A stretch of DNA of 64,000 bases from Celeribacter marinus (GTDB taxonomy: Bacteria; Pseudomonadota; Alphaproteobacteria; Rhodobacterales; Rhodobacteraceae), in NCBI RefSeq assembly GCF_001308265.1, contig NZ_CP012023.1, positions 2,742,932-2,806,931 on the forward strand. The letters are read 5' to 3'. Position 1 is the stretch's first letter. Every line of letters begins with the position of its first letter. The position numbers were made by a program, and so were the translations under genes. Below, piece by piece: positions 1 through 64,000 of this stretch. A model generated the notes under the pieces. It was not told the origin of the DNA, did no database searches, and saw nothing but the letters and a program-made list of their open reading frames with translations.

Positions 1-789
1 GAGGCCTCCGCAGACGTTGTGATTTCATCCGGCGTTCATCAGATGGTAGATTTGGTCAATCGCGCCTGTGCCAGCCCCTATGCGTCACCTTTTGCCGCGA
101 CCCTACCTGCCGCACGCAAGTGGCGTGACGAGCTTTGGGGAATTACCCAAGAGGCCGCTGTTACGATTTACAACACGGCACTCGTCCCCGCTGAGGACGC
201 GCCGCAAACACGGTTTGCCTTGCTTGACCTTATGCGGCGTCAGTCCGACCACTACCGCGGGCGCATCGCCACCTATGACGTAGAACGCTCTGGGCTCGGT
301 TTTTTGTTTGCATTCATGGACAGTCAGGAAGCCACCACGTTTGGTGGGCTTCTTGAGGGGTTTTCACGCGTTGATGCGGTCGCAACCTGTTGTTCGGCGG
401 AAATCATCAAGGGCGTGCAGCGCGGCGATTATTTGATCGCATACAACGTGCTTGGATCCTACGTGGCCTCGGTCCCGCATGAGAATCTGGGCGTTATCTA
501 TCCAAAGGACTATACCCTGTTTTTGTCGCGCGCCCTGATGATCCCAAAGGCCGCCGCGCATAAAGAGCAAGCCGCGCAATTTTTGGACTTTCTTTTGTCA
601 CCCGAGGGACAGGGCATTCTGGCGCAAAGTAACTTGGTTCAACATCTTGATACGGACGCATCCCCCCTGCCGCAAAGTGCACAGCGCTATATCCCGATTG
701 ATCTGACGCTCCTTGTGGCGATGGATCAGCACCGCCGCGCGAGTTTCGTTGCAAAATGGCGCGCAACCTTTGGCGCGGGCGCACGCTAA
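1..789 (+). CDS. ABC transporter substrate-binding protein, iron(III)-type fold (C-terminal part, gene enters from left edge)
   Basis: The frame is open from base 1, so the true start lies outside the window and about 262 residues are visible. The sequence has the features of the C-terminal lobe of periplasmic binding proteins of the Fe3+/spermidine-like class: a region around 'GDYLIAYNVLGSY', a 'VIYPKDYTLFLSRALMIPKAA' type strand, and 'AAQFLDFLLSPEGQGILAQ', the usual last helix of the family. Such proteins act in the periplasm, delivering a ligand to an ABC permease or, in this subgroup, to a TctE-like sensor kinase. No permease gene is visible in the window, so the ligand is unknown. A hairpin terminator follows at 844-871. 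Confidence 0.7.
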   Translation, partial: EASADVVISSGVHQMVDLVNRACASPYASPFAATLPAARKWRDELWGITQEAAVTIYNTALVPAEDAPQTRFALLDLMRRQSDHYRGRIATYDVERSGLGFLFAFMDSQEATTFGGLLEGFSRVDAVATCCSAEIIKGVQRGDYLIAYNVLGSYVASVPHENLGVIYPKDYTLFLSRALMIPKAAAHKEQAAQFLDFLLSPEGQGILAQSNLVQHLDTDASPLPQSAQRYIPIDLTLLVAMDQHRRASFVAKWRATFGAGAR

Positions 790-843
790 CCCCCATTTCC
801 GCACGCCCGTATAGTTTGATCAAAAACCAAACCCACAAATGCA

Positions 844-871
844 AAAAGCCCGCAGTCTCCCACGGGCTTTT
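844..871. terminator. Bidirectional intrinsic terminator between convergent genes
   Basis: Stem AAAAGCCCG (844-852) pairs with CGGGCTTTT (863-871) around a 10-base loop. A/T tails on both sides suit both the solute-binding protein gene on the left and the hydrolase gene arriving from the right. Confidence 0.85.
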
Positions 872-894
872 CGAACTCTCATAGGCCAACGCGT

Positions 895-1734
895 TTACAC
901 GTCAGCAACACAGACTTGATTTTGAGTGCCAAGCTTGTCGATCCCAAGGGCAACCTTGTCGCCCACTTTGAGATAACGCGGCGGTTTAAAGCCAAGGCCA
1001 ACACCCGGAGGCGTGCCAGTGGACACAATGTCACCCGGCTCAAGCGTAAAGAACTGCGAAAGGTAGGACACGAGGAACGGCACGCGGTAGACCATCGTGG
1101 AGGACGAGCCGTCCTGAACACGCTCACCATTCACCTCTAGCCACATTCCAAGGTTGTCAAAATCGCCCACTTCGTCAGGCGTCACAAGCCATGGACCGGT
1201 CGGGCCAAAGTTGTCGGACGATTTGCCTTTGACCCACTGGCCCGCACGTTCCGCCTGAAATTCGCGCTCGGACACATCGTTGATCAGGCAAAAACCTGCA
1301 ACGTGATCCATCGCGTCCTCTTCAGAAACATATTTCGCAGTCTTGCCAATCACGAAGCCAAGCTCGACCTCCCAGTCGGTTTTGACCGAGTTGCGCGGAA
1401 TGATGATCGGATCATTCGGGCCGCAAATGGCCGATGTAAATTTAGCAAAAATGACCGGCTCTGGCGGAACCTCAAGGCCCGATTCAGCCGCGTGATCGGC
1501 GTAGTTGAGACCGATGCAGATAAATTTGCGGGTGCCGCCCACACAAGAGCCCAAACGCGGGTTGCCCTCAACGATGGGTAGAGACGCCACGTCGATGTCT
1601 TTGAGAGTGGCGAGGTTGACCAAAACGTCCCCCGCAATATCAGCCACATGCGCAGAAAGATCGCGCAGATTGCCGTCGTTGTCTACCAATGCGGGCTTTT
1701 CTGCGCCGCGCTCGCCGTATCGTGCAAATTTCAT
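895..1734 (-). CDS. Fumarylacetoacetate hydrolase family protein (probable 2,4-diketo-3-deoxy-L-fuconate/rhamnonate hydrolase type)
   Basis: A 279-residue cytosolic enzyme of the FAH fold. The family motif 'ICIGLNYADHAAESG' near residue 70 and the metal-binding segment 'DWEVELGFVIG' are present, as is 'STGTPPGVG' near the C-terminus. The ATG at 1734 is preferred over an upstream in-frame ATG because AAGGAT precedes it at normal spacing. FAH proteins of this subgroup cleave 2,4-diketo-3-deoxy sugar acids; some are annotated ureidoglycolate lyase. The adjacent SDR gene (26 bases upstream on the same strand) and the divergent lactonase-type amidohydrolase favour the sugar-acid role: lactone opening, oxidation of the 2-keto-3-deoxy acid, then hydrolytic C-C cleavage. 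The substrate sugar (fucose, rhamnose or another) cannot be read from sequence. Confidence 0.8.
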   Translation of the reverse strand: MKFARYGERGAEKPALVDNDGNLRDLSAHVADIAGDVLVNLATLKDIDVASLPIVEGNPRLGSCVGGTRKFICIGLNYADHAAESGLEVPPEPVIFAKFTSAICGPNDPIIIPRNSVKTDWEVELGFVIGKTAKYVSEEDAMDHVAGFCLINDVSEREFQAERAGQWVKGKSSDNFGPTGPWLVTPDEVGDFDNLGMWLEVNGERVQDGSSSTMVYRVPFLVSYLSQFFTLEPGDIVSTGTPPGVGLGFKPPRYLKVGDKVALGIDKLGTQNQVCVADV

Positions 1735-1760
1735 ATGTCTTGATCCTTTTGTTTGGCGTC

Positions 1761-2498
1761 TTAAGCGGTCCAACCGCCGTCGATGACGTGGATTTGGCCC
1801 GTGGTAAAGCTGCTCTCATCGGAGGCGAGATAGGCCACGAGGGCCGCGATTTCGTCGGGCTGACCGATACGCCCCATTGGCTGGCGCGCAATAAAGGCCG
1901 CCATCGCGCCCTCATAATCCCCGGTGTCGCGCAAACGTTGATGCAATGAGGGGCTATCGACCGTACCCGGTGCAATCGCGTTACAACGAATGCCCTTGGT
2001 CACATAGTCGTTTGCAATGGCTTTCGTCATGCCCGCAACTGCGGCTTTGGACGCCGAGTAAATCAGGCGATTGACCGGCCCCGTGATCGGACCCGCGACA
2101 GACGACATGTTAATGATCGAGCCTTTGCCCTGCGCCAACATCGCGGGTAGAAACGCACGGATCATGCGAAACTGCGCTTTGGCGTTGAGGTCAAACGCGA
2201 AATCCCACTCGTCTTCGGTGGCGGTCAAAATGTCGCCGCCATGCACGATGCCCGCACAGTTGAACAACACGTCCGCCGTGCCCACCTCAGCCGCAAAGGC
2301 CGTGATAGCATCGCCGTCGAGGACATTGAGTTTGCGTGCCTCAATCCCGTCAATCGCATCGAGCTCCGCCAACGCGGCCTCATTAATGTCAGTCGCAATA
2401 ACGCGCGCACCCTCTAGGGCCAAACGCTCCGCTGAGGCGCGTCCAATCCCTTGCCCTGCGGCTGTCACAACGCAGGTTTTATTTTTCAATCGCTCCAA
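1761..2498 (-). CDS. SDR-family NAD(P)-dependent oxidoreductase (BDH2/2-keto-3-deoxy-L-fuconate dehydrogenase-like)
   Basis: A 245-residue classical short-chain dehydrogenase. The nucleotide-binding turn 'TAAGQGIG' lies near residue 11, 'NCAG' near 82, and the catalytic 'YSASK' with an upstream 'NMSSVAG' serine are present. The C-terminus 'GQIHVIDGGWTA' is typical of the fold. The start is called as TTG at 2498: GAGGAGGGG lies 3-4 bases upstream, and the resulting length matches BDH2/DHRS6-like enzymes, whereas the longer open frame adds 38 residues with no family similarity. In this neighbourhood it most likely oxidises a 2-keto-3-deoxy sugar acid before the FAH-family hydrolase downstream. 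Hydroxybutyrate dehydrogenase activity is the main alternative. Confidence 0.8.
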   Translation of the reverse strand: MERLKNKTCVVTAAGQGIGRASAERLALEGARVIATDINEAALAELDAIDGIEARKLNVLDGDAITAFAAEVGTADVLFNCAGIVHGGDILTATEDEWDFAFDLNAKAQFRMIRAFLPAMLAQGKGSIINMSSVAGPITGPVNRLIYSASKAAVAGMTKAIANDYVTKGIRCNAIAPGTVDSPSLHQRLRDTGDYEGAMAAFIARQPMGRIGQPDEIAALVAYLASDESSFTTGQIHVIDGGWTA

Positions 2499-2598
2499 AG
2501 TCCCCTCCTCATACACGGGTTGGCATGGTGGCCTCTCCGGTGGGTTTGCAATGTCTATAGGCCAGAGGTAACGCACCTTGGTCAAGTCCCTGCCTTTC

Positions 2599-2614
2599 AA
2601 ATGGTATACCATTT
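2599..2614. promoter_or_regulatory. Perfect 16-bp palindrome, FadR/GntR-type operator
   Basis: AAATGGTATACCATTT is its own reverse complement. Its core TGGTATACCA matches the consensus of the FadR subfamily of GntR regulators. It lies in the divergent promoter region between the SDR gene (minus) and the amidohydrolase gene (plus), so one regulator could control both. No GntR gene is in the window. Confidence 0.7.
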
Positions 2615-2768
2615 CGAGATCGAAAGGCTATATTGCGAATTTCGCGCCCCACCTGTTCACTTGTGCGCCACCCCTTGCACCACTCTACGGCGTTGACCCA
2701 TAGTGGTCTTTGCTCGACACTTGCTTGGCGCACGTGACCTATGACGCCCCCTTTGGAGACCCACACCG

Positions 2769-3605
2769 ATGCTGATCGACACTCACCTCCACCTCATCGA
2801 CCGCAAACGTATCTCCTATCCGTGGCTTGAGGATGTCCCGGACCTGAACGCCGATTGGTCCTACGCGGCCTATGACGACATGGCGCAACGGCTTGGCATT
2901 GAGGGCGCACTGCACATGGAGGTCGATGTTGATCCAACTGACATTGCTACAGAAACCGCCATGGTTGCTGAGCTGATGGCACAAGGCGGGACGCTCATGC
3001 GCGGTGCCATTTCATCTGCCCGCCCCGAAGATGAAGGCTTTGAGGCGTTTCTCGATCGCTTGGATCTCACGGTCGTAAAGGGCATACGCCGCGTGTTGCA
3101 TGTCATGCCTGATGATCTTTCACGGTCCTCCCTTTTTCGCGCGAATATACGCAAACTGGGTGCGCATGGCCTGCCCTTTGATATTTGTGCGCTAGCGCGC
3201 CAACTTGATATCGCGATCGAGCTGATCGATGCCTGCCCTGATACCGAATTTGTGGTCGACCATTGCGGCGTGCCCGACATCGCGGGCGGCGCATATGACG
3301 ACTGGGCCGCATCGATAAACCGTCTCGCGCAGCGCCCGAACGTGAACGCCAAAATATCTGGAATTACCGCCTATGCGACACCGGATTGGACCGTAGACAC
3401 CCTACGCCCTTACGTCGAACATGTGATCGAAAGCTTTGGCTGGGACCGCGTTGTTTGGGGGTCCGACAGCCCAGTGTGCACGCTGAACGCATCGCTTGAA
3501 CGTTGGGTCGCGGCCACGCATGACCTCACTGCGGGCGCATCAGACGACGAGCGCGCGCTCTTTTATGCGTTCAACGCCGCGCGCATTTGGGATCTCGCAC
3601 TTTAG
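2769..3605 (+). CDS. Amidohydrolase family 2 protein, probable sugar-acid lactonase (L-fuconolactonase-like)
   Basis: A 278-residue TIM-barrel hydrolase. The N-terminal 'DTHLHL' supplies the HxH metal ligands (H6 and H8), 'VVDHCGVPD' near residue 160 the barrel histidine, and 'WGSDSPV' near 229 the catalytic aspartate. This is the layout of amidohydrolase_2 proteins, including L-fuconolactonase and 2-pyrone-4,6-dicarboxylate hydrolase. It is transcribed divergently from the SDR/FAH pair across a shared GntR-type operator, which supports a lactonase step in the same sugar-acid route. The substrate is inferred only from context. Confidence 0.75.
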   Translation: MLIDTHLHLIDRKRISYPWLEDVPDLNADWSYAAYDDMAQRLGIEGALHMEVDVDPTDIATETAMVAELMAQGGTLMRGAISSARPEDEGFEAFLDRLDLTVVKGIRRVLHVMPDDLSRSSLFRANIRKLGAHGLPFDICALARQLDIAIELIDACPDTEFVVDHCGVPDIAGGAYDDWAASINRLAQRPNVNAKISGITAYATPDWTVDTLRPYVEHVIESFGWDRVVWGSDSPVCTLNASLERWVAATHDLTAGASDDERALFYAFNAARIWDLAL

Positions 3606-3966
3606 CTCCACCCCGACACAGGTGAGTCGCACGACAATCCGACCCCATGAGGTCACGAGCATCATAGGGTAAATGCCCACCCGTTTTGTGTTAGCGCCCT
3701 CATTTGCACGCCACCTGAGCGGCGCACCCACGTGGCAGATGACAACTCGCAATTTACCCAACGTTAACCCTTTGCAATCACATCAAATTTTCTAATTTTT
3801 AGTCACAATTTACAAATGCCGAACTCAAATAGTGAAGTTGTTAACAAAAAAACGTAGCATGCGCAGCATCTTACGCGCTTTTTGACAAAAACCCCGTTAA
3901 ACCTCAACGCAGGAGGAGGTTCGCGTTCGCGCAACCCCCATGGAGAGACTATTCAGGGAGCTTGCA
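3606..3966 (+). promoter_or_regulatory. Non-coding region with acs promoter and leader
   Basis: This 361-base gap has no convincing gene. It is AT-rich from about 3765 to 3860, unlike its flanks, and contains a 10-bp palindrome TTGTTAACAA (3838-3847). An AGGAGGAGG run at about 3911-3919 precedes a short in-frame ATG at 3940. A second ribosome site, AGGGAG (3955-3960), lies ahead of the acs start. The palindrome is a plausible operator; the regulator is unknown. Confidence 0.5.
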
Positions 3967-5928
3967 ATGTCTGACGAAACCCTCATGACAAAACCCTCAC
4001 CCGCCTTTACGGCGTCTGCGCATATTGATCGTGCGGGGTATGATGAGATGTATGCGCGCTCTGTGTCTGATCCTGTGGGATTTTGGGGGGAGATGGGCAA
4101 GACGCTTGATTGGATCACGCCCTATACCCAAGTCAAAAACACCACATTCGATTTCGGCCGCGTGGATATCCAGTGGTATTCGGACGGCGTGCTCAACGTG
4201 TCCGCCAACTGTATCGACCGCCATTTGCCCAAGCGCTCACTGCAAACCGCGATCATTTTCGAGCCGGACGACCCCGAGACCCCCGCCCAGCACATCACCT
4301 ACAAAGAGCTGTCTGACAAGGTCAACCGCTTTGCCAACGTGCTGTTGTCTCAGGGCGTGATGCGCGGCGACCGCGTGGTGATCTACCTGCCGATGATCCC
4401 CGAGGCCGCCTATGCCATGCTGGCCTGTGCGCGTATCGGCGCGATCCATTCCATTGTATTCGCTGGATTTTCCCCAGACGCGCTGGCCAACCGCATCAAC
4501 GACAGTGGCGCAAAGGTGGTGATCACCGCTGATCACGCCCCGCGCGGTGGCCGCTCCACCCCGCTCAAATCCAATACCGATGCCGCCCTGTTGCACTGCT
4601 CCGACAAAGTGCGCTGCCTCGTGGTCAAACACACCGGCGAGCAGACCTCATGGGTCCAAGGTCGCGATGTCGACGTCAAATACCTGATGGAGCACGCAAG
4701 CCCCGAGTGCCCGCCCCGTCCGATGAACGCCGAAGATCCGCTCTTCGTGCTCTACACCTCTGGCTCGACCGGCAAGCCAAAGGGCGTGGTCCACACCTCG
4801 GGCGGCTATCTGACCTACGCGGCACTGACGCATAAATACGTCTTTGATTACCATGATGGCGATGTGTTTTGGTGCACCGCCGATGTCGGTTGGGTCACGG
4901 GTCACAGCTACATTATCTACGGCCCGCTGGCGAACGGCGCCACCACCGTGATGTTCGAGGGCGTGCCAACCTACCCCGATGCCGGCCGGTTCTGGCAGGT
5001 TTGTGAAAAGCACAAGGTGAACCAGTTCTACACCGCGCCCACGGCGTTGCGTGCGCTGATGGCTCACGGCAATGCGCCCGTGGAAAAATATGACCTATCG
5101 TCCATTAAAGTGCTCGGCACCGTGGGCGAGCCGATCAATCCAGAGGCATGGAATTGGTACAATGACGTGGTCGGCAAGGGCAAAGCTCCGATCGTCGACA
5201 CGTGGTGGCAGACCGAAACAGGCGGGCACCTTTTGGCGCCACTTCCGGGCGCTGTGGCCACCAAACCGGGCTCTGCGACCTTGCCATTCTTTGGCGTACA
5301 GCCGGTGATTTTGGACGCTACAAGCGGCGAAGAAATCACCACCACCGAGGCCGAGGGCGTGTTGTGCCTCAAGGACTCATGGCCCGGCCAGATGCGCACC
5401 GTTTGGGGCGATCACGAGCGGTTCCAAGAAACCTATTTCCAACAGTACAAAGGCTACTATTTCTCGGGCGATGGCTGTCGCCGTGACGCCGATGGCTACT
5501 ACTGGATCACGGGGCGCGTCGACGATGTGATCAACGTGTCGGGCCACCGCATGGGCACCGCCGAAGTCGAAAGCGCACTCGTCGCCCACGCCGCCGTGGC
5601 TGAGGCCGCCGTGGTCGGATATCCCCATGAAATCAAAGGCCAAGGCATCTACGCCTATGTCACTTTGATGAATGACCAAGAGCCAAGTGATGCGCTCAAA
5701 AAGGAACTCGAGGTCTGGGTGCGCACCGAAATCGGCCCGATTGCAAAGCCTGATTTTATCCAGTGGGCCCCTGGCCTGCCCAAAACCCGCTCCGGCAAAA
5801 TCATGCGCCGCATCCTACGCAAAATCGCCGAAAACGACACAGGCAGCATGGGCGACATCTCAACCCTCGCAGACCCAAGCGTTGTCGAGGATTTGATTGG
5901 AAATTCTATATACGCAGTATCTGCGTAA
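3967..5928 (+). CDS. acs: Acetate--CoA ligase (acetyl-CoA synthetase)
   Basis: A 653-residue enzyme, close to the 652 residues of E. coli Acs. It activates acetate to acetyl-CoA through acetyl-AMP in the cytosol. The ATP-binding P-loop '[11 protein letters not shown]' sits near residue 264. 'WWQTETGG' is near 415, and the C-terminal '[11 protein letters not shown]' near 610 carries the lysine that is acetylated in regulated Acs enzymes. ATG 3967 is chosen because AGGGAG lies six bases upstream and the protein then starts 'MSDETLM'; an upstream ATG at 3940 would add nine residues. The symporter genes downstream suggest coupled uptake and activation of acetate or related acids. Confidence 0.95.
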
Positions 5929-5944
5929 CTGTGGTATAAGTTAG

Positions 5945-6000
5945 TATCGCTTCCCCACATGGGGTGGCGATATGATCCCCGACCCACAACATACGGGTCG
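5945..6000 (+). other. Two consecutive hairpins between acs and the symporter genes
   Basis: Hairpin 1 (5945-5972) pairs TATCGC with GCGATA and CCCC with GGGG. Hairpin 2 (5980-6000) pairs CGACCC with GGGTCG. Neither has a T-run, so these may be a weak terminator, an RNA processing site or a stabiliser that separates acs expression from the downstream transporter. Confidence 0.5.
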
Positions 6001-6108
6001 ACTGGGAAGGGAGGCGACACAGAGCATGCCGCTCGTGTTGCAGTTAAATGATGACGGCAAGTGGACACAATCCGCACCGTGATCGGGGACAAAAGGGAGG
6101 ACCGCATA

Positions 6109-6366
6109 ATGGCGGACAACTCACAAAACAACGCTTACTGGGCAGCGAACAAACGGATCATCGGCATTAGCCTCGTGATCTGGTTCCTGTGTTCATTCGG
6201 TGCAGGCATCCTGTTCCGTCCGATGCTGTCAGGCATCAAAATTGGCGGCACGGACCTCGGGTTCTGGTTTGCACAACAAGGGTCGATCCTTGTGTTTCTT
6301 GTGCTGATCTTCACCTACGCAATCAAAATGAACAAACTCGACAAAGAACACGGCGTCGACGAATAA
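6109..6366 (+). CDS. DUF4212 protein, small subunit of sodium:solute symporter
   Basis: An 85-residue protein with two membrane helices (about residues 18-38 and 51-72). The pattern 'WFLCSFGAGILF' followed by 'FWFAQQGSILVFLVLIFTYA' is characteristic of DUF4212, the small partner of VC_2705-type symporters. ATG 6109 is preceded by AAAAGGGAGG and gives the canonical short N-terminus; the longer frame lacks a ribosome site. It is 12 bases upstream of the large symporter subunit, so the two are surely co-translated. It acts in the inner membrane. Confidence 0.9.
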   Translation: MADNSQNNAYWAANKRIIGISLVIWFLCSFGAGILFRPMLSGIKIGGTDLGFWFAQQGSILVFLVLIFTYAIKMNKLDKEHGVDE

Positions 6367-6378
6367 GGAGCCCAGAGA

Positions 6379-8118
6379 ATGGATCAGTTTACCCTCAACC
6401 TCATCGTTGTGGGCGCGACTTTTGCGCTCTACATCGGTATCGCGATCTGGGCCCGTGCGGGTTCCACATCTGAATTCTATGCAGCTGGCCGTGGGGTCCA
6501 CCCCATCGTCAACGGTATGGCAACTGGCGCTGACTGGATGTCTGCCGCATCGTTTATTTCGATGGCCGGTATCATCTCTTTTGGCGGCTATAACACCTCC
6601 GCTTACCTGATGGGTTGGACGGGCGGCTACGTGCTTCTCGCTATGCTCATCGCGCCTTATCTGCGCAAGTTCGGCAAATTCACCGTGCCCGAGTTCATCG
6701 GTGACCGTTTCTATAGCCAAACAGCACGCACCGTGGCTGTTATCTGTCTCATCGTTGCGTCTTTGACCTACGTGATCGGCCAGATGACGGGCGTTGGCGT
6801 TGCGTTCTCGCGCTTCCTCGAAGTGGACAAAACAACCGGTCTTTTGATCGGTGCAGCCATCGTGTTTTTCTACGCGGTTATTGGCGGCATGAAGGGCATC
6901 ACCTACACGCAGGTCGCCCAGTATGTCGTTCTCATCACGGCCTACACGATCCCTGCGATCTTCATCTCGCTCAAACTCACAGGCAATCCTGTCCCACCGC
7001 TTGGTCTGTTCGCAGATGCCAAGTCGACGGGTCTGCCATTGCTTGAGACGCTCAACGGGATGCTCGCGGACCTCGGCTTTGCCGAATACACCAAGCAATC
7101 AGATACAACGCTGAACATGTTCTTGTTCACCGTGTCTTTGATGATTGGTACCGCCGGCCTGCCACACGTTATCGTGCGTTTCTTTACGGTTCCAACCGTA
7201 GCTGATGCGCGTTCGTCTGCCGGTTGGGCCTTGGTCTTTATCGCATTGTTGTACCTCACCGCTCCTGCGGTTGCTGCAATGGCGCGTGTGAACCTGATCG
7301 ACACGTTTTACCCCAATGGCACAACAAGCGAGGCCGTCTCTCTCGAAGCAATCGAGAACGACGCAAACCTTGATTGGGTGCGCAACTGGGAGCAAACAGG
7401 TCTCTTGGGCTTTGAAGACAAAAACGGCGATGGCTTCATCCAGTATAATGGATCGGCCGACAACGAGTTGACCGTGAACCGTGACATCATCACGCTTGCC
7501 AACCCCGAGATTGCCAACCTTCCCGGTTGGGTGATCGCACTGGTTGCTGCGGGTGGCCTAGCGGCGGCACTCTCGACTGCTGCGGGCTTGCTCATGGCGA
7601 TTTCGTCAGCTGTCTCTCACGACCTCATCAAGTCGCAGATCAACCCATCCATCTCCGAGAAAGGCGAACTCTTGTCCGCTCGTATCGCAATGGGTGTCGC
7701 GATCTTGGTTGCAACCTACCTCGGCATGAACCCTCCGGGCTTTGCCGCGCAAACCGTGGCTCTTGCCTTTGGTCTGGCTGCCTCCTCGATCTTCCCTGCT
7801 TTGATGATGGGGATCTTCTCCAAGCGCGTGAACAACAAAGGCGCGGTTGCGGGTATGCTTGCAGGTCTTGGTGTGACAGTTGTCTACATCTTCTTGCACA
7901 AAGGTTGGTTCTTTATCCCAGGAACAGCATCCTTTGACGACAGCAACCCATTGCTCTTGTCGATCAAATCGACATCCTTTGGCGCAATCGGTGCGGCAAT
8001 CAACTTTGCGGTCGCCTACGTGGTCTCCAACGCCACAGACGAGCCGCCTGTTGAAATTCAGGAACTGGTCGAAAGCATCCGTATCCCACGTGGTGCCGGC
8101 GGCGCTGTTGATCACTAA
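6379..8118 (+). CDS. Sodium:solute symporter family permease (VC_2705/ActP-like)
   Basis: A 579-residue multi-spanning inner-membrane protein of the SSS family. The N-terminal 'TSEFYAAGRGVHPIVNGMATGADWMSAASF' region and 'GTAGLPHVIVRFFTVP' are family landmarks. Neighbouring acs and the DUF4212 subunit make a short-chain carboxylate such as acetate the most likely substrate. A hydrophilic insertion at about residues 315-370 contains 'DKNGDGFIQYNG' (347-358), which has the spacing of a calcium-binding EF-hand/dockerin loop. A terminator follows at 8163. Confidence 0.9.
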   Translation: MDQFTLNLIVVGATFALYIGIAIWARAGSTSEFYAAGRGVHPIVNGMATGADWMSAASFISMAGIISFGGYNTSAYLMGWTGGYVLLAMLIAPYLRKFGKFTVPEFIGDRFYSQTARTVAVICLIVASLTYVIGQMTGVGVAFSRFLEVDKTTGLLIGAAIVFFYAVIGGMKGITYTQVAQYVVLITAYTIPAIFISLKLTGNPVPPLGLFADAKSTGLPLLETLNGMLADLGFAEYTKQSDTTLNMFLFTVSLMIGTAGLPHVIVRFFTVPTVADARSSAGWALVFIALLYLTAPAVAAMARVNLIDTFYPNGTTSEAVSLEAIENDANLDWVRNWEQTGLLGFEDKNGDGFIQYNGSADNELTVNRDIITLANPEIANLPGWVIALVAAGGLAAALSTAAGLLMAISSAVSHDLIKSQINPSISEKGELLSARIAMGVAILVATYLGMNPPGFAAQTVALAFGLAASSIFPALMMGIFSKRVNNKGAVAGMLAGLGVTVVYIFLHKGWFFIPGTASFDDSNPLLLSIKSTSFGAIGAAINFAVAYVVSNATDEPPVEIQELVESIRIPRGAGGAVDH

Positions 8119-8162
8119 ATAGGATTGGGCTGGCCCTCGGGCCTGCCCGTCTTCATACTGCT

Positions 8163-8197
8163 GGGCGCGGGGGTCAAACTGGCTTGCGCGCCCTTTT
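8163..8197 (+). terminator. Intrinsic terminator after the symporter gene
   Basis: GGGCGCG (8163-8169) pairs with CGCGCCC (8187-8193), followed by TTTTCCTTTTATTTTT. It separates the transporter from the DUF294 gene, whose start is only 24 bases past the stem, so the downstream signalling genes rely on read-through or an internal promoter. Confidence 0.8.
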
Positions 8198-8220
8198 CCT
8201 TTTATTTTTCAGGTGTCGTT

Positions 8221-10038
8221 ATGGACGCAACGCAAAAAATTCTCACCTTTCTCGAAGCGGCACATCCCTATGACGTGTTGCCCCGCACCGAGCTGGAAGA
8301 ACTGGCGCAATCCTTCGCACGTAAAACCTACACCGAGGGCGAGGCTATTTATGCTCACGGCGACCTACTCGAAGGGCTGTACCTGATCAAAGAGGGCAGC
8401 GTCGAGATTACCGATGTGAACGGCGCGCAGGTGTCCCTCTTGCAAAAGTCCAACCACTTTGGCGAACGTGGATTGTTGCGTGACGGTTTGGCAGCGACCA
8501 CCGCCGTGGCGGCGTCTAAAACCACGCTCCTGATCCTCACCCCCAAGGCGTTCAAGGACGAAGTGGCCAAAAGCCCCGCCTTTGCCCGTTACTTCAATCG
8601 TGGCCAAGCACGCCCGCAGGCCGCCGCAGGTCTGATGACGCAACACGTCTCGGATTTGATGGCCAAAGACCCCGTGACCTGTCCCATCGATATGACCATT
8701 TTGGAATGCGCACGCCTGATGCGCGACCGCCGCGTGTCGTGCCTTGCTGTAACGGACAACGCCGCCCTCAAGGGTCTGGTGACCGTACGCGACATGACGA
8801 ACAAAGTTCTGGCCGAGGGCTTGGATACCGCCCTGCCCGTTTCGACCATCATGACACCCGACCCCATCACGTTGGAGCCATCAGCCCTTGGAACCGATGT
8901 GATCCAAACCATGCTAGAGGCCAAGATTGGCCACCTGCCTATCACAGAGGCCGGCCGCCTTGTCGGCATGGTAACGCAAACCGATATCACGGGCTTTTTC
9001 GGATCGTCACAAACCCAAATGATATTCGAACTAACCAAAGCAAAAACGGTGGCCGAAATGGCCGATGTCACCGCGCGCTTGCCTACGTTTCTTATGCAAC
9101 TTGTCGGCGCACATCTGGCTCATGATGTTGTCACACGTAAGATCACGGATGTTGCTGATATCGTCACGCGCCGCCTCATCAAGATGTACGAGAGCGACTG
9201 TGGCGCCGCTCCCGTTCCTTACCTATGGGCCGCCTGTGGCAGTCAGGGCCGCCAAGAGCAAACGGGCGTCTCCGATCAAGACAATTGCCTCATCATCGAC
9301 AACGCCGCCACTGACGCCGACATGGCCTATTTCAACGCTATGGCCAAATACGTCTGCGATGGATTGGATGCCTGTGGTTACGTCTATTGCCCCGGCGATA
9401 TGATGGCGATGGCGGATCGGTGGTGCCAACGTCTGTGCGTTTGGGAAAGCTATTTTGACACATGGATCAACAAGCCAGATAGCGAGGCGCAAATGCTTGC
9501 CTCCGTGATGTTCGATCTACGACCGATTGCGGGCGACAACTCGCTCTTTAAACCGCTTCAGCAAAGCGCCCTGCAATCTGCGAAAAAGAACTCGATCTTT
9601 GTCGCGCATATGATTTCCAATTCGCTCAAACACACGCCACCCCTTGGGCTGTTGCGCGGGTTTGCCACCATTCGTTCGGGCGAGCAACGCGGACATCTGG
9701 ACATGAAACACAACGGCGTTGTGCCCCTTGTCGATCTGGGCCGCGTCTATGCCCTCCAAAGCGGGACATCCGCGTGCAACACCCGGGCACGCATCGACGC
9801 CGCGATAGAGGCAGGTGTCATCTCCGCCTCGGGCGGGGCCGATCTTTTGGCGGCCTATGACACCATTGCCACGGCCCGCCTTGAACATCAGGCGGAACAA
9901 GTGCGCGTTGGAGACGCGCCCGACAACTACCTTAGCCCCTCGGCAATTCCCGCCTTTGAGCGCTCCCATTTGCGCGATGCCTTTGTCATCGTGCGCACCA
10001 TGCAATCCTCGCTCGGCTCGTCATCCGCGCGCAGCTAA
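8221..10038 (+). CDS. cNMP-binding/CBS/DUF294 nucleotidyltransferase-like signalling protein
   Basis: A 605-residue soluble protein in four parts. Residues about 10-125 form a cyclic-nucleotide-binding fold ('EGEAIYAHGDLLEGLYLIKEG', then 'FGERGLL'). Residues about 140-260 are a CBS pair ('VSDLMAKDPVTC', 'VSTIMTPDPITL'). Residues about 290-430 are a DUF294 GlnD-like nucleotidyltransferase with 'CGSQGRQEQTGVSDQDN' near 338. The rest is the DUF294 C-terminal substrate-binding helical domain. ATG 8221 is chosen because the cNMP fold begins directly after it; an upstream in-frame ATG at 8125 would run through the terminator hairpin. Such proteins are commonly found beside SSS symporters and exonuclease-domain proteins. 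The nucleotidyl acceptor is unknown. Confidence 0.85.
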   Translation: MDATQKILTFLEAAHPYDVLPRTELEELAQSFARKTYTEGEAIYAHGDLLEGLYLIKEGSVEITDVNGAQVSLLQKSNHFGERGLLRDGLAATTAVAASKTTLLILTPKAFKDEVAKSPAFARYFNRGQARPQAAAGLMTQHVSDLMAKDPVTCPIDMTILECARLMRDRRVSCLAVTDNAALKGLVTVRDMTNKVLAEGLDTALPVSTIMTPDPITLEPSALGTDVIQTMLEAKIGHLPITEAGRLVGMVTQTDITGFFGSSQTQMIFELTKAKTVAEMADVTARLPTFLMQLVGAHLAHDVVTRKITDVADIVTRRLIKMYESDCGAAPVPYLWAACGSQGRQEQTGVSDQDNCLIIDNAATDADMAYFNAMAKYVCDGLDACGYVYCPGDMMAMADRWCQRLCVWESYFDTWINKPDSEAQMLASVMFDLRPIAGDNSLFKPLQQSALQSAKKNSIFVAHMISNSLKHTPPLGLLRGFATIRSGEQRGHLDMKHNGVVPLVDLGRVYALQSGTSACNTRARIDAAIEAGVISASGGADLLAAYDTIATARLEHQAEQVRVGDAPDNYLSPSAIPAFERSHLRDAFVIVRTMQSSLGSSSARS

Positions 10039-10056
10039 AAGAAGGGTCCAAACCCC

Positions 10057-10572
10057 ATGCTCCTCGAATTCATCGCCGTTATCGCCCTCGGGGGCGGCAC
10101 CGCCGGCATCGTTATGCTGATCCAAAAGCTCACACGCGGCGCACTGCCACGTTGGTCCACATCCGCGGCGGCCGGTCTGGCCATGCTCGGCTTTGCGATT
10201 TGGAGCGAATACTCGTGGCTTGACCGGACCGCTGCGGCCCTCGGCCCCGACCACGTTGTCGTGACATCGGTAGAGCGCAAACAGATCTGGCGGCCATGGA
10301 CCTATTTGGTCCCTGTCACCACCCGATTTATCACGGTGGATATGGGCAAGACCCAGATCAAAGACCGCATTGTGGCAACTGACCTATACTTGCTCTCAAG
10401 ATGGCAAAAGGGGGCGGTTGTGCCCGTTGCCTTTGATTGCCAGTTGGGCAGGCGCGCCGATATATTCGCGGGATTTTCGGATGATCTCGCCGCTGATCTG
10501 ATCGGCGCGAATTGGATCACACTTGAAGAGAACGACCCGATTTTTACACAGGCGTGCACAGCCCTCAACTAA
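10057..10572 (+). CDS. Conserved hypothetical membrane protein
   Basis: A 171-residue protein with two predicted membrane helices (about residues 4-24 and 35-55) and a soluble C-terminal part starting near 'VVTSVERKQIWRPWTYLVP'. I do not recognise a named family. It lies 18 bases after the DUF294 gene and about 30 bases before the response regulator, so it belongs to the same transcript. The topology would place most of the protein on one face of the inner membrane. A role in the sensor branch of this group is only a guess from position. Confidence 0.7.
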   Translation: MLLEFIAVIALGGGTAGIVMLIQKLTRGALPRWSTSAAAGLAMLGFAIWSEYSWLDRTAAALGPDHVVVTSVERKQIWRPWTYLVPVTTRFITVDMGKTQIKDRIVATDLYLLSRWQKGAVVPVAFDCQLGRRADIFAGFSDDLAADLIGANWITLEENDPIFTQACTALN

Positions 10573-10603
10573 GGCGCGCGCCGCACACGGAGAGACGACA
10601 CAC

Positions 10604-10993
10604 ATGCGCGGTCCAGACCATATCTTGCTCGTCGAGGATGAGGACAACATAGCAATCGCGGTGGAGCTGTTGCTTGTACGCGCGGGGTATCATGTCACGC
10701 GTGTTGCGACCGGATGTCAGGCGTTGCCCAATTTGCGCGCTTTGATCCCCGCGCTTGTCATTTTGGATGTGACCTTGCCCGAAATGTCGGGCTACGAGAT
10801 CTGCCAACAGCTGCGCCGCGATCCTGATTTGGGTCGAACGCCTGTCTTGATCATGTCGGCCCGCACCTCTCCTGCGGAACAGCGAAAAGCAATGGCCATG
10901 GGCGCAGACGCCTTTTTGGCGAAACCTTTTGCGGCCACTGACCTCATCACCGCCGTGCACCACCTCTCGAAAGGGACACCCCATGAACATTGA
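10604..10993 (+). CDS. Single-domain response regulator (CheY-like receiver)
   Basis: A 129-residue stand-alone receiver. Acidic residues E11, D12 and D14, phospho-acceptor D55 in 'LVILDVTLPEMSGYE' and the conserved lysine K107 in 'AKPF' are all present, so it should be phosphorylatable. There is no output domain. ATG 10604 is preceded by GGAGAGAC. Its 3' end overlaps the start of the sensor/exonuclease gene by 11 bases, implying translational coupling and a shared function. Its partner could be that protein or another kinase elsewhere. Confidence 0.9.
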   Translation: MRGPDHILLVEDEDNIAIAVELLLVRAGYHVTRVATGCQALPNLRALIPALVILDVTLPEMSGYEICQQLRRDPDLGRTPVLIMSARTSPAEQRKAMAMGADAFLAKPFAATDLITAVHHLSKGTPHEH

Positions 10994-13079
10994 ACACTGG
11001 TCCCTGCGTCTGCGCGTCTTTCTCTTTTTCGCATTCCTTGCGGCGGCGGGCATTGGCGCAGTGTGCGCAGGCCTGTATTTTGGCTTTCACCGCCTCGCCA
11101 TCCCCCAAGCCCTCAATGGATTTGTCTTTGCTGGCGCGATCTCTAGCTTTGCCATCCTTGGCGTAACTGTGTGGATCTGGCTCATGTTTGATGAAAACGT
11201 GGCCAAACCGATCCAACGGCTTTCAGGGGGCATGTTGGCACGCGCCCATGCGAACGTGGAGGATGAACTAGACGCAAGTACAGCTCGCTACCTTGGGGAT
11301 CTTGCACCCGCCGCTCGCGCCGTGACCCAAAACCTGTCAGCCACACGCAACCAGTTGGCCGAAACCGTGGCCCAAGAGACAACACGTCTGGTTGAGGAAA
11401 AGGAAAAACTGTCTGCCCTATGCGCAGATATCCCGCTTGGCGTAGCCCTCGTATCGGGCGCGCACAAGCTGGCATTCTACAATGGCGCTGCCGCTGAATT
11501 GCTCGGAGCCGACCACGCCCCGGGCTTGGATCATTCGGTGTTCGACTACCTGAGAGACGCTCCCATCCTCTCCGCCTACCGCCGCCTGTGCGCCGGCGAA
11601 GGCGGTGACGGCCACGTGATCGCCCTCACAATTGCGACCCGCCATGGCGCACATACTGTGTCCGCACGTTTGCGTCTCACCCACGCCCCGAGCGAGGGAG
11701 ACGCCACGCCGCCCTATGTGCTCACCCTTGATGACGTCACCGACGATTTGGCCACACATGTGACACGAGAGGCGTTGTTGCGCCGCGTGGTCAATCGGCT
11801 CCGCCCGTCTGTCGCCATGCTCAAAACCGCGCTCGACGCGCGCGCATCGGATGACACCTTGCGCCATGACGCGCGTCTGGACGGCGCGATGATGTCAGAG
11901 CTGAACACGCTCATTGCCGAGTTCCACGATATTGACGCCACCTACGAGAACGCCAAAAGCGATTGGTGGCCGATGGGCACCGTACGGGGTGCTGACCTGT
12001 GCGATGCTCTCACCGCGCGCCTTGAGGATGATGGGATCGCGCTATCCGCAGACGTGCCCGATCCCCTTGATCTCACGCTCGACGCGGTACAGATTATTTC
12101 CCTCATCGACCATATCGCGCAACACCTCACTCGTGATGGGGCAAAGGCGCTCTCACTCCTGATCACGCCAGAGGACACCGGCGCTATGATTGCGTTAGGA
12201 TGGTCGGGTGAGCCGCTTGCTGTGGATCGTCTGGATGGCTGGATGCGCAGCGAGATCGATGTCGGATTGGCCAACATGACGGGGCGCGCGATCCTTGACC
12301 TACACGCGACCGAGCTGTGGCCGGAACAGGGGCGTGGCTCACGAGCAGTACTCAAACTGCCGATCCGCGACGCGCATCGTCGCCATATGACCGCACAGGG
12401 TCGCCGCACAGTGGCCTATGATTTCGACCTCCTCGCCAAAACACCGCCCAAGGACGTGATGGACGCGCCACTATCCGATCTGACCTATGTTGTGTTCGAC
12501 ACCGAAACCACGGGCCTCTTGCCGTCTCAAGGTGATGAGATATGCCAAATTGCCGCCCTGCGTGTCGTCAACAATAAGATCATTCATGGCGAGGCCCTTG
12601 ATCGCTTGGTCAACCCCGGTCGCGACATCCCCGCCGCGTCTACCGCCGTGCATCATATCACCAACGCAATGGTCAAAGATGCCCCCGCAATTGGTGTCGT
12701 CGGCAAGCAACTCCATTCCTTTTCGCGCGGTGCAGTTCTGGTCGCTCACAACGCACCATTTGATCTAGAATTCCTGCGCCGTCACGAGGCCGACATCGGC
12801 GCAAAATTCACCAATCCCGTTCTTGATACCGTGCTGCTGTCCGCGGTGGTCTTTGGCCAAAGTCAGGATCATACACTTGACGCCATTTGCGATCGTCTGG
12901 GCGTGCGCATAGCGCCCGAAGCGCGCCACACTGCCATGGGAGACACCGTTGCCACCGCAGATGTGTTCATCAAAATGGTGCGCATGGCGCAAGAAAGAGG
13001 GATCAATACCTTTGGCGAGATGCTTGTCCAGATGCGCAAACACAAACGCCTGCTCCAAGATGCCAATGACCACTTGTAA
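10983..13079 (+). CDS. Membrane sensor pseudo-kinase fused to a DEDDh 3'-5' exonuclease
   Basis: A 698-residue fusion. Two membrane helices (about 11-35 and 42-66) and a HAMP-like linker come first, then a PAS-like domain (about 165-260). A histidine-kinase-like core follows (about 270-480). There the usual phospho-acceptor motif is replaced by 'RRVVNRLRPSVAML', which has no histidine, and the ATP-binding N-box is only weakly recognisable ('IISLIDHIAQHL'). Residues 497-698 form a complete DnaQ-like exonuclease: 'VFDTETTG' (D506, E508), 'HNAPFDLEF' (D594), 'HTAMGD' (H649, D654). ATG 10983 overlaps the receiver gene. It may tie sensing of carbon supply to nucleic-acid or nucleotide turnover at the membrane; the substrate is unknown. 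Confidence 0.85.
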   Translation: MNIEHWSLRLRVFLFFAFLAAAGIGAVCAGLYFGFHRLAIPQALNGFVFAGAISSFAILGVTVWIWLMFDENVAKPIQRLSGGMLARAHANVEDELDASTARYLGDLAPAARAVTQNLSATRNQLAETVAQETTRLVEEKEKLSALCADIPLGVALVSGAHKLAFYNGAAAELLGADHAPGLDHSVFDYLRDAPILSAYRRLCAGEGGDGHVIALTIATRHGAHTVSARLRLTHAPSEGDATPPYVLTLDDVTDDLATHVTREALLRRVVNRLRPSVAMLKTALDARASDDTLRHDARLDGAMMSELNTLIAEFHDIDATYENAKSDWWPMGTVRGADLCDALTARLEDDGIALSADVPDPLDLTLDAVQIISLIDHIAQHLTRDGAKALSLLITPEDTGAMIALGWSGEPLAVDRLDGWMRSEIDVGLANMTGRAILDLHATELWPEQGRGSRAVLKLPIRDAHRRHMTAQGRRTVAYDFDLLAKTPPKDVMDAPLSDLTYVVFDTETTGLLPSQGDEICQIAALRVVNNKIIHGEALDRLVNPGRDIPAASTAVHHITNAMVKDAPAIGVVGKQLHSFSRGAVLVAHNAPFDLEFLRRHEADIGAKFTNPVLDTVLLSAVVFGQSQDHTLDAICDRLGVRIAPEARHTAMGDTVATADVFIKMVRMAQERGINTFGEMLVQMRKHKRLLQDANDHL

Positions 13080-13085
13080 CGCTGC

Positions 13086-13691
13086 CTACACCAGAGAGCG
13101 TATTGACCCCACTGCGCCGCGATGATCGTAAAACGGCACATGCGCGGGGGGAAGCGGCGCGCGTAGCACCGCCTCAACCTCGCGTAGCGCAATCCGTGTC
13201 ACGGACGGCATATCAAACGTCCGCGCGGCCTCAAGTGTCACCCATTGCAAATGGGATAGCTCATCCTCGGCCCGACTAAAATCGTCCATATCGCTCGAAA
13301 TAAGGGACGCATCAGCGAGGAAAAACCGCGCATCAAACCGGCGGGGGCGATTGGGTGGCGTGATGGCGCGAAACACAAACGAAAGCCCTGTGACATCCTC
13401 AATCACCAAACCGGTCTCTTCGCGCAACTCACGCAGTGTCGCCACAGGAAGGGCATGCGCCAACGCAGGATCAACCTCACGCGCCAATCGCGCCTGACAC
13501 ACCGCAGACATAGCACCGTGCAAAGGCGTGTCAAAATCAGCAGCATCCACCGCCCCACCGGGGAACACAAATTTTCCGGGCATAAACACGGCACCATGAC
13601 CGCGTTGCCCAAGAAGGACGCGCGGCGCATCCAGCCCGCTTTTGCGGATCACAATCACGGTTGCTGCGTCTTTGATAGGAAGCTCACTCAT
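13086..13691 (-). CDS. NUDIX hydrolase
   Basis: A 201-residue cytosolic protein. 'FVFPGGAVD' is followed, after an insertion of about 35 residues, by 'ATLRELREETGLV', the REUXEEXGU half of the Nudix box. This long spacing is typical of the CoA-pyrophosphatase/NUDT19-like branch rather than MutT. The family hydrolyses nucleoside diphosphates linked to another group. It starts 21 bases after the end of the HlyD gene on the same strand and may ride on that transcript, but no functional link is evident. Confidence 0.85.
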   Translation of the reverse strand: MSELPIKDAATVIVIRKSGLDAPRVLLGQRGHGAVFMPGKFVFPGGAVDAADFDTPLHGAMSAVCQARLAREVDPALAHALPVATLRELREETGLVIEDVTGLSFVFRAITPPNRPRRFDARFFLADASLISSDMDDFSRAEDELSHLQWVTLEAARTFDMPSVTRIALREVEAVLRAPLPPAHVPFYDHRGAVGSIRSLV

Positions 13692-13712
13692 ACGGGCAAG
13701 CCTACCGCGCTC

Positions 13713-14882
13713 TTACGGTTCGCGAAAGGCCTCACGCGATTTGTAGAGCGGTTTAAGAAGATATTGCAAAAACGTCTTTGAGCCTGTGTGCAATTCCACC
13801 TGTGCACGCATACCGGGGCGGATTTCGATGTTCTTTTGACGGTCTGTCAGCCCGCCCAAATCAACGGTTGCCGTCACACGGTAATAGGGTTCGGCCTTTG
13901 GATCGCGCTCGTCCTTGAACGTGTCGGCCGACACAACTTTGACCGTGCCTTTGAGCGCACCGTAAATCGTATAATCATAAGCCGACAGTTTGATCGTCGC
14001 GGCCTGACCCGGCTCGACATGCGCGATATCTTCGGGGCGAACTCTGGCCTCAATAAACAACTCTTCGTCAATCGGGATGATCTGGACCAAGTCCTCACCG
14101 GGGCGAATAACGCCGCCAATGGTCGTCACGGTCAACTCGTTGATGATCCCGCGCATGGGAGATGTAATCACCGTGCGGCCCAACTGATCTTGCGCCAATG
14201 TCAGCGCCTGTTTGACAGAGGCTATTTCGCGCAACGTATCGGAATATTCCTCAGCCCGTTTCAACTCGGCTTGGCTCACCGTCTCGTTGTATTTCGCCTG
14301 TGCATCCGAATGCGCCTTGCGCGCTCGGGTCACTTCGATCAATGCCACAACGTTTTTGGTGAGCATATCCTCCATCAAGGAACGCTCGGCCTCGGCCTGT
14401 GTCAACACCGCTAATGCGCCATCTTTGCGTGCCAGATAGTCGGCAGTGCGCGCATTCAAAAGAGCGCGCTCAGAGGCCAAAACCCGCTCGACCCGTCCCG
14501 CCAAATCATCCGGAACTACGAATGCATCAGCGCCCTCTAGCTCTGCCTCAAGGCGCAACTGGCGCACACTTAGCGCATCCAACTGCTCTTGGAGATCATC
14601 GGTCGAGGTGCGAAATTCGGTTCCTTGCAGACGGGCCAATATCTGCCCCTGCTCAACCGTTTGCCCCTCACGCACAAGCATCTCCGACAAAATGCCGCCC
14701 TCAAGGTTTTGCACGATCTGCGAGCGCGACGATGAAATCATTTCACCATCAGATCGGACAATCTCATCGACTGTCGCAATCGAGGCCCAAAGGATAAATA
14801 CCAACACAACCAAGCCCGCGATGCGGATCACCCAACCCGGCTTGTCGAGATCTTTTTCAAGGACGTTATCAAGCGTAACCAT
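13713..14882 (-). CDS. HlyD-family type I secretion periplasmic adaptor
   Basis: A 389-residue membrane fusion protein. A short cytosolic N-terminus precedes one membrane helix (about residues 18-36, 'IAGLVVLVFILWASIATVDE'). A lipoyl/barrel half ('ISSSRSQIVQNLEGGILSEMLVREGQTVEQG') and a coiled-coil hairpin (about 95-225) follow. The conserved C-terminal 'SPMRGIINELTVTTIGGVIRPGEDLVQIIP' region is complete. It bridges the inner-membrane ABC exporter and the TolC-like outer-membrane channel. Its ATG (14882) overlaps the stop of the exporter gene by one base (TGATG), indicating coupled translation. Confidence 0.92.
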   Translation of the reverse strand: MVTLDNVLEKDLDKPGWVIRIAGLVVLVFILWASIATVDEIVRSDGEMISSSRSQIVQNLEGGILSEMLVREGQTVEQGQILARLQGTEFRTSTDDLQEQLDALSVRQLRLEAELEGADAFVVPDDLAGRVERVLASERALLNARTADYLARKDGALAVLTQAEAERSLMEDMLTKNVVALIEVTRARKAHSDAQAKYNETVSQAELKRAEEYSDTLREIASVKQALTLAQDQLGRTVITSPMRGIINELTVTTIGGVIRPGEDLVQIIPIDEELFIEARVRPEDIAHVEPGQAATIKLSAYDYTIYGALKGTVKVVSADTFKDERDPKAEPYYRVTATVDLGGLTDRQKNIEIRPGMRAQVELHTGSKTFLQYLLKPLYKSREAFREP

Positions 14883-17593
14883 CAGCTTGCGCCCCCTTGG
14901 GCCTTGGCAAGATGCGCCGTGACCTGATCGCGCGGGCCATCGACGATCATACGACCGTCTTTAAAGACCATCACGCGGTCCGTCAGCTCAACAATCGGCA
15001 TCCGGTGGGTCGCGATCACCGCAGTGCGTTGATCCAGCCATGTGGACACCCGCTTGATCAACTTGGTCTCAAGCGCTTGATCAAGAGCCGCAGTCGGCTC
15101 ATCAAGCAGGCATACACTGGGATCTTGAAGCCATAAACGCGCCCAACCTATTGACTGGCGCTGTCCGACCGAAAGCCCCTCGCCTCCGTCGCGAATTTCG
15201 AGATCAAGACCACGATGATGGCTACGCACAAACGCGCCAAGCCCCGCGAAATCGAGCGCGCAATACAACCGGTCATCGCCGTGCGGCAATCCGCCAAGCG
15301 ATAGGTTGTCGCGCAGTGTCCCCGCGAACAAACGCACATCCTGACCCAGATATCCGACATTGCGCCGAACATCCCGCGCATCAATCTGGTTCATCTCCGC
15401 GCCATCCAGCATCACACGACCTTGGCTTGGCGAATACAACCCCGCAAGCACCTTGAGAAAGGTCGATTTGCCCGACCCGTTGGCCCCAAGCAGAGCAATC
15501 TTTTGACCCGCCTTTACATCAAGTCCGGGAATATCAAGGCTAGGCGCGCCGTCCGCCTCATATCGAAACTGAACCTCGCGCAATGCAAAGTCGCCCGCGA
15601 TATGCTCGCGGCGCAAATAGCTCCGTGTCGGGTCGCTCTCTTGTGGCGCATCCGCAATCGCATCCAAACCGTTTAGCGCCGTTTTGACATTGCTCCACCG
15701 TGCTAGCGTGCCTGACAATTGTGCCAAGGGCGCAAGAGTCCGCGAGGTCAAAATGCCCGTGGCAATGATCGTCCCGACGGTAAACTCGCCCGCAAAGACC
15801 AGATATGTTCCCGCCACAACGGCCGCCACATAGGTCAATTGTTGAACCGCTTGCGCCCAGAACGTCAACAGGCCTGCCAGCTTGCGTTGCTCCGATGATT
15901 TCACCGATGACAACAGGTTCAACTCGTCCCAAACCCGTTTGATCCGATCCTCACCACGCTGCGATTTGATCGTGTCCAGCTCGAACACTGCCTCATGGAG
16001 CAACCGAGAGGCCTGCGCCGATGCACCTTGTGTCTCTTTGGTGAGTTTCATCATCCGTTTTTGGAAAAAGTACCCCGGTACGATCATCAAAACCGCACCC
16101 GCCATCAACAAAAAGACGACAGGTCCGGCGATCGACGCCACCAGCGCGAAAAACAAAAAGATGAACGGAATATCGGCAACTGTCCCAATCGTGGTCGAGG
16201 TGAAAAACTCACGCACCGACCCAAATTCGCGCATGGCCGAAAACAACCCCGAGGACGTGGTGGGGCGCGCATCCGAACGCATCCCCAAAATCCGGTCCAT
16301 CAAAAGCGACTGCACCTTGGTTTCGATCTGACGCCCCGACCCATCCATAAGGCGTGAACGCGCAAGTTTTAGAACGGCCTCAAGCGCAATCGCCACACCC
16401 GCCCCAAGTGCCAAAACCCAAAGCGTCGATTGGCTTTGATGCGGGATCACACGGTCGTAAACCTGTAGCGAGAACAACGCGACAGCAACGGCAAGCATGT
16501 TGGCAACAAGCGACCCAAGAGCGATTTCACCGATCTGGCGTTTGTAGTCTTTGAACTGCCCCCAAAACCAATGCGCACTCTCAAGGTTCGGCACATAAGA
16601 GCGCGATAGCGCATCAAGTGTCTTTCCCGCACGCACAAGCGTGCCCGAAAAATACGGCGCAAATTCCGTCTCCAACACTTCGGCCGTGTGATCAGGCGCA
16701 GAGCGGTCGTGAATTTTGAGCACGCCGTTATCTTGCCCAAGAACCAAAACGATGTGACCCGATGTCATATACGCCAGTGCGGGCCACAGCCGTGGCTTTA
16801 GCGTTGTCACCGTTGCAACCTGTGAATCCAGTCCCACGTCTTTTAACGCGCGCGCCAGTGTGGCTGGGGCAATATCACCCGATTGCGGTCCGAAACTATC
16901 AATCACATCAGAGACCGTGGCCAACACGCCGAACCGTGAGGCCAAAAGCGTGACAAGCTCCGCGCGCTGCACCGTCTGCTTTGAGATCGCGGGTGCGACA
17001 GGCATAACCGTTGTCGTTGGCGACACTACAGGCTCGGGACGAGTTTGTGGCTGAGCTGGTGCGGCCATCTGAGGCGGGGCAACGGGTTGAGGCGCGGGCT
17101 GTAGCGCAACCTCGGGGGCGCGCGGCGCGGGTGCCTCCACAACAGGCTGATCGACTGTGACCGCTTGTTGCGCCCGCGCTTGCATGCGTGCCTTTGCCTC
17201 GGCTTTGACGGTTGCAGCGTCCTTCTTGAGCGGCTCCCCCCCATCGGTGGCGGCGCGTGCACGGGCCAATCGCTGGGTTTTCGCGGCCTCACGCGCACGG
17301 CGCTCTTCGGCCTGCTCGCGTGCAAGATGCTCTTCGCGCTCCTTGGCGTCTTTGGCGGACTTTGCCGCCATCGCCCGCACCGCTTTGGCGGCGGCACGTT
17401 TCTTGTCGAGGTGCGGATCAACGATCTCAACCTCGGGGATCACCGCCACAGGCACGGCTTTTGGCCGCCCACCCAAATGGACTGTCATTGGTCCGACTTT
17501 GGCATTCGGGGCTTTGGCTTTGTTTGACACGTCTTTGGGCGCCACAGGGCGCGCCGACGTAATCTTGAATGCCAATTTGCTACCCCGGCTCAA
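14882..17593 (-). CDS. Type I secretion ABC exporter, LapB/HlyB-like, with long charged N-terminal extension
   Basis: A 903-residue inner-membrane exporter. Residues about 1-190 are unusual: a Lys/Ala/Glu/Arg-rich likely helical region (about 55-145), then a Pro/Ala/Gln linker. Residues about 205-325 resemble a C39-like domain without a catalytic cysteine, which in this family binds substrate rather than cleaving it. A six-helix membrane domain (about 345-640) and ATPase follow: Walker A 'GANGSGKST' near 704, signature 'LSVGQRQ', Walker B 'VCLLDEP' near 828. The start is a TTG that overlaps the TolC stop as TTGA, with GGAG upstream. It exports the adhesin encoded at the head of the operon. 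A shorter start at the internal ATG near residue 36 is possible. Confidence 0.9.
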   Translation of the reverse strand: MSRGSKLAFKITSARPVAPKDVSNKAKAPNAKVGPMTVHLGGRPKAVPVAVIPEVEIVDPHLDKKRAAAKAVRAMAAKSAKDAKEREEHLAREQAEERRAREAAKTQRLARARAATDGGEPLKKDAATVKAEAKARMQARAQQAVTVDQPVVEAPAPRAPEVALQPAPQPVAPPQMAAPAQPQTRPEPVVSPTTTVMPVAPAISKQTVQRAELVTLLASRFGVLATVSDVIDSFGPQSGDIAPATLARALKDVGLDSQVATVTTLKPRLWPALAYMTSGHIVLVLGQDNGVLKIHDRSAPDHTAEVLETEFAPYFSGTLVRAGKTLDALSRSYVPNLESAHWFWGQFKDYKRQIGEIALGSLVANMLAVAVALFSLQVYDRVIPHQSQSTLWVLALGAGVAIALEAVLKLARSRLMDGSGRQIETKVQSLLMDRILGMRSDARPTTSSGLFSAMREFGSVREFFTSTTIGTVADIPFIFLFFALVASIAGPVVFLLMAGAVLMIVPGYFFQKRMMKLTKETQGASAQASRLLHEAVFELDTIKSQRGEDRIKRVWDELNLLSSVKSSEQRKLAGLLTFWAQAVQQLTYVAAVVAGTYLVFAGEFTVGTIIATGILTSRTLAPLAQLSGTLARWSNVKTALNGLDAIADAPQESDPTRSYLRREHIAGDFALREVQFRYEADGAPSLDIPGLDVKAGQKIALLGANGSGKSTFLKVLAGLYSPSQGRVMLDGAEMNQIDARDVRRNVGYLGQDVRLFAGTLRDNLSLGGLPHGDDRLYCALDFAGLGAFVRSHHRGLDLEIRDGGEGLSVGQRQSIGWARLWLQDPSVCLLDEPTAALDQALETKLIKRVSTWLDQRTAVIATHRMPIVELTDRVMVFKDGRMIVDGPRDQVTAHLAKAQGGAS

Positions 17594-18927
17594 ATCTCTG
17601 CTCCGTTCGCCAAGACACCAGCCAAACGGGCCGCTTCCAATTGCGTTTGCACGATCTCGTATTTGACATCGATGTGTTTCAACTCGTCGCGTACCATCTG
17701 CTCATAGACGCTCAACACATCCATGACCGTCTTTTTGCCGGCCTCGAATTGGTCTTGGAACAGGCGGTAATTTGCACGTGATTGCTGTACCAGATCGGCG
17801 GCGTCCCGCTCCTTGCGGCTCAACGCCTGTAGGCTGCTGTCCAATCTCGAACGCTGACGCGCTGCGGTCTCTTGCGCGCGACCGACAAGGGCGAGAGCCG
17901 CCCCCTCGCGTGCTTTGCTCGCTTCCATTTCGGCGCGCGTGCCAAGGCCTAGGCCACTGCCCTCATAGTCCAAAGCAGCCGAGCTATTCTTACCAATCAA
18001 TCCCGTTGCGGACAAAGTGGGCAACAAGGATGCACGCTCCACATGGGCCTCCGCAGAGGCGCGTTTGGCCTCAGCCCGTGCGCGCACCACATCCAATGTC
18101 TCAAGGGACGAGGACGCCAATTTGATCCCACTTGGCGCGCTCAATTCAGGCACAGAGTGGCCCGACATCATAGAGCGCAATTCGGAAATCGCGCTATCAC
18201 GCGCCTCGCTGTGGGTCGCGGCCTCGTGCTCCATCTCGGAGATTTTGGAATGCACCACACGCTCGTCAGCAAGACTGGAAAGCCCCCCGCGCACGCGCTC
18301 GCCAACCACACGGTTGAACTCGCGCATCCGCCCTAGACCACTTTGCGCCATCGCGGTTTTTTCGCGCGCCTCAGCGGCGACAACCAGTAGCTCCAGCCCC
18401 GAATGAACGCGGTCGTTTTCATCTTGAGCCAAGACAACCGCAGCCACTTCGACATCGGCGGCAGCAAATTCGCGCTCGGCCTTTTTCTTGCCGTTGTCGT
18501 ACAACACCTGATTGACCAATAACCCGGCCGCGAATTCACCCAATGACGTCAACGAGATGGAAGGGCCAATCGTGGGAAGCCAGTTTTTATCACGCGACAC
18601 AGACCGCATTTTGGCCGCACGCAACTCTGCCTGCGCCACACCTGATGAGGTTTCAAGCAACGTCGATGCCAACGTGTCATAGGGCGAGCCTGCATCCAAC
18701 ACACTGCGCCGCGAAATCAGGCCCGAAATGATCTCGGATCCGCTATCAGAATTGGCCGCCGCAAGTTGCGGCGCACCCGTCACCATCGGGGCCGGAGCCG
18801 CCATTTGGTCACGTACAAACGCCACAGGTTTGACATCGGAGAGTTTGGACATCAAAGGCGCATCCATACATCCAGACAGAGCAGTGGTTGCCCCGATAAA
18901 GATACAAACTGAAAGACCCTTGCGCAT
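17590..18927 (-). CDS. TolC-family outer membrane efflux/secretion lipoprotein
   Basis: A 445-residue protein. The N-terminus 'MRKGLSVCIFIGATTALSGC' is a lipoprotein signal peptide with the acylated cysteine at residue 20. The rest is helix-rich with the paired repeats of TolC-like proteins (for example 'LLVNQVLYDNGKKKAEREFAAAD' and, late in the protein, 'QFEAGKKTVMDVLSVYEQM'). ATG 18927 is preferred over an upstream frame start because GAGGG precedes it and the lipobox is then correctly placed. It forms the outer-membrane channel of the type I system and lies 54 bases after the adhesin gene. Confidence 0.9.
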   Translation of the reverse strand: MRKGLSVCIFIGATTALSGCMDAPLMSKLSDVKPVAFVRDQMAAPAPMVTGAPQLAAANSDSGSEIISGLISRRSVLDAGSPYDTLASTLLETSSGVAQAELRAAKMRSVSRDKNWLPTIGPSISLTSLGEFAAGLLVNQVLYDNGKKKAEREFAAADVEVAAVVLAQDENDRVHSGLELLVVAAEAREKTAMAQSGLGRMREFNRVVGERVRGGLSSLADERVVHSKISEMEHEAATHSEARDSAISELRSMMSGHSVPELSAPSGIKLASSSLETLDVVRARAEAKRASAEAHVERASLLPTLSATGLIGKNSSAALDYEGSGLGLGTRAEMEASKAREGAALALVGRAQETAARQRSRLDSSLQALSRKERDAADLVQQSRANYRLFQDQFEAGKKTVMDVLSVYEQMVRDELKHIDVKYEIVQTQLEAARLAGVLANGAEI

Positions 18928-18981
18928 GACACCCTCACTCAACACCTGCGTGAACTGACCCCGAAAAGACACAAGACGTCC

Positions 18982-21900
18982 TTACGGGAGCACCACTTCG
19001 ATATCGTGATCTACCAGAACCTGACCCTCGTCGCCCAATGTATAGACATCGTAGGTCGCGCCATCGATTTGCGTCGATTGGCCTGTGTTCGTTGCACCCT
19101 CGAGGATCACACGGTCGTCTTCGCCGCCATGAATGGTGATCGCACCATCCACGCCCGCCAAACGATCCATGTCAGCGGCCTTGAGCGTGACCTGACCACC
19201 GTTGACGAACTGAAGATCAATCGCGCCAAGCTCGAACCCGTCAAGGCCGGTATTGTCGAGATCAACATCGAACATCGCGCCATCAGGGCGTTCATTGGTG
19301 GTGTCGAGTACAAACAGAGTATCAGATTGGTTGCCCGCTGTGTCCTCAGAGGACAACACGATTTGCGACCCGTTCGGGATCTTGTTGCCAAAGACCATCA
19401 TAGTTTCGCTGCCGACCTCAATGTCGGTTGCGGCCACTTCGGTAACTTGGCCCGCATCCGTGACAGAAAAGACCGAGACATCATCCGCCGTAGCGTCGAT
19501 TGAAACAGACCGTACACCGGTGGTGTCGCGCATAACCGCCTCGACCACGGGTTCGGTGTCGATGGTATCAATCTCGATCTGTGTCATCTCGGACAAGGTA
19601 TTGTTGTATTTGTCGATGGCTTCGATTTTCACGTCTGCGAACCGTTCGCCGCCCGCAATCACACCGTCCTCAAACGTCACGGTCCAGCCGCCGTTGCTGT
19701 CCACCTCTGCTTGTTGGCGCACGCCGTCGATAGTGACAAAGACGCGCGACCCTGCTTCGACTTCGCCCGTTAGAACCAGACCACCGTCCATTTCCGCGCC
19801 GTTAAATACGCCATCCGCGCCCGCAACATTGGCGTCCATGCCAAGCTCGTTCACAATTGTGTCGTAAGTCACCGTGTCGGACAAACGTGCCTCGTTACCC
19901 GCAAGGTCGGTTGCTACGACCAAGATTGGAACAAAGCCCTCGCCCGCAGGGATTGTACCCGCAGGAAGCGTATAGGACCACGCACCTGTGCCATTGGCCG
20001 TGACCGAGAACTCGGACCCGCCCACGGTGATGACCACATCTGAATATGGCTCAACTTGACCGTTCAGTTTCACACCGTTGTCAGATTCTGTTTTGTTTAC
20101 AACGCCATCGGAGCCGCCAAAATCAGACAGGTTATTGAATTCATTTACAAAAGTATCGACTTCGATTGCGCGGGTAACCGTTTTGGTGTTGCCCGCATCA
20201 TCCGTGATCGTCGCCGTAGCTTCGGTCATGTATTCGCCCGCGACCACTTCGCTTGCGGCAAATTTCACCGCGAACGAGCCACCAGATGAGGCCCGTACCG
20301 TGTGCGACGCATCGCCCAACGTCACGACCACATTTAGTCCCGGCGTTGCCGTACCCGTAATCCAGACGCCATCAGCGGCCTCATCAAAGTTGATGACGTT
20401 GTCGCCCTCAACCGGACCGGTCGAGAGGGCAACATTGCCAGCCACGGTATCTACACGAACAGACGTTGCTGACTGCGCAGAGTTACCCGCCGCGTCTGTC
20501 GCAACTGCCGTGAGTGTTGTGTTGTATTCACCCGCAGGCAACGTACCGGCCGGAAGTGTGACATTCCAAACGCCGTTTGCGCCCGCCGCCGTGGTCATCT
20601 CCACACCTTGAAGCGTGACAACAACGATCGATCCGGGTTCGGCTGTGCCAGAGAACGTGAGCGGTTGACCGCTTTCCGAAAGGTTCACGATCTCGTCGCC
20701 ACCCGAGTGGTTCGGATCAATCGCAACACCCATTTCAGTGTCGATATGGAATGTGCCAGATGTGGACGACGAATTGCCCGCCGCGTCCGTGGACACCGCC
20801 GTCACATTGGCGTCATAGGTGCCTTGGGGCAGTGAACCATTGGCGTAGTTGACCGTCCACGTTCCATCCTCACCGACAGTTGTCGAGCGCGATACGCCCG
20901 CGACCGTCACCACCACAGTCGAGCCTGCCTCGCCGGTGCCGGACAAATCAACGCTCTCTTTCATTTCAGACAGGTTTACAGTGCCGTCACCACCCGCGCC
21001 GCCCGCGTTCACCGTCAGGCCGCCTTCGAGGTCGACGTGAACGTCATGCGTATAACTCGCCGCATTGCCTGCCGCGTCCGTAACGGTCGCAGAGATAGTG
21101 CTATCGTATGTTCCAGACGGGAATTGCGTGCCGTCAAAAACGGCGCTCCATGTGCCATCTTGGCCAACGGTCGTTTCGACCTGCTGACCTTCCATTGTGA
21201 CAACAACGGTTGCGCCGGCTTCGGAGGTTCCCGATACGGTCACATCGCCTGTGGCTTCGTCGATATTGATGACATTGTCGCCAGCAACCATATCAAACGT
21301 TAGGTCTTCCGCTTCGGTATCGACCAAAAGCGTATCAGTCACAGTCGTAGAGTTGCCCGCCCCGTCCGTCGATGTGACGGTGACATCTGTGGTGTATTCA
21401 CCCTCTTCAATCGTTTCGCTGTCGAAATCGACAGTCCACGTGCCGTCCTCGTTTACCGTGGTTGTACCCGTGGTGTCGTTGATAGTGACATCCACCGTTG
21501 CACCCGGCTCACCCTCGCCCGAAATGGTAAAGCTGCCACTATCGTAGCCCTCGCCATTGACGATCGCACCCGTTCCTTCGGTTCCGTCCGTAATGACAAC
21601 ATCAGGCGCAGATGTGTCGGGCGCAGACCCGCCACCACCACCACCACCATCACTTCCACCGCCATCACCATTCGCGAGCGCACCAGCCGCCAAAGCTGCA
21701 CCACCTGCACCAAGACCAAACAATGGGCCAAGCAATGGCGCGGCAATCGGCGCAACAACCGGTTCGATCCGCTCAAGGTCAAGGAACACCAACTGGTCGT
21801 ATTCGCTCCACTTGCCCGACAAATCGACATCGCCGTAACTTGCCAGCAATTCACCCTCAGCCGTGTCTGCAAATTCAACCTCGGAGATAAAACCGCGCTC

Positions 21901-22146
21901 GGACAGCAACAGCTCCTTTTCACCGCCAACAAAGAAGCCTTCGAGACGAATTTCCTTGCCACCGACCAACGTGAGGATCAAATCCCCGCCGTCGCGCGCA
22001 TAACCGGAAATCGCGGCCTGCGTTGTGTTCAATGAAATGTCTTCTATGCCCGCCATACGGATGACTTCGACATCACCCGCGAGAGAAAGACTGCCTGTGT
22101 CGATTTCGCCCGCATTATTGCGGACGGTAAATTGCAAACCTACCAT
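18982..22146 (-). CDS. Large Ig-like-repeat adhesin, type I secretion substrate (BapA-prefix type)
   Basis: A 1054-residue acidic surface protein. Residues 1-128 resemble the BapA-prefix domain. A hydrophobic stretch (about 129-158, 'PLLGPLFGLGAGGAALAAGA') and a poly-glycine linker (about 160-173) follow. Seven Ig-like repeats of 94-98 residues (about 183-855) each carry a variant of 'SGTGEAGSTVVVTVAG', then 'DGTWTV', then 'ATDAAGNS', and end near a 'VDT'. The C-terminal 200 residues ('VYTLGDEGQVLVDHDIEVVLP' end) likely hold the secretion signal. No RTX nonapeptides (GGxGxD) are seen. As the first gene before TolC, ABC and HlyD genes it is the obvious substrate. The N-terminal hydrophobic plug may hold it in the channel, as in LapA-type adhesins (inference). 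Confidence 0.85.
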   Translation of the reverse strand: MVGLQFTVRNNAGEIDTGSLSLAGDVEVIRMAGIEDISLNTTQAAISGYARDGGDLILTLVGGKEIRLEGFFVGGEKELLLSERGFISEVEFADTAEGELLASYGDVDLSGKWSEYDQLVFLDLERIEPVVAPIAAPLLGPLFGLGAGGAALAAGALANGDGGGSDGGGGGGGSAPDTSAPDVVITDGTEGTGAIVNGEGYDSGSFTISGEGEPGATVDVTINDTTGTTTVNEDGTWTVDFDSETIEEGEYTTDVTVTSTDGAGNSTTVTDTLLVDTEAEDLTFDMVAGDNVINIDEATGDVTVSGTSEAGATVVVTMEGQQVETTVGQDGTWSAVFDGTQFPSGTYDSTISATVTDAAGNAASYTHDVHVDLEGGLTVNAGGAGGDGTVNLSEMKESVDLSGTGEAGSTVVVTVAGVSRSTTVGEDGTWTVNYANGSLPQGTYDANVTAVSTDAAGNSSSTSGTFHIDTEMGVAIDPNHSGGDEIVNLSESGQPLTFSGTAEPGSIVVVTLQGVEMTTAAGANGVWNVTLPAGTLPAGEYNTTLTAVATDAAGNSAQSATSVRVDTVAGNVALSTGPVEGDNVINFDEAADGVWITGTATPGLNVVVTLGDASHTVRASSGGSFAVKFAASEVVAGEYMTEATATITDDAGNTKTVTRAIEVDTFVNEFNNLSDFGGSDGVVNKTESDNGVKLNGQVEPYSDVVITVGGSEFSVTANGTGAWSYTLPAGTIPAGEGFVPILVVATDLAGNEARLSDTVTYDTIVNELGMDANVAGADGVFNGAEMDGGLVLTGEVEAGSRVFVTIDGVRQQAEVDSNGGWTVTFEDGVIAGGERFADVKIEAIDKYNNTLSEMTQIEIDTIDTEPVVEAVMRDTTGVRSVSIDATADDVSVFSVTDAGQVTEVAATDIEVGSETMMVFGNKIPNGSQIVLSSEDTAGNQSDTLFVLDTTNERPDGAMFDVDLDNTGLDGFELGAIDLQFVNGGQVTLKAADMDRLAGVDGAITIHGGEDDRVILEGATNTGQSTQIDGATYDVYTLGDEGQVLVDHDIEVVLP

Positions 22147-22398
22147 TATACATATTCACTTCTGCTCAAGTATGTGCCGTGTATCCTAAGTTTGGTCACA
22201 GCTATCATTACGCTCTAGCTTAGAAACTAACGTATACTCGAATCACTTGCTAGATTTTTCTGCGATTTCGGCAAAAAAAGCCCTATTTGCTACCAGATAG
22301 CGCCATAAACCCCGGACTGCTCCCAAGATTTGGAGAAGAACACGACATATTGGCAATCAGGCAAGATAGCGAAAATGGATGATTTTTATGACCTTACG

Positions 22399-24834
22399 TC
22401 AGCCAGCACGGCCCACACCGCGCAGCCGAAGTGCATTGCTGATCACAAAGACAGATGAGAGCGCCATTGCCCCCGCGCCCAGCATCGGAGAGAGCAAAAC
22501 ACCCCAAGTCGGGTAAAGCACGCCCGCAGCAATCGGGATAAGTGCGACATTGTACGCAAAGGCCCAAAACAGGTTTTGGCGGATATTGCGCATCACTTTG
22601 CGGCTCAGGTCCAACGCCGTGACCACCGCGCGCGGGTCCGCCCCCATCAAAACCACGTCCGCCGCCTCAATCGCAACATCAGTGCCGCTCCCAACGGCCA
22701 ACCCGACATCTGCCGAGGCCAACGCAGGCGCATCGTTTATCCCATCGCCAACAAATGCAATCTGGCCAAACTGTGCACGCAATGCCGCGACGATCTCGGC
22801 CTTGCCCTTGGGCAACACCTCCGCCTCGACCCGATCGATGCCCAACTCGTCCGCAATCGCGCGTGCCGCCCGCTTGGTATCGCCCGAGACCATGACCACG
22901 GATAGCCCGCGCGCATGTAACATCGCGACCGCCTCTTTCGACCCTGCACGCACACGGTCAGACACGCCAAGGACCATCGCAGGCACGCCGTCTATCGCCA
23001 CCAAAACAGGGGTGCGCCCTTGCGCCTCCAACATCTCTAACGATGCGCCAAAAGCCGCCATTTCGACGCCTTCGCGCACCATCAATCGCCCATTGCCGAC
23101 CAAGACCTGATGATCGCCAACCTGCGCACTCACCCCGTGTCCTGCGACCGCGCGGGCGCGACCAACCGCTGGCAGGGTCAGGTCATGCTCTGCCGCCGCC
23201 CGCTCAATGGCGCGCGCGATCGGATGCTCTGATTTTGCCTCCACGGCGGCAACCATCGCCAGAACGGTGTTTTCATCGCCAAACAGCGCGATGATATCCG
23301 TCACCACGGGCGCGCCCATCGTGAGTGTGCCGGTCTTGTCAAACGCCACCACCTTGACCGACTGCAACGCCTGAAGGGCATCACCCTTGCGAAACAACAC
23401 GCCCAACTCTGCGGCCCGCCCCGTTCCCACCATGATCGATGTGGGCGTGGCCAGACCCATCGCGCACGGACAGGCAATGATCAGCACCGATACCCCCGCA
23501 ACAAGCGCATATTGCAACGCCGCATCAGGCCCAAAGGCCAACCAGACCAGAACAGTCAACGCGGCCAACACCATCACAGCAGGCACAAAATACATCGTCA
23601 CCTTATCAACCAAAGACTGAATTGGGAGCTTGGCCCCTTGCGCATCTTCGACCATGCGAATGATCTGCGCCAACATGGTGTCACCGCCCACCTTGAGCGC
23701 GCGGTAGCTCATCGCCCCCTCGCCGTTTACCGTACCCGCGATCAACGCCGCCCCTTCGCCCTTGGCCACGGGCAGCGGCTCGCCGGAGATCATCGCCTCG
23801 TCAACATGGCTGTCGCCGCTGATCACAACACCGTCCACCGCAACCTTTTCACCGGGACGCAGGTGCACAATATCACCCACGACAACCTCACCAATGGCCA
23901 CATCAACAACCGCCCCGTCACGCTCTACGCGGGCTGTCACGGCCTTCATCCCGGCCAGTTTGCGAATGGCCTCGCCCGTGCGCCCCTTTGCGCGCGCTTC
24001 TAAATAGCGCCCCAACAAGATCAGCGTCACAATCACCGCCGCAGCCTCGAAATACACGTTTCGCGCGGCAGGCGGCAAATACCACGGTGCAAAAGTCGTC
24101 ACGCACGAATAGGCAAACGCTGACCCCGCCCCCATCGCCACGAGCGAATTCATATCAGGCGCGCCGCGCAACAAGGCGGGAACCCCCTTTAAAAAGAACC
24201 CGCGCGCAGGGCCGATCAAGACGACCAATGTGAGCCAAAACTGGATAAGCCGCCATGTTTGGTGCTCCATCGCCCCCATAATCCAACCATGGACAGGCGG
24301 GTATAAATGCCCACCCATTTCAACGACGAACACCGGCAATGTGAAGGCAGCAGCAACGATTAACCGGCGCAAATAGCCGCGCGCCTCATCGGCTTTGCGA
24401 TCCTCGTGTGGCGCATCTTGCGCGCGAGATCTGGCGGTGTACCCGACCCCCGCCACCGCGCCGCATAGGGCATCCGCGTCTGTTACTCCGGCTAAAACCG
24501 TAGCGCTCGCCGTTTCTGCCGCCAGATTGACCGATGCGGCGATCACGCCCTCAACATCCGCCAAAGCCCGCTCAACCCGCCCGACACATGAGGCGCACGA
24601 CATGCCCTCGACATCGAGCACGATAGCCTCCGTTCGCGCGGGATAACCCGCTTTTTCCAAGGTTGCGACAATACTGGACATGTCCGCAGGCGCTTCAAAC
24701 GTAATCTCCGCCGCCTCCACGGCAAGGTTCACATTGGCCGCATGAATGCCTTCGGCCGCCAAAAGAGCCCGCTCGACACGTCCCACGCAGGACGCGCAGG
24801 TCATTCCCTCAACGCTCAATCTGACGGAGTGCAT
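22399..24834 (-). CDS. copA: Copper-translocating P-type ATPase
   Basis: An 811-residue P1B-type ATPase of the inner membrane exporting Cu+. Two N-terminal heavy-metal domains carry 'GMTCASC' (residues 10-16) and 'GMSCASC' (near 79). The transmembrane metal site 'ACPCAMGLATP' is near residue 450, the phosphorylation motif 'DKTGTLT' near 496, 'SEHPIARAI' near 540 and 'GDGINDAPAL' near 710. ATG 24834 has AAGAGG upstream. It is divergent from a small copper chaperone gene, the usual pairing for copper homeostasis. No CueR-type regulator gene is visible. Confidence 0.95.
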   Translation of the reverse strand: MHSVRLSVEGMTCASCVGRVERALLAAEGIHAANVNLAVEAAEITFEAPADMSSIVATLEKAGYPARTEAIVLDVEGMSCASCVGRVERALADVEGVIAASVNLAAETASATVLAGVTDADALCGAVAGVGYTARSRAQDAPHEDRKADEARGYLRRLIVAAAFTLPVFVVEMGGHLYPPVHGWIMGAMEHQTWRLIQFWLTLVVLIGPARGFFLKGVPALLRGAPDMNSLVAMGAGSAFAYSCVTTFAPWYLPPAARNVYFEAAAVIVTLILLGRYLEARAKGRTGEAIRKLAGMKAVTARVERDGAVVDVAIGEVVVGDIVHLRPGEKVAVDGVVISGDSHVDEAMISGEPLPVAKGEGAALIAGTVNGEGAMSYRALKVGGDTMLAQIIRMVEDAQGAKLPIQSLVDKVTMYFVPAVMVLAALTVLVWLAFGPDAALQYALVAGVSVLIIACPCAMGLATPTSIMVGTGRAAELGVLFRKGDALQALQSVKVVAFDKTGTLTMGAPVVTDIIALFGDENTVLAMVAAVEAKSEHPIARAIERAAAEHDLTLPAVGRARAVAGHGVSAQVGDHQVLVGNGRLMVREGVEMAAFGASLEMLEAQGRTPVLVAIDGVPAMVLGVSDRVRAGSKEAVAMLHARGLSVVMVSGDTKRAARAIADELGIDRVEAEVLPKGKAEIVAALRAQFGQIAFVGDGINDAPALASADVGLAVGSGTDVAIEAADVVLMGADPRAVVTALDLSRKVMRNIRQNLFWAFAYNVALIPIAAGVLYPTWGVLLSPMLGAGAMALSSVFVISNALRLRGVGRAG

Positions 24835-24864
24835 GTTGGCCTCTTTCGGTTAAATTCCTTGCCC

Positions 24865-24874
24865 CACCTAGGTG
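24865..24874. promoter_or_regulatory. 10-bp palindrome in the copA/chaperone divergent promoter
   Basis: CACCTAGGTG is a perfect palindrome midway between the divergent starts at 24834 and 24974. It could be the centre of a copper-responsive operator. It does not match the CueR/HmrR consensus closely, so the assignment is tentative. Confidence 0.35.
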
Positions 24875-24973
24875 TCTACGTCGCCACGCGTCAAGACGCA
24901 GCGCGACAAAGTGAACGCATTGCCTTTCACCGGCGATATGCTACTCATTTCAAAACATCAAAAGGAACCCGCT

Positions 24974-25174
24974 ATGTCCGTGTTTTCAGTTCCCGATATG
25001 ACGTGTGGCCATTGCAGCGCCTCCATCTTGCAGGCCCTCGAAGCTGTTGATGATGGCGTCGATATCGAGGTCGATATGGAGAACCGTGAAATTGATGTGC
25101 GCTCCAACGCCACAGACGCGGCTGTTCTGAAAGCCCTACAAGACGCCGGATACCCCGCCGAACTGCGTTCCTGA
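24974..25174 (+). CDS. Heavy-metal-associated domain protein, copper chaperone
   Basis: A 66-residue single HMA domain with 'MTCGHCSAS' near residue 9, whose two cysteines bind Cu+. The C-terminus 'ALQDAGYPAELRS' is the normal end of the fold. ATG 24974 has AAAAGGAA upstream; the longer in-frame start at 24872 adds residues outside the fold. It is CopZ-like in size and probably hands copper to the ATPase encoded divergently. Confidence 0.88.
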   Translation: MSVFSVPDMTCGHCSASILQALEAVDDGVDIEVDMENREIDVRSNATDAAVLKALQDAGYPAELRS

Positions 25175-25277
25175 GCACGCCCACACGCCCCTTGTTCATT
25201 TATCTGCATTGCACGCGCGCGATGCCCGCGCAATAACGGTGCGTAAACCACGCAAGATGAACACGAGGGAGAGGCTG

Positions 25278-26174
25278 ATGATCAAAGCCGACTGGATCGC
25301 TGTCGATTGGGGCACAACCGCCCTGCGCGCTTGGGCCATGAGCACAAGTGGCACTCTTCTGGCTGAGGCGCATTCCGAAAACGGGATGGGATCGCTTGAT
25401 CCAGACGCATTTGAACCTGCACTTCTTGACCTCATCTCGGATTGGCTCCCTGCGGGCAAAACCCGCGTGATTGCATGTGGTATGGTTGGCGCGCGCCAAG
25501 GTTGGATTGAGGCTGATTACGCCCGCACACCCTGCGCCCCCACCGCCAGCATACTCACACACGCGCCGACCACCGATCCGCGCCTTGATGTGCGTATCCT
25601 TCCGGGGGTTTGCCAAATGTCACCCGCCGATGTGATGCGCGGCGAGGAAACCCAAATCGCTGGATTCCAAGCCCTCAATCCCGACTTTGACGGCGTAGTC
25701 GTCCTGCCCGGGAGCCACACCAAATGGGTCCATATGAGCGCGCGCGAAATCGTATCGTTCCAAACCGTGATGACAGGGGAAATGTTCGCGGCCCTGTCCA
25801 ATCACACCGTATTGCGCCACTCTGTGACCTGCGATGACTGGGATGCGTCCGCCTTTGACAACGCGGTCGACGAGAGCCTGTCACGCCCTGAAAAGCTTGC
25901 CGCCAAACTGTTTTCGCTGCGCGCCGAGGGCTTGCTCAATGGCATGACCAACGCCACCGCCAAATCCCGCTTGTCCGGCCTCTTGATCGGCGCTGAAATT
26001 GCCGCGTGCAAACCGTACTGGCTCGGCCAACCTGTGGCGCTGATCGGCGACAAAAAACTGTGTGCGCTGTATGCGCGCGCTCTGAAACCCCAAGGCGTCG
26101 ATGCCGTTATGACCGATGCCACGACGATGACCCTCGCAGGGCTCAAAGCCGCCCACGCCACACTGACGGAGTAA
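25278..26174 (+). CDS. dgoK: 2-dehydro-3-deoxygalactonokinase
   Basis: A 298-residue sugar kinase of the DgoK family. 'IAVDWGTTALRAWAM' near residue 7 is the diagnostic N-terminus; 'VVLPGSHTKWVHM' near 150 is also typical. It phosphorylates 2-keto-3-deoxy-galactonate at C6 using ATP. ATG 25278 follows GAGGGAGAGG. The aldolase gene starts six bases downstream, making a tight operon dgoK-dgoA-lactonase-epimerase. Confidence 0.93.
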   Translation: MIKADWIAVDWGTTALRAWAMSTSGTLLAEAHSENGMGSLDPDAFEPALLDLISDWLPAGKTRVIACGMVGARQGWIEADYARTPCAPTASILTHAPTTDPRLDVRILPGVCQMSPADVMRGEETQIAGFQALNPDFDGVVVLPGSHTKWVHMSAREIVSFQTVMTGEMFAALSNHTVLRHSVTCDDWDASAFDNAVDESLSRPEKLAAKLFSLRAEGLLNGMTNATAKSRLSGLLIGAEIAACKPYWLGQPVALIGDKKLCALYARALKPQGVDAVMTDATTMTLAGLKAAHATLTE

Positions 26175-26180
26175 CCTGAC

Positions 26181-26786
26181 ATGAGCCGACCTATTATTGC
26201 CATTCTGCGCGGCCTGACCCCACCCGAGGCGGTCGAAATCGCCGGCGCCCTCATCGACGCGGGCATCGACCGTATCGAGGTGCCGCTGAACTCCCCCGAC
26301 CCTTTTGCGTCTATCAAAGCAATGGTCGATGCCTACGGTGATCGCGCCCTGATCGGTGCAGGCACCGTGTTGACCCTGTCGGACGTGGCCCAAGTCAAAG
26401 CGGCAGGGGGCAAACTCATTGTCTCACCCGATGCCAACCCCGACATTATCGCGGCCACCAAAGCCCACGGCATGCAATCGTTTCCCGGCGTCCTGACCCC
26501 CACCGAAATGTTCAGCGCTCTGCGCGCTGGTGCAGATGGGCTCAAAATCTTTCCCGCGTTCAAGCTGGGCATCGAGGGACTAAAAGCCGTAAAAGCCGTG
26601 CTGCCCGCCGACACCGATGTGTACGCCGTAGGCGGTGTCGACCCTGACGATTTCGCCGACTGGATTGCCGCCGGTGCCGCAGGCTTTGGCATGGGGTCCG
26701 CACTTTATAAACCTGGGTTTACCGCCGACGAGGTCGCATCACGCGCCCGCGCCATGGTAGCCGCCTATGATGAGGCCGTGAAATGA
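26181..26786 (+). CDS. dgoA: 2-dehydro-3-deoxy-6-phosphogalactonate aldolase
   Basis: A 201-residue class I KDPG/KDPGal aldolase. 'IIAILRGLTPPEAVEIAGALIDAG' holds the usual N-terminal arginine, 'IGAGTVL' is near residue 56, and the Schiff-base lysine lies in 'LKIFPAFKLG' near 120. It splits 2-keto-3-deoxy-6-phosphogalactonate to pyruvate and glyceraldehyde 3-phosphate. KDPG activity is possible, but the adjacent DgoK points to the galactonate branch. Its stop overlaps the next start as ATGA. Confidence 0.92.
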   Translation: MSRPIIAILRGLTPPEAVEIAGALIDAGIDRIEVPLNSPDPFASIKAMVDAYGDRALIGAGTVLTLSDVAQVKAAGGKLIVSPDANPDIIAATKAHGMQSFPGVLTPTEMFSALRAGADGLKIFPAFKLGIEGLKAVKAVLPADTDVYAVGGVDPDDFADWIAAGAAGFGMGSALYKPGFTADEVASRARAMVAAYDEAVK

Positions 26787-27634
26787 GCTATTACATTTAT
26801 GATGAAACCCGTTGCGAGCTTGGTGAGGGGCCACTGTGGCACCCTATCCGCAATCAACTGTTTTGGTTCGACATCATGGGCATGCGTCTGCACACCCGCG
26901 TGAATGACGAAACGGTCACATGGCAATTCGACGAATATGTCTCTGCGGCGGGCTGGGTCGACGAGAACACGCTCCTGATGGCCTCCGAAACATCGCTGTC
27001 GACCTTTGACATAGCGACGGGCGAAACCTCCTTTGTGTGTGCGCTTGAGGCCGACAATCCAGACACACGGTCCAACGATGGCCGCGCCGACCCCCAAGGC
27101 GGGTTCTGGATTGGCACGATGGGCAAAGCCTCACAGGAGAAAGCGGGGTCGATCTACCGCTACTACCGTGGCACTCTGCGCAAGCTGTTTGGCGACATCA
27201 CGATCACCAACTCCATCTGCTTTTCTCCGGATGGGACAACCGCCTATTTTTGCGATACGCGCACCGATCAAATCATGCGGGTAGCACTCAATGATGACGG
27301 ATGGCCGCACGGCAAACCCGAGGTATTTATCGCAAACGCCAACCACCCAGACGGATCCGTTGTTGATGCGGACGGCAACCTGTGGAACGCACAATGGGGA
27401 TCATACCGCGTGTGCGGTTACGCCCCAACGGGTGAGGTTCTGCGCTATATCGACGTGGGCGGACTGCAATCGTCATGCCCTGCGTTTGGCGGCGCAGATG
27501 GCACCACGATGTTCGTGACATCCGCACAGCAAAACCTCACCGATGACGACCGCGCCAAAAGCGATGAACACGGTGCGGTTTTTGCCATCGACAACGTGGC
27601 AAAGGGCCAAAAAGAACATCAGGTCTTTCTATGA
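26783..27634 (+). CDS. SMP-30/gluconolactonase family sugar lactonase
   Basis: A 283-residue six-bladed propeller hydrolase. 'CELGEGPLWHP' provides the metal-binding glutamate near residue 13, and 'SNDGRADPQGGFWIGTMG' near 96 and 'HPDGSVVDADGNLW' near 191 supply other conserved metal and active-site residues. In a dgo operon it most likely opens galactono-1,4-lactone. It overlaps dgoA at its start and the epimerase gene at its end, each by four bases, so translation is coupled along the operon. Confidence 0.88.
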   Translation: MSYYIYDETRCELGEGPLWHPIRNQLFWFDIMGMRLHTRVNDETVTWQFDEYVSAAGWVDENTLLMASETSLSTFDIATGETSFVCALEADNPDTRSNDGRADPQGGFWIGTMGKASQEKAGSIYRYYRGTLRKLFGDITITNSICFSPDGTTAYFCDTRTDQIMRVALNDDGWPHGKPEVFIANANHPDGSVVDADGNLWNAQWGSYRVCGYAPTGEVLRYIDVGGLQSSCPAFGGADGTTMFVTSAQQNLTDDDRAKSDEHGAVFAIDNVAKGQKEHQVFL

Positions 27635-28623
27635 GACGCCCCTTTGGCACAACGCCGGATGGGCGCGCTGTTGAGGCGGTATCGCTACACGCGGGCGATC
27701 TAAGCGTCACCCTTTTGACCCTTGGCGCAGCGATCCATGATGTGCGCCTCAAAGGGGTGCCATACCCGCTTACGTTGGGGGCCACGGACATTGCAGCCTA
27801 CGCAGGACCGATGACCTATTTCGGCGCGCTCGTAGGCCCCGTCGCCAACCGCATTGCAGGGGCGTCCGCACCGCTCAATGGCGATCTTCTCAGCTTTGAG
27901 GCCAATGAAGGCACCACATGTCTGCATGGCGGACCTCATGGGATGCACACAGAAGTGTGGCAGATCGAAAGCGCGACAGATAACGCTGTGACGATGACGC
28001 TCGAGCTGCCCGATGGCACAGGCGGGTTTACCGGAAATCGCACTGTAAAAGCACGCTTTTCATTGGATGCCCCCGCACACCTGCGTTTGGTGATCGAGGC
28101 CGAAACAGACAAAGACACCTATATCAATATCGCCAACCATTCCTATTGGTCCCTCGATGGCACACCCACAATTACGGGGCATATATTGACCATCCCCGCA
28201 GACCGCTACACACCCGTTGATCGCGCCCTCATCCCCACGGGCGTAGCAGACGTGCACGGCACAGACTTTGACTTTCGTTCTGGCCGCGCGGTGGGCGACG
28301 GAACACCGCGCATCGACCACAACCTGTGCCTGTCCGATGCACCACGCGACACCCTACAGCACGCGTGCACACTCACGGGGCAAAGCGGTGTCACACTGCG
28401 GATCGACACCACCGAGCCGGGCTTGCAAGTCTATGACGCGGGGAAGCAATCCTCGGCGCCCTGTATCGGGCTGACCGGAAAACCCTACGGCGCGTTTTGC
28501 GGCATGGCTTTGGAGCCGCAACGCTGGCCAGACGGGCCGAACCAAACGGGGTTCCCCACCTGTCGGTTGAACGCGGGCGATGTCTACCGCCAAGAAACCG
28601 TCTGGAGCTTTTCCAAAGCGTGA
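27631..28623 (+). CDS. galM: Aldose 1-epimerase (galactose mutarotase)
   Basis: A 330-residue galactose mutarotase-like protein. 'GPVANRIAGA' near residue 71 is the substrate-binding arginine region, 'NIANHSYWSLDG' near 165 holds a catalytic histidine, and 'GMALEPQRWPDGPNQ' near 290 the catalytic glutamate. It interconverts alpha and beta aldoses. It is the last gene of the dgo operon, supplying the anomer used by galactose dehydrogenase. The dehydrogenase and galactonate dehydratase are not in this window. Confidence 0.9.
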   Translation: MRRPFGTTPDGRAVEAVSLHAGDLSVTLLTLGAAIHDVRLKGVPYPLTLGATDIAAYAGPMTYFGALVGPVANRIAGASAPLNGDLLSFEANEGTTCLHGGPHGMHTEVWQIESATDNAVTMTLELPDGTGGFTGNRTVKARFSLDAPAHLRLVIEAETDKDTYINIANHSYWSLDGTPTITGHILTIPADRYTPVDRALIPTGVADVHGTDFDFRSGRAVGDGTPRIDHNLCLSDAPRDTLQHACTLTGQSGVTLRIDTTEPGLQVYDAGKQSSAPCIGLTGKPYGAFCGMALEPQRWPDGPNQTGFPTCRLNAGDVYRQETVWSFSKA

Positions 28624-28633
28624 TCACGCATAG

Positions 28634-28665
28634 CCCAAGGCGCGCAGGTTTTAGCGCGCCTTGGG
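28634..28665. terminator. Perfect 12-bp stem between convergent galM and hydantoinase genes
   Basis: CCCAAGGCGCGC (28634-28645) pairs exactly with GCGCGCCTTGGG (28654-28665) around an eight-base loop. It lies just beyond both stop codons. No strong T-run follows, but stem strength and position support termination in both directions. Confidence 0.75.
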
Positions 28666-28669
28666 AACG

Positions 28670-31600
28670 CTACGAAAATCCACCGCCCCCTGGCGTTTCC
28701 ATCACGAACACGCCCCCTGAGGGGAGATCAATTTCGTCATTGCCGCGCAATTCGACGCGGCGGCCATTTGGCAAAATGGCGTAGTTCACGCCCACGTGCC
28801 CCCCCTGCGCGCCACCAACCCCAAAGGGCGCAATGATGCGGTGCGACGATAACGTTGTGACGGTCACAGGCTCTAAAAACCGCAATCGGCGCACCGCGCC
28901 GCACCCGCCACACTGCGCCCCAATACCGCCAGATCCGTGGCGAATAGACATCTCTTCAAGCCGGACAGGAAACCGCGCCTCAAGGATTTCGGGATCGGTC
29001 ATCCGCGTATTGGTCATATGACTTTGCACCGCGTCACATCCGTCAAAATCCGGCCCCGCCCCTGTCCCGCCGGCAATCGTCTCGTAGTTCTGAAACCGCG
29101 CATTGCCCCACACGAAATTATTCATCGTCCCTTGGCTCGCGGCAATCACACCAAGCGCGCCGAACAGCGCATTACACGCCGCCTGAGACACCTCCGTATT
29201 GCCCGCAATCACCGCCGCAGGAGCACGTGGGTTCAACATCGACCCCTCGGGCACGATGATATCAATTGGCGCCAGACACCCCTCATTGAGCGGGATATTT
29301 TTGCCGACAAGCGTGCGAAACACGTAGAGCACAACAGCGCGCGAAATCGAAAGGGGCGCATTAAAATTGCCCGTGTGCTGCGCACTTGTCCCTGTAAAAT
29401 CCACCGTGGCGCGCCGCGCCGCGCGGTCCACGCGCACCGCCACTTTGATCTGCGCGCCATCATCCATCGGATAGGTAAATGCGCCATCAGACAAGCGGTC
29501 TATCACTGCGCGCACCGAGGCCTCTGCATTGTCTTGGACATGACCCATATAGGCGGTGACGACCTCGACCCCGTAGCGTGCAACAACGTCGAGCAAGGCG
29601 CGCTTGCCCGTTTCATTCGCGGCCACTTGCGCCTGAAGATCGGCAATGTTTTGATCGATGTTGCGTGCGGGGTATCGCGCCGCGGCCAAGACCGTGCGCA
29701 TCAACTCCTCTTGGAATTCACCCGCCGCGACAAGCCGCTCGTTGTCGATCAAAACCCCCTCTTCGTCGATGGTGCGACTGTCGGGCGGGGCCGATCCGGG
29801 GGTGCGCCCGCCGATGTCCGCATGATGCCCGCGCGCACCGAGCCAAAAGGCAGGTTTGCCCGCGACAAACACAGGGCTGACCACAGTGACATCGGGCAAG
29901 TGCGTCCCGCCGCGATAGGGTGAATTGAGTACAAACGCATCGCCATCAGCGGCGTCGGCATTAAGTCGGATTATCGTCTGAATACTGTCGGACATCGACC
30001 CGAGATGAACAGGCACATGCGGCGCGTTCGCGACCAAGTGCCCATGCGCGTCAAAGATAGCACAGGAAAAATCAAACCGCTCCTTGATGTTCACCGACCA
30101 CGCCGTATTGGCCAAGGTTGCCCCCATCTGATCGGCCACAGACATGAACAGGTTGGACATGACCTCAAGCAAAATAGGATCAGCCTCGGCTCCAGACACG
30201 TCATCCGACCGCGCCACATCATCGCGGCTCAAGACAAGATTGCCCAGCGTATCGAGCTGCGCGGTCCAATGCGGCTCTATCACGTTGGTGCCTGTGGGTT
30301 CGGTGATGATTGCGGGGCCTTTGATCACGGTCTGTCTGGCCAGAGCGCCGCGCGCATAAAGAGGCACATGCCCCCAGCCCGCTGCACGCACATCGACATG
30401 GGCCATAGGTGCACTTGCCCCCTCAGCCATTGCGACCGCCACAGGGGCTTCGCCCGTGTCGCCAACCGCCTCAACCGCCACCATATCAAGGATCACGGCG
30501 CGCCCCTCACGGGCAAACCCAAACCGCACTTTGTGTGCATCGTGAAACGCCGCCGTCATGGATGCGGCATCTTCAAACGCCACATCCAACGTCTGGTGCG
30601 ACCCGTCATACCGCAGGTGGGCGCGGGTGCGTGTGTCAATCTTGCTGGCCCCTTGGGCTGCCACCTCATGCTCGGCATCCGCCGCCATGTCACGGACCAA
30701 ATCGTGCACCGCGTCTAGCGCCGACAATGACTGGTCCACCTGCCGCTCACGCAGCGCGCGCACCTCGGCCAACCCCATACCGTAAGCCGATAAAACCCCC
30801 GCAAACGGATGGATCAACACACGGCGCATTCCGAGCGCATCGGCCACCAGACAGGCATGTTGCCCGCCCGCACCGCCAAAGCATTGCAGCGCATATTCAG
30901 TCACATCATGCCCGCGCTCGACCGATATTTTCTTAATCGCGTTGGCCATATTATCAACCGCGATTTTAAGGAACCCTTCGGCAACCGCAGTTGGACTAAG
31001 CTCTTGGGATGTCGCCTCATTGATCGCATTGGTGACGCCACAGACGGCACGCCGCGCGGCGTCAACATCAAGCGGCTGATCACCCTCGACACCAAACACG
31101 GGCGGGAAATGATCGGGCGAAAGCTTCCCCAAAAACACATTGCAATCGGTAACCGTCAATGGCCCGCCACGGCGATAAGCCGCGGGACCGGGATCGGCGC
31201 CCGCACTTTCGGGGCCGACTTGTAATCGCCCGTCACGAAAGGCGCACACCGACCCGCCACCTGCGGCCACCGTGTGAATATCCATCATCGGCGCGCGCAT
31301 CCGCACACCCGCCACTTCGGTCTCGAAACTGCGCTCGAACGCGCCCGCGTAATGGCTGACGTCCGTAGACGTGCCACCCATATCGAACCCGATCAAGCGA
31401 TCGAACCCCGCCGCCTGTCCTGTGCGGACCATACCGACGATCCCGCCCGCCGGCCCTGACAAGATCGCATCGCGCCCTTGGAACAACGCGGCATCGGTCA
31501 ATCCGCCGTTGGACTGCATGAACAACAATCGCTCGCACGCCGCACCAAGCGACAACGCCTGTGACACCTGCTCGACATAGCGCCGCAAAATTGGCGAGAG

Positions 31601-32245
31601 ATAGGCGTCAACCACGGTTGTATCGCCACGCGACACCAGTTTGGCCAGTCGCGACACCTCATGTGAGGTCGAGACTTGGGTGTAGCCGATCTCGCGCGCG
31701 ATCTGCGCCACACGCCGCTCATGCGCAGGCTCAAAATAGGCGTGGACAAACGCCACCGCCACAGCACGTAGTCCTGCATCATATCCGGTCTGCAACGCGA
31801 CACGCGCCGCCCCCTCATCCAAGGGCGTCACAACCGAGCCATCAGCGGCAAGGCGCTCGGGCACCTCGGCGACCGTTTCATACAACAAATCAGGGCGTTT
31901 GATATCGAGCGCAAAAAGATCGGGACGTGTTTGATAGCCAATGCGCAACAGATCCCCGAATCCTTGGGTGATCATCAACAACACCCGCTCGCCCTTGCGC
32001 TCTAACAACGCGTTTGTCGCGACCGTTGTGCCCATCTTCACCGATGCAATCGCACCATCTGGAATCGGTTGCTGTGCGTCCAACCCAAGCAGATCACGCA
32101 CCCCCTGTTCGGCGGCATCACGGTAGCGTTCGGGATTGTTCGACAACAGTTTGTGACTGTGCAGAACACCACGCGGATCTCGCCCGACAACATCCGTAAA
32201 GGTGCCCCCACGATCAATCCAGAAGTCCCACTTTTTGACCGTCAT
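28670..32245 (-). CDS. Fused hydantoinase A/B protein, 5-oxoprolinase type
   Basis: A 1191-residue cytosolic protein. The HyuA half (about 1-680) starts with '[19 protein letters not shown]', an actin-like ATP-binding motif, and includes '[15 protein letters not shown]' near 290. The HyuB half starts near residue 690 ('[20 protein letters not shown]') and continues through '[18 protein letters not shown]'. The single-chain fusion is the architecture of ATP-dependent 5-oxoprolinase, which converts 5-oxoproline to glutamate; N-methylhydantoinase is the alternative. ATG 32245 is preferred because GAGGG lies six bases ahead; the ATG at 32251 sits too close to that site. Confidence 0.88.
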
Positions 32246-32345
32246 GCTCATCCCTCGCCGCAGGTTTACGGCAAACTAGGACAAGCCCGCGATCGCAACA
32301 AGCACGGTGCGATGTGAGAACTGGCAAAAACACGCAATTTCCCTC

Positions 32346-32374
32346 TTGACCCCCTGCGCGTGGCCGACTACTTA
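32346..32374 (+). promoter_or_regulatory. Sigma-70-type promoter for tRNA-Met
   Basis: A -35 hexamer TTGACC (32346-32351), a 17-base spacer and a -10 hexamer TACTTA (32369-32374) end 11 bases before the mature tRNA. The spacing is ideal for housekeeping sigma. Confidence 0.7.
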
Positions 32375-32385
32375 CGCCCCACTTT

Positions 32386-32462
32386 GGCGGAGTAGCTCAG
32401 TTGGTTAGAGCAGCGGAATCATAATCCGCGTGTCGGGGGTTCAAATCCCTCCTCCGCTACCA
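32386..32462 (+). tRNA. tRNA-Met (anticodon CAT), CCA encoded
   Basis: A 77-base cloverleaf. The anticodon stem GCGGA/TCCGC encloses loop ATCATAA (anticodon CAT). The T arm is GGGGG-TTCAAAT-CCCTC, and the acceptor GGCGGAG/CTCCGCT is followed by ACCA. The first acceptor pair reads G-T (a wobble G-U in RNA). It lacks the initiator features (three G-C pairs next to the anticodon loop), so it is an elongator Met type; tRNA-Ile2 with a modified CAT anticodon is less likely. Confidence 0.93.
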
Positions 32463-32550
32463 TTACCCCTTATATATGAGATAGATACGCCCAAGCGCAC
32501 GCCGCACCTTTGGCATGCTCTATGGCCGTGCCCTATTGGCGTACTGACCC

Positions 32551-32583
32551 AAAAAAACCCGCGCATGAAAACTCACGCGCGGG
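32551..32583 (-). terminator. Intrinsic terminator of the EthD-like gene
   Basis: Read on the minus strand, CCCGCGC pairs with GCGCGGG (32558-32583) and is followed by a run of seven T (32551-32557). It lies just past the stop at 32614. Confidence 0.85.
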
Positions 32584-32613
32584 CAGATATGCACAAAGCA
32601 TGTAAAACCGTGA

Positions 32614-32952
32614 TTAGAGCGCGGTCGGGTCGAATTGATCCGCCGCGAAAACCGTGTGAATGACATGACCGTCAAACATCTCGAACAGTTTTTTCGACGT
32701 TTCCTTACTCGCCCACCGTGTCGGGGAGGCAAGCGCCTCTTCGATATCATCGCGCGTTTCAAACTTCATCGCCATAACCAAGGGGAACGGGCTTTCGGGA
32801 TCATCACTTTCGACCTCGCGGTGAACCCGCAATTCCTTGAGATTTGGAAAGGCACTCCAAAGCGGCACAAGGTTTTCGCGCCAATGGTCATGGAACGCCT
32901 CTTCCATGCCCGATTTAATTTTGCCTTTGAAAAACGCGCAGCGTACGAACAT
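32614..32952 (-). CDS. Dimeric alpha/beta-barrel (EthD-like) hypothetical protein
   Basis: A 112-residue protein. A beta-alpha-beta pattern starting 'MFVRCAFFKGKIKSGMEEAFHDHWRENL', with 'ALASPTRWASKETSKKLFEMFDG' later, is typical of EthD/ferredoxin-like dimeric barrels. Some relatives bind or convert small aromatic or ether compounds, but nothing identifies the ligand here. It has its own ribosome site (AGAGG) and a strong terminator, so it is monocistronic. Confidence 0.7.
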   Translation of the reverse strand: MFVRCAFFKGKIKSGMEEAFHDHWRENLVPLWSAFPNLKELRVHREVESDDPESPFPLVMAMKFETRDDIEEALASPTRWASKETSKKLFEMFDGHVIHTVFAADQFDPTAL

Positions 32953-33077
32953 GTCGACCTCTTTTCCTATCCCTGAGCACTATTTGCTCTCTCGATACAA
33001 TTTCATACGGGGTGATTGCGGCAATGCCTAGCGAAACTCGGCGCAGGTCATCGCAATGTCACACCACGCCGGCGGCA

Positions 33078-34007
33078 TCACGCGTTAGCCTGCGCCTCAA
33101 CCACTGCAAGCTCTGCCATCTGCAAAATAGCCTCCCGCGTGCTGGCCACCGCAATAAAGCGCCCGTTGTGACAGAACTTGGCACCGCTCACACCCGCCGC
33201 CGCATCTAACGCCGCATCGGTCAAACCCGCCCATGCCGCAGGCAAATCAGCGCGCGCCTCGAACGTGTCATTCCCAACCCTGATGGTTGTCAGCGTCCAA
33301 TCACCCCCGCGCGGATGGACAACGAACAACAAATGATCTGCACCCGCTTTTTCCACACCTGCGCGAAACGGCATGCCCATCGGCAGCTCAAGGATAAACC
33401 CCTCTCCTGCGGCCTCTATCGCGGCAAGCACCATCGCCTCTGCGCGGTATTTCGCGGCTTTGCGTTTGATTTGTGCCTCGACGAACGCCCGCGCCACGCT
33501 GAGCGCCGCCAGAAAAGCACGATCTTCAACGCCCTCTTCGGTGTCATCAAACACCGGCTTGAGGCTCTCCAACAACACAGGCAACGTCAAACCCGAAAAC
33601 AACGGCCCCGCCTCCGACGCATTCACCGCGCCATTGTCGACCAGATCGACCGGCAGAACGAACCCGCGATCAAACGAGCCGTGAATCGCCTCGATATCGT
33701 GTTCGGGAACATCCATCGCGCGCAAATAATCGCCGCCGTACTGCGCCCAGATCAGACCAAACGAGCTATACGGCTGGCCATCCTCACGCAGCGGGTTGGG
33801 GCGTTGGTGGTGATCGAAAATCCGCGCATCCGCATCAAACTGGCCGCCAACGTCATAAATGATCCGACCCTCGGCGGGTGTGATCCATGCCTTATCGCGC
33901 GTGCGGACAAGCTGTGCATCCGCAAAGAGGCGTGTCAGGATCACCGACGACAAAAGTTCATCGGCATGAAAGCCGCCAGAATGGGTCACAAGGTGGGTGA
34001 TTGTCAT
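33078..34007 (-). CDS. MYG1-family protein (DHH-like metal-dependent hydrolase)
   Basis: A 309-residue protein. 'THSGGFHADELLSSVILTRLF' at the N-terminus, 'YDVGGQFDADARIFDHHQ' near 51 and 'SFGLIWAQYG' near 82 are hallmarks of the MYG1/UPF0160 family, which shares the metal-binding Asp/His arrangement of DHH phosphoesterases. The eukaryotic member is a 3'-5' RNA exonuclease; bacterial roles are poorly known. All visible metal-ligand motifs are intact. Confidence 0.88.
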   Translation of the reverse strand: MTITHLVTHSGGFHADELLSSVILTRLFADAQLVRTRDKAWITPAEGRIIYDVGGQFDADARIFDHHQRPNPLREDGQPYSSFGLIWAQYGGDYLRAMDVPEHDIEAIHGSFDRGFVLPVDLVDNGAVNASEAGPLFSGLTLPVLLESLKPVFDDTEEGVEDRAFLAALSVARAFVEAQIKRKAAKYRAEAMVLAAIEAAGEGFILELPMGMPFRAGVEKAGADHLLFVVHPRGGDWTLTTIRVGNDTFEARADLPAAWAGLTDAALDAAAGVSGAKFCHNGRFIAVASTREAILQMAELAVVEAQANA

Positions 34008-34027
34008 AGCTACGCCTCAAATAAAAC

Positions 34028-34047
34028 GGGCGACCGTTGGGCCGCCC
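34028..34047 (-). terminator. Probable terminator of the NDUFS4-like gene
   Basis: GGGCG (34028-34032) pairs with CGCCC (34043-34047), extended by GG/CC pairs with a one-base bulge. On the minus strand GTTTTATTT follows. It lies between the NDUFS4-like stop and the MYG1 start. Confidence 0.6.
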
Positions 34048-34128
34048 TTTGGAAGGTTTGGGATTGTCGGTATAATCAGGCGCAGGCAACGGCGATCCGT
34101 CACGCGCTGCGCCCTTTTGTGGTGTCCG

Positions 34129-34440
34129 CTAGTGCGTCCAGACCTGACGACGATTGGTAGCAAAGTTATCGCCGTAGCCGCCCGCGCGCACATTGTGGGC
34201 GCGTTTGTGCGGCTCTTGGACCACATGGTCGATGCCATGCTCGGTCGCGTATGCGATTGCGGCCTCTTTGCTATCGAATTTCATGCGCACTTGCGTTTGC
34301 GTATCCGATGACGAGGTCCACCCCATCAGCGGGTCGATATCGCGGGCCGACGCAGGGGCGAAATCCAAAACCCATTCTTTGGTTTTAGCTTGGCCAGACT
34401 GCATGGCGTTGCGGGCGGGCTGATAAATACGAGCGCGCAT
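34129..34440 (-). CDS. ETC complex I subunit, NDUFS4-like
   Basis: A 103-residue protein of the ETC_C1_NDUFA4/NDUFS4 family, an accessory subunit of alphaproteobacterial and mitochondrial NADH dehydrogenase. Seen are '[20 protein letters not shown]' at the start, '[20 protein letters not shown]' in the middle and '[12 protein letters not shown]' near 65. ATG 34440 has AAGGAG upstream; the longer frame to 34638 would cross the G-rich inverted repeat and shows no family similarity. Confidence 0.92.
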
Positions 34441-34875
34441 CGACGACTCCTTGTTGTTGCTGATTGGGTTATCCTCGGTTCCGCCGCCTGTTTCAAGCCC
34501 TCCGTTGATGTTTGGACCATGCACGCCCTGCACGAGCCAAACATAGCAAAAGGCGTTGCATCTCGATGTCGCGTTTAAAACGGGGGGGATGACTGTCCGG
34601 TTTCGGGTCGGGAGCGTGGGGTGGGTGGGGTGTTGCACCCGAAACCGGATCAGTCGTTTTGCTGCTTGCCCTTACACCCTAGCCGTAGATTTAAGTACAA
34701 ATCAACATTTAAATTTACTTTAGGTTGTATTTAACACCTAAAAGTATCTTAAAACGGGTAATGATTGATTAACCTTTGCCCGTCCGCCCCGCGCGCCCTT
34801 GAAACAGGAACAAAAAGAGATCACCTATAGGCCCTGCGTTTTGTGCCATTTCCCGACCCGCGCGAAGGACCACAC
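34441..34875. promoter_or_regulatory. Divergent intergenic region upstream of uvrB
   Basis: This 435-base region between the NDUFS4-like gene and uvrB carries no convincing gene. It holds a long inverted repeat with a G-rich loop (34591-34655, listed separately). An AT-rich block (about 34685-34760) contains the dyad TTTAGGT (34719-34725)/ACCTAAA (34736-34742). I saw no alphaproteobacterial LexA box (GAAC-N7-GAAC). Confidence 0.5.
34591..34655 (+). repeat. Long inverted repeat with G-quadruplex-type loop
   Basis: The left arm (34591-34608) and right arm (34637-34655) are complementary over 18 bases with a single bulged A in the right arm. The segment from 34605 to 34630 contains five G-runs (3, 3, 4, 3 and 4 bases) separated by 2, 5, 1 and 1 bases, which fits a G-quadruplex pattern on the plus strand. 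The arm is followed by CGTTTT. Confidence 0.8.
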
Positions 34876-37050
34876 ATGGACCAACCGATCCTACACTCCC
34901 CTGCCCCCGATGTGAAAAACCGCCCCAAATTGGAAGGCGGCAAACGGTTTGTGCTCAATACACAATTCGAGGCCGCAGGGGATCAGCCCAACGCGATCAA
35001 GGAAATTAGCGCCGCGATCAACGCGGGCGAACGCGATCAGGTGCTTTTGGGCGCGACCGGCACGGGCAAAACATTCACCATGGCCAAGGTGATCGAGGCC
35101 ACACAACGCCCCGCCATCATTCTCGCCCCGAACAAGACACTCGCGGCGCAGCTTTATGGCGAATTCAAAGGCTTTTTTCCTGACAACGCCGTTGAGTACT
35201 TTGTGTCCTATTACGACTACTACCAACCCGAGGCTTATGTTGCGCGCTCCGACACCTTCATCGAGAAGGAAAGCCAGATCAACGAGCAAATCGACCGGAT
35301 GCGCCACTCGGCCACCCGCGCGCTATTGGAGCGCGACGATGTGATTATCGTGGCCTCTGTGTCGTGCATTTACGGCATCGGCAGCGCCGAAACCTATGGC
35401 GCCATGACCCAAGATTTGCAGGTCGGCAACGAATACAACCAACGCGAGGTCATGGGCGACTTGATCGCTCAGGCCTACAAACGCAATGATCACGGTTTTG
35501 CACGCGGAACATTTCGCGTGCGCGGTGACACCCTCGAAATCTGGCCCGCCCACTTGGATGACCGCGCGTGGAAACTGTCGTTCTTTGGCGAAGAATTGGA
35601 AAGCATCACCGAGTTTGACCCGCTCACAGGTGCAAAAACCGATACGTTTAAACAGGTCCGCATCTACGCCAACTCACACTACGTCACCCCGCAAAAGACG
35701 ATGAAACAAGCGGTGCAAGGCATCAAAAAAGAACTCCGCATGCGCCTTGATCAACTCAACAACGAGGGCAAACTGTTGGAGGCACAGCGCCTTGAGCAAC
35801 GGTGTAATTTCGACATCGAGATGTTGGAGGCCACAGGTGTGTGCAACGGCATCGAGAACTATTCGCGCTACCTCACGGGCCGCGCCCCCGGTGAGCCGCC
35901 CCCCACATTGTTCGAATTCATCCCCGATAGCGCCATCGTATTTGCCGACGAAAGCCACGTCTCCGTTCCGCAAATCGGCGGCATGTACAAAGGTGACTTT
36001 AGACGCAAAATGACCCTCGCCGAACACGGGTTCCGCCTGCCCTCCTGCATGGACAACCGCCCGCTCAAGTTCGAGGAATGGGACGCGATGCGCCCGCAAT
36101 CCGTCTTTGTCTCCGCAACCCCAGCGGCGTGGGAGTTGGAACAAACGGGCGGGGTGTTCACCGAACAGATCATTCGCCCCACCGGCCTTTTGGACCCTGT
36201 TGTGGAAATCCGCCCCGTCGAAACACAAGTCGACGATTTGCTCGACGAAGTGCGCAAACAGGCGGCGGCGGGCTACCGTGTTCTCGTCACCACCCTGACC
36301 AAACGCATGTCCGAGGATCTCACAGAATACATGCACGAACAGGGCATTCGCGTGCGCTACATGCACTCGGACATCGACACGATCGAGCGGATTGAAATCT
36401 TGCGCGATTTGCGTCTCGGCGCGTTCGATGTGCTCATCGGCATCAACTTGCTGCGCGAGGGCTTGGACATTCCCGAATGCGGCCTCGTTGCTATTTTGGA
36501 CGCGGACAAAGAGGGCTTCTTGCGCTCCGAAACCTCTCTCATTCAAACCATCGGCCGCGCGGCGCGCAACGCCGAAGGCCGCGTGATCCTCTATGCCGAC
36601 CGCATCACCGGATCGATGGAACGCGCCATGGGCGAGACTGAGCGGCGCCGCGAAAAACAGATGGCCTATAACGTCAAACACGGCATCACGCCGCAAACCG
36701 TCAAAAAGAACGTCGAGGACATTTTGGCAGGCCTCTACAAAGGCGATGTCGATATGAACCGCGTCACCGCAACGATAGACACCCCGATGGCGGGCCAAAA
36801 TCTTCAGGCTGTTCTGGACGGGCTACGCAGCGATATGCGCAAAGCCGCAGAGAATTTGGAATTTGAAGAGGCCGCACGCCTGCGCGATGAAGTGCAACGC
36901 TTGGAAGCGGTCGAGCTCACAATTTCCGACGACCCACTGGCGCGCCAATCCGCCGTTGACGCAGCTGTAGGGGACGCGAAAACAGCCTCTGGCCGCAGCA
37001 CAGGAGGCCGAGGCGGAATGCGCGGAGGAAAACGTGGGGGGCGGAGGTAG
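34876..37050 (+). CDS. uvrB: Excinuclease ABC subunit B
   Basis: A 724-residue helicase-like subunit of nucleotide excision repair. Visible are Walker A '[10 protein letters not shown]' near residue 57, the beta-hairpin region '[11 protein letters not shown]' near 116, '[15 protein letters not shown]' near 357, helicase motif VI '[14 protein letters not shown]' near 560, and the C-terminal UVR motif '[18 protein letters not shown]' near 655. It is about 50 residues longer than E. coli UvrB because of a Gly/Arg-rich tail ('[17 protein letters not shown]'), which might add nucleic-acid affinity. ATG 34876 follows AAGGA; an upstream ATG at 34843 lacks a site. Confidence 0.97.
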
Positions 37051-37115
37051 GCCTGCACGTGTGTAGCATTGTTGATAGGCGAGGTGCTTGATGTAAACGC
37101 CCCGCCTGTCATCTC

Positions 37116-37697
37116 CTATTGGCTCACAGTCAGCCCCAACATCCGCCAGCCTTGCATCCCTGCGCGGTAGTAGTAGATTTTTTCTGCTGGAAATCCCGCT
37201 TCGATCATGCGGCGTGCCGCTGTCGGGGATTGGCCGCACCATGGTCCGTTGCAATAGAGCGCCACAGATTTAACTGCATCGCCCTCGCAAATGAACCCTT
37301 CGAAATCAGGCTCGCATCCCAATTCGCCCAAACGATCGGCGGCCTCGGTATAGGGGATGTTGATCGCGCCGGGGATCGCGCCACCGGCGAAGTTCGACCG
37401 AACGCGCCCGTCGACAACAATCACATCAGGGTCGTTCAAAAATCCGAGCATCTCCAGTTCCCCAATCGGTGTCACCCCCTCGGCGGGCACCATCGGTTGA
37501 ATGCAAAAGCTCGGGCAAGGTCGCGCGATTTGGGCGAAATCACCCTCAATCAGCGCTGCATTATCTTGGATGCGTGAAATCTCCACCGGACCCGCGCCGG
37601 TCGGCACCGTCACGCTCATCATATCTTTGGTAATCCCAACGGGATCGGCACTTGCGGCACTCGCCGCTACGATTAGTGCAGCTGTCAAAAGTCGCAT
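37116..37697 (-). CDS. Exported rhodanese-like domain protein
   Basis: A 193-residue protein with a signal peptide (residues 1-17, ending 'ASAASA'), so it acts in the periplasm. The rhodanese fold runs from about residue 75 ('VIVVDGRVRSNFAGGAIPGAINIP') to the active-site loop 'ALYCNGPWCGQSPTAARRM', with the likely catalytic cysteine at 149 and a second cysteine at 154. Two more cysteines (61 and 65, 'CPSFC') could form a disulfide. A sulfur-transfer or redox role is likely, but the partner is unknown. Confidence 0.85.
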   Translation of the reverse strand: MRLLTAALIVAASAASADPVGITKDMMSVTVPTGAGPVEISRIQDNAALIEGDFAQIARPCPSFCIQPMVPAEGVTPIGELEMLGFLNDPDVIVVDGRVRSNFAGGAIPGAINIPYTEAADRLGELGCEPDFEGFICEGDAVKSVALYCNGPWCGQSPTAARRMIEAGFPAEKIYYYRAGMQGWRMLGLTVSQ

Positions 37698-38202
37698 CTG
37701 TGTACTCCTTGTGCATCTTGCATGACAATTTGAATGGCTGTGTCGTGGCTCATGCGCCCCGTCCGTGCACCATTCGTCTCTCTCGCGCGCAGGTTAAACT
37801 TAACACGCAGAACACTCTGTGTCAGCGCATATGATCACATTCCTATAGACACAGTGCGGGAATGATGATTCTCTTTAAGGGCTGCGCTTTTGGATCTCAG
37901 CCCCGTCGTATTTACTATAAATACGCTGAGAATATCCGTAGATTCACCGCCCTCGCGCCATATATTTTGCACAATTGGGTGAGTCGCAGACTGGCTTTCG
38001 ACACAATTGATATTGTATTTTTTATTAACCATAACAATCACTTGCTTCGCCCTTAACGACGATGCTTAAAATTGTTTCGACTGATGAACAGCCCCCTTCG
38101 CCGCGCTGCCTCTCGGTCACGTTGCGCGCAAAACGCCGCTTGTCACTTCCAGAATGGATCACCGCCACACGTGTGTGGCATGCGTTGGAAAGGACTTCGA
38201 TC
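37698..38202. other. Intergenic region between the rhodanese and CtrA-like regulator genes
   Basis: This 505-base divergent region holds the promoters of both flanking genes. It is AT-rich from about 37830 to 38060. TTAACCAT (38025-38032) matches the 8-base CtrA half-site known from Caulobacter, next to the CtrA-like gene. Short open frames here on both strands have no ribosome sites or recognisable content. Confidence 0.45.
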
Positions 38203-38898
38203 ATGCGCGTACTTCTCGCTGAAACAAACTGGAACGCTATGACTGCGGGCGCTGGCCTTGCGGACACTGGCTTGCTTGTCACACGCGTCAATGATGGCAC
38301 AGAATTGTTGGAGTTCGCCAAATTCGGGGAGCAAAGTGCGATCGTGTTCGATCTGGATATTCCCGACATGGACGGACATAAATTGCTCGCCGATCTGCGC
38401 GAGCGTCATCCCCTGATGCCGATCTATGTTTTGTCCCACACCGAAGATTGGGACGCCCGTAGTCGCGCCTATGAGTTGGGCGCGGATGTCGTCCTGACGG
38501 GTGACGTAGACCCCTATTTTCTCGCCGCTCAAATCAAAGCTGCGGTACGGCGCACATCGGGATATTCCTCCGCCCTTTTGAAAGTTGGGTCGATGACACT
38601 CGACACCGACCTCAACCGCGCGAGTATTGGCAGCAACACCTTGCATCTCACACGCAAGGAATACGAAATCCTCGAAATGCTCGTGCTCAACCGCGACCGC
38701 CTGGTGACCCGAGAGGCGTTCATGGCCCATTTGTATGCTTGGGATGACGAGCCGGATGCGCGGATCATCAACGTGTATCTATCGCGTATTCGCCAGCAAA
38801 TCGAGTCCTGTGGGGGAGAGGCCGACATGTTGGAAACGGTTTGGGGGCTTGGCTATCGCATTTCCGAGCAAGCCCGCTCACAGGGTGTTGCAGCATAA
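38203..38898 (+). CDS. OmpR/CtrA-like response regulator with atypical receiver
   Basis: A 231-residue transcription factor. The N-terminal receiver keeps a phospho-acceptor aspartate in 'AIVFDLDIPDMDG'. The acidic pair is replaced by 'LLAETNWN', and the conserved lysine position reads 'VLTGDVD', so normal phosphorylation is doubtful. The C-terminal winged helix, 'LTRKEYEILEMLVLNRDRLVTREAFMAHLY' followed by 'RIINVYLSRIRQQIE' and 'TVWGLGYRI', is very close to CtrA. Flagellar regulators FtcR/Rem of alphaproteobacteria share both traits. ATG 38203 has GGAAAGGA upstream, and the longer frame from 38062 is rejected. Confidence 0.82.
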   Translation: MRVLLAETNWNAMTAGAGLADTGLLVTRVNDGTELLEFAKFGEQSAIVFDLDIPDMDGHKLLADLRERHPLMPIYVLSHTEDWDARSRAYELGADVVLTGDVDPYFLAAQIKAAVRRTSGYSSALLKVGSMTLDTDLNRASIGSNTLHLTRKEYEILEMLVLNRDRLVTREAFMAHLYAWDDEPDARIINVYLSRIRQQIESCGGEADMLETVWGLGYRISEQARSQGVAA

Positions 38899-38932
38899 AA
38901 CGGGACGCCTGACGATCACACTCGATCTGGCA

Positions 38933-39508
38933 TCACGCCAATCCCGCCGCACCATTTTTGAGAATGACGGGCACGATAATCTGCTCCTCGTCATCCAGAT
39001 GCCGATGTAGCATACGCGCAAACCCCGCACACTCGCGCCCGAAACGAACGGTGTGTTCCCGCGCGCGATCATCATCGCCTTCGGACAGGACCGCATTCGC
39101 AGATCGTGCAAACCGGTCCAACAAACCATCCATCGCATGGTGATCACGGTCAAGAATCTCAAACCCGCGCTCCAACCGGGCATCCAATCCCTTTAGAATT
39201 GGAAAATAGTGCCCGTCTTCGATCTGATGGTGACCGTGAAGCCCCTGAACCAAATTGCTACCGTACCGGCCCAATCGCTTGGCATAGGTTTGCGGATCAA
39301 TTGAACGATCTATGCGCGCCTGCACATCCGCCTCTAACAGGCCGAGCACGTTGCGAAACATCATATGCCGTTCCAACCAAAACGCCACAAGCCCCGAAAA
39401 ATTCGGATGCGCCTCCCATCCCGCTTTTGGATAGTCGGCCAACAGCACCTGAAGCGCCTCGGGCAAGCCCTCACGGCTGTCTAATGGATAATCATCTGGC
39501 GTGTTCAT
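38933..39508 (-). CDS. Hemerythrin domain protein
   Basis: A 191-residue four-helix bundle. The iron ligands are visible as 'GHHQIEDGHYFPIL' (near 95), 'LDRDHHAMDGLL' (near 120) and 'MLHRHLDDEEQIIVPVIL' (near 165). Such proteins bind a di-iron centre and sense or store O2 or NO, or protect from oxidants. It converges with the CtrA-like regulator gene with only 34 bases between the stops. No output domain is present. Confidence 0.87.
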   Translation of the reverse strand: MNTPDDYPLDSREGLPEALQVLLADYPKAGWEAHPNFSGLVAFWLERHMMFRNVLGLLEADVQARIDRSIDPQTYAKRLGRYGSNLVQGLHGHHQIEDGHYFPILKGLDARLERGFEILDRDHHAMDGLLDRFARSANAVLSEGDDDRAREHTVRFGRECAGFARMLHRHLDDEEQIIVPVILKNGAAGLA

Positions 39509-39599
39509 ATCTGCAACTTACGCGCGGACGCCGCCACAGGCTACTGCGCAAAATTTCACATAGCGATGTCGCAACCGCACACTCCTATGCCACACAATA

Positions 39600-39627
39600 G
39601 GGCCAACCCACAGCAATGGATTGGCCC
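39600..39627. terminator. Hairpin between hemerythrin and beta-helix genes
   Basis: GGGCCAA (39600-39606) pairs with TTGGCCC (39621-39627). The T-run (39631-39635) lies on the plus-strand side, whereas the gene ending here (beta-helix, stop at 39653) is on the minus strand. It may still stop that transcript through stem strength. Confidence 0.5.
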
Positions 39628-39652
39628 CGCTTTTTAAGATAGTCAAACAGAC

Positions 39653-41944
39653 CTAGATCGGGCGATCCATCCGCACAGACATTTGAACCGTGCCACGTGT
39701 GGCTTGCGGAAAGGTCAGGCGGATCTGGTTCGAACTCGTCCCATAGTTGGACGTGACATAGGGCATCGCGGATGCCGTTTGTCCGCTGCTGTCCGTCATC
39801 TCGCCATTGAACACGATGCTCTCCACCGTGCGCGCCCATCCCCCGAATGGCAGATACTCGGACGGATCAAGAACCCAGTTCTCCGATGCTGTTGCTTGTG
39901 TGAAATCGAGCGAGACCGGATTGAACGTCAACTCGGAAATTCCGTTGAACGTATTGCCCTCAAACACGATATTTCGCATCCGCCCATAGTCCAGATCCGC
40001 AAACGTTGTATCCACATGGTCGATGCGGTCCAAAAAGCCGTTGATCGCCTTGAACGTGTTGCCCTGCACCGACATCCCGTTGATGAAATGGCCCGATCCG
40101 CGTGGCGTAAACACAATGAATGACGTCCATGGCGCCGCATCGGTCGCAACAAAAATATTGCCCGTAATCGTCAGCCCCCCGAATGAGAACTCGGAGCTAA
40201 AGTCAGGCGCAATATCATGTTCGTTGGTCATCTCGACAAAGCAGTTGTCGATGTAGTTCCCCGTAATGATGGATTTGACGTTCATCGCGGTGAACACCAG
40301 ACCGGCCACGCGCGGACTGTCGGATTGATAGTCCCCTTGGAACCAATGATTGCCCACAAACAGGTTGCCCGTGCCCGCCAAAACCGCCGTGTGACCGAAC
40401 AACACAAACCGGTTATTGCGAATTTTGGGATCGTTGGCATTGACGTTAAACGCCACAGACGTGCGTTGATCCGCGTCGACCCCCCCCTCGTTGGAAACGA
40501 ACTGACAGCCATCAATCGTGAGGTTCTGACAGGCCCGCCCGATGGAGGTAATCCCGCGCTGAAGCGGTGATTTGATGTGACTGTCTTTGAAGGCAAATGA
40601 AATCCCTTCGGGGGCCAACATAATGCCAGATGCGTGGCCATTACACAAAAACTCCACCTCGATAATCTCAAGCTGCGACAGTTTGGTGAAGCCTGAAAAA
40701 TCGAGCACGTATTGATTGCGCGTGAACGTGTAGCTTTGATTTGCGCTGGCATCCCAAAGCGGCAGGCTCAACTCCAACGTCTGTGCGCCGACATTGACCG
40801 ATTTGACATAGACCTCGCGCCCGACGCCGCTCCCCGTGATGAGACTGCCAACTTGGATATTCGCAATATTGGCGACATCCGTTAGCTCGAACTCATTGGC
40901 CGTGGAATAGCGCGCCTGCGAGGACACGCTCACCGCATCCCAATTGGGCGAGGCCTGAACGTTGAATTGCCCGTTGTAGATTTTGCGGCGCGTGGCAAAG
41001 GTGTTTTTGTTGCTCACAACAGCATGCATATCAATCGGCGCATCAATTTCAATGCGCCGGCCACATAGATCAAGCGCCTCATGATCAGTAAAGTTCAACA
41101 ACGCCTGAAACGCCTTTTTGAACGCCAAAACTTCGTCGCCGAATGCATCGATATAGGTGTTGAGATGATACCCGCGCCGCAGCGCCAAATAGGCCTCATC
41201 AGGCATCACCACAGTGCCCTCAAAGATCGGTTCATGCACAAGGCTTAGATTGGACCCGATATAATACGTCCCCGCAGGCGCAATAATTTTGCGACCGTTC
41301 GCGGCATTATCCGCCGCCTCGAACGCATCCGCGCAATCGCTCACGCCATCGCCGACCGCGCCGTAGTCACGCACGTCGATCACACCGCTACTTTGTGCAA
41401 AAAAGAAGGCCGACACATCCTCAATTCGAATATCGTCAATCCGCACCGTGCCACCGTTGGCGCCGGTTAGATCAAGGCCGAAATGGCCGTATGCGGCATC
41501 CAAACCCCAAACCATATCGACGCCACCGCGCGCACCAGAGCCCACAATGGCAGAGACTTCGACAACCTCACCATACGCCGTAAGCGCCACCTCGGGGCCG
41601 GTTTCTGTCACGCCCGAAACGTGATTGCTGGCGGCATTGCCCGCCCATCCCGCAATGCGCACGTTGGGCAAATTGCCCGAAATTGCCTTGATCCGCGCGG
41701 TGATGCGCAGATACACCCCCGGCAACAACGGCGTCTCGCCCGTATAGCGCAGCTTGGTCACTGTCGTTTGCTTGGTGATTTCAATCGCGCCGCCAAAATC
41801 ACCGTCCGCAGGGACAAACGCGGCATTGCCAACGCTATCATATGTGATGGACCCTGACGTCCCGTCCTCGGTGGACCACACGTCCAATCCGTTTGCAAAT
41901 GCTGGCGGCATTAGCGCCAATCCGTCTGTAATGGCCTTGTTCAT
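39653..41944 (-). CDS. Right-handed parallel beta-helix protein (pectate-lyase/tailspike-like)
   Basis: A 763-residue protein without a clear signal peptide. Residues about 20-170 form a beta-rich carbohydrate-binding-like domain. 'GVIDVRDYGAVGDGVSDCADAFEAADNAANG' near 190 is the typical entry of a GH28-related/Pectate_lyase_3 helix. Repeated 'IxGNxF'-like rungs follow (for example 'LTIDGCQFVSNEGG', 'GLTITGNIFVATD', 'NIVFEGNTFNG'). ATG 41944 is chosen for AAGGGG five bases upstream. Its fold is shared by polysaccharide lyases, hydrolases and phage tailspikes. No other phage or polysaccharide genes lie nearby, so its substrate and location are unknown. Confidence 0.75.
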   Translation of the reverse strand: MNKAITDGLALMPPAFANGLDVWSTEDGTSGSITYDSVGNAAFVPADGDFGGAIEITKQTTVTKLRYTGETPLLPGVYLRITARIKAISGNLPNVRIAGWAGNAASNHVSGVTETGPEVALTAYGEVVEVSAIVGSGARGGVDMVWGLDAAYGHFGLDLTGANGGTVRIDDIRIEDVSAFFFAQSSGVIDVRDYGAVGDGVSDCADAFEAADNAANGRKIIAPAGTYYIGSNLSLVHEPIFEGTVVMPDEAYLALRRGYHLNTYIDAFGDEVLAFKKAFQALLNFTDHEALDLCGRRIEIDAPIDMHAVVSNKNTFATRRKIYNGQFNVQASPNWDAVSVSSQARYSTANEFELTDVANIANIQVGSLITGSGVGREVYVKSVNVGAQTLELSLPLWDASANQSYTFTRNQYVLDFSGFTKLSQLEIIEVEFLCNGHASGIMLAPEGISFAFKDSHIKSPLQRGITSIGRACQNLTIDGCQFVSNEGGVDADQRTSVAFNVNANDPKIRNNRFVLFGHTAVLAGTGNLFVGNHWFQGDYQSDSPRVAGLVFTAMNVKSIITGNYIDNCFVEMTNEHDIAPDFSSEFSFGGLTITGNIFVATDAAPWTSFIVFTPRGSGHFINGMSVQGNTFKAINGFLDRIDHVDTTFADLDYGRMRNIVFEGNTFNGISELTFNPVSLDFTQATASENWVLDPSEYLPFGGWARTVESIVFNGEMTDSSGQTASAMPYVTSNYGTSSNQIRLTFPQATRGTVQMSVRMDRPI

Positions 41945-42101
41945 CCGAACCCCTTTCGCATCCAAAAGGCACCATGACGTCTGACGCCCATAGCAATGCC
42001 ATGACCCTCAGAGCACATGTCCTAAGATGAAAAACAGATAACGGATCGAGTTTACCCCACCCTTATACAGGCGTGCGGCGCAAAGGCGTTTGGCGCAACG
42101 C

Positions 42102-42500
42102 TTAGACTGCGGCGTCAGGCATCTCCACGGGGCGCACCCCGTTGATTTTCCAACCCGCCCCCGTCTCGATCATATCGTATTCGAACGCCTGCGTGGCTCC
42201 GGTGTCGTCGGTGATCACGACCACTTGCTGCACCTGCCCATCGCGCGTTGTCCGGCTTGAAAACCGTGCATCCGCATTGTTCCAGATCGGCGCATATCCC
42301 ATCTCGACCATCGCCGCAAAAGTGCGCGGATCACGCATTTGCCGATGAATCATCGGACTTGCCTGTTCCCACGCCGTGCCAATATCGCGCGCGATAAAGG
42401 CGTCGAGTTGTCGCTCGATCACATCCGTGACCGCATCGGCCAGCGCCGAAAACGGCACAAAGACCATGACAATGGCGGCAAATAGATTTCGGTTCACCAT
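42102..42500 (-). CDS. DUF4864 exported protein
   Basis: A 132-residue protein with a signal peptide (about 1-21, 'LFAAIVMVFVPFSALA'). The mature part 'VIERQLDAFIARDIGTAWEQASPMI' and 'VVVITDDTGATQAFEYDMIETGAGWKINGVR' fits DUF4864, a SnoaL/NTF2-like periplasmic family of unknown role common in this group of bacteria. ATG 42500 follows GGAGGG at eight bases. Confidence 0.85.
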   Translation of the reverse strand: MVNRNLFAAIVMVFVPFSALADAVTDVIERQLDAFIARDIGTAWEQASPMIHRQMRDPRTFAAMVEMGYAPIWNNADARFSSRTTRDGQVQQVVVITDDTGATQAFEYDMIETGAGWKINGVRPVEMPDAAV

Positions 42501-42588
42501 GTGAAAAACCCTCCGTGTGCTACATGATTTACGTAGCGCCACGAAGGGTTGGATCAAACTTACACCGTATTCGACGTGCCCATAGGCG

Positions 42589-44232
42589 TTAAGACAACTC
42601 GCCCGCCAGACCTTTTTCGATCAGCGCAATACTGTCCTCAACGCCGTAAAGCGCCATGAACGAGCCGAACCGTGGGCCTTGTGATTGCCCCAAAAGCACC
42701 TCATAGAGCGCCTTGAACCACTCGCGCAAATTGGAAAATTCGTGGTTCGTTCCCACCGCGAACACAATCGTTTGCAAAAAATCACCATCGGCAAAATTCA
42801 CCTCGGGCAAAGCGTCCTGTGAGCCAACCGCAGCGTTCTTTTTGGCAATCTCGGCCAAAGCCGCCTCAGGGGATTTAAGGGCCGCAGCCAGATCAACCAT
42901 CGCGGCGCGCTCCGCATCCGTCGGTGCACGAAACGTCTTTTCGGGTTTCACAAAATCGTTGTAATAGCGCACCGCATAGCCCGCCGCCGCATCCAGTTGC
43001 GGGTTGGCCTCGGGCGAGGCATCAGGCGCGTAAGAGCGGATATAGCCCCAAAGCTGATCTTTCTCTTCTGCCCCTGCGACAGACGCCAGATTGAGCAACA
43101 TCGAGAACGGCACGACCATATCGGACACCGGCACGTCCGCGCCGTGGATGTGGTAGACGGGGTTGGCCACTTGCTGCGCCACGTCTTGTGTCGGATAGGC
43201 GCGCAATTGCTGATGATACTCGTCCATCGCGCGCGGGATCACATCGAAATGCATCCGTTTCGCGGTCTTTGGCTTTTGGAACATGAAATAGCTCAGGCTC
43301 TCGGTCGAGGCATAAGACAGCCACTCGTCGATCGACAATCCATTGCCCTTGGTCTTTGAAATCTTCTCACCCGCGCTATCGAGGAAGAGCTCATAAGTGT
43401 AATTCTCGGGACGCTGACCGCCCAAGATATCGCAGATGCGGCCATAGATCGGCGCGTTGGTCGAGTGGTCTTTACCGAACATCTCGAAATCCACACCCAG
43501 CGCCGCCCAGCGCGCGCCAAAATCAGGCTTCCACTGCAATTTCACATTGCCGCCCGTCACGGGCAAGGTCCATTCGCGGCCATCTTCGTCGTCGAACGTG
43601 ATGGTGTAATCGTCGCGGTTCACCGACTTCATCGGCACATACAACACGCGGCCCGTCTCGGGATGGATCGGCAGGAAAATCGAATAGGTCGCCGCGCGCT
43701 CGTCGCGCAAGGACTTCAACATCACCTTCATCACGTCATCGTATTTGTCGACTGCGCGTTTGAGCACCTCATCGAACTTGCCCGATTTGTAATACTCGGT
43801 CGCGGAATAAAACTCGTAGTCGAACCCGAACGTGTCGAGGAACCGTTTGAGCATATCGTTGTTATGATCGCCAAAACTCGCATGCGTCCCAAACGGATCG
43901 GGCACAGATGTCAGCGGCTTTTGCGCGTGCTCGGCCAACATCTCTTGGTTCGGGACGTTCGATGGCACTTTGCGCATCCCGTCCATGTCATCGGAGAAAC
44001 AGATAAGACGCGTTGGCACATCCGACAGCACTTCGAACGCGCGGCGGATCATCGTCGTGCGCAACACTTCGCCAAATGTCCCCAAGTGCGGCAAGCCCGA
44101 TGGGCCATACCCCGTCTCAAATAGCACATAGCCCTTTTTATCCTTGGATTGCTCATACCGTTTGAGAACTTTACGGGCCTCTTCAAAGGGCCACGCTTTC
44201 GAGTTCATACCAGCGTCACGCAGGTCAGACAT
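42589..44232 (-). CDS. lysK: Lysyl-tRNA synthetase, class I
   Basis: A 547-residue class I LysRS, the archaeal-type enzyme found in many alphaproteobacteria instead of class II LysS. '[22 protein letters not shown]' near residue 42 contains the HIGH-equivalent, and '[10 protein letters not shown]' near 285 the KMSKS-equivalent. ATG 44232 follows AAGGATT; a longer frame to 44301 would prepend unrelated residues. It charges tRNA-Lys in the cytosol. Confidence 0.95.
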
Positions 44233-44347
44233 ATCAAGCAATCCTTGTTTCTTTCGCGAGACACCCCCGCAAGGGTCGGTTCCTATTGCTCCAACCCGCA
44301 CTCGTCAATAATGTCTAACGGCAATCGACCTACAAAGGACCAAAATT

Positions 44348-44779
44348 ATGGCTGATCTCCCGCATTCCCTCACGCCCCAAGACTGTTTGGTGGCCACCAT
44401 GATCGCCGTGTCCCTGTCGGACGAGAACATGCGCACCTCGGAACTCGTGACAATTGAAACCATCGTCAACCACATGCCCGTGTTTGCCAACTTCGATCCC
44501 GACCGCATCAAAACCGTATCGTCCGTGGTCTTTGACCTGTTTGGCGAAGAGGACGGTTTGGACGCACTCTTCGGTCTGATCCGTGAAAACCTACCCGAGC
44601 CGCTCTTTGAAACCGCCTATGCTCTGGCCTGTGATGTCGCCGCCGCGGACGGTCATACCTATGAGGCAGAATTGCAAATGCTAGCCGAAATTCGCTATGA
44701 ATTGGCGATTGACCGGTTGCACGCGGCCGCTATCGAACGTGGCGCGCGCGCCCGCTATGCGACCTTGCCAAACGAATAA
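44348..44779 (+). CDS. TerB-family protein
   Basis: A 143-residue helical protein. 'CLVATMIAVSLSDENMRTSELVTIETIVNHM' and 'FETAYALACDVAAADGHTYEAELQMLAEI' are the two acidic helical halves of the TerB (tellurite resistance B-like) fold, which can bind metal ions. It is monocistronic, between convergent or divergent neighbours, and no other ter genes are present. A general stress or metal role is likely. Confidence 0.85.
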   Translation: MADLPHSLTPQDCLVATMIAVSLSDENMRTSELVTIETIVNHMPVFANFDPDRIKTVSSVVFDLFGEEDGLDALFGLIRENLPEPLFETAYALACDVAAADGHTYEAELQMLAEIRYELAIDRLHAAAIERGARARYATLPNE

Positions 44780-44792
44780 CGCGGGCCGCCGC

Positions 44793-46334
44793 TCAACTCG
44801 CGTAGATCATGCCCCATCGGTCCAAGAGTTGCTTTTGTAGCTTTTTGGCCGACGAATTGAATGTCTTGGCCCCGCGCGGCACTTCGTCACCCGCCGCCTT
44901 GGCGCGCGCACGTGCGGGTAAATCCGCCGCAAAAATCGCAAACGCCATACGCCGCCCATCCGGTCCCGTCACATATCCCGCCAAGGTCGACACGAAATCA
45001 AGCGTACCTGTCTTGGCAATCACACGCACGGGGTGATCCGGATCAACCTTTTTGCCCGTGGCATCGGGCATCGCGATGGATTTCAACAGCGGGCCGATCA
45101 GTGGCTCTATGCCGCGCGCCGCAAACAACCGCACCATATCGGAGGTCGACACATGGCTCTCCCCGCCCAACCCCGAGTGATCGACAAATGACAAATGCCG
45201 CATGCCAAGCCGCGCCTCGGCCCATGCATTCATCGCCGCAGCCGAGGATTTGAGCGTAACGGCCTCAGCCCCTCGCGCACCCACTCCCGCCCCCACCCGC
45301 GCCAATGTCGCCGATAACCCCAAAACCTCTGCCGTCAGGTTGGTCGAGTATAACAACATCTCTTTGACCATTTGCGCCAAAGGCGGGCTTTTATGTGTGG
45401 CAATTTGATTTCCCGTAGGCTTGCCCTCTGCCCGTTCGGCCTTGGGCAACGCAATCCCGTTTTGGCGCGCCACCGCCTGAAACACTTCACCCGCATAGAG
45501 CGCAGGCAAACGCACGGGCAACCACCGCGCCCCACCATTGCCAAGCGCCGACCGCGCCACGCTCCATTCATCGCGTCCCTGCCCCGCGTCCCAATCGAAC
45601 ACAGGCAAGTCGCGCGGCGCAATACGCATGGATGCAATGCGCACATCAGGCGCATAGCGCTCGGCGCGGGCATCCATTTTGACCGTGTAATCCGCCCCCG
45701 AGCGTTTCCATTCAAAATGCACGCGGTTGTAGTTCACGTTCAGGCCCGTGATCGTTGGATTATAGCCCGCATACTCCGTTTGTTGGTCGTCGATCTGCTC
45801 AATCCGTGGCAATGCACCATCCCAGATCAGGAACCGCCCCGTAACACCCGTGATCCCCGCCGCTCTCACGTTTGCGGCCAAGCCCGCGAGCATATCCGTG
45901 TCCAATGTCGGATCGCCGCCGCCCACCAGAATGAGATCGCCCTGAATCTTGCCCGCGTCCACCGGCCCTGTCGCATAGACCCGCGTCTCAAACGTGAACC
46001 CCGCGCCAAGCGTTTCGAGCGCATAAATCGATGTCACGGCCTTTGCAACGGACGCAGGAGGCAGGCGCAAAACGGGGTGGCGCGCCTCCAACATCTCACC
46101 CGTAGCGGCATCCGCCAAAGCGAACGAGACTTGCCCGGAAAGACCTGACGCCGCAATCAACGCCTCGGAACTGGCGATCGCCCGTTTGTGAAAGCCCGCA
46201 GGACGCGGACGGGGAAATGGCGAGGAGAACGACACAGCCGCGCTGTCTTGTCCCAACGCTGCGCCTGCAACGCCGCCCAAAAGCAACCCCAAGGCCGCAC
46301 GGCGGCTTACCAATTTCGATCGTGACTCGGACAT
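44793..46334 (-). CDS. dacB: D-alanyl-D-alanine carboxypeptidase/endopeptidase, PBP4 type
   Basis: A 513-residue periplasmic class C penicillin-binding protein. The N-terminus 'SRRAALGLLLGGVAGAALG' is a Tat-like signal peptide. The catalytic SxxK is 'SVAK' (S95, K98), the SxN motif is 'STNLTAEVLG' near 333, and the KTG motif is 'AKTGTLDF' near 440. It trims or opens peptidoglycan cross-links. The nadD gene lies 50 bases upstream on the same strand. Confidence 0.93.
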   Translation of the reverse strand: MSESRSKLVSRRAALGLLLGGVAGAALGQDSAAVSFSSPFPRPRPAGFHKRAIASSEALIAASGLSGQVSFALADAATGEMLEARHPVLRLPPASVAKAVTSIYALETLGAGFTFETRVYATGPVDAGKIQGDLILVGGGDPTLDTDMLAGLAANVRAAGITGVTGRFLIWDGALPRIEQIDDQQTEYAGYNPTITGLNVNYNRVHFEWKRSGADYTVKMDARAERYAPDVRIASMRIAPRDLPVFDWDAGQGRDEWSVARSALGNGGARWLPVRLPALYAGEVFQAVARQNGIALPKAERAEGKPTGNQIATHKSPPLAQMVKEMLLYSTNLTAEVLGLSATLARVGAGVGARGAEAVTLKSSAAAMNAWAEARLGMRHLSFVDHSGLGGESHVSTSDMVRLFAARGIEPLIGPLLKSIAMPDATGKKVDPDHPVRVIAKTGTLDFVSTLAGYVTGPDGRRMAFAIFAADLPARARAKAAGDEVPRGAKTFNSSAKKLQKQLLDRWGMIYAS

Positions 46335-46384
46335 GAGCGCGAGTTAACCGAGCCGCCATACAAAGGACAAGACCCTTTAGTGTG

Positions 46385-46993
46385 TCACGCGCGCGGCCAC
46401 TCGCCCGCATCGCGAATACGTGTTGAGGAGGCATCACTCATCGCGACATTGATAAAGCACCACGATGGCACACCGTGACGCCCCAAAAGCCGCGAGGCCC
46501 GCGCTGGTAATTTGGCATGTGCATAGGTCTGTGCAGCCACCGAATTGCGTGCGGCCCCCCGTGCACCGGGACGTGCAATGACCCCGACGGGTGTTGTCGC
46601 CATAATGCCGCGCCAATCCTGCCAGTGGTGAAACTGCGCGAGATTATCCGCCCCCATCAGCCACACGAACGTCACATCGGGATAAAGCGCGCGTAACGCA
46701 TCCAACGTGGCCGCCGTGTACCGCGTTCCCGTATATGTTTCGATATCCGTCACCGTGACACGGGGATGATCCATCACATCACGCGCGCGCTTTAGGCGCA
46801 TATCCATCGGGGCGGGTCCACGGTCCTTCAACGGGTTCGCAGGCGTCACAAGCCACCACACCGCATCCAATCCAAACCGCTTGAGTGCTGCGCGCGTAAT
46901 ATGGACATGCCCCTCATGGGCCGGATCAAACGATCCGCCAAGAAGGCCGATAACCTGACCACGGCGGGCCTGTGGGATTTGGTAGCGGTTCAT
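46385..46993 (-). CDS. nadD: Nicotinate-nucleotide adenylyltransferase
   Basis: A 202-residue nucleotidyltransferase of NAD synthesis, making deamido-NAD from nicotinate mononucleotide and ATP. '[17 protein letters not shown]' near residue 17 is the HxGH-type active site, '[16 protein letters not shown]' near 129 and 'DASSTRIRD' near 187 the other family motifs. The C-terminus ends soon after the SSTRIR motif, as in several alphaproteobacterial NadD proteins. Confidence 0.93.
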
Positions 46994-47093
46994 AGACTGA
47001 GGGTTTGGCGCTGGATCACAGGGGAGTCAACGGGGAGGTTGATCTACAACCGGCGCGCTCTTAGGGTTCTCAGGTGGTTAATGAGGATTTGAA

Positions 47094-48038
47094 ATGTATT
47101 TTAGTAAATTTGTAGGTATCGCCCTTGCTCTCGTTTTGGGTCCATTGAGTGCCCACGGTGAAACGGTGACGGGCGAATTGACCGCCGACAATCACTTCAT
47201 GATTAACCTAAGCTACGGCAGCGGCCAAACCAGCACGGTTGTGCAGGCACTAGGGGGCTGGACATCTGTCGAAGACATCAGTTTCGACATTGATACGGCG
47301 CGTCTGGGAACATGCTCTGTACAGATTTTGGCATGGGACAACCCGCAATCCATGGTCAATCGCGCGGGCGGCCTGATCGGATACCTAACAGGAAACGCAG
47401 GTACCGTTGCAACGGGAAGCTCGATCATAACCCTCCATGAGACAGGGCAATCGGCAAGCGGCTTTGCAACACTGGCGACCAGTGACTTTGAGACATGGAT
47501 CGCCGCATCAACAAACCCAGCGATCTCCGTCCTGCCTATTCTCGTGCCGCCAAACCCTTCGTCTCCGTGGGTGCCGCTCTCATTTTCAAACCCTCCGTCC
47601 AACTTGACGTGGATTTGGGATCGCCCCTTCCCACTGTTTGGCAACGATGAGATTCTCAGCTTTGTCATTCCGTGCGCCGCGCTCGTCACCGATACCCCCC
47701 CGACCCCGTTCGACGAAGATCACTTTTCTTGCTACAAGCCGATTAAACTCCAAGAGCCAAGTGAAAAGGTTGAATTGAAAATCGAGGATCAATTCGGCGA
47801 AGGCACCATTGTAATTGGCGACCCTGTGCTCCACTGCAACCCCTCTAGGAAACGCCACAACGGCGCCGAATTTGGTATTGAAAACAAAGAACGGCACCTT
47901 GTTTGCTACGAGATCATCAAACAATCTCCCGTCTATCCACCCGCCGTCGAGATCGAAAACCAAATTGGGACGAGCATCTACGCCTTCGATCAAGACCGCG
48001 AGATGTTTTGCGTTCCCTCATCCAAAGAGGAAATGTAG
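47094..48038 (+). CDS. Exported protein with C-terminal DUF7450-like domain
   Basis: A 314-residue secreted or envelope protein with a signal peptide (1-22, 'FVGIALALVLGPLSAHG'). Residues about 23-205 are beta-rich and not recognised. Residues about 210-314 hold two matching halves: 'DHFSCYKPIKL' with 'VELKIEDQFGEG' and 'DPVLHCNPSRKRHNG', then 'RHLVCYEIIK' with 'VEIENQIGTS' and 'MFCVPSSKEEM'. The paired Cys-rich arrangement is that of DUF7450, whose function is unknown. Cysteines may pair in the periplasm or outside the cell. It lies alone upstream of ettA. Confidence 0.75.
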   Translation: MYFSKFVGIALALVLGPLSAHGETVTGELTADNHFMINLSYGSGQTSTVVQALGGWTSVEDISFDIDTARLGTCSVQILAWDNPQSMVNRAGGLIGYLTGNAGTVATGSSIITLHETGQSASGFATLATSDFETWIAASTNPAISVLPILVPPNPSSPWVPLSFSNPPSNLTWIWDRPFPLFGNDEILSFVIPCAALVTDTPPTPFDEDHFSCYKPIKLQEPSEKVELKIEDQFGEGTIVIGDPVLHCNPSRKRHNGAEFGIENKERHLVCYEIIKQSPVYPPAVEIENQIGTSIYAFDQDREMFCVPSSKEEM

Positions 48039-48118
48039 CGCTCCCACCCTTTCCCTGACGCGCCCCACAGGTTAAACCACCCCCCAAACCCACATTTCCT
48101 CCAACGGAGCGCATTCTC

Positions 48119-49774
<1,656 letters not shown>

Positions 49775-49813
49775 GCGGGGGAATTTCCTTCAATCGCTGA
49801 GGGAACCACATGC

Positions 49814-49835
49814 AAAAGCGCCCTCGGGCGCTTTT
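49814..49835. terminator. Intrinsic terminator of ettA
   Basis: AAAAGCGCCC pairs with GGGCGCTTTT around a two-base loop. It follows the ettA stop by 39 bases and has A/T tails on both sides. Confidence 0.9.
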
Positions 49836-49910
49836 GTCATGAGTGCGAGGCAGCGGGGCTTGCAAAGCAAACCCGCGTTCGCACCCCGTGGAGCATGGGC
49901 GGGGCGGAGC

Positions 49911-49929
49911 AACCGAAGCGCTTGAAGTA
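49911..49929 (+). repeat. Direct repeat copy 2 (ettA 3'-end remnant at the left edge of an AT-rich islet)
   Basis: Identical to 49737-49755. Similarity continues weakly beyond it (tacaagaaatt against tataaaagatt), and the frame would encode 'PKRLKYKRF' against ettA 'PKRLKYKKF'. It therefore looks like a diverged remnant of an ettA end, placed at the boundary where base composition drops. Confidence 0.8.
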
Positions 49930-50005
49930 TAAAAGATTTTTTGTCACAATTGAAAATGCATCAATCAATAACAGAGTGGTGCAGTGTTTTTTAAATGGTG
50001 GGTCG

Positions 50006-50550
50006 ATGACAATTGAAGATCTCGTAAAAACAATTATTAATAGTAAAGTAAATAGCTTCGTCTATCACTTTACAGATAAATCAAACATTTCTAGCATTAA
50101 AATGGCAGGCGGATTGCTATCTAAGCAAGGGCAAGTCGAAAGTAGGGGACGGTTTTCGGCTACAAAACCCGGGGGAAATCCGCAAAGCAGAAACTTAGAC
50201 GAATTATGTGGCATCTATGATGACGTAAGTTTGTGCCTCACTCGCAGCCACCCGATGGCTTGGAAAAAAGAATGGAAGGCTCGCAACCTAATCAAGTCTA
50301 TATCGCCATTGACCCTCGGGTCCTATTCCTACCGAATGTTCGGATTGCACTCGGAGTAGCAAACAGCCCGCGAATTTCAAAAACTAGCCTCGCGGACGGC
50401 TTGGCGGGAGCTGATTTGGAATTGGTTTATTCATTTGTAGAAAATGCGCCCGACTTCAAAACAAGAATGACCGCGTGCGAAAAGATCGAAATTCTTGTAC
50501 CTAAAATTGTTCCGTTACAGTTTTTGAAAACAACGCTTCCACCGAAGTGA
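50006..50550 (+). pseudogene. DarT1-like DNA ADP-ribosyltransferase toxin, interrupted by a one-base frameshift
   Basis: The first frame (50006-50359) begins 'MTIEDLVKTIINSK' and contains 'SFVYHFTDKSNISSIKMAGG', the NAD-binding start of DUF4433/DarT proteins, and 'SLCLTRSHPMAW'. The natural continuation is in the -1 frame: 'QVYIAIDPRVLFLPNVRIA' and the C-terminal 'CEKIEILVPKIVPLQFL' with the expected catalytic Glu, ending at 50550. The frames meet at a six-A run (50264-50269). One more A would give a continuous 181-residue protein. As written, the first product lacks the catalytic Glu. DarT enzymes ADP-ribosylate single-stranded DNA bases using NAD. The gene is AT-rich compared with its neighbours and directly precedes a NADAR antitoxin gene. 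A sequencing error or ribosomal slippage is possible. Confidence 0.72.
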
Positions 50551-50557
50551 GTTAGCA

Positions 50558-51232
50558 ATGGCAATCCGACCAATCTTCATCCCCAAAAGCGGCACTGGCC
50601 CACTCGTGGAAACCGTCGAGGTCGACATCCATTGGCACGGAGGCTTTGCCGCACTTCAAAAACAGAAAAACATTCTTGCACTACATCAAAAAGCAAAGGA
50701 AATGGGTATTTCGCCGGTCCTTGAGATTTCAACAAAGTCTATGCAGGAAGTCGGTAAACGCCTCTCCGCATTCAATCTCAAAATTGAGGTGCATGGCGTC
50801 ATGAAATCACTCGAGAGCGTATATCAGAGCTGTAAAGTTTTTGCCCGATCTGGTCAGCACGGATTGTTGATGGACTTGGACCCATTCCAAGCAAAAAAAG
50901 CGGTTCGTGAGTTGGGTCAAGGCGAAATAATCGGCTTCAATTTCGAAGGACGTGATTACGCGTCCGAACCTAAGAATGCATTTTATGATTGGCTCTACAT
51001 TCGCGCCATTTCCCCACACGAAGAGTGGATCAAACGCAATCTCAACTTCGCGGCCTACTCGGATATTGAATTTACGCCCCATAAAAGCCTTAACTGTCAG
51101 GCGCGTGCAGTCGCGGAATTCCACGCGCTATCGATGCGAGATAGCGTCACCGACATCGTGCACAATTTCGAAAGATTTGCAGAGCTTTTGCGGTACTCAC
51201 AACGACACGACGACTACATCCCCCGCGACTGA
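50558..51232 (+). CDS. DarT1-associated NADAR-family antitoxin
   Basis: A 224-residue protein. 'MAIRPIFIPKSGTGPLVETVEVDI', 'LEISTKSMQEVGKRLSAFNL', 'EPKNAFYDWLYIRAI' and 'YSDIEFTPHKSLNCQARAVAEF' are recognisable marks of the NADAR proteins paired with DarT1. These remove ADP-ribose from modified guanine in DNA and so neutralise the toxin (established for the family). The start is eight bases past the toxin stop, so the genes form one operon. The antitoxin frame is intact while the toxin is broken, a common end state of such modules. Confidence 0.75.
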   Translation: MAIRPIFIPKSGTGPLVETVEVDIHWHGGFAALQKQKNILALHQKAKEMGISPVLEISTKSMQEVGKRLSAFNLKIEVHGVMKSLESVYQSCKVFARSGQHGLLMDLDPFQAKKAVRELGQGEIIGFNFEGRDYASEPKNAFYDWLYIRAISPHEEWIKRNLNFAAYSDIEFTPHKSLNCQARAVAEFHALSMRDSVTDIVHNFERFAELLRYSQRHDDYIPRD

Positions 51233-51261
51233 CGCGAATGCAGATATCCGAACATCCCCAA

Positions 51262-51678
51262 TCACTTCGCCAATCGCCACGCCTCCATTGCGTCATCGTC
51301 CGTTCCGCCGCGCGCCAAGGCCGCATTATACGCCGCGTATTTGCGGGCGGTGAGGTTGACCCCAAAGATTTGCATTTGCGCGTAGGTGCCCAAAATATGG
51401 TTGATGCGGGCTTGGTATCCCTCTCCTTGTGCGCGGAAAAATTTTGCGATGCTCTCATCAAGGCGCAGTGTTATTTTCACCTTGGCCTCCACAAGGTCGA
51501 TATCTTGTTCAAGGGTGCTCCATGCCTGTGGCACGATCTGGGCCACGTCCCAATCCAGCGGGTCCATCTCGCCCAGACGTGCGGCGTGTTTTTGCAATCG
51601 CTCAAGAGCGATGCGTTTGGTTTTTGTCAGTTTCGGGTCGAAACGACTAAGCGGGGGGGTGTATCCAAATCGAGCCAT
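51262..51678 (-). CDS. BrnA-like antitoxin-domain protein (no toxin partner seen)
   Basis: A 138-residue protein. Its second half 'VKITLRLDESIAKFFRAQGEGYQARINHILGTYAQMQIFG' is the ribbon-helix-helix-like pattern of BrnA/DUF4415 antitoxins ('KvTLRLDxdVlexFRaxGxGYQtRINxiLr'). The first half ('RFDPKLTKTKRIALERLQKHAARLGEMD') is conserved-looking but unrecognised. No BrnT toxin gene flanks it, and the DarT1/NADAR genes beside it run on the other strand. It may be a stand-alone regulator. ATG 51678 is chosen because the ATG seven codons upstream lacks a ribosome site; the site here is also weak. Confidence 0.72.
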   Translation of the reverse strand: MARFGYTPPLSRFDPKLTKTKRIALERLQKHAARLGEMDPLDWDVAQIVPQAWSTLEQDIDLVEAKVKITLRLDESIAKFFRAQGEGYQARINHILGTYAQMQIFGVNLTARKYAAYNAALARGGTDDDAMEAWRLAK

Positions 51679-51973
51679 GCACCCATCATGGCGCAGCAAT
51701 GTTAAAACGTGCTAACTGGGGCGTGCGCAGGGTCCGACGAAAGGCCGACGAGACGCAGACGGGACGCCGACCCGTATTTGAGCAAAAAATCGCCCCAACA
51801 CGCATGCCGCGCGATTTCACTATGCAAACGTCGAGAATCCTGTCATATGGACGTTGCTACGTTATCTCTATCGACCCTTCTGTTCTCCTTCAAAGGCTAC
51901 AGTCATCGATCGACCACTGACTAAGCCAAGCCGCTACAATCACGTGAGCGGCACACAATCTAGGAGACACACG

Positions 51974-52180
51974 ATGGCTAATGGCACCGTGAAATGGTTC
52001 AACTCTACTAAAGGTTTCGGCTTCATCGAGCCAGAAGGCGGCAACAAAGACGTGTTCGTTCACATCTCTGCTGTTGAGCGCTCTGGCCTCACAGGTCTTG
52101 CTGATGGCGCGAAAGTTACTTTCGACATCGAAGCTGGCCGTGACGGTCGCGAATCCGCAGTGAACCTCTCACTCGCATAA
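51974..52180 (+). CDS. Cold-shock protein
   Basis: A 68-residue CspA-type RNA chaperone. RNP1 'KGFGFI' (near 15) and RNP2 'VFVHI' (near 28) are intact. ATG 51974 follows AGGAGA; the open frame extends upstream to 51854 but that part is leader. The 295-base region ahead (51679-51973) holds no gene and includes a leader that could carry cold-shock control, though I see no specific motif. Confidence 0.95.
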   Translation: MANGTVKWFNSTKGFGFIEPEGGNKDVFVHISAVERSGLTGLADGAKVTFDIEAGRDGRESAVNLSLA

Positions 52181-52221
52181 GCGTTTAGAGCGTCAAAGCT
52201 CAACGTTTTCAAAGAATTAGA

Positions 52222-52255
52222 AACGCCCGCGGGATTTGGTCTCGCGGGCGTTTTT
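52222..52255 (+). terminator. Intrinsic terminator of the cold-shock gene
   Basis: AACGCCCGCG pairs with CGCGGGCGTT around an 11-base loop, followed by a T-run ending at 52255. Confidence 0.92.
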
Positions 52256-52314
52256 CTATGTGCGGACGGGATGGTTTTGGGGATGCGGCGCGCCCGCAGG
52301 CACGCCAGACCCTA

Positions 52315-52824
52315 CTATTTCTTCTTGACGAATTCAGTGAGGATCACGATCCGCTGGCCCTCAACGCGCCCCTCGATGTGGCCCGCATTGTCAGACACCA
52401 ACGAGATGCCGCGAACGGCCGTGCCACGTTTCGCCGTAAACCCGCCGCCCTTGACGGGCAGGTCTTTGACCAACACAACCGTGTCGCCCGACGACAACAC
52501 CGCGCCGTTGCTATCGCGGTGGATGATGTCCGGCCCCGCCGCCTTGGCCCACTCTTCGACCTCTGGTTCAAGGTACAACATATCAAGCGCATCAGACGCC
52601 CAACCCTCATCGCTGTGCCGCGTCAACAACCGCCAAGACACCACCTTAACCGCATCCCTTTCGGACCACATGGACGTGGCCAACACCTGCCAATGGCCAT
52701 CAGGCACCGCCTCGCCTTTTAGGCCGCCAGCACAAGTCTCGCACAGCTCAACGGTATCGGTTTTTGGGACCACAGCGACACTGGACACATCGCCTGTTGC
52801 TCCACAAATTTCACATTCGGACAT
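52315..52824 (-). CDS. PhnA-like zinc-ribbon protein
   Basis: A 169-residue protein. The N-terminal 'MSECEICGATGDV' and 'VELCETCAGG' give a four-cysteine zinc ribbon. The C-terminal 'RDSNGAVLSSGDTVVLVKDLPVKGGGFTAKRGT' through 'RIVILTEFVKKK' is the PhnA domain. Despite the name, members are not shown to act on phosphonates. ATG 52824 is preferred over the adjacent ATG at 52827 because GGGAG is then seven bases upstream. It is divergent from tamA. Confidence 0.85.
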   Translation of the reverse strand: MSECEICGATGDVSSVAVVPKTDTVELCETCAGGLKGEAVPDGHWQVLATSMWSERDAVKVVSWRLLTRHSDEGWASDALDMLYLEPEVEEWAKAAGPDIIHRDSNGAVLSSGDTVVLVKDLPVKGGGFTAKRGTAVRGISLVSDNAGHIEGRVEGQRIVILTEFVKKK

Positions 52825-52988
52825 CATACTCTCCCACTGTTTGCGCGGACCGTAAGACTCGCGACATACGCGGGCAAGCGACAAACCGCCATTCCCGATC
52901 AAATCACGCTCTACCGCACTGGAATCCCATATCAAAACTCATCATAATTGAAACGCACCCACCTCTTGGGCGCAGAAGTGGGAAAACC

Positions 52989-54761
52989 TTGAATATCGTA
53001 AAATCCATTTTGTTATCTTGTGTTTGCCTCACATGCGCACATGCGGCCAATGCGTTTGATTTGCGCATTGATGCCGATGACACGCTCGCCTCCACTGTGC
53101 GCAGCGCGTCAGCCATCGCAACCGCAAGCGCAGAGTCTGTCACCGCCACGGATGAAATCATTGCGGCTGTCCAAGCGGACTATCGCAATATCCTCGGCGC
53201 ATTGTACCGCGCGGGGTATTACGGCCCCACCATTTCGATACAGGTCGACGGGCGCGAAGGGGCGTCACTTTCATTGATTTCACTACCGCCAAAGGTCGAA
53301 ACCGTTGTGGTTTCTGTCACGTCAGGGCCGCGTTTTTCATTCGGAGATGCGCAGGTCACTCCCCTTGCTGCGGGCACGCTCCTCCCCCCCGCGTTTTCGC
53401 GCGGCTCACCCGCCCTCGCCCCTTTGGTCGGCGCGGCAAAGGACGCGGCCATAGACGCATGGCGTGAGGCGTCCCATGCCAAGGCCGCTCTCAAAAGTCA
53501 GTCGATTGTCGCAAACCATCCGAAGAGCGAACTGGATGTTGCGCTGAGCGTTGACCCCGGTCCCGCCGCCACATTCGGCACACTTGAGGTTGAGGGCGAT
53601 AGCGCCGTTCCCGCACGGCGTATCCGCAAAATCGCAGGCCTTCCCGAAGGTACGGCATTCACACCTGAGTATGTCGATCTGGCCGCCCGCCGCCTCCAAC
53701 GCACAGGCACCTTTCGCTCTGTCACATTGCGAGAGGCTGATGAGCTAAACGCCGATAACAGCCTCGACATCACAGCCACAGTTGTTGACGAAAAGGATAA
53801 CCGCATCGGCTACGGAGCGGAGATTTCATCCCTTGAGGGAGCAACACTGTCGAGCTACTGGATCGATCGTAACCTCACCCATGACGCGGACCGCCTACGC
53901 ATTGACGCCGAGATCGCGGGTTTGGGGGGAAGCACGGGCATCGATTACAGCTTAGGCGCATCCTATCGTCGTCCCGCAACGTTCAACCCGAAATACACCG
54001 CACTCTTGAATGCCTCTGTCGCACGTTTGGACGAGCCTGATTATCGCTCGGACACAGGCGAATTTACGTTTGGCGTCGACGTTGAAGCATCGCGAAGCTC
54101 GGAGGTGTCGGCCTCACTCGGATATCGGTATTCCGATGTGACGGACGCCTTGGGATCGCGGAAATTCAATCACATCATTGTGCCACTCAATGGCGCGCGC
54201 GACACACGCGACAATCGTCTCGACCCCAAAGGCGGGACGTATTTAAACGCTGAAATCATGCCGTTCTTTGGTGTCAACGGCTCCGCGTCAGGCACCCATA
54301 TCGTCGCGGATGGGCGCACCTATTTCACCTTTGGCGAGACGGACGGTGTCACCTTAGCAGCACGCGCTCAAATCGGGTCGGTCATCGGGGCGCAGTTGGC
54401 GCAAACCCCGCCAGACTTGTTGTTCTTTTCGGGCGGCGGCGGCACCGTTCGCGGGCAACCCTATCACGCACTTGGCGTACCTGTCGGTACAGACACCACA
54501 GGCGGGACAAGTTTCCTCGGCCTCTCTGGCGAGCTGCGCGCGAAGATCACGAACAAAATAGGCTTGGTCGGGTTTTACGACCTTGGCGCAATTGGCGCGG
54601 ATGCTCTACCTGCATCAAACGCTGACTGGCATGCAGGGGCCGGATTGGGGTTTCGATATAACACCGGATTTGGTCCAATTCGCGTCGATGTCGCCGCCCC
54701 TGTTTCTGGCGATACGGGCGAAGGCATTCAACTTTACGTTGGGATCGGCCAAGCGTTTTGA
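52989..54761 (+). CDS. tamA: Autotransporter assembly factor TamA (outer-membrane barrel)
   Basis: A 590-residue Omp85-family protein. The start is called as TTG 52989 with GGGAA ahead, giving a signal peptide 'NIVKSILLSCVCLTCAHAANA'. POTRA-like repeats follow to about residue 270 (for example 'FGTLEVEGDSAVPARRIRKIAGLPEGTAF'). The C-terminal barrel carries 'GGTVRGQPYHALGVP' near 485, a typical Omp85 loop, and ends in 'GEGIQLYVGIGQAF' with a terminal phenylalanine. It overlaps tamB by four bases (TTGA). Confidence 0.88.
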   Translation: MNIVKSILLSCVCLTCAHAANAFDLRIDADDTLASTVRSASAIATASAESVTATDEIIAAVQADYRNILGALYRAGYYGPTISIQVDGREGASLSLISLPPKVETVVVSVTSGPRFSFGDAQVTPLAAGTLLPPAFSRGSPALAPLVGAAKDAAIDAWREASHAKAALKSQSIVANHPKSELDVALSVDPGPAATFGTLEVEGDSAVPARRIRKIAGLPEGTAFTPEYVDLAARRLQRTGTFRSVTLREADELNADNSLDITATVVDEKDNRIGYGAEISSLEGATLSSYWIDRNLTHDADRLRIDAEIAGLGGSTGIDYSLGASYRRPATFNPKYTALLNASVARLDEPDYRSDTGEFTFGVDVEASRSSEVSASLGYRYSDVTDALGSRKFNHIIVPLNGARDTRDNRLDPKGGTYLNAEIMPFFGVNGSASGTHIVADGRTYFTFGETDGVTLAARAQIGSVIGAQLAQTPPDLLFFSGGGGTVRGQPYHALGVPVGTDTTGGTSFLGLSGELRAKITNKIGLVGFYDLGAIGADALPASNADWHAGAGLGFRYNTGFGPIRVDVAAPVSGDTGEGIQLYVGIGQAF

Positions 54762-57700
54762 CCCGTTTCATCCTCATATGCGCCTGCGCCGCCCTTCCGC
54801 TTACGGCCATAGCCCAAGACGACGATGCCGTAATGCGGGACCGTTCACTGATCCAAGGTTTTTTGGAAGACAACCTATCAGGTGCGGGTCGCGACATTCG
54901 CATTGAGGGGTTTCGTGGTGCATTGTCATCGCAAGCAAAACTTGATGAATTGACGATCGCAGACGACGATGGAATTTGGTTCACGCTGCGCGATGCCGTG
55001 CTGGATTGGGACCGTGCGGCGTTGCTGCGCGGGCGCGTCGATATCAACCGGATATCCGCCGGCGAAATCATCATTGCCCGCTTGCCAAGCACAGATCCAA
55101 AAGCACCCTCTCCCGAGGCTACGCCCTTTTCGTTGCCCGAGTTGCCCGTCTCAATCTCGATTGATGCAATAGAGGCCGAACGCGTGTCATTGGGAGCACC
55201 TGTGTTGCGCATTGGCACGCACGTTGATCTATCCGTCTCGGGGACGATGCAATTGGCCGATGGCTCAGGGATGGCCACCTTGGACATCGCGCGCCTGAAC
55301 GGACCAGCGGGCGCATTCAATGTCGATGTGTCCTATACAAACGCGACCGAACAGCTTGATCTCAATCTGGCCCTCACCGAAGGCAAAGGCGGGCTCATCG
55401 CCACCCTGTCCAATTTACCCGGCGCACCCGACATCGCATTGACCGCCGTAGGCTCCGGCCCCCTCGACGCATTTGTCACGGACATCACACTGGCCACACA
55501 GGGCCAAGAGCGCCTCAACGGGTCCATCGCCCTCAAGGCCGAACCATCCCAAGACGAGGGGGCACCGTCAGCACGCCGGTTTGTGGCCGATTTATCGGGT
55601 GATCTCACCCCCCTTTTCGCGTCTGACTATTCCGAGTTTTTTGGGTCATCAAGCCGCCTAGAGGCGCGCGGGATTTCATATCCGGACGGGCAATTTGATC
55701 TCGAACAGTTTGGATTGTCGACACAAGCACTCTCCCTTTCTGGCGCACTCAACGTGGCCTCTGACGGGCTACCCTCCGCCTTTGCGCTGTCTGGCACCTT
55801 GGCCACGCCTACGGGACGCGCCACGCTTTTACCCCTCACGGGCACACGCACCTTTGTGGACAAGGCCCAAATCGTCGCAAGCTATGATTCCCGCGCCGGC
55901 GATGCATGGTCAGCACGTGCCACTCTTGACGGGTTTGCACGCGATCAACTCAGAATTTCTCGCGTCGAGGTTGACGGCAATGGGACGATCGAACGCACAC
56001 CACAAGCCGATGTATCGACCTTTTTGCGCGCCATTGCCGCAGACGTCGCGGTTGCCGTCACAGGATTTCAGACCGACAACGGCGCGCTCCAAGAGGCTAT
56101 TGGTGATAGCCTAAGCGGGGCGGCAACACTTGCGTGGCAAGAGGGCGATCCGCTCATAATTGATCGCCTCGACATCACCACTGGCGCGACCGAATTTTAC
56201 GCCTCGGGCAGTGTGGGCGGATTTGAAAGCGGGTTTGAATACAACGGCGGTCTTGTCCTAGACACCCCACGACTGGCACGGTTCGCGGCACTGTCGGGCC
56301 TTGCGTTGAGCGGTGCCACCGAAGTGTCCGCATCGGGTCGTATTGTTCCTCTGGCAGGGGCGTTTGACGTCTTTGTCGAAGGGACAGGATATGATCTCGC
56401 CGTTGGCGTGCCCCAAGCTGATGCTCTTTTGGGCGGCACCAGCCGGTTTGAATTGACGGCCAAACGCGACGAAACAGGCCTTACGTTAGAGGGTGCTGAA
56501 CTCGATACACCCGCCGTAAGTGCACGCGCCTCTGGCACCGTTGCCGCGCAAGCGGGCGACATTACCGCGCGCATCTCTTTGGATGATGTGGCGCGCCTGA
56601 ACACCGGACTGTCTGGGCCGTTGACCATAGATGCGACGATGACACACGGTGGTGCGACAACGCCGTGGACCACTCGCGCTGATCTGGTCGGACCTGGAGG
56701 CGCGACAGCGCGTGTTGCAGGCAGCATTGTCCAAGATTTCAAAACGGCCAACCTGTCCATTACTGGGCGCGCGCCGCTTGGACTTGCAAACACATTCACC
56801 ACCGCCGCATTGGTACAGGGCACTGCGGCCTTTGATCTGGCGCTCTCGGGACCATTGACCCTGAATGCCCTCTCTGGACAGATCAGTATTACGGACGGCA
56901 CGCGGATTGTTTTGCCAGACGCAGGAGTGATCTTAACCCTCTCGCCCTCACGCATTGATTTGGCGCGCAGCCAAGCAACGCTCAATGTTCTGGCCTCTCC
57001 CGAGCAGGGCGGGAGCCTTAGCGTCACTGGAACCGTTGGACTAACAAGGGGCCTGCCCGCAAACCTATCCACGACATTGACGAATTTTGCTCTCGAGGAT
57101 CCCAACCTCTACTCAACCTCCCTGAACGGGACATTGACGTTGCGCGGTCCGCTCGTCGCTACGCCCACACTCGCAGGGACACTCACATTGGGGGAAACCG
57201 AGATACAGGTGGCCCCCTCCGCGTTGGGCGCAGGCGGGGAGATTCCCGAAATTGTACACATCAAGGCGGCTGCGTCAGTACAGGCAACCCGCGTCCGTGC
57301 GGGCGTGGTCAACACGGGCGAACAAGGTGGCAAGGCTTCAACCGTGGGCCTAAACCTAACCGTGCGCGCCCCAAATCAGGTCTATATTCGCGGGCGCGGC
57401 CTTGATGCCGAATTGGGCGGTCAATTGTCGTTGCGCGGCACAACCGCAGATATCATCCCCGTAGGCCAGTTCACACTGGTGCGCGGACGCCTATCCATCC
57501 TTGGAAAACGCATTGATCTTGATGAGGGTGAGCTGGCGGTCAGTGGGGATATAGATCCAACATTCCGCTTGGTCGGCGCGACCTCAACGGATGATCTCAC
57601 CATACAAATCATCACCCAAGGCCGTATTTCCGCGCCTGAGCTGACCCTCACATCCTCGCCCGAGTTACCGGACGAAGAGATTTTGTCACAGCTGTTGTTT

Positions 57701-58033
57701 GGCCGTGCCCTGACTGAAATTTCCGCCCTTCAAGCCGCGCAAATGGCCGCTGCCGTTGCCACATTAACGGGGGGCGGGGGAGATTTGTCTGGCTCAATTC
57801 GCAAGAGTTTTGGCCTTGATGATATCGACCTGACGACCTCTGAAAATGGTGATGCTGCGCTAAAAGTCGGCAAATACCTGAGCGAAAAAATCTACACCGA
57901 TGTGACCATCGACAGTTCCGGAAAATCCGAAATCAACCTGAACCTAGACGCCTCCAAAAATGTCACCGTCAAAGGATCACTATCGACCGATGGCAACACG
58001 AGTCTCGGTGTATTCTTTGAGAAAGACTACTAA
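54758..58033 (+). CDS. tamB: Translocation and assembly module protein TamB (DUF490)
   Basis: A 1091-residue envelope protein, somewhat shorter than the 1259 residues of E. coli TamB. It starts with a TTG that overlaps the tamA stop, then an N-terminal hydrophobic segment ('RFILICACAALPLTAIA'). A long beta-rich body is made of repeated short strands. The C-terminal DUF490 domain begins near residue 770, with 'GQFTLVRGRLSILGKRIDLDEGEL' and 'LPDEEILSQLLFGRALTEIS' as landmarks. TamB bridges the periplasm and is now thought to carry phospholipids and assist outer-membrane protein assembly with TamA. Confidence 0.92.
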   Translation: MTRFILICACAALPLTAIAQDDDAVMRDRSLIQGFLEDNLSGAGRDIRIEGFRGALSSQAKLDELTIADDDGIWFTLRDAVLDWDRAALLRGRVDINRISAGEIIIARLPSTDPKAPSPEATPFSLPELPVSISIDAIEAERVSLGAPVLRIGTHVDLSVSGTMQLADGSGMATLDIARLNGPAGAFNVDVSYTNATEQLDLNLALTEGKGGLIATLSNLPGAPDIALTAVGSGPLDAFVTDITLATQGQERLNGSIALKAEPSQDEGAPSARRFVADLSGDLTPLFASDYSEFFGSSSRLEARGISYPDGQFDLEQFGLSTQALSLSGALNVASDGLPSAFALSGTLATPTGRATLLPLTGTRTFVDKAQIVASYDSRAGDAWSARATLDGFARDQLRISRVEVDGNGTIERTPQADVSTFLRAIAADVAVAVTGFQTDNGALQEAIGDSLSGAATLAWQEGDPLIIDRLDITTGATEFYASGSVGGFESGFEYNGGLVLDTPRLARFAALSGLALSGATEVSASGRIVPLAGAFDVFVEGTGYDLAVGVPQADALLGGTSRFELTAKRDETGLTLEGAELDTPAVSARASGTVAAQAGDITARISLDDVARLNTGLSGPLTIDATMTHGGATTPWTTRADLVGPGGATARVAGSIVQDFKTANLSITGRAPLGLANTFTTAALVQGTAAFDLALSGPLTLNALSGQISITDGTRIVLPDAGVILTLSPSRIDLARSQATLNVLASPEQGGSLSVTGTVGLTRGLPANLSTTLTNFALEDPNLYSTSLNGTLTLRGPLVATPTLAGTLTLGETEIQVAPSALGAGGEIPEIVHIKAAASVQATRVRAGVVNTGEQGGKASTVGLNLTVRAPNQVYIRGRGLDAELGGQLSLRGTTADIIPVGQFTLVRGRLSILGKRIDLDEGELAVSGDIDPTFRLVGATSTDDLTIQIITQGRISAPELTLTSSPELPDEEILSQLLFGRALTEISALQAAQMAAAVATLTGGGGDLSGSIRKSFGLDDIDLTTSENGDAALKVGKYLSEKIYTDVTIDSSGKSEINLNLDASKNVTVKGSLSTDGNTSLGVFFEKDY

Positions 58034-58055
58034 GGATCAGGCGATTTCACGCCCC

Positions 58056-58520
58056 CTAAGGGCGCGGTAATTTTGCACTTTGCTCGACAAACGCAATGAT
58101 ATCTTTGGCGGGGCGCGCACCCGCAAGCCGCGCGATTTCTTTGCCGCCTTGATACAAAATCAACGCAGGGATGCCACGAATACCGTTTTTGGCGGACACG
58201 CTTGGATGCTCCTCGGTGTTGATTTTCGCAAAACGTGCGCGCCCTTTGAGTGCCTGTGCGGCCTTTGAAAACTCGGGGGCCATTTGACGACACGGACCAC
58301 ACCACGGTGCCCAGAAATCGACAATCACCGCCAGCTCGTCTTTCTTGGAGATTGCCGCAAGCGCCTTAGGGTCCAATTCCGCAACCTTACCTGATACAAG
58401 CGGCTCACCGCAGGTGCCGCATTTTGGGCCGGAGCCTAGCTTGCCCAAAGGCACACGGTTCATCTGTCCACACGTGGTACACGCAAGCTTCACAGCATCT
58501 TTTTCAAGGGCAGCAGTCAT
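58056..58520 (-). CDS. trxC: Thioredoxin 2 (zinc-ribbon thioredoxin)
   Basis: A 154-residue TrxC. The N-terminal 'CTTCGQMNRVPLGKLGSGPKCGTC' supplies two CxxC pairs for zinc, and the active site is 'WAPWCGPCRQM' near residue 70. ATG 58520 is chosen because GGAGG lies five bases upstream; the ATG four codons earlier overlaps that site. It reduces disulfides in the cytosol and is often induced under oxidative stress. It converges with tamB. Confidence 0.95.
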   Translation of the reverse strand: MTAALEKDAVKLACTTCGQMNRVPLGKLGSGPKCGTCGEPLVSGKVAELDPKALAAISKKDELAVIVDFWAPWCGPCRQMAPEFSKAAQALKGRARFAKINTEEHPSVSAKNGIRGIPALILYQGGKEIARLAGARPAKDIIAFVEQSAKLPRP

Positions 58521-58580
58521 AGCAACCTCCATTCACATTCTCTCACTTGAATAAGTGAGGCGCGCAGCCGCAAAATTCAA

Positions 58581-58605
58581 GGCCCCGCACCTTTCGGGCG
58601 GGGCC
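58581..58605 (-). terminator. Hairpin downstream of gcvP
   Basis: GGCCCCG (58581-58587) pairs with CGGGGCC (58599-58605). It lies just past the gcvP stop at 58612; on the minus strand TTGAATTTTG follows. A T-run is also present on the plus side. Confidence 0.75.
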
Positions 58606-58611
58606 TTTTGA

Positions 58612-61458
58612 TCATTCAGCGGCTTCGATGTAACTCTCAACAGGTGGACAAGAGCAGATCAGATTTCGGTCGCCATACGCATTGTCGACACGGCCAACAG
58701 GTGGCCAGTATTTATCAACGCGGAACGAGCCAGGCGGGAAACACGCCTGTTCGCGGCTGTAGGGTCGATCCCATTCGGCGACCAAATCGTTGACCGTGTG
58801 CGGCGCGTGAACAAGCGGGTTGTTGTCGCGCGGCAAATCACCGGCCTCGATCGCCGCCAACTCGGAGCGAATAGAGAGCATCGCTTCGATAAACCGGTCT
58901 AGCTCTGCCTTTGTCTCGGACTCAGTCGGCTCAATCATCAACGTGCCTGACACGGGCCAAGACATTGTTGGAGCGTGGAAACCGCTGTCCATCAACCGCT
59001 TCGCAATATCGTCAACACCCGTTCCAGTGGCCTCGTTAATGGCGCGCGGATCAATGATGCACTCATGCGCCACGCGACCTTGCTTGCCTTTGAACAGCAC
59101 AGGGAAGGCAGGCTCAAGTCGCGCCGCCATATAGTTCGCGTTCAAAATGGCGACTTTTGTCGCTTGCGTAAGACCCTCACCCCCCATGAGCATACAATAG
59201 GCCCACGAGATTGGTAAAATGGATGCGGAGCCAAAGTTCGCGGCCGATACCGGTCCGGTCGCACCGCCGCCCAAAGGATCACCCGGCAAGAACCGAGCAA
59301 GGTGGCTTTTGACGCCAATCGGCCCCATGCCCGGACCACCGCCGCCATGCGGAATGCAGAACGTCTTGTGCAAATTGAGGTGGCTCACATCAGATCCGAT
59401 TTCACCTGGTTTTGCGAGACCGACGAGGGCGTTGAGGTTCGCACCATCGAGATAGACCTGACCCCCAAATTCATGGGTGATGTCACAGACGTCTTTCACC
59501 GTTTCCTCGAACACGCCGTGGGTCGAGGGATATGTGATCATACAGGCGGCAAGTTTGTCACCCGCGGCTTCGGCCTTGGCCCGAAAGTCCTCAACATCAA
59601 TGTCACCATTTGCGGCAGATTTCACCACCACAACCTGCATCCCGCACATCTGCGCAGAGGCGGGGTTCGTACCATGAGCGGAGACCGGAATCAGGCAGAT
59701 ATTGCGCTCACCCTGCCCGTTTGCACGGTGGTACGCCATAATGGTCAAAAGACCCGCATATTCGCCCTGCGCGCCCGAATTGGGCTGCATCGACATGGCA
59801 TCATACCCTGTGATCTCACACAATTTGGCGTTCAGGTCGTCGATCATTTCGACATATCCCTGCGACTGATCGACAGGCGCATAGGGGTGCATCGCGTTGA
59901 ATTCCGGCCATGTGACAGGCATCATTTCTACGGCGGCGTTCAGCTTCATCGTGCAAGATCCAAGCGGGATCATCGCGCGATCAAGGGCGAGATCGCGGTC
60001 GGCCAAGCGGCGCATATAGCGCATCATTTCACCTTCGGCGCGGTTCATGCCAAAGATCGGGTGGGTCAAATAATCGCTGGTCCGCACCAACGTATCCGGA
60101 ATGCCCAAAGCCGTAGGAGCATCATCCGCTTTGGCCTCGTGACCAAAGGCGCGCCACACTTTTTCGATAATCGCGGGGCCGGTCATTTCATCGACCGCAA
60201 TGCCAATACGATCCTTGCCGATTTTGCGCAAGTTGACGCCCTCGGCCACGGCAGAGCGCAAGATAACCCCCTGCATCGCACCGACATTGACCGTGATCGT
60301 ATCAAAGAACGCCGTGGGTGCCACATCGAACCCTTCGGCCTTTAACCCCTGCGCCAAGCGGACGGCATTAAAATGGATGCGCTCGCCGATTGCACGTAGG
60401 CCTGTTGGGCCGTGAAAAACGGCATAGAACGAGGCCATCACAGCCAACAACGCCTGTGCCGTACACACATTGGAGGTCGCTTTTTCACGACGAATATGTT
60501 GCTCGCGCGTTTGTAGGCTCAGGCGATAGGCCCGCTCGCCACGGCTGTCGATGGACACACCGACGATCCGGCCGGGCATCGCGCGTTTGATCGCGTCAGC
60601 ACAGGACATAAACGCCGCGTGCGGACCGCCAAAGCCCATAGGAACGCCAAACCGTTGCGACGATCCAACCGCAATATCAGCCCCCATAGCACCGGGATCT
60701 TTAAGCAACGTCAGCGCCATAAGATCCGTCGCCATGATCGCAATGGCTTTTGTGCCGTGCAACGCCGTGATGTGGGATGTGAAATCACGCACCTCACCAA
60801 AGGTTCCCGGATATTGGAAAATCGCGCCGAACACTTTGGTCGCGTCCAGATCATCAGGATTGCCCACAATCACATCAATACCCAATGGGGCCGCGCGGGT
60901 TTTCATCACTTCGATGTTTTGCGGATGACAGTTTTCATCAATAAAGAAACGCGTCATCTTTGATTTGGAGACGCGCTGTGCCATCGTCATGGCCTCGGCG
61001 CACGCCGTTGCCTCATCTAGCAACGATGCGTTGGCTACGGGCAAACCCGTCATATCGCAGACCATCGTTTGATAGTTGAGCAAAGCCTCAAGGCGCCCCT
61101 GCGCGATCTCGGGTTGGTACGGCGTGTAGGCCGTATACCACGCAGGATTTTCCAGAATATTGCGTTGGATCGCGGGGGGCGTGGCGGTGCCGTAGTACCC
61201 CTGACCAATCAGCGAGGTCATGACCGTGTTACGCCCTGCGACCTCACGCATGTGATCAAGAACCTCATGTTCCGTCATTGGATCCCATGTCAAAGGCTCC
61301 AACTGGCGGATCGACATCGGAACTGTCTCGTCAATCAAGGTATCAAGAGACGCCGCACCAATCGCCTTGAGCATCTCGGCCATCTCGGCGGGAGACGGGC
61401 CGATGTGGCGGCGATTGGCGAAGTCGTACGGGTTATAAGTCGAGGGCGTGTAGGTCAC
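58612..61458 (-). CDS. gcvP: Glycine dehydrogenase (decarboxylating), P protein
   Basis: A 948-residue single-chain P protein of the glycine cleavage system; it decarboxylates glycine on PLP and passes the aminomethyl group to GcvH. The N-terminus '[20 protein letters not shown]' and the PLP-lysine region '[18 protein letters not shown]' near 690 are clear. The start is called as GTG 61458 ('[13 protein letters not shown]'), with AAGGA upstream; a TTG six codons earlier is also open. It is the last gene of gcvT-gcvH-gcvP. Confidence 0.95.
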
Positions 61459-61496
61459 GGGCAGCAATCCTTGCAATGTCGGGCCTGAGGCGTTGG

Positions 61497-61868
61497 TTAG
61501 CCGATATGGGCTTTGTATTCGGCCTCGGTCATGAGGTCGTCGAGCGCAGACATATCGTCCACTTTCATCTTAAAGAACCATGCATCGCCAAGCGGGTCTT
61601 CGTTCACCTTACCGGGGTCTTCGGCAAGTGGTCCGTTCACTTCGACGATTTCACCATCGAGCGGCGCAAGAATGTCTGAGGCCGCTTTGACAGACTCAAT
61701 CACCACAACTTCGTCGTCTTTGGATACGGTTGTGCCCTCGTCGGGAAGCTCAATAAAGACAACATCGCCAAGGGCGGTTGCCGCATGTTCCGTGATGCCA
61801 ACAACGACGAGGTCGTCCTCAACGCGGAGCCATTCGTGTTCTTCGGTAAATTTAATATCGTTAGCCAT
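61497..61868 (-). CDS. gcvH: Glycine cleavage system H protein
   Basis: A 123-residue lipoyl carrier. '[23 protein letters not shown]' starts the fold, and the lipoylated lysine lies in '[12 protein letters not shown]' near residue 61. ATG 61868 gives the standard length; the longer open frame upstream lacks similarity. It is 25 bases from gcvT and 38 bases from gcvP. Confidence 0.96.
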
Positions 61869-61893
61869 GTGAGGTGTCCCTTTTTGGATGGGG

Positions 61894-63021
61894 TTAGCGT
61901 TTATAGGTTGAGGGGCGAAACGGCATGTCAGTGACATGAACAGGTAGGCGCTTACCACGCAGCTCCGCAAAAACTTCGGTGCCGGATGCACTTAGCTCGA
62001 TGGGCAGGTAGCCCATGGCAATTGGGTGTTCGAGTGAGGGGGCAAAGCCACCAGACGTGATGACGCCAATCTGGTCCGCACTGTCTTGGCTCGCGAAGAG
62101 GGGCGTGCCTTCACGCATCGGCGCGCGACCCTGTGGCAATAGGCCAACACGCAATCGTGTGGGCGCACCGTCCAGTTCGGCCAGAATACGCGCCTCTCCG
62201 GCAAACCCACCCGCGCGCGCGCCGTCAGTGCGGCGCACTTTTTGAATGGCCCATGCGATATTGCCCTCGGCGGGTGAGGTGGTGGTGTCGATATCGTGAC
62301 CATAGAGGCAAAGACCCGCCTCAAGGCGCAAACTGTCACGCGCTCCAAGACCAATTGGGGCAACCTCGTCCATGTCACAAATCGTCTGTGCAAAGGCTTC
62401 GGCGGCGTCCGCAGGTAGCGAGATTTCGAACCCGTCTTCCCCTGTGTAGCCAGAGCGCGAAATCCACCACTCGGTGCCGTCCACATCAATGCGGTGACTG
62501 TCCATAAACCGCATCTCGGTCACGGATGGAACGAGGCGCGATAGGGCCGTTTCGGCACTTGGGCCTTGCAACGCCAAGAGCGCGCGGTCGGTGATTTCGC
62601 TCACCGTTACATGCGCGGGCAAGTTTGCTTTGAGGTGTGCGATGTCCTCAGATTTACACGCCGCATTCACCACAAGAAACAGGGCGTCACCTGTGTTGGC
62701 GATCATCAGATCATCTAGGATCCCACCCGCCTCGTTTGTGAACACGCCGTAGCGTTGACGCCCCGCCGCGATCCCCGTGATCGACACGGGCACAAGCGCC
62801 TCAAGAGCGAGGCACAATGCCTCAAGACCCTGATCGGACGTCAACATGACTTGGCCCATGTGACTAACATCGAACAGGCCCGCAGCAGCACGCGTGTGCA
62901 AGTGCTCTTTCATCACGCCAAGCGGATATTGCACAGGCATATCATACCCCGCAAACGGCACCATTTTAGCCTGTTGGGAAATGTGAAAATCATAAAGTGG
63001 GGTTTTGTTTAGAGCCGTCAT
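61894..63021 (-). CDS. gcvT: Glycine cleavage system T protein (aminomethyltransferase)
   Basis: A 375-residue tetrahydrofolate-dependent aminomethyltransferase. 'LYDFHISQQAKMVPFAGYDMPVQYPLGVMKEHLHTR' at the start, 'DVSHMGQVML' near 50, and 'RSGYTGEDGFEISLP' near 190 are family marks. It transfers the one-carbon unit from GcvH to THF. It is the first gene of the operon and lies directly below the tandem glycine riboswitch. Confidence 0.95.
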   Translation of the reverse strand: MTALNKTPLYDFHISQQAKMVPFAGYDMPVQYPLGVMKEHLHTRAAAGLFDVSHMGQVMLTSDQGLEALCLALEALVPVSITGIAAGRQRYGVFTNEAGGILDDLMIANTGDALFLVVNAACKSEDIAHLKANLPAHVTVSEITDRALLALQGPSAETALSRLVPSVTEMRFMDSHRIDVDGTEWWISRSGYTGEDGFEISLPADAAEAFAQTICDMDEVAPIGLGARDSLRLEAGLCLYGHDIDTTTSPAEGNIAWAIQKVRRTDGARAGGFAGEARILAELDGAPTRLRVGLLPQGRAPMREGTPLFASQDSADQIGVITSGGFAPSLEHPIAMGYLPIELSASGTEVFAELRGKRLPVHVTDMPFRPSTYKR

Positions 63022-63034
63022 GTCATCCTCTTTC

Positions 63035-63050
63035 CGACCTCTTCAGGTCG
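63035..63050 (-). promoter_or_regulatory. Hairpin beside the gcvT ribosome site (candidate riboswitch expression platform)
   Basis: On the minus strand CGACCT-GAAG-AGGTCG forms a six-pair stem immediately ahead of the purine-rich GAAAGAGGA segment that serves gcvT. It could be the switching helix that exposes or hides that site. Confidence 0.5.
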
Positions 63051-63099
63051 TTCTCGCCGGTGACAAATCAACCGACATCACGACAGGGAAATCCCTGCC

Positions 63100-63262
63100 C
63101 GATGCCCCCTCTGTCCTGTGCGCCTGAGATCGTTATCCCTTCGGCGGATGCGCGAGGCACCTCTCTCCAGAGTTTTGACCTCGCGAAGGTCCATTTGCCT
63201 GAGAGTTTACCGGGGCGGTTGCTCCTTCGGCACGGGGGACTATGCCCTTCCGTTCTCCCAAC
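63100..63262 (-). promoter_or_regulatory. Tandem glycine riboswitch
   Basis: Reading the minus strand, aptamer 1 (about 63182-63262) has GGGAGA at its 5' end, a GCCGAAGGAGCAA core and AACTCTCAGGCAAA then GGACC. Aptamer 2 (about 63103-63178) has CTCTGGAGAG, a CGCCGAAGGG core, ATCTCAGGC and GGACAGAGGGGGCA. These are the conserved cores of the tandem glycine aptamer. It sits about 80 bases upstream of gcvT and should switch on gcvTHP when glycine is abundant. Confidence 0.93.
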
Positions 63263-63341
63263 GCGAGATATTTTGCGGACGTTATGCGAGCCTCAGATTC
63301 GGGGCAAGGGCCAAGTGCGCCTCGGCAAACCAAAGAACACA

Positions 63342-63377
63342 AAACCCGCCCAATGCGCATGTGGCATGGACGGGTTT
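63342..63377 (-). terminator. Intrinsic terminator of the glutamyl-tRNA synthetase gene
   Basis: On the minus strand AAACCCGTCC pairs with GGGCGGGTTT (63342-63351 with 63368-63377), followed by TGTGTTCTTT. It lies between gltX and the riboswitch. Confidence 0.75.
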
Positions 63378-63408
63378 GTATAGATTTAGATCAAACGCAC
63401 CTTGGCGA

Positions 63409-64000
63409 TTATAGCGCAGGTGCCTTTTGCAACAACGGCATGACGTTCGACATGTCAGGGCCGCGCTCCATTCCCGTTACAGCCTTGCGTAGCGGCATAA
63501 ATAGACCTTTGCCTTTTCGGCCCGTGGCGTCTTTGACGGCGGTGGTCCACTCTTTCCACGTGTCCAATGTGTAGGGATGCGCAGGAAGCATGGTGAAGGC
63601 TTCGGTGATGAAATCCGTGTCCTCATCGTCGATAAGCGGCGTCGCCCCATCGCGAAACAACTCCCACCAACCAGCCATATCAGCTTTTACGGTGATGTTT
63701 TCGCGCACAACGGTCCAGAATGCTTCGGCCTGACCATCGGGCACACCAAGGGCCGCGACCTCGTCTTTGACATCGGCGAACGGACGGGTGTGGTTGACTT
63801 GTGCCGACAGGGGCAACAAATCTTTTGGGTCGAACTTAGTCGGGGCAGAGCCAAAAGACGCGACATCGAACCCGTCGATCAACTCGTCCATCGTCGCGCG
63901 CAACTCCACGGGCTGAGACGAACCGAGACGCGCCATCAACGACAAAAGCGCCATAGGCTCGATACCTTGCGCGCGCAGATCACGCAGCGACAAGGTGCCA
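63409..64000 (-). CDS. gltX: Glutamyl-tRNA synthetase, C-terminal part (gene runs off the right edge)
   Basis: About 197 residues are visible, open through base 64000. The segment starts 'GTLSLRDLRAQGIEPMALLSLMARLGSS', which in GluRS follows directly after the KLSKR motif, and continues as the helical anticodon-binding region ('GWWELFRDGATPLIDDEDTDFITEAFTML', 'GRKGKGLFMPLRKAVTG', 'GPDMSNVMPLL'). Alphaproteobacteria often have two GltX copies; this one looks complete at its C-terminus. The catalytic part is outside the window. Confidence 0.9.
   Translation of the reverse strand, partial: GTLSLRDLRAQGIEPMALLSLMARLGSSQPVELRATMDELIDGFDVASFGSAPTKFDPKDLLPLSAQVNHTRPFADVKDEVAALGVPDGQAEAFWTVVRENITVKADMAGWWELFRDGATPLIDDEDTDFITEAFTMLPAHPYTLDTWKEWTTAVKDATGRKGKGLFMPLRKAVTGMERGPDMSNVMPLLQKAPAL

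Follow-up and report, generated by a model that had tools for sequence, protein, structure and literature searches.

A histidine-less kinase core joined to a predicted membrane exonuclease in Celeribacter marinus is evolutionarily tied to an adjoining receiver gene

Introduction

The pseudokinase core of DivL from Caulobacter has been repurposed to sense phosphorylated DivK, with the DHp helices as the receiver-docking module and a conserved Tyr at the phospho-site (PMC4211667). CrbS is described as a symporter-STAC-kinase fusion (PMC5715377). PP_0353 of Pseudomonas putida, described only as an RNase_T protein under the control of MxtR/ErdR, is encoded in an operon with a CBS-domain gene (PP_0353/PP_0354), and homologues adjoin actP in P. 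aeruginosa. The same paper (PMC9927547) reports that pp_0353 is required for normal growth on pyruvate, whereas growth on acetate does not depend on it; mRNA decay is offered there as speculation.

The locus described here was found in a window of 64,000 nucleotides, the whole stretch of DNA analysed, from the genome of Celeribacter marinus (one contig, 3.10 Mb). It resembles DivL/DivK in combining a PAS domain with a DHp-CA core that lacks the phospho-accepting His, and a receiver is the probable partner. Asn271, however, occupies the site where DivL has Tyr, and the relatives mostly have Glu or Asp there; whereas the output of DivL is another kinase pathway, the focal chain ends in an exonuclease. 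That domain, residues 503-662, is similar to the DnaQ/PolC-type DEDDh exonucleases in its five catalytic residues, but it is fused to a membrane-PAS-pseudokinase front and has no polymerase part. As in the CrbS/CrbR (MxtR/ErdR) acetate switch, two-component genes lie beside acetate genes, and as in PP_0353/PP_0354 an RNase_T gene and a CBS-domain gene share one operon, a likeness drawn from description and not from sequence. No description of a membrane pseudokinase-exonuclease fusion was found in the literature searched, a search mostly outside subscription journals.

Results

Gene run and domain organization

The pseudokinase-exonuclease gene has an ATG start, at which the alignments of the relatives also begin, and its nearest named relatives come from Celeribacter. 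It is the last gene of a same-strand run beginning with acetate--CoA ligase. The genes of the run and the parts of the protein are as follows:

3940 to 5928, + strand: acetate--CoA ligase (acs); NCBIfam TIGR02188, above cut-off
6061 to 6366, + strand: DUF4212 small symporter subunit; PF13937, and TIGR03647 above cut-off
6379 to 8118, + strand: VC_2705-type sodium/solute symporter; TIGR03648, 2e-248
8125 to 10038, + strand: cNMP-binding, two CBS, DUF294 nucleotidyltransferase-like protein; PF00027, PF00571, PF03445 and PF10335 above cut-offs; the actual start may be further in
10057 to 10572, + strand: 171-aa protein of no known family, conserved in position
10604 to 10993, + strand: receiver-only response regulator, 129 aa; PF00072, 3.9e-24
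10983 to 13079, + strand: membrane pseudokinase-exonuclease, 698 aa
11004 to 11186, + strand: two transmembrane stretches, residues about 8-68; hydropathy and model helices
11433 to 11747, + strand: PAS-like domain, residues about 151-255; weak PAS matches, low model confidence
11739 to 11966, + strand: His-less DHp hairpin, residues about 253-328; model helices 253-289 and 297-328, the 245-470 model, and alignments
11967 to 12377, + strand: CA-like domain without recognisable ATP motifs, residues about 329-465; VIA match to PrrB
12489 to 12968, + strand: DEDDh exonuclease domain, residues 503-662; PF00929

The 171-aa protein had no match in Pfam, NCBIfam or PHROGs; it keeps its place between the DUF294 and receiver/exonuclease genes in 101 of the 103 loci of the host's bacterial family with at least 6.5 kb of upstream sequence, and the DUF294 protein stands alongside the exonuclease in all 103. 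On the minus strand, positions 13713 to 22146 hold genes for an HlyD-type adaptor, an ABC exporter and an outer-membrane channel beside a large repetitive adhesin-like frame (18982 to 22146), which look like a type I secretion set. As for an anti-phage role, PADLOC matched the exonuclease (DEDDh, PDC-S48) and, more weakly, the products of the receiver and DUF294 genes (SduA, PDC-M60B, TIR-effector and Pycsar models), and all these matches were read as generic domains.

The protein had been annotated as membrane-bound, in agreement with two hydrophobic stretches (hydropathy centres 15-26 and 52-61) and with helices 8-38 and 46-89 of the full-length model, between which about 7 residues are left outside the membrane. 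With hardly any loop in the periplasm, the protein is unlikely to have a periplasmic ligand. The PAS assignment is weak, with PAS_8 at E=0.12 in the focal protein and PAS_4 in 3 of 16 relatives (best 2.1e-4). The full-length model has a pTM of 0.36, which leaves the relative arrangement of the domains unfixed.

The exonuclease domain is the constant part of the family

Residues 503-662 match RNase_T (PF00929) at 4.3e-35, and their best solved sequence relative is the PolC exonuclease 2p1j (9.6e-23), with DnaQ exonucleases also among the solved relatives. The catalytic set D506, E508, D594, H649 and D654 is complete, just as the initial annotation had it, and by profile and catalytic residues the domain is a predicted 3'-5' DEDDh exonuclease. 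The five residues are intact in the focal protein and in 147 of 148 relatives (149 aligned rows), the exception, L127, lying at a contig end, and they are also intact in 75 loci outside the host's bacterial family. The exonuclease is a constant part of the protein family, and the occurrence of the same architecture with the same five residues in the family rows argues against chance. Related exonuclease domains also occur behind other fronts: in L080 (G173) the front matches TM-PAS weakly and DUF294 lies downstream, and in L200 (G667) the domain is preceded by a transporter-like stretch.

The kinase-like core lacks the phospho-acceptor histidine

The residue aligned with the phospho-His position is N271 (codon AAT, 11793-11795). 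Among 127 receiver-paired sequences, a set that includes near-duplicates, this position is Glu in 58, Asp in 41, Ala in 11, Thr in 6, Ser in 5 and six other residues once each, so that Glu or Asp accounts for 99 of 127, Tyr for 1 and His for none. The stretch that follows is conserved in the same 127: R274 in 115, P276 in 95, A278 in 117, N279 in 86 (Ser in 21) and L280 in 106. Since His is absent across the alignments of the relatives, a loss confined to one genome is ruled out; the His-less core is a family trait and not a local mutation, and other classes of the phylum have it too.

The ATP-binding site, which had been called unclear, was likewise not recognised. HisKA and HATPase_c were not listed up to E=10 in 16 family members, in a listing from which the HMMER filters drop most matches above about 0.1. 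A search of the host genome for HATPase_c (PF02518) to E=1 returned 24 places, 23 of them above the cut-off, and the focal gene was not among them. The N-box and DxGxG motifs are absent from the core, as judged by eye on the alignments. With neither the phospho-acceptor His nor recognised ATP-binding motifs, the core is predicted to fail as a functional histidine kinase.

The core is nevertheless predicted to have an ordinary kinase fold. The model of residues 245-470 has a mean pLDDT of 84.2 and its Foldseek matches are kinase cores; the CA part aligned to PrrB (VIA-align) with Z 14.6 and rmsd 2.7 over 131 residues, and DivL (4q20) was among the fold matches at Z 13.2 over 125 residues, no better than many true kinases. 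A normal kinase with a displaced histidine, which the initial annotation had named as an outcome against it, is ruled out by the kinase-fold matches and by the aligned site, where His is missing at its proper place. Alignments over DHp and CA together gave 206 residues at rmsd 13.4 for ZraS (9jfj) and 199 residues at rmsd 17.8 for HK853 (4jau), and because both values are large the placement of DHp against CA differs from that in ZraS and HK853. Six close pairs gave dN/dS ranges of 0.04-0.19 (DHp), 0.03-0.12 (CA) and 0.01-0.07 (exonuclease), with several synonymous distances near saturation, and DHp and CA appear from these ratios to be under purifying selection.

The adjoining receiver

The receiver frame ends at 10993, which gives an 11-nt overlap with the start of the pseudokinase-exonuclease gene and bears out the overlap noted earlier. 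The searches used 10598-10993 and residue numbers count from 10598, the natural ATG being at 10604; in this numbering the codon of the phospho-Asp D57 is at 10766. D57, T/S87 and K109 are each kept in 49 of 50 sequences. The receiver of the focal locus is a receiver domain without any further domain, and it looks phospho-competent from its site residues. As the pseudokinase has no phospho-acceptor His, the phosphate would come from another kinase or from a small donor. Unlike in CrbS, the sole SSF frame in the host genome (E up to 0.001) is the 583-aa symporter of the operon, not fused to a kinase, and with no second SSF protein a CrbS-type kinase is ruled out as the phosphate source.

Co-loss of the receiver and the DHp hairpin

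The survey covered 295 genomes of the host's bacterial family, of which 283 had a match at 1e-20, many merely at the level of other DnaQ-like genes, and it returned a long form of about 700 aa and a short form of about 480 aa. From it 133 loci were taken with up to 10 kb upstream (strong matches in G026, G029 and G289 lie outside these loci), the receiver was scored by a purpose-built receiver HMM, and the hairpin was called present (DHp+) when at least 50 of the 65 profile positions 261-325 were occupied. L132 and L161, at contig ends, were left out, which gave 131 usable loci. L079 was scored as receiver-positive despite the degenerate state of its receiver (26.8 bits), L080, doubtful as an orthologue, was retained as an exception, and L129 was set to DHp+ by hand as its gene lies in two frames. 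In this last locus (G065) the assembly splits the pseudokinase-exonuclease gene and the receiver upstream is intact.

Hairpin and receiver were both present in 49 loci and both absent in 80; two loci (L064 and L080) had the hairpin alone and none had the receiver alone, i.e., an adjoining receiver gene was found in 49 of 51 DHp+ loci versus 0 of 80 DHp- loci. Nine DHp- loci (L072-L077, L081, L084 and L085) keep a remnant of CA despite the loss of the hairpin. The loss is specific to the receiver and the hairpin, and the other operon genes stay: in the 60 DHp- loci whose upstream sequence reached 6.5 kb or more, none lacked the 171-aa protein, DUF294, SSS or DUF4212 and none had the receiver, and among the 43 such DHp+ loci the counts of these four were 41, 43, 42 and 41, with the receiver in 41. 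A single deletion taking both is ruled out by gene order, because the TM-PAS part, situated between the two, has been retained.

On a FastTree of DUF294 (129 loci, without L078 and L080) the hairpin changes nine times and the receiver ten times; four independent pairs on supported branches were concordant in nearly all pairings and none was opposed (p 0.125, a number of pairs too small for a decision). The tree built with IQ-TREE from DUF294 joined to SSS, for which 62 loci were hand-chosen to span the transitions and 60 remained after L112 and L114 fell out, gave 11 hairpin and 12 receiver changes, with 7 or 8 of 8 independent pairs concordant and none opposed (sign test p 0.008-0.016). The event counts are soft because the two trees disagree in places. 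Intermediates fit the co-loss: the receiver of L061 is weak (82.6 bits) and lacks D14, and the sister locus L064 has an altered hairpin and no receiver; in L079 the hairpin is poor and the receiver has lost D57 and K109. These results support an evolutionary tie of the receiver gene to the core and, within the core, to the DHp hairpin. What such co-retention demonstrates is a functional tie rather than contact.

Occurrence outside the family

Searches by class, order and phylum gave 75 tallied loci outside the family, a count of returned loci only, which in one search were those for 30 of 61 matches. The hairpin was present in 66 of them, 65 with upstream sequence (L234 has none), and a receiver match was found in 62 of these 65, in 19 of 22 genera, the match of L187 being weak (40 bits). 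A strict check of strand and 5' order was passed by 57 of the 62, and the other five lie within the 5' extension of a long open frame. The DHp+ loci without an adjoining receiver match are L064 and L080 in the family and L185, L231 and L260 outside; within genus g583, L231 has the hairpin and no receiver, and L244 has neither. Among 20 wider neighbourhoods, L266, L267, L270, L275 and L279 have the receiver and the pseudokinase-exonuclease with no SSS or DUF294 in the stretch covered, and L268, L278 and L285 are without an adjacent receiver. Outside the family, the architecture of the short frames that lack DHp is uncertain, and these frames were excluded from support.

Discussion

We lean, by somewhat better than an even chance, towards a reversed two-component logic in which, by analogy with DivL/DivK but with a nuclease as output, a phosphorylated receiver docks on the His-less DHp and controls the membrane exonuclease. 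The pseudokinase-exonuclease would be a scaffold anchored in the membrane, probably dimeric, with a kinase core turned into a receiver-reading module. The neighbouring receiver, phosphorylated elsewhere, would dock on the hairpin and move the CA domain together with the C-terminal DEDDh exonuclease, and this shift may switch or position 3'-5' trimming of nucleic acid at the membrane, with PAS/TM input perhaps tuning the control. In this reading we infer the dimer, the physical docking, the direction of control, the nuclease activity and the substrate. Species without receiver and hairpin keep the simpler TM-PAS-exonuclease, and must therefore manage with PAS/TM input or with constant activity. 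The idea of a ligand- or phospho-state-controlled nuclease, put forward in the initial annotation, is upheld in part: the pseudokinase core is real, the exonuclease residues are intact and the receiver is tied to the hairpin, but the near lack of a periplasmic loop makes a periplasmic ligand unlikely.

The co-retention of receiver and hairpin would also be expected if control ran the other way, with the core binding or dephosphorylating the phosphorylated receiver as a sink or phosphatase and the exonuclease separate and constant. Histidine kinases often act as phosphatases of their own receivers, but the usual phosphatase pattern begins with Glu or Asp directly after the His, and here such a residue follows the phospho-His position in just 13 of 127 sequences. 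The ATP site of the core is not recognised either, and the constancy of the exonuclease would be left unexplained; we regard this direction as unlikely. Receiver and hairpin could, rather than touching, serve one process in parallel, the receiver for example working with another kinase and the hairpin just dimerising the nuclease. The covariation analysis (mutual information with APC, 127 pairs, effective number 78) counts against docking and suits such an arrangement: it showed no excess on the hairpin, whose pairs made up 0 of the top 20, 2 of the top 50 and 9 of the top 100, and the short forms work without a hairpin. The five DHp+ loci without an adjoining receiver match count against docking as well. 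The DHp hairpin, however, is where receivers are known to dock on kinases, and it is lost along with the receiver and not with the other operon genes, so that a parallel role seems to us rather unlikely.

A decaying kinase core with no present role is very improbable. In each of the six pairs tested DHp and CA do show faster evolution than the exonuclease, and they have been deleted repeatedly, as a vestige might be. Against this stand the low dN/dS values of both domains given above (some synonymous distances near saturation), the maintenance of the hairpin motif in several classes and the coincidence of hairpin loss with receiver loss. The docking of a phosphorylated receiver on the His-less hairpin remains our preferred reading. 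Its extension to a phylum-wide class, in which His-less kinase cores read phosphorylated receivers and have a membrane-bound 3'-5' exonuclease as direct output, so that two-component signalling would reach nucleic acid with no transcription factor in between, is more tentative, and we hold it to be possible at somewhat less than even chances. The DUF294 nucleotidyltransferase-like protein could be a partner enzyme of the nuclease, and, as a bolder extension, the two could form a writer/eraser pair for nucleic-acid 3' ends. The protein may also be linked to acetate, as its genomic context suggests, but in several distant relatives the receiver and the pseudokinase-exonuclease occur with neither symporter nor DUF294 genes in the stretch covered.

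If the docking reading is true, a two-component system directly controls a nuclease, and the reading of receivers by dead kinases, known from DivL, would be more ancient and more widespread. The exonuclease and DUF294 genes adjoining acetate and pyruvate uptake genes would also gain a role that can be put to the test. Our results suggest that the module of interest is the receiver together with the His-less DHp and the exonuclease, and the family offers natural experiments on it, with species that have receiver and hairpin, species that have neither, and species in between.
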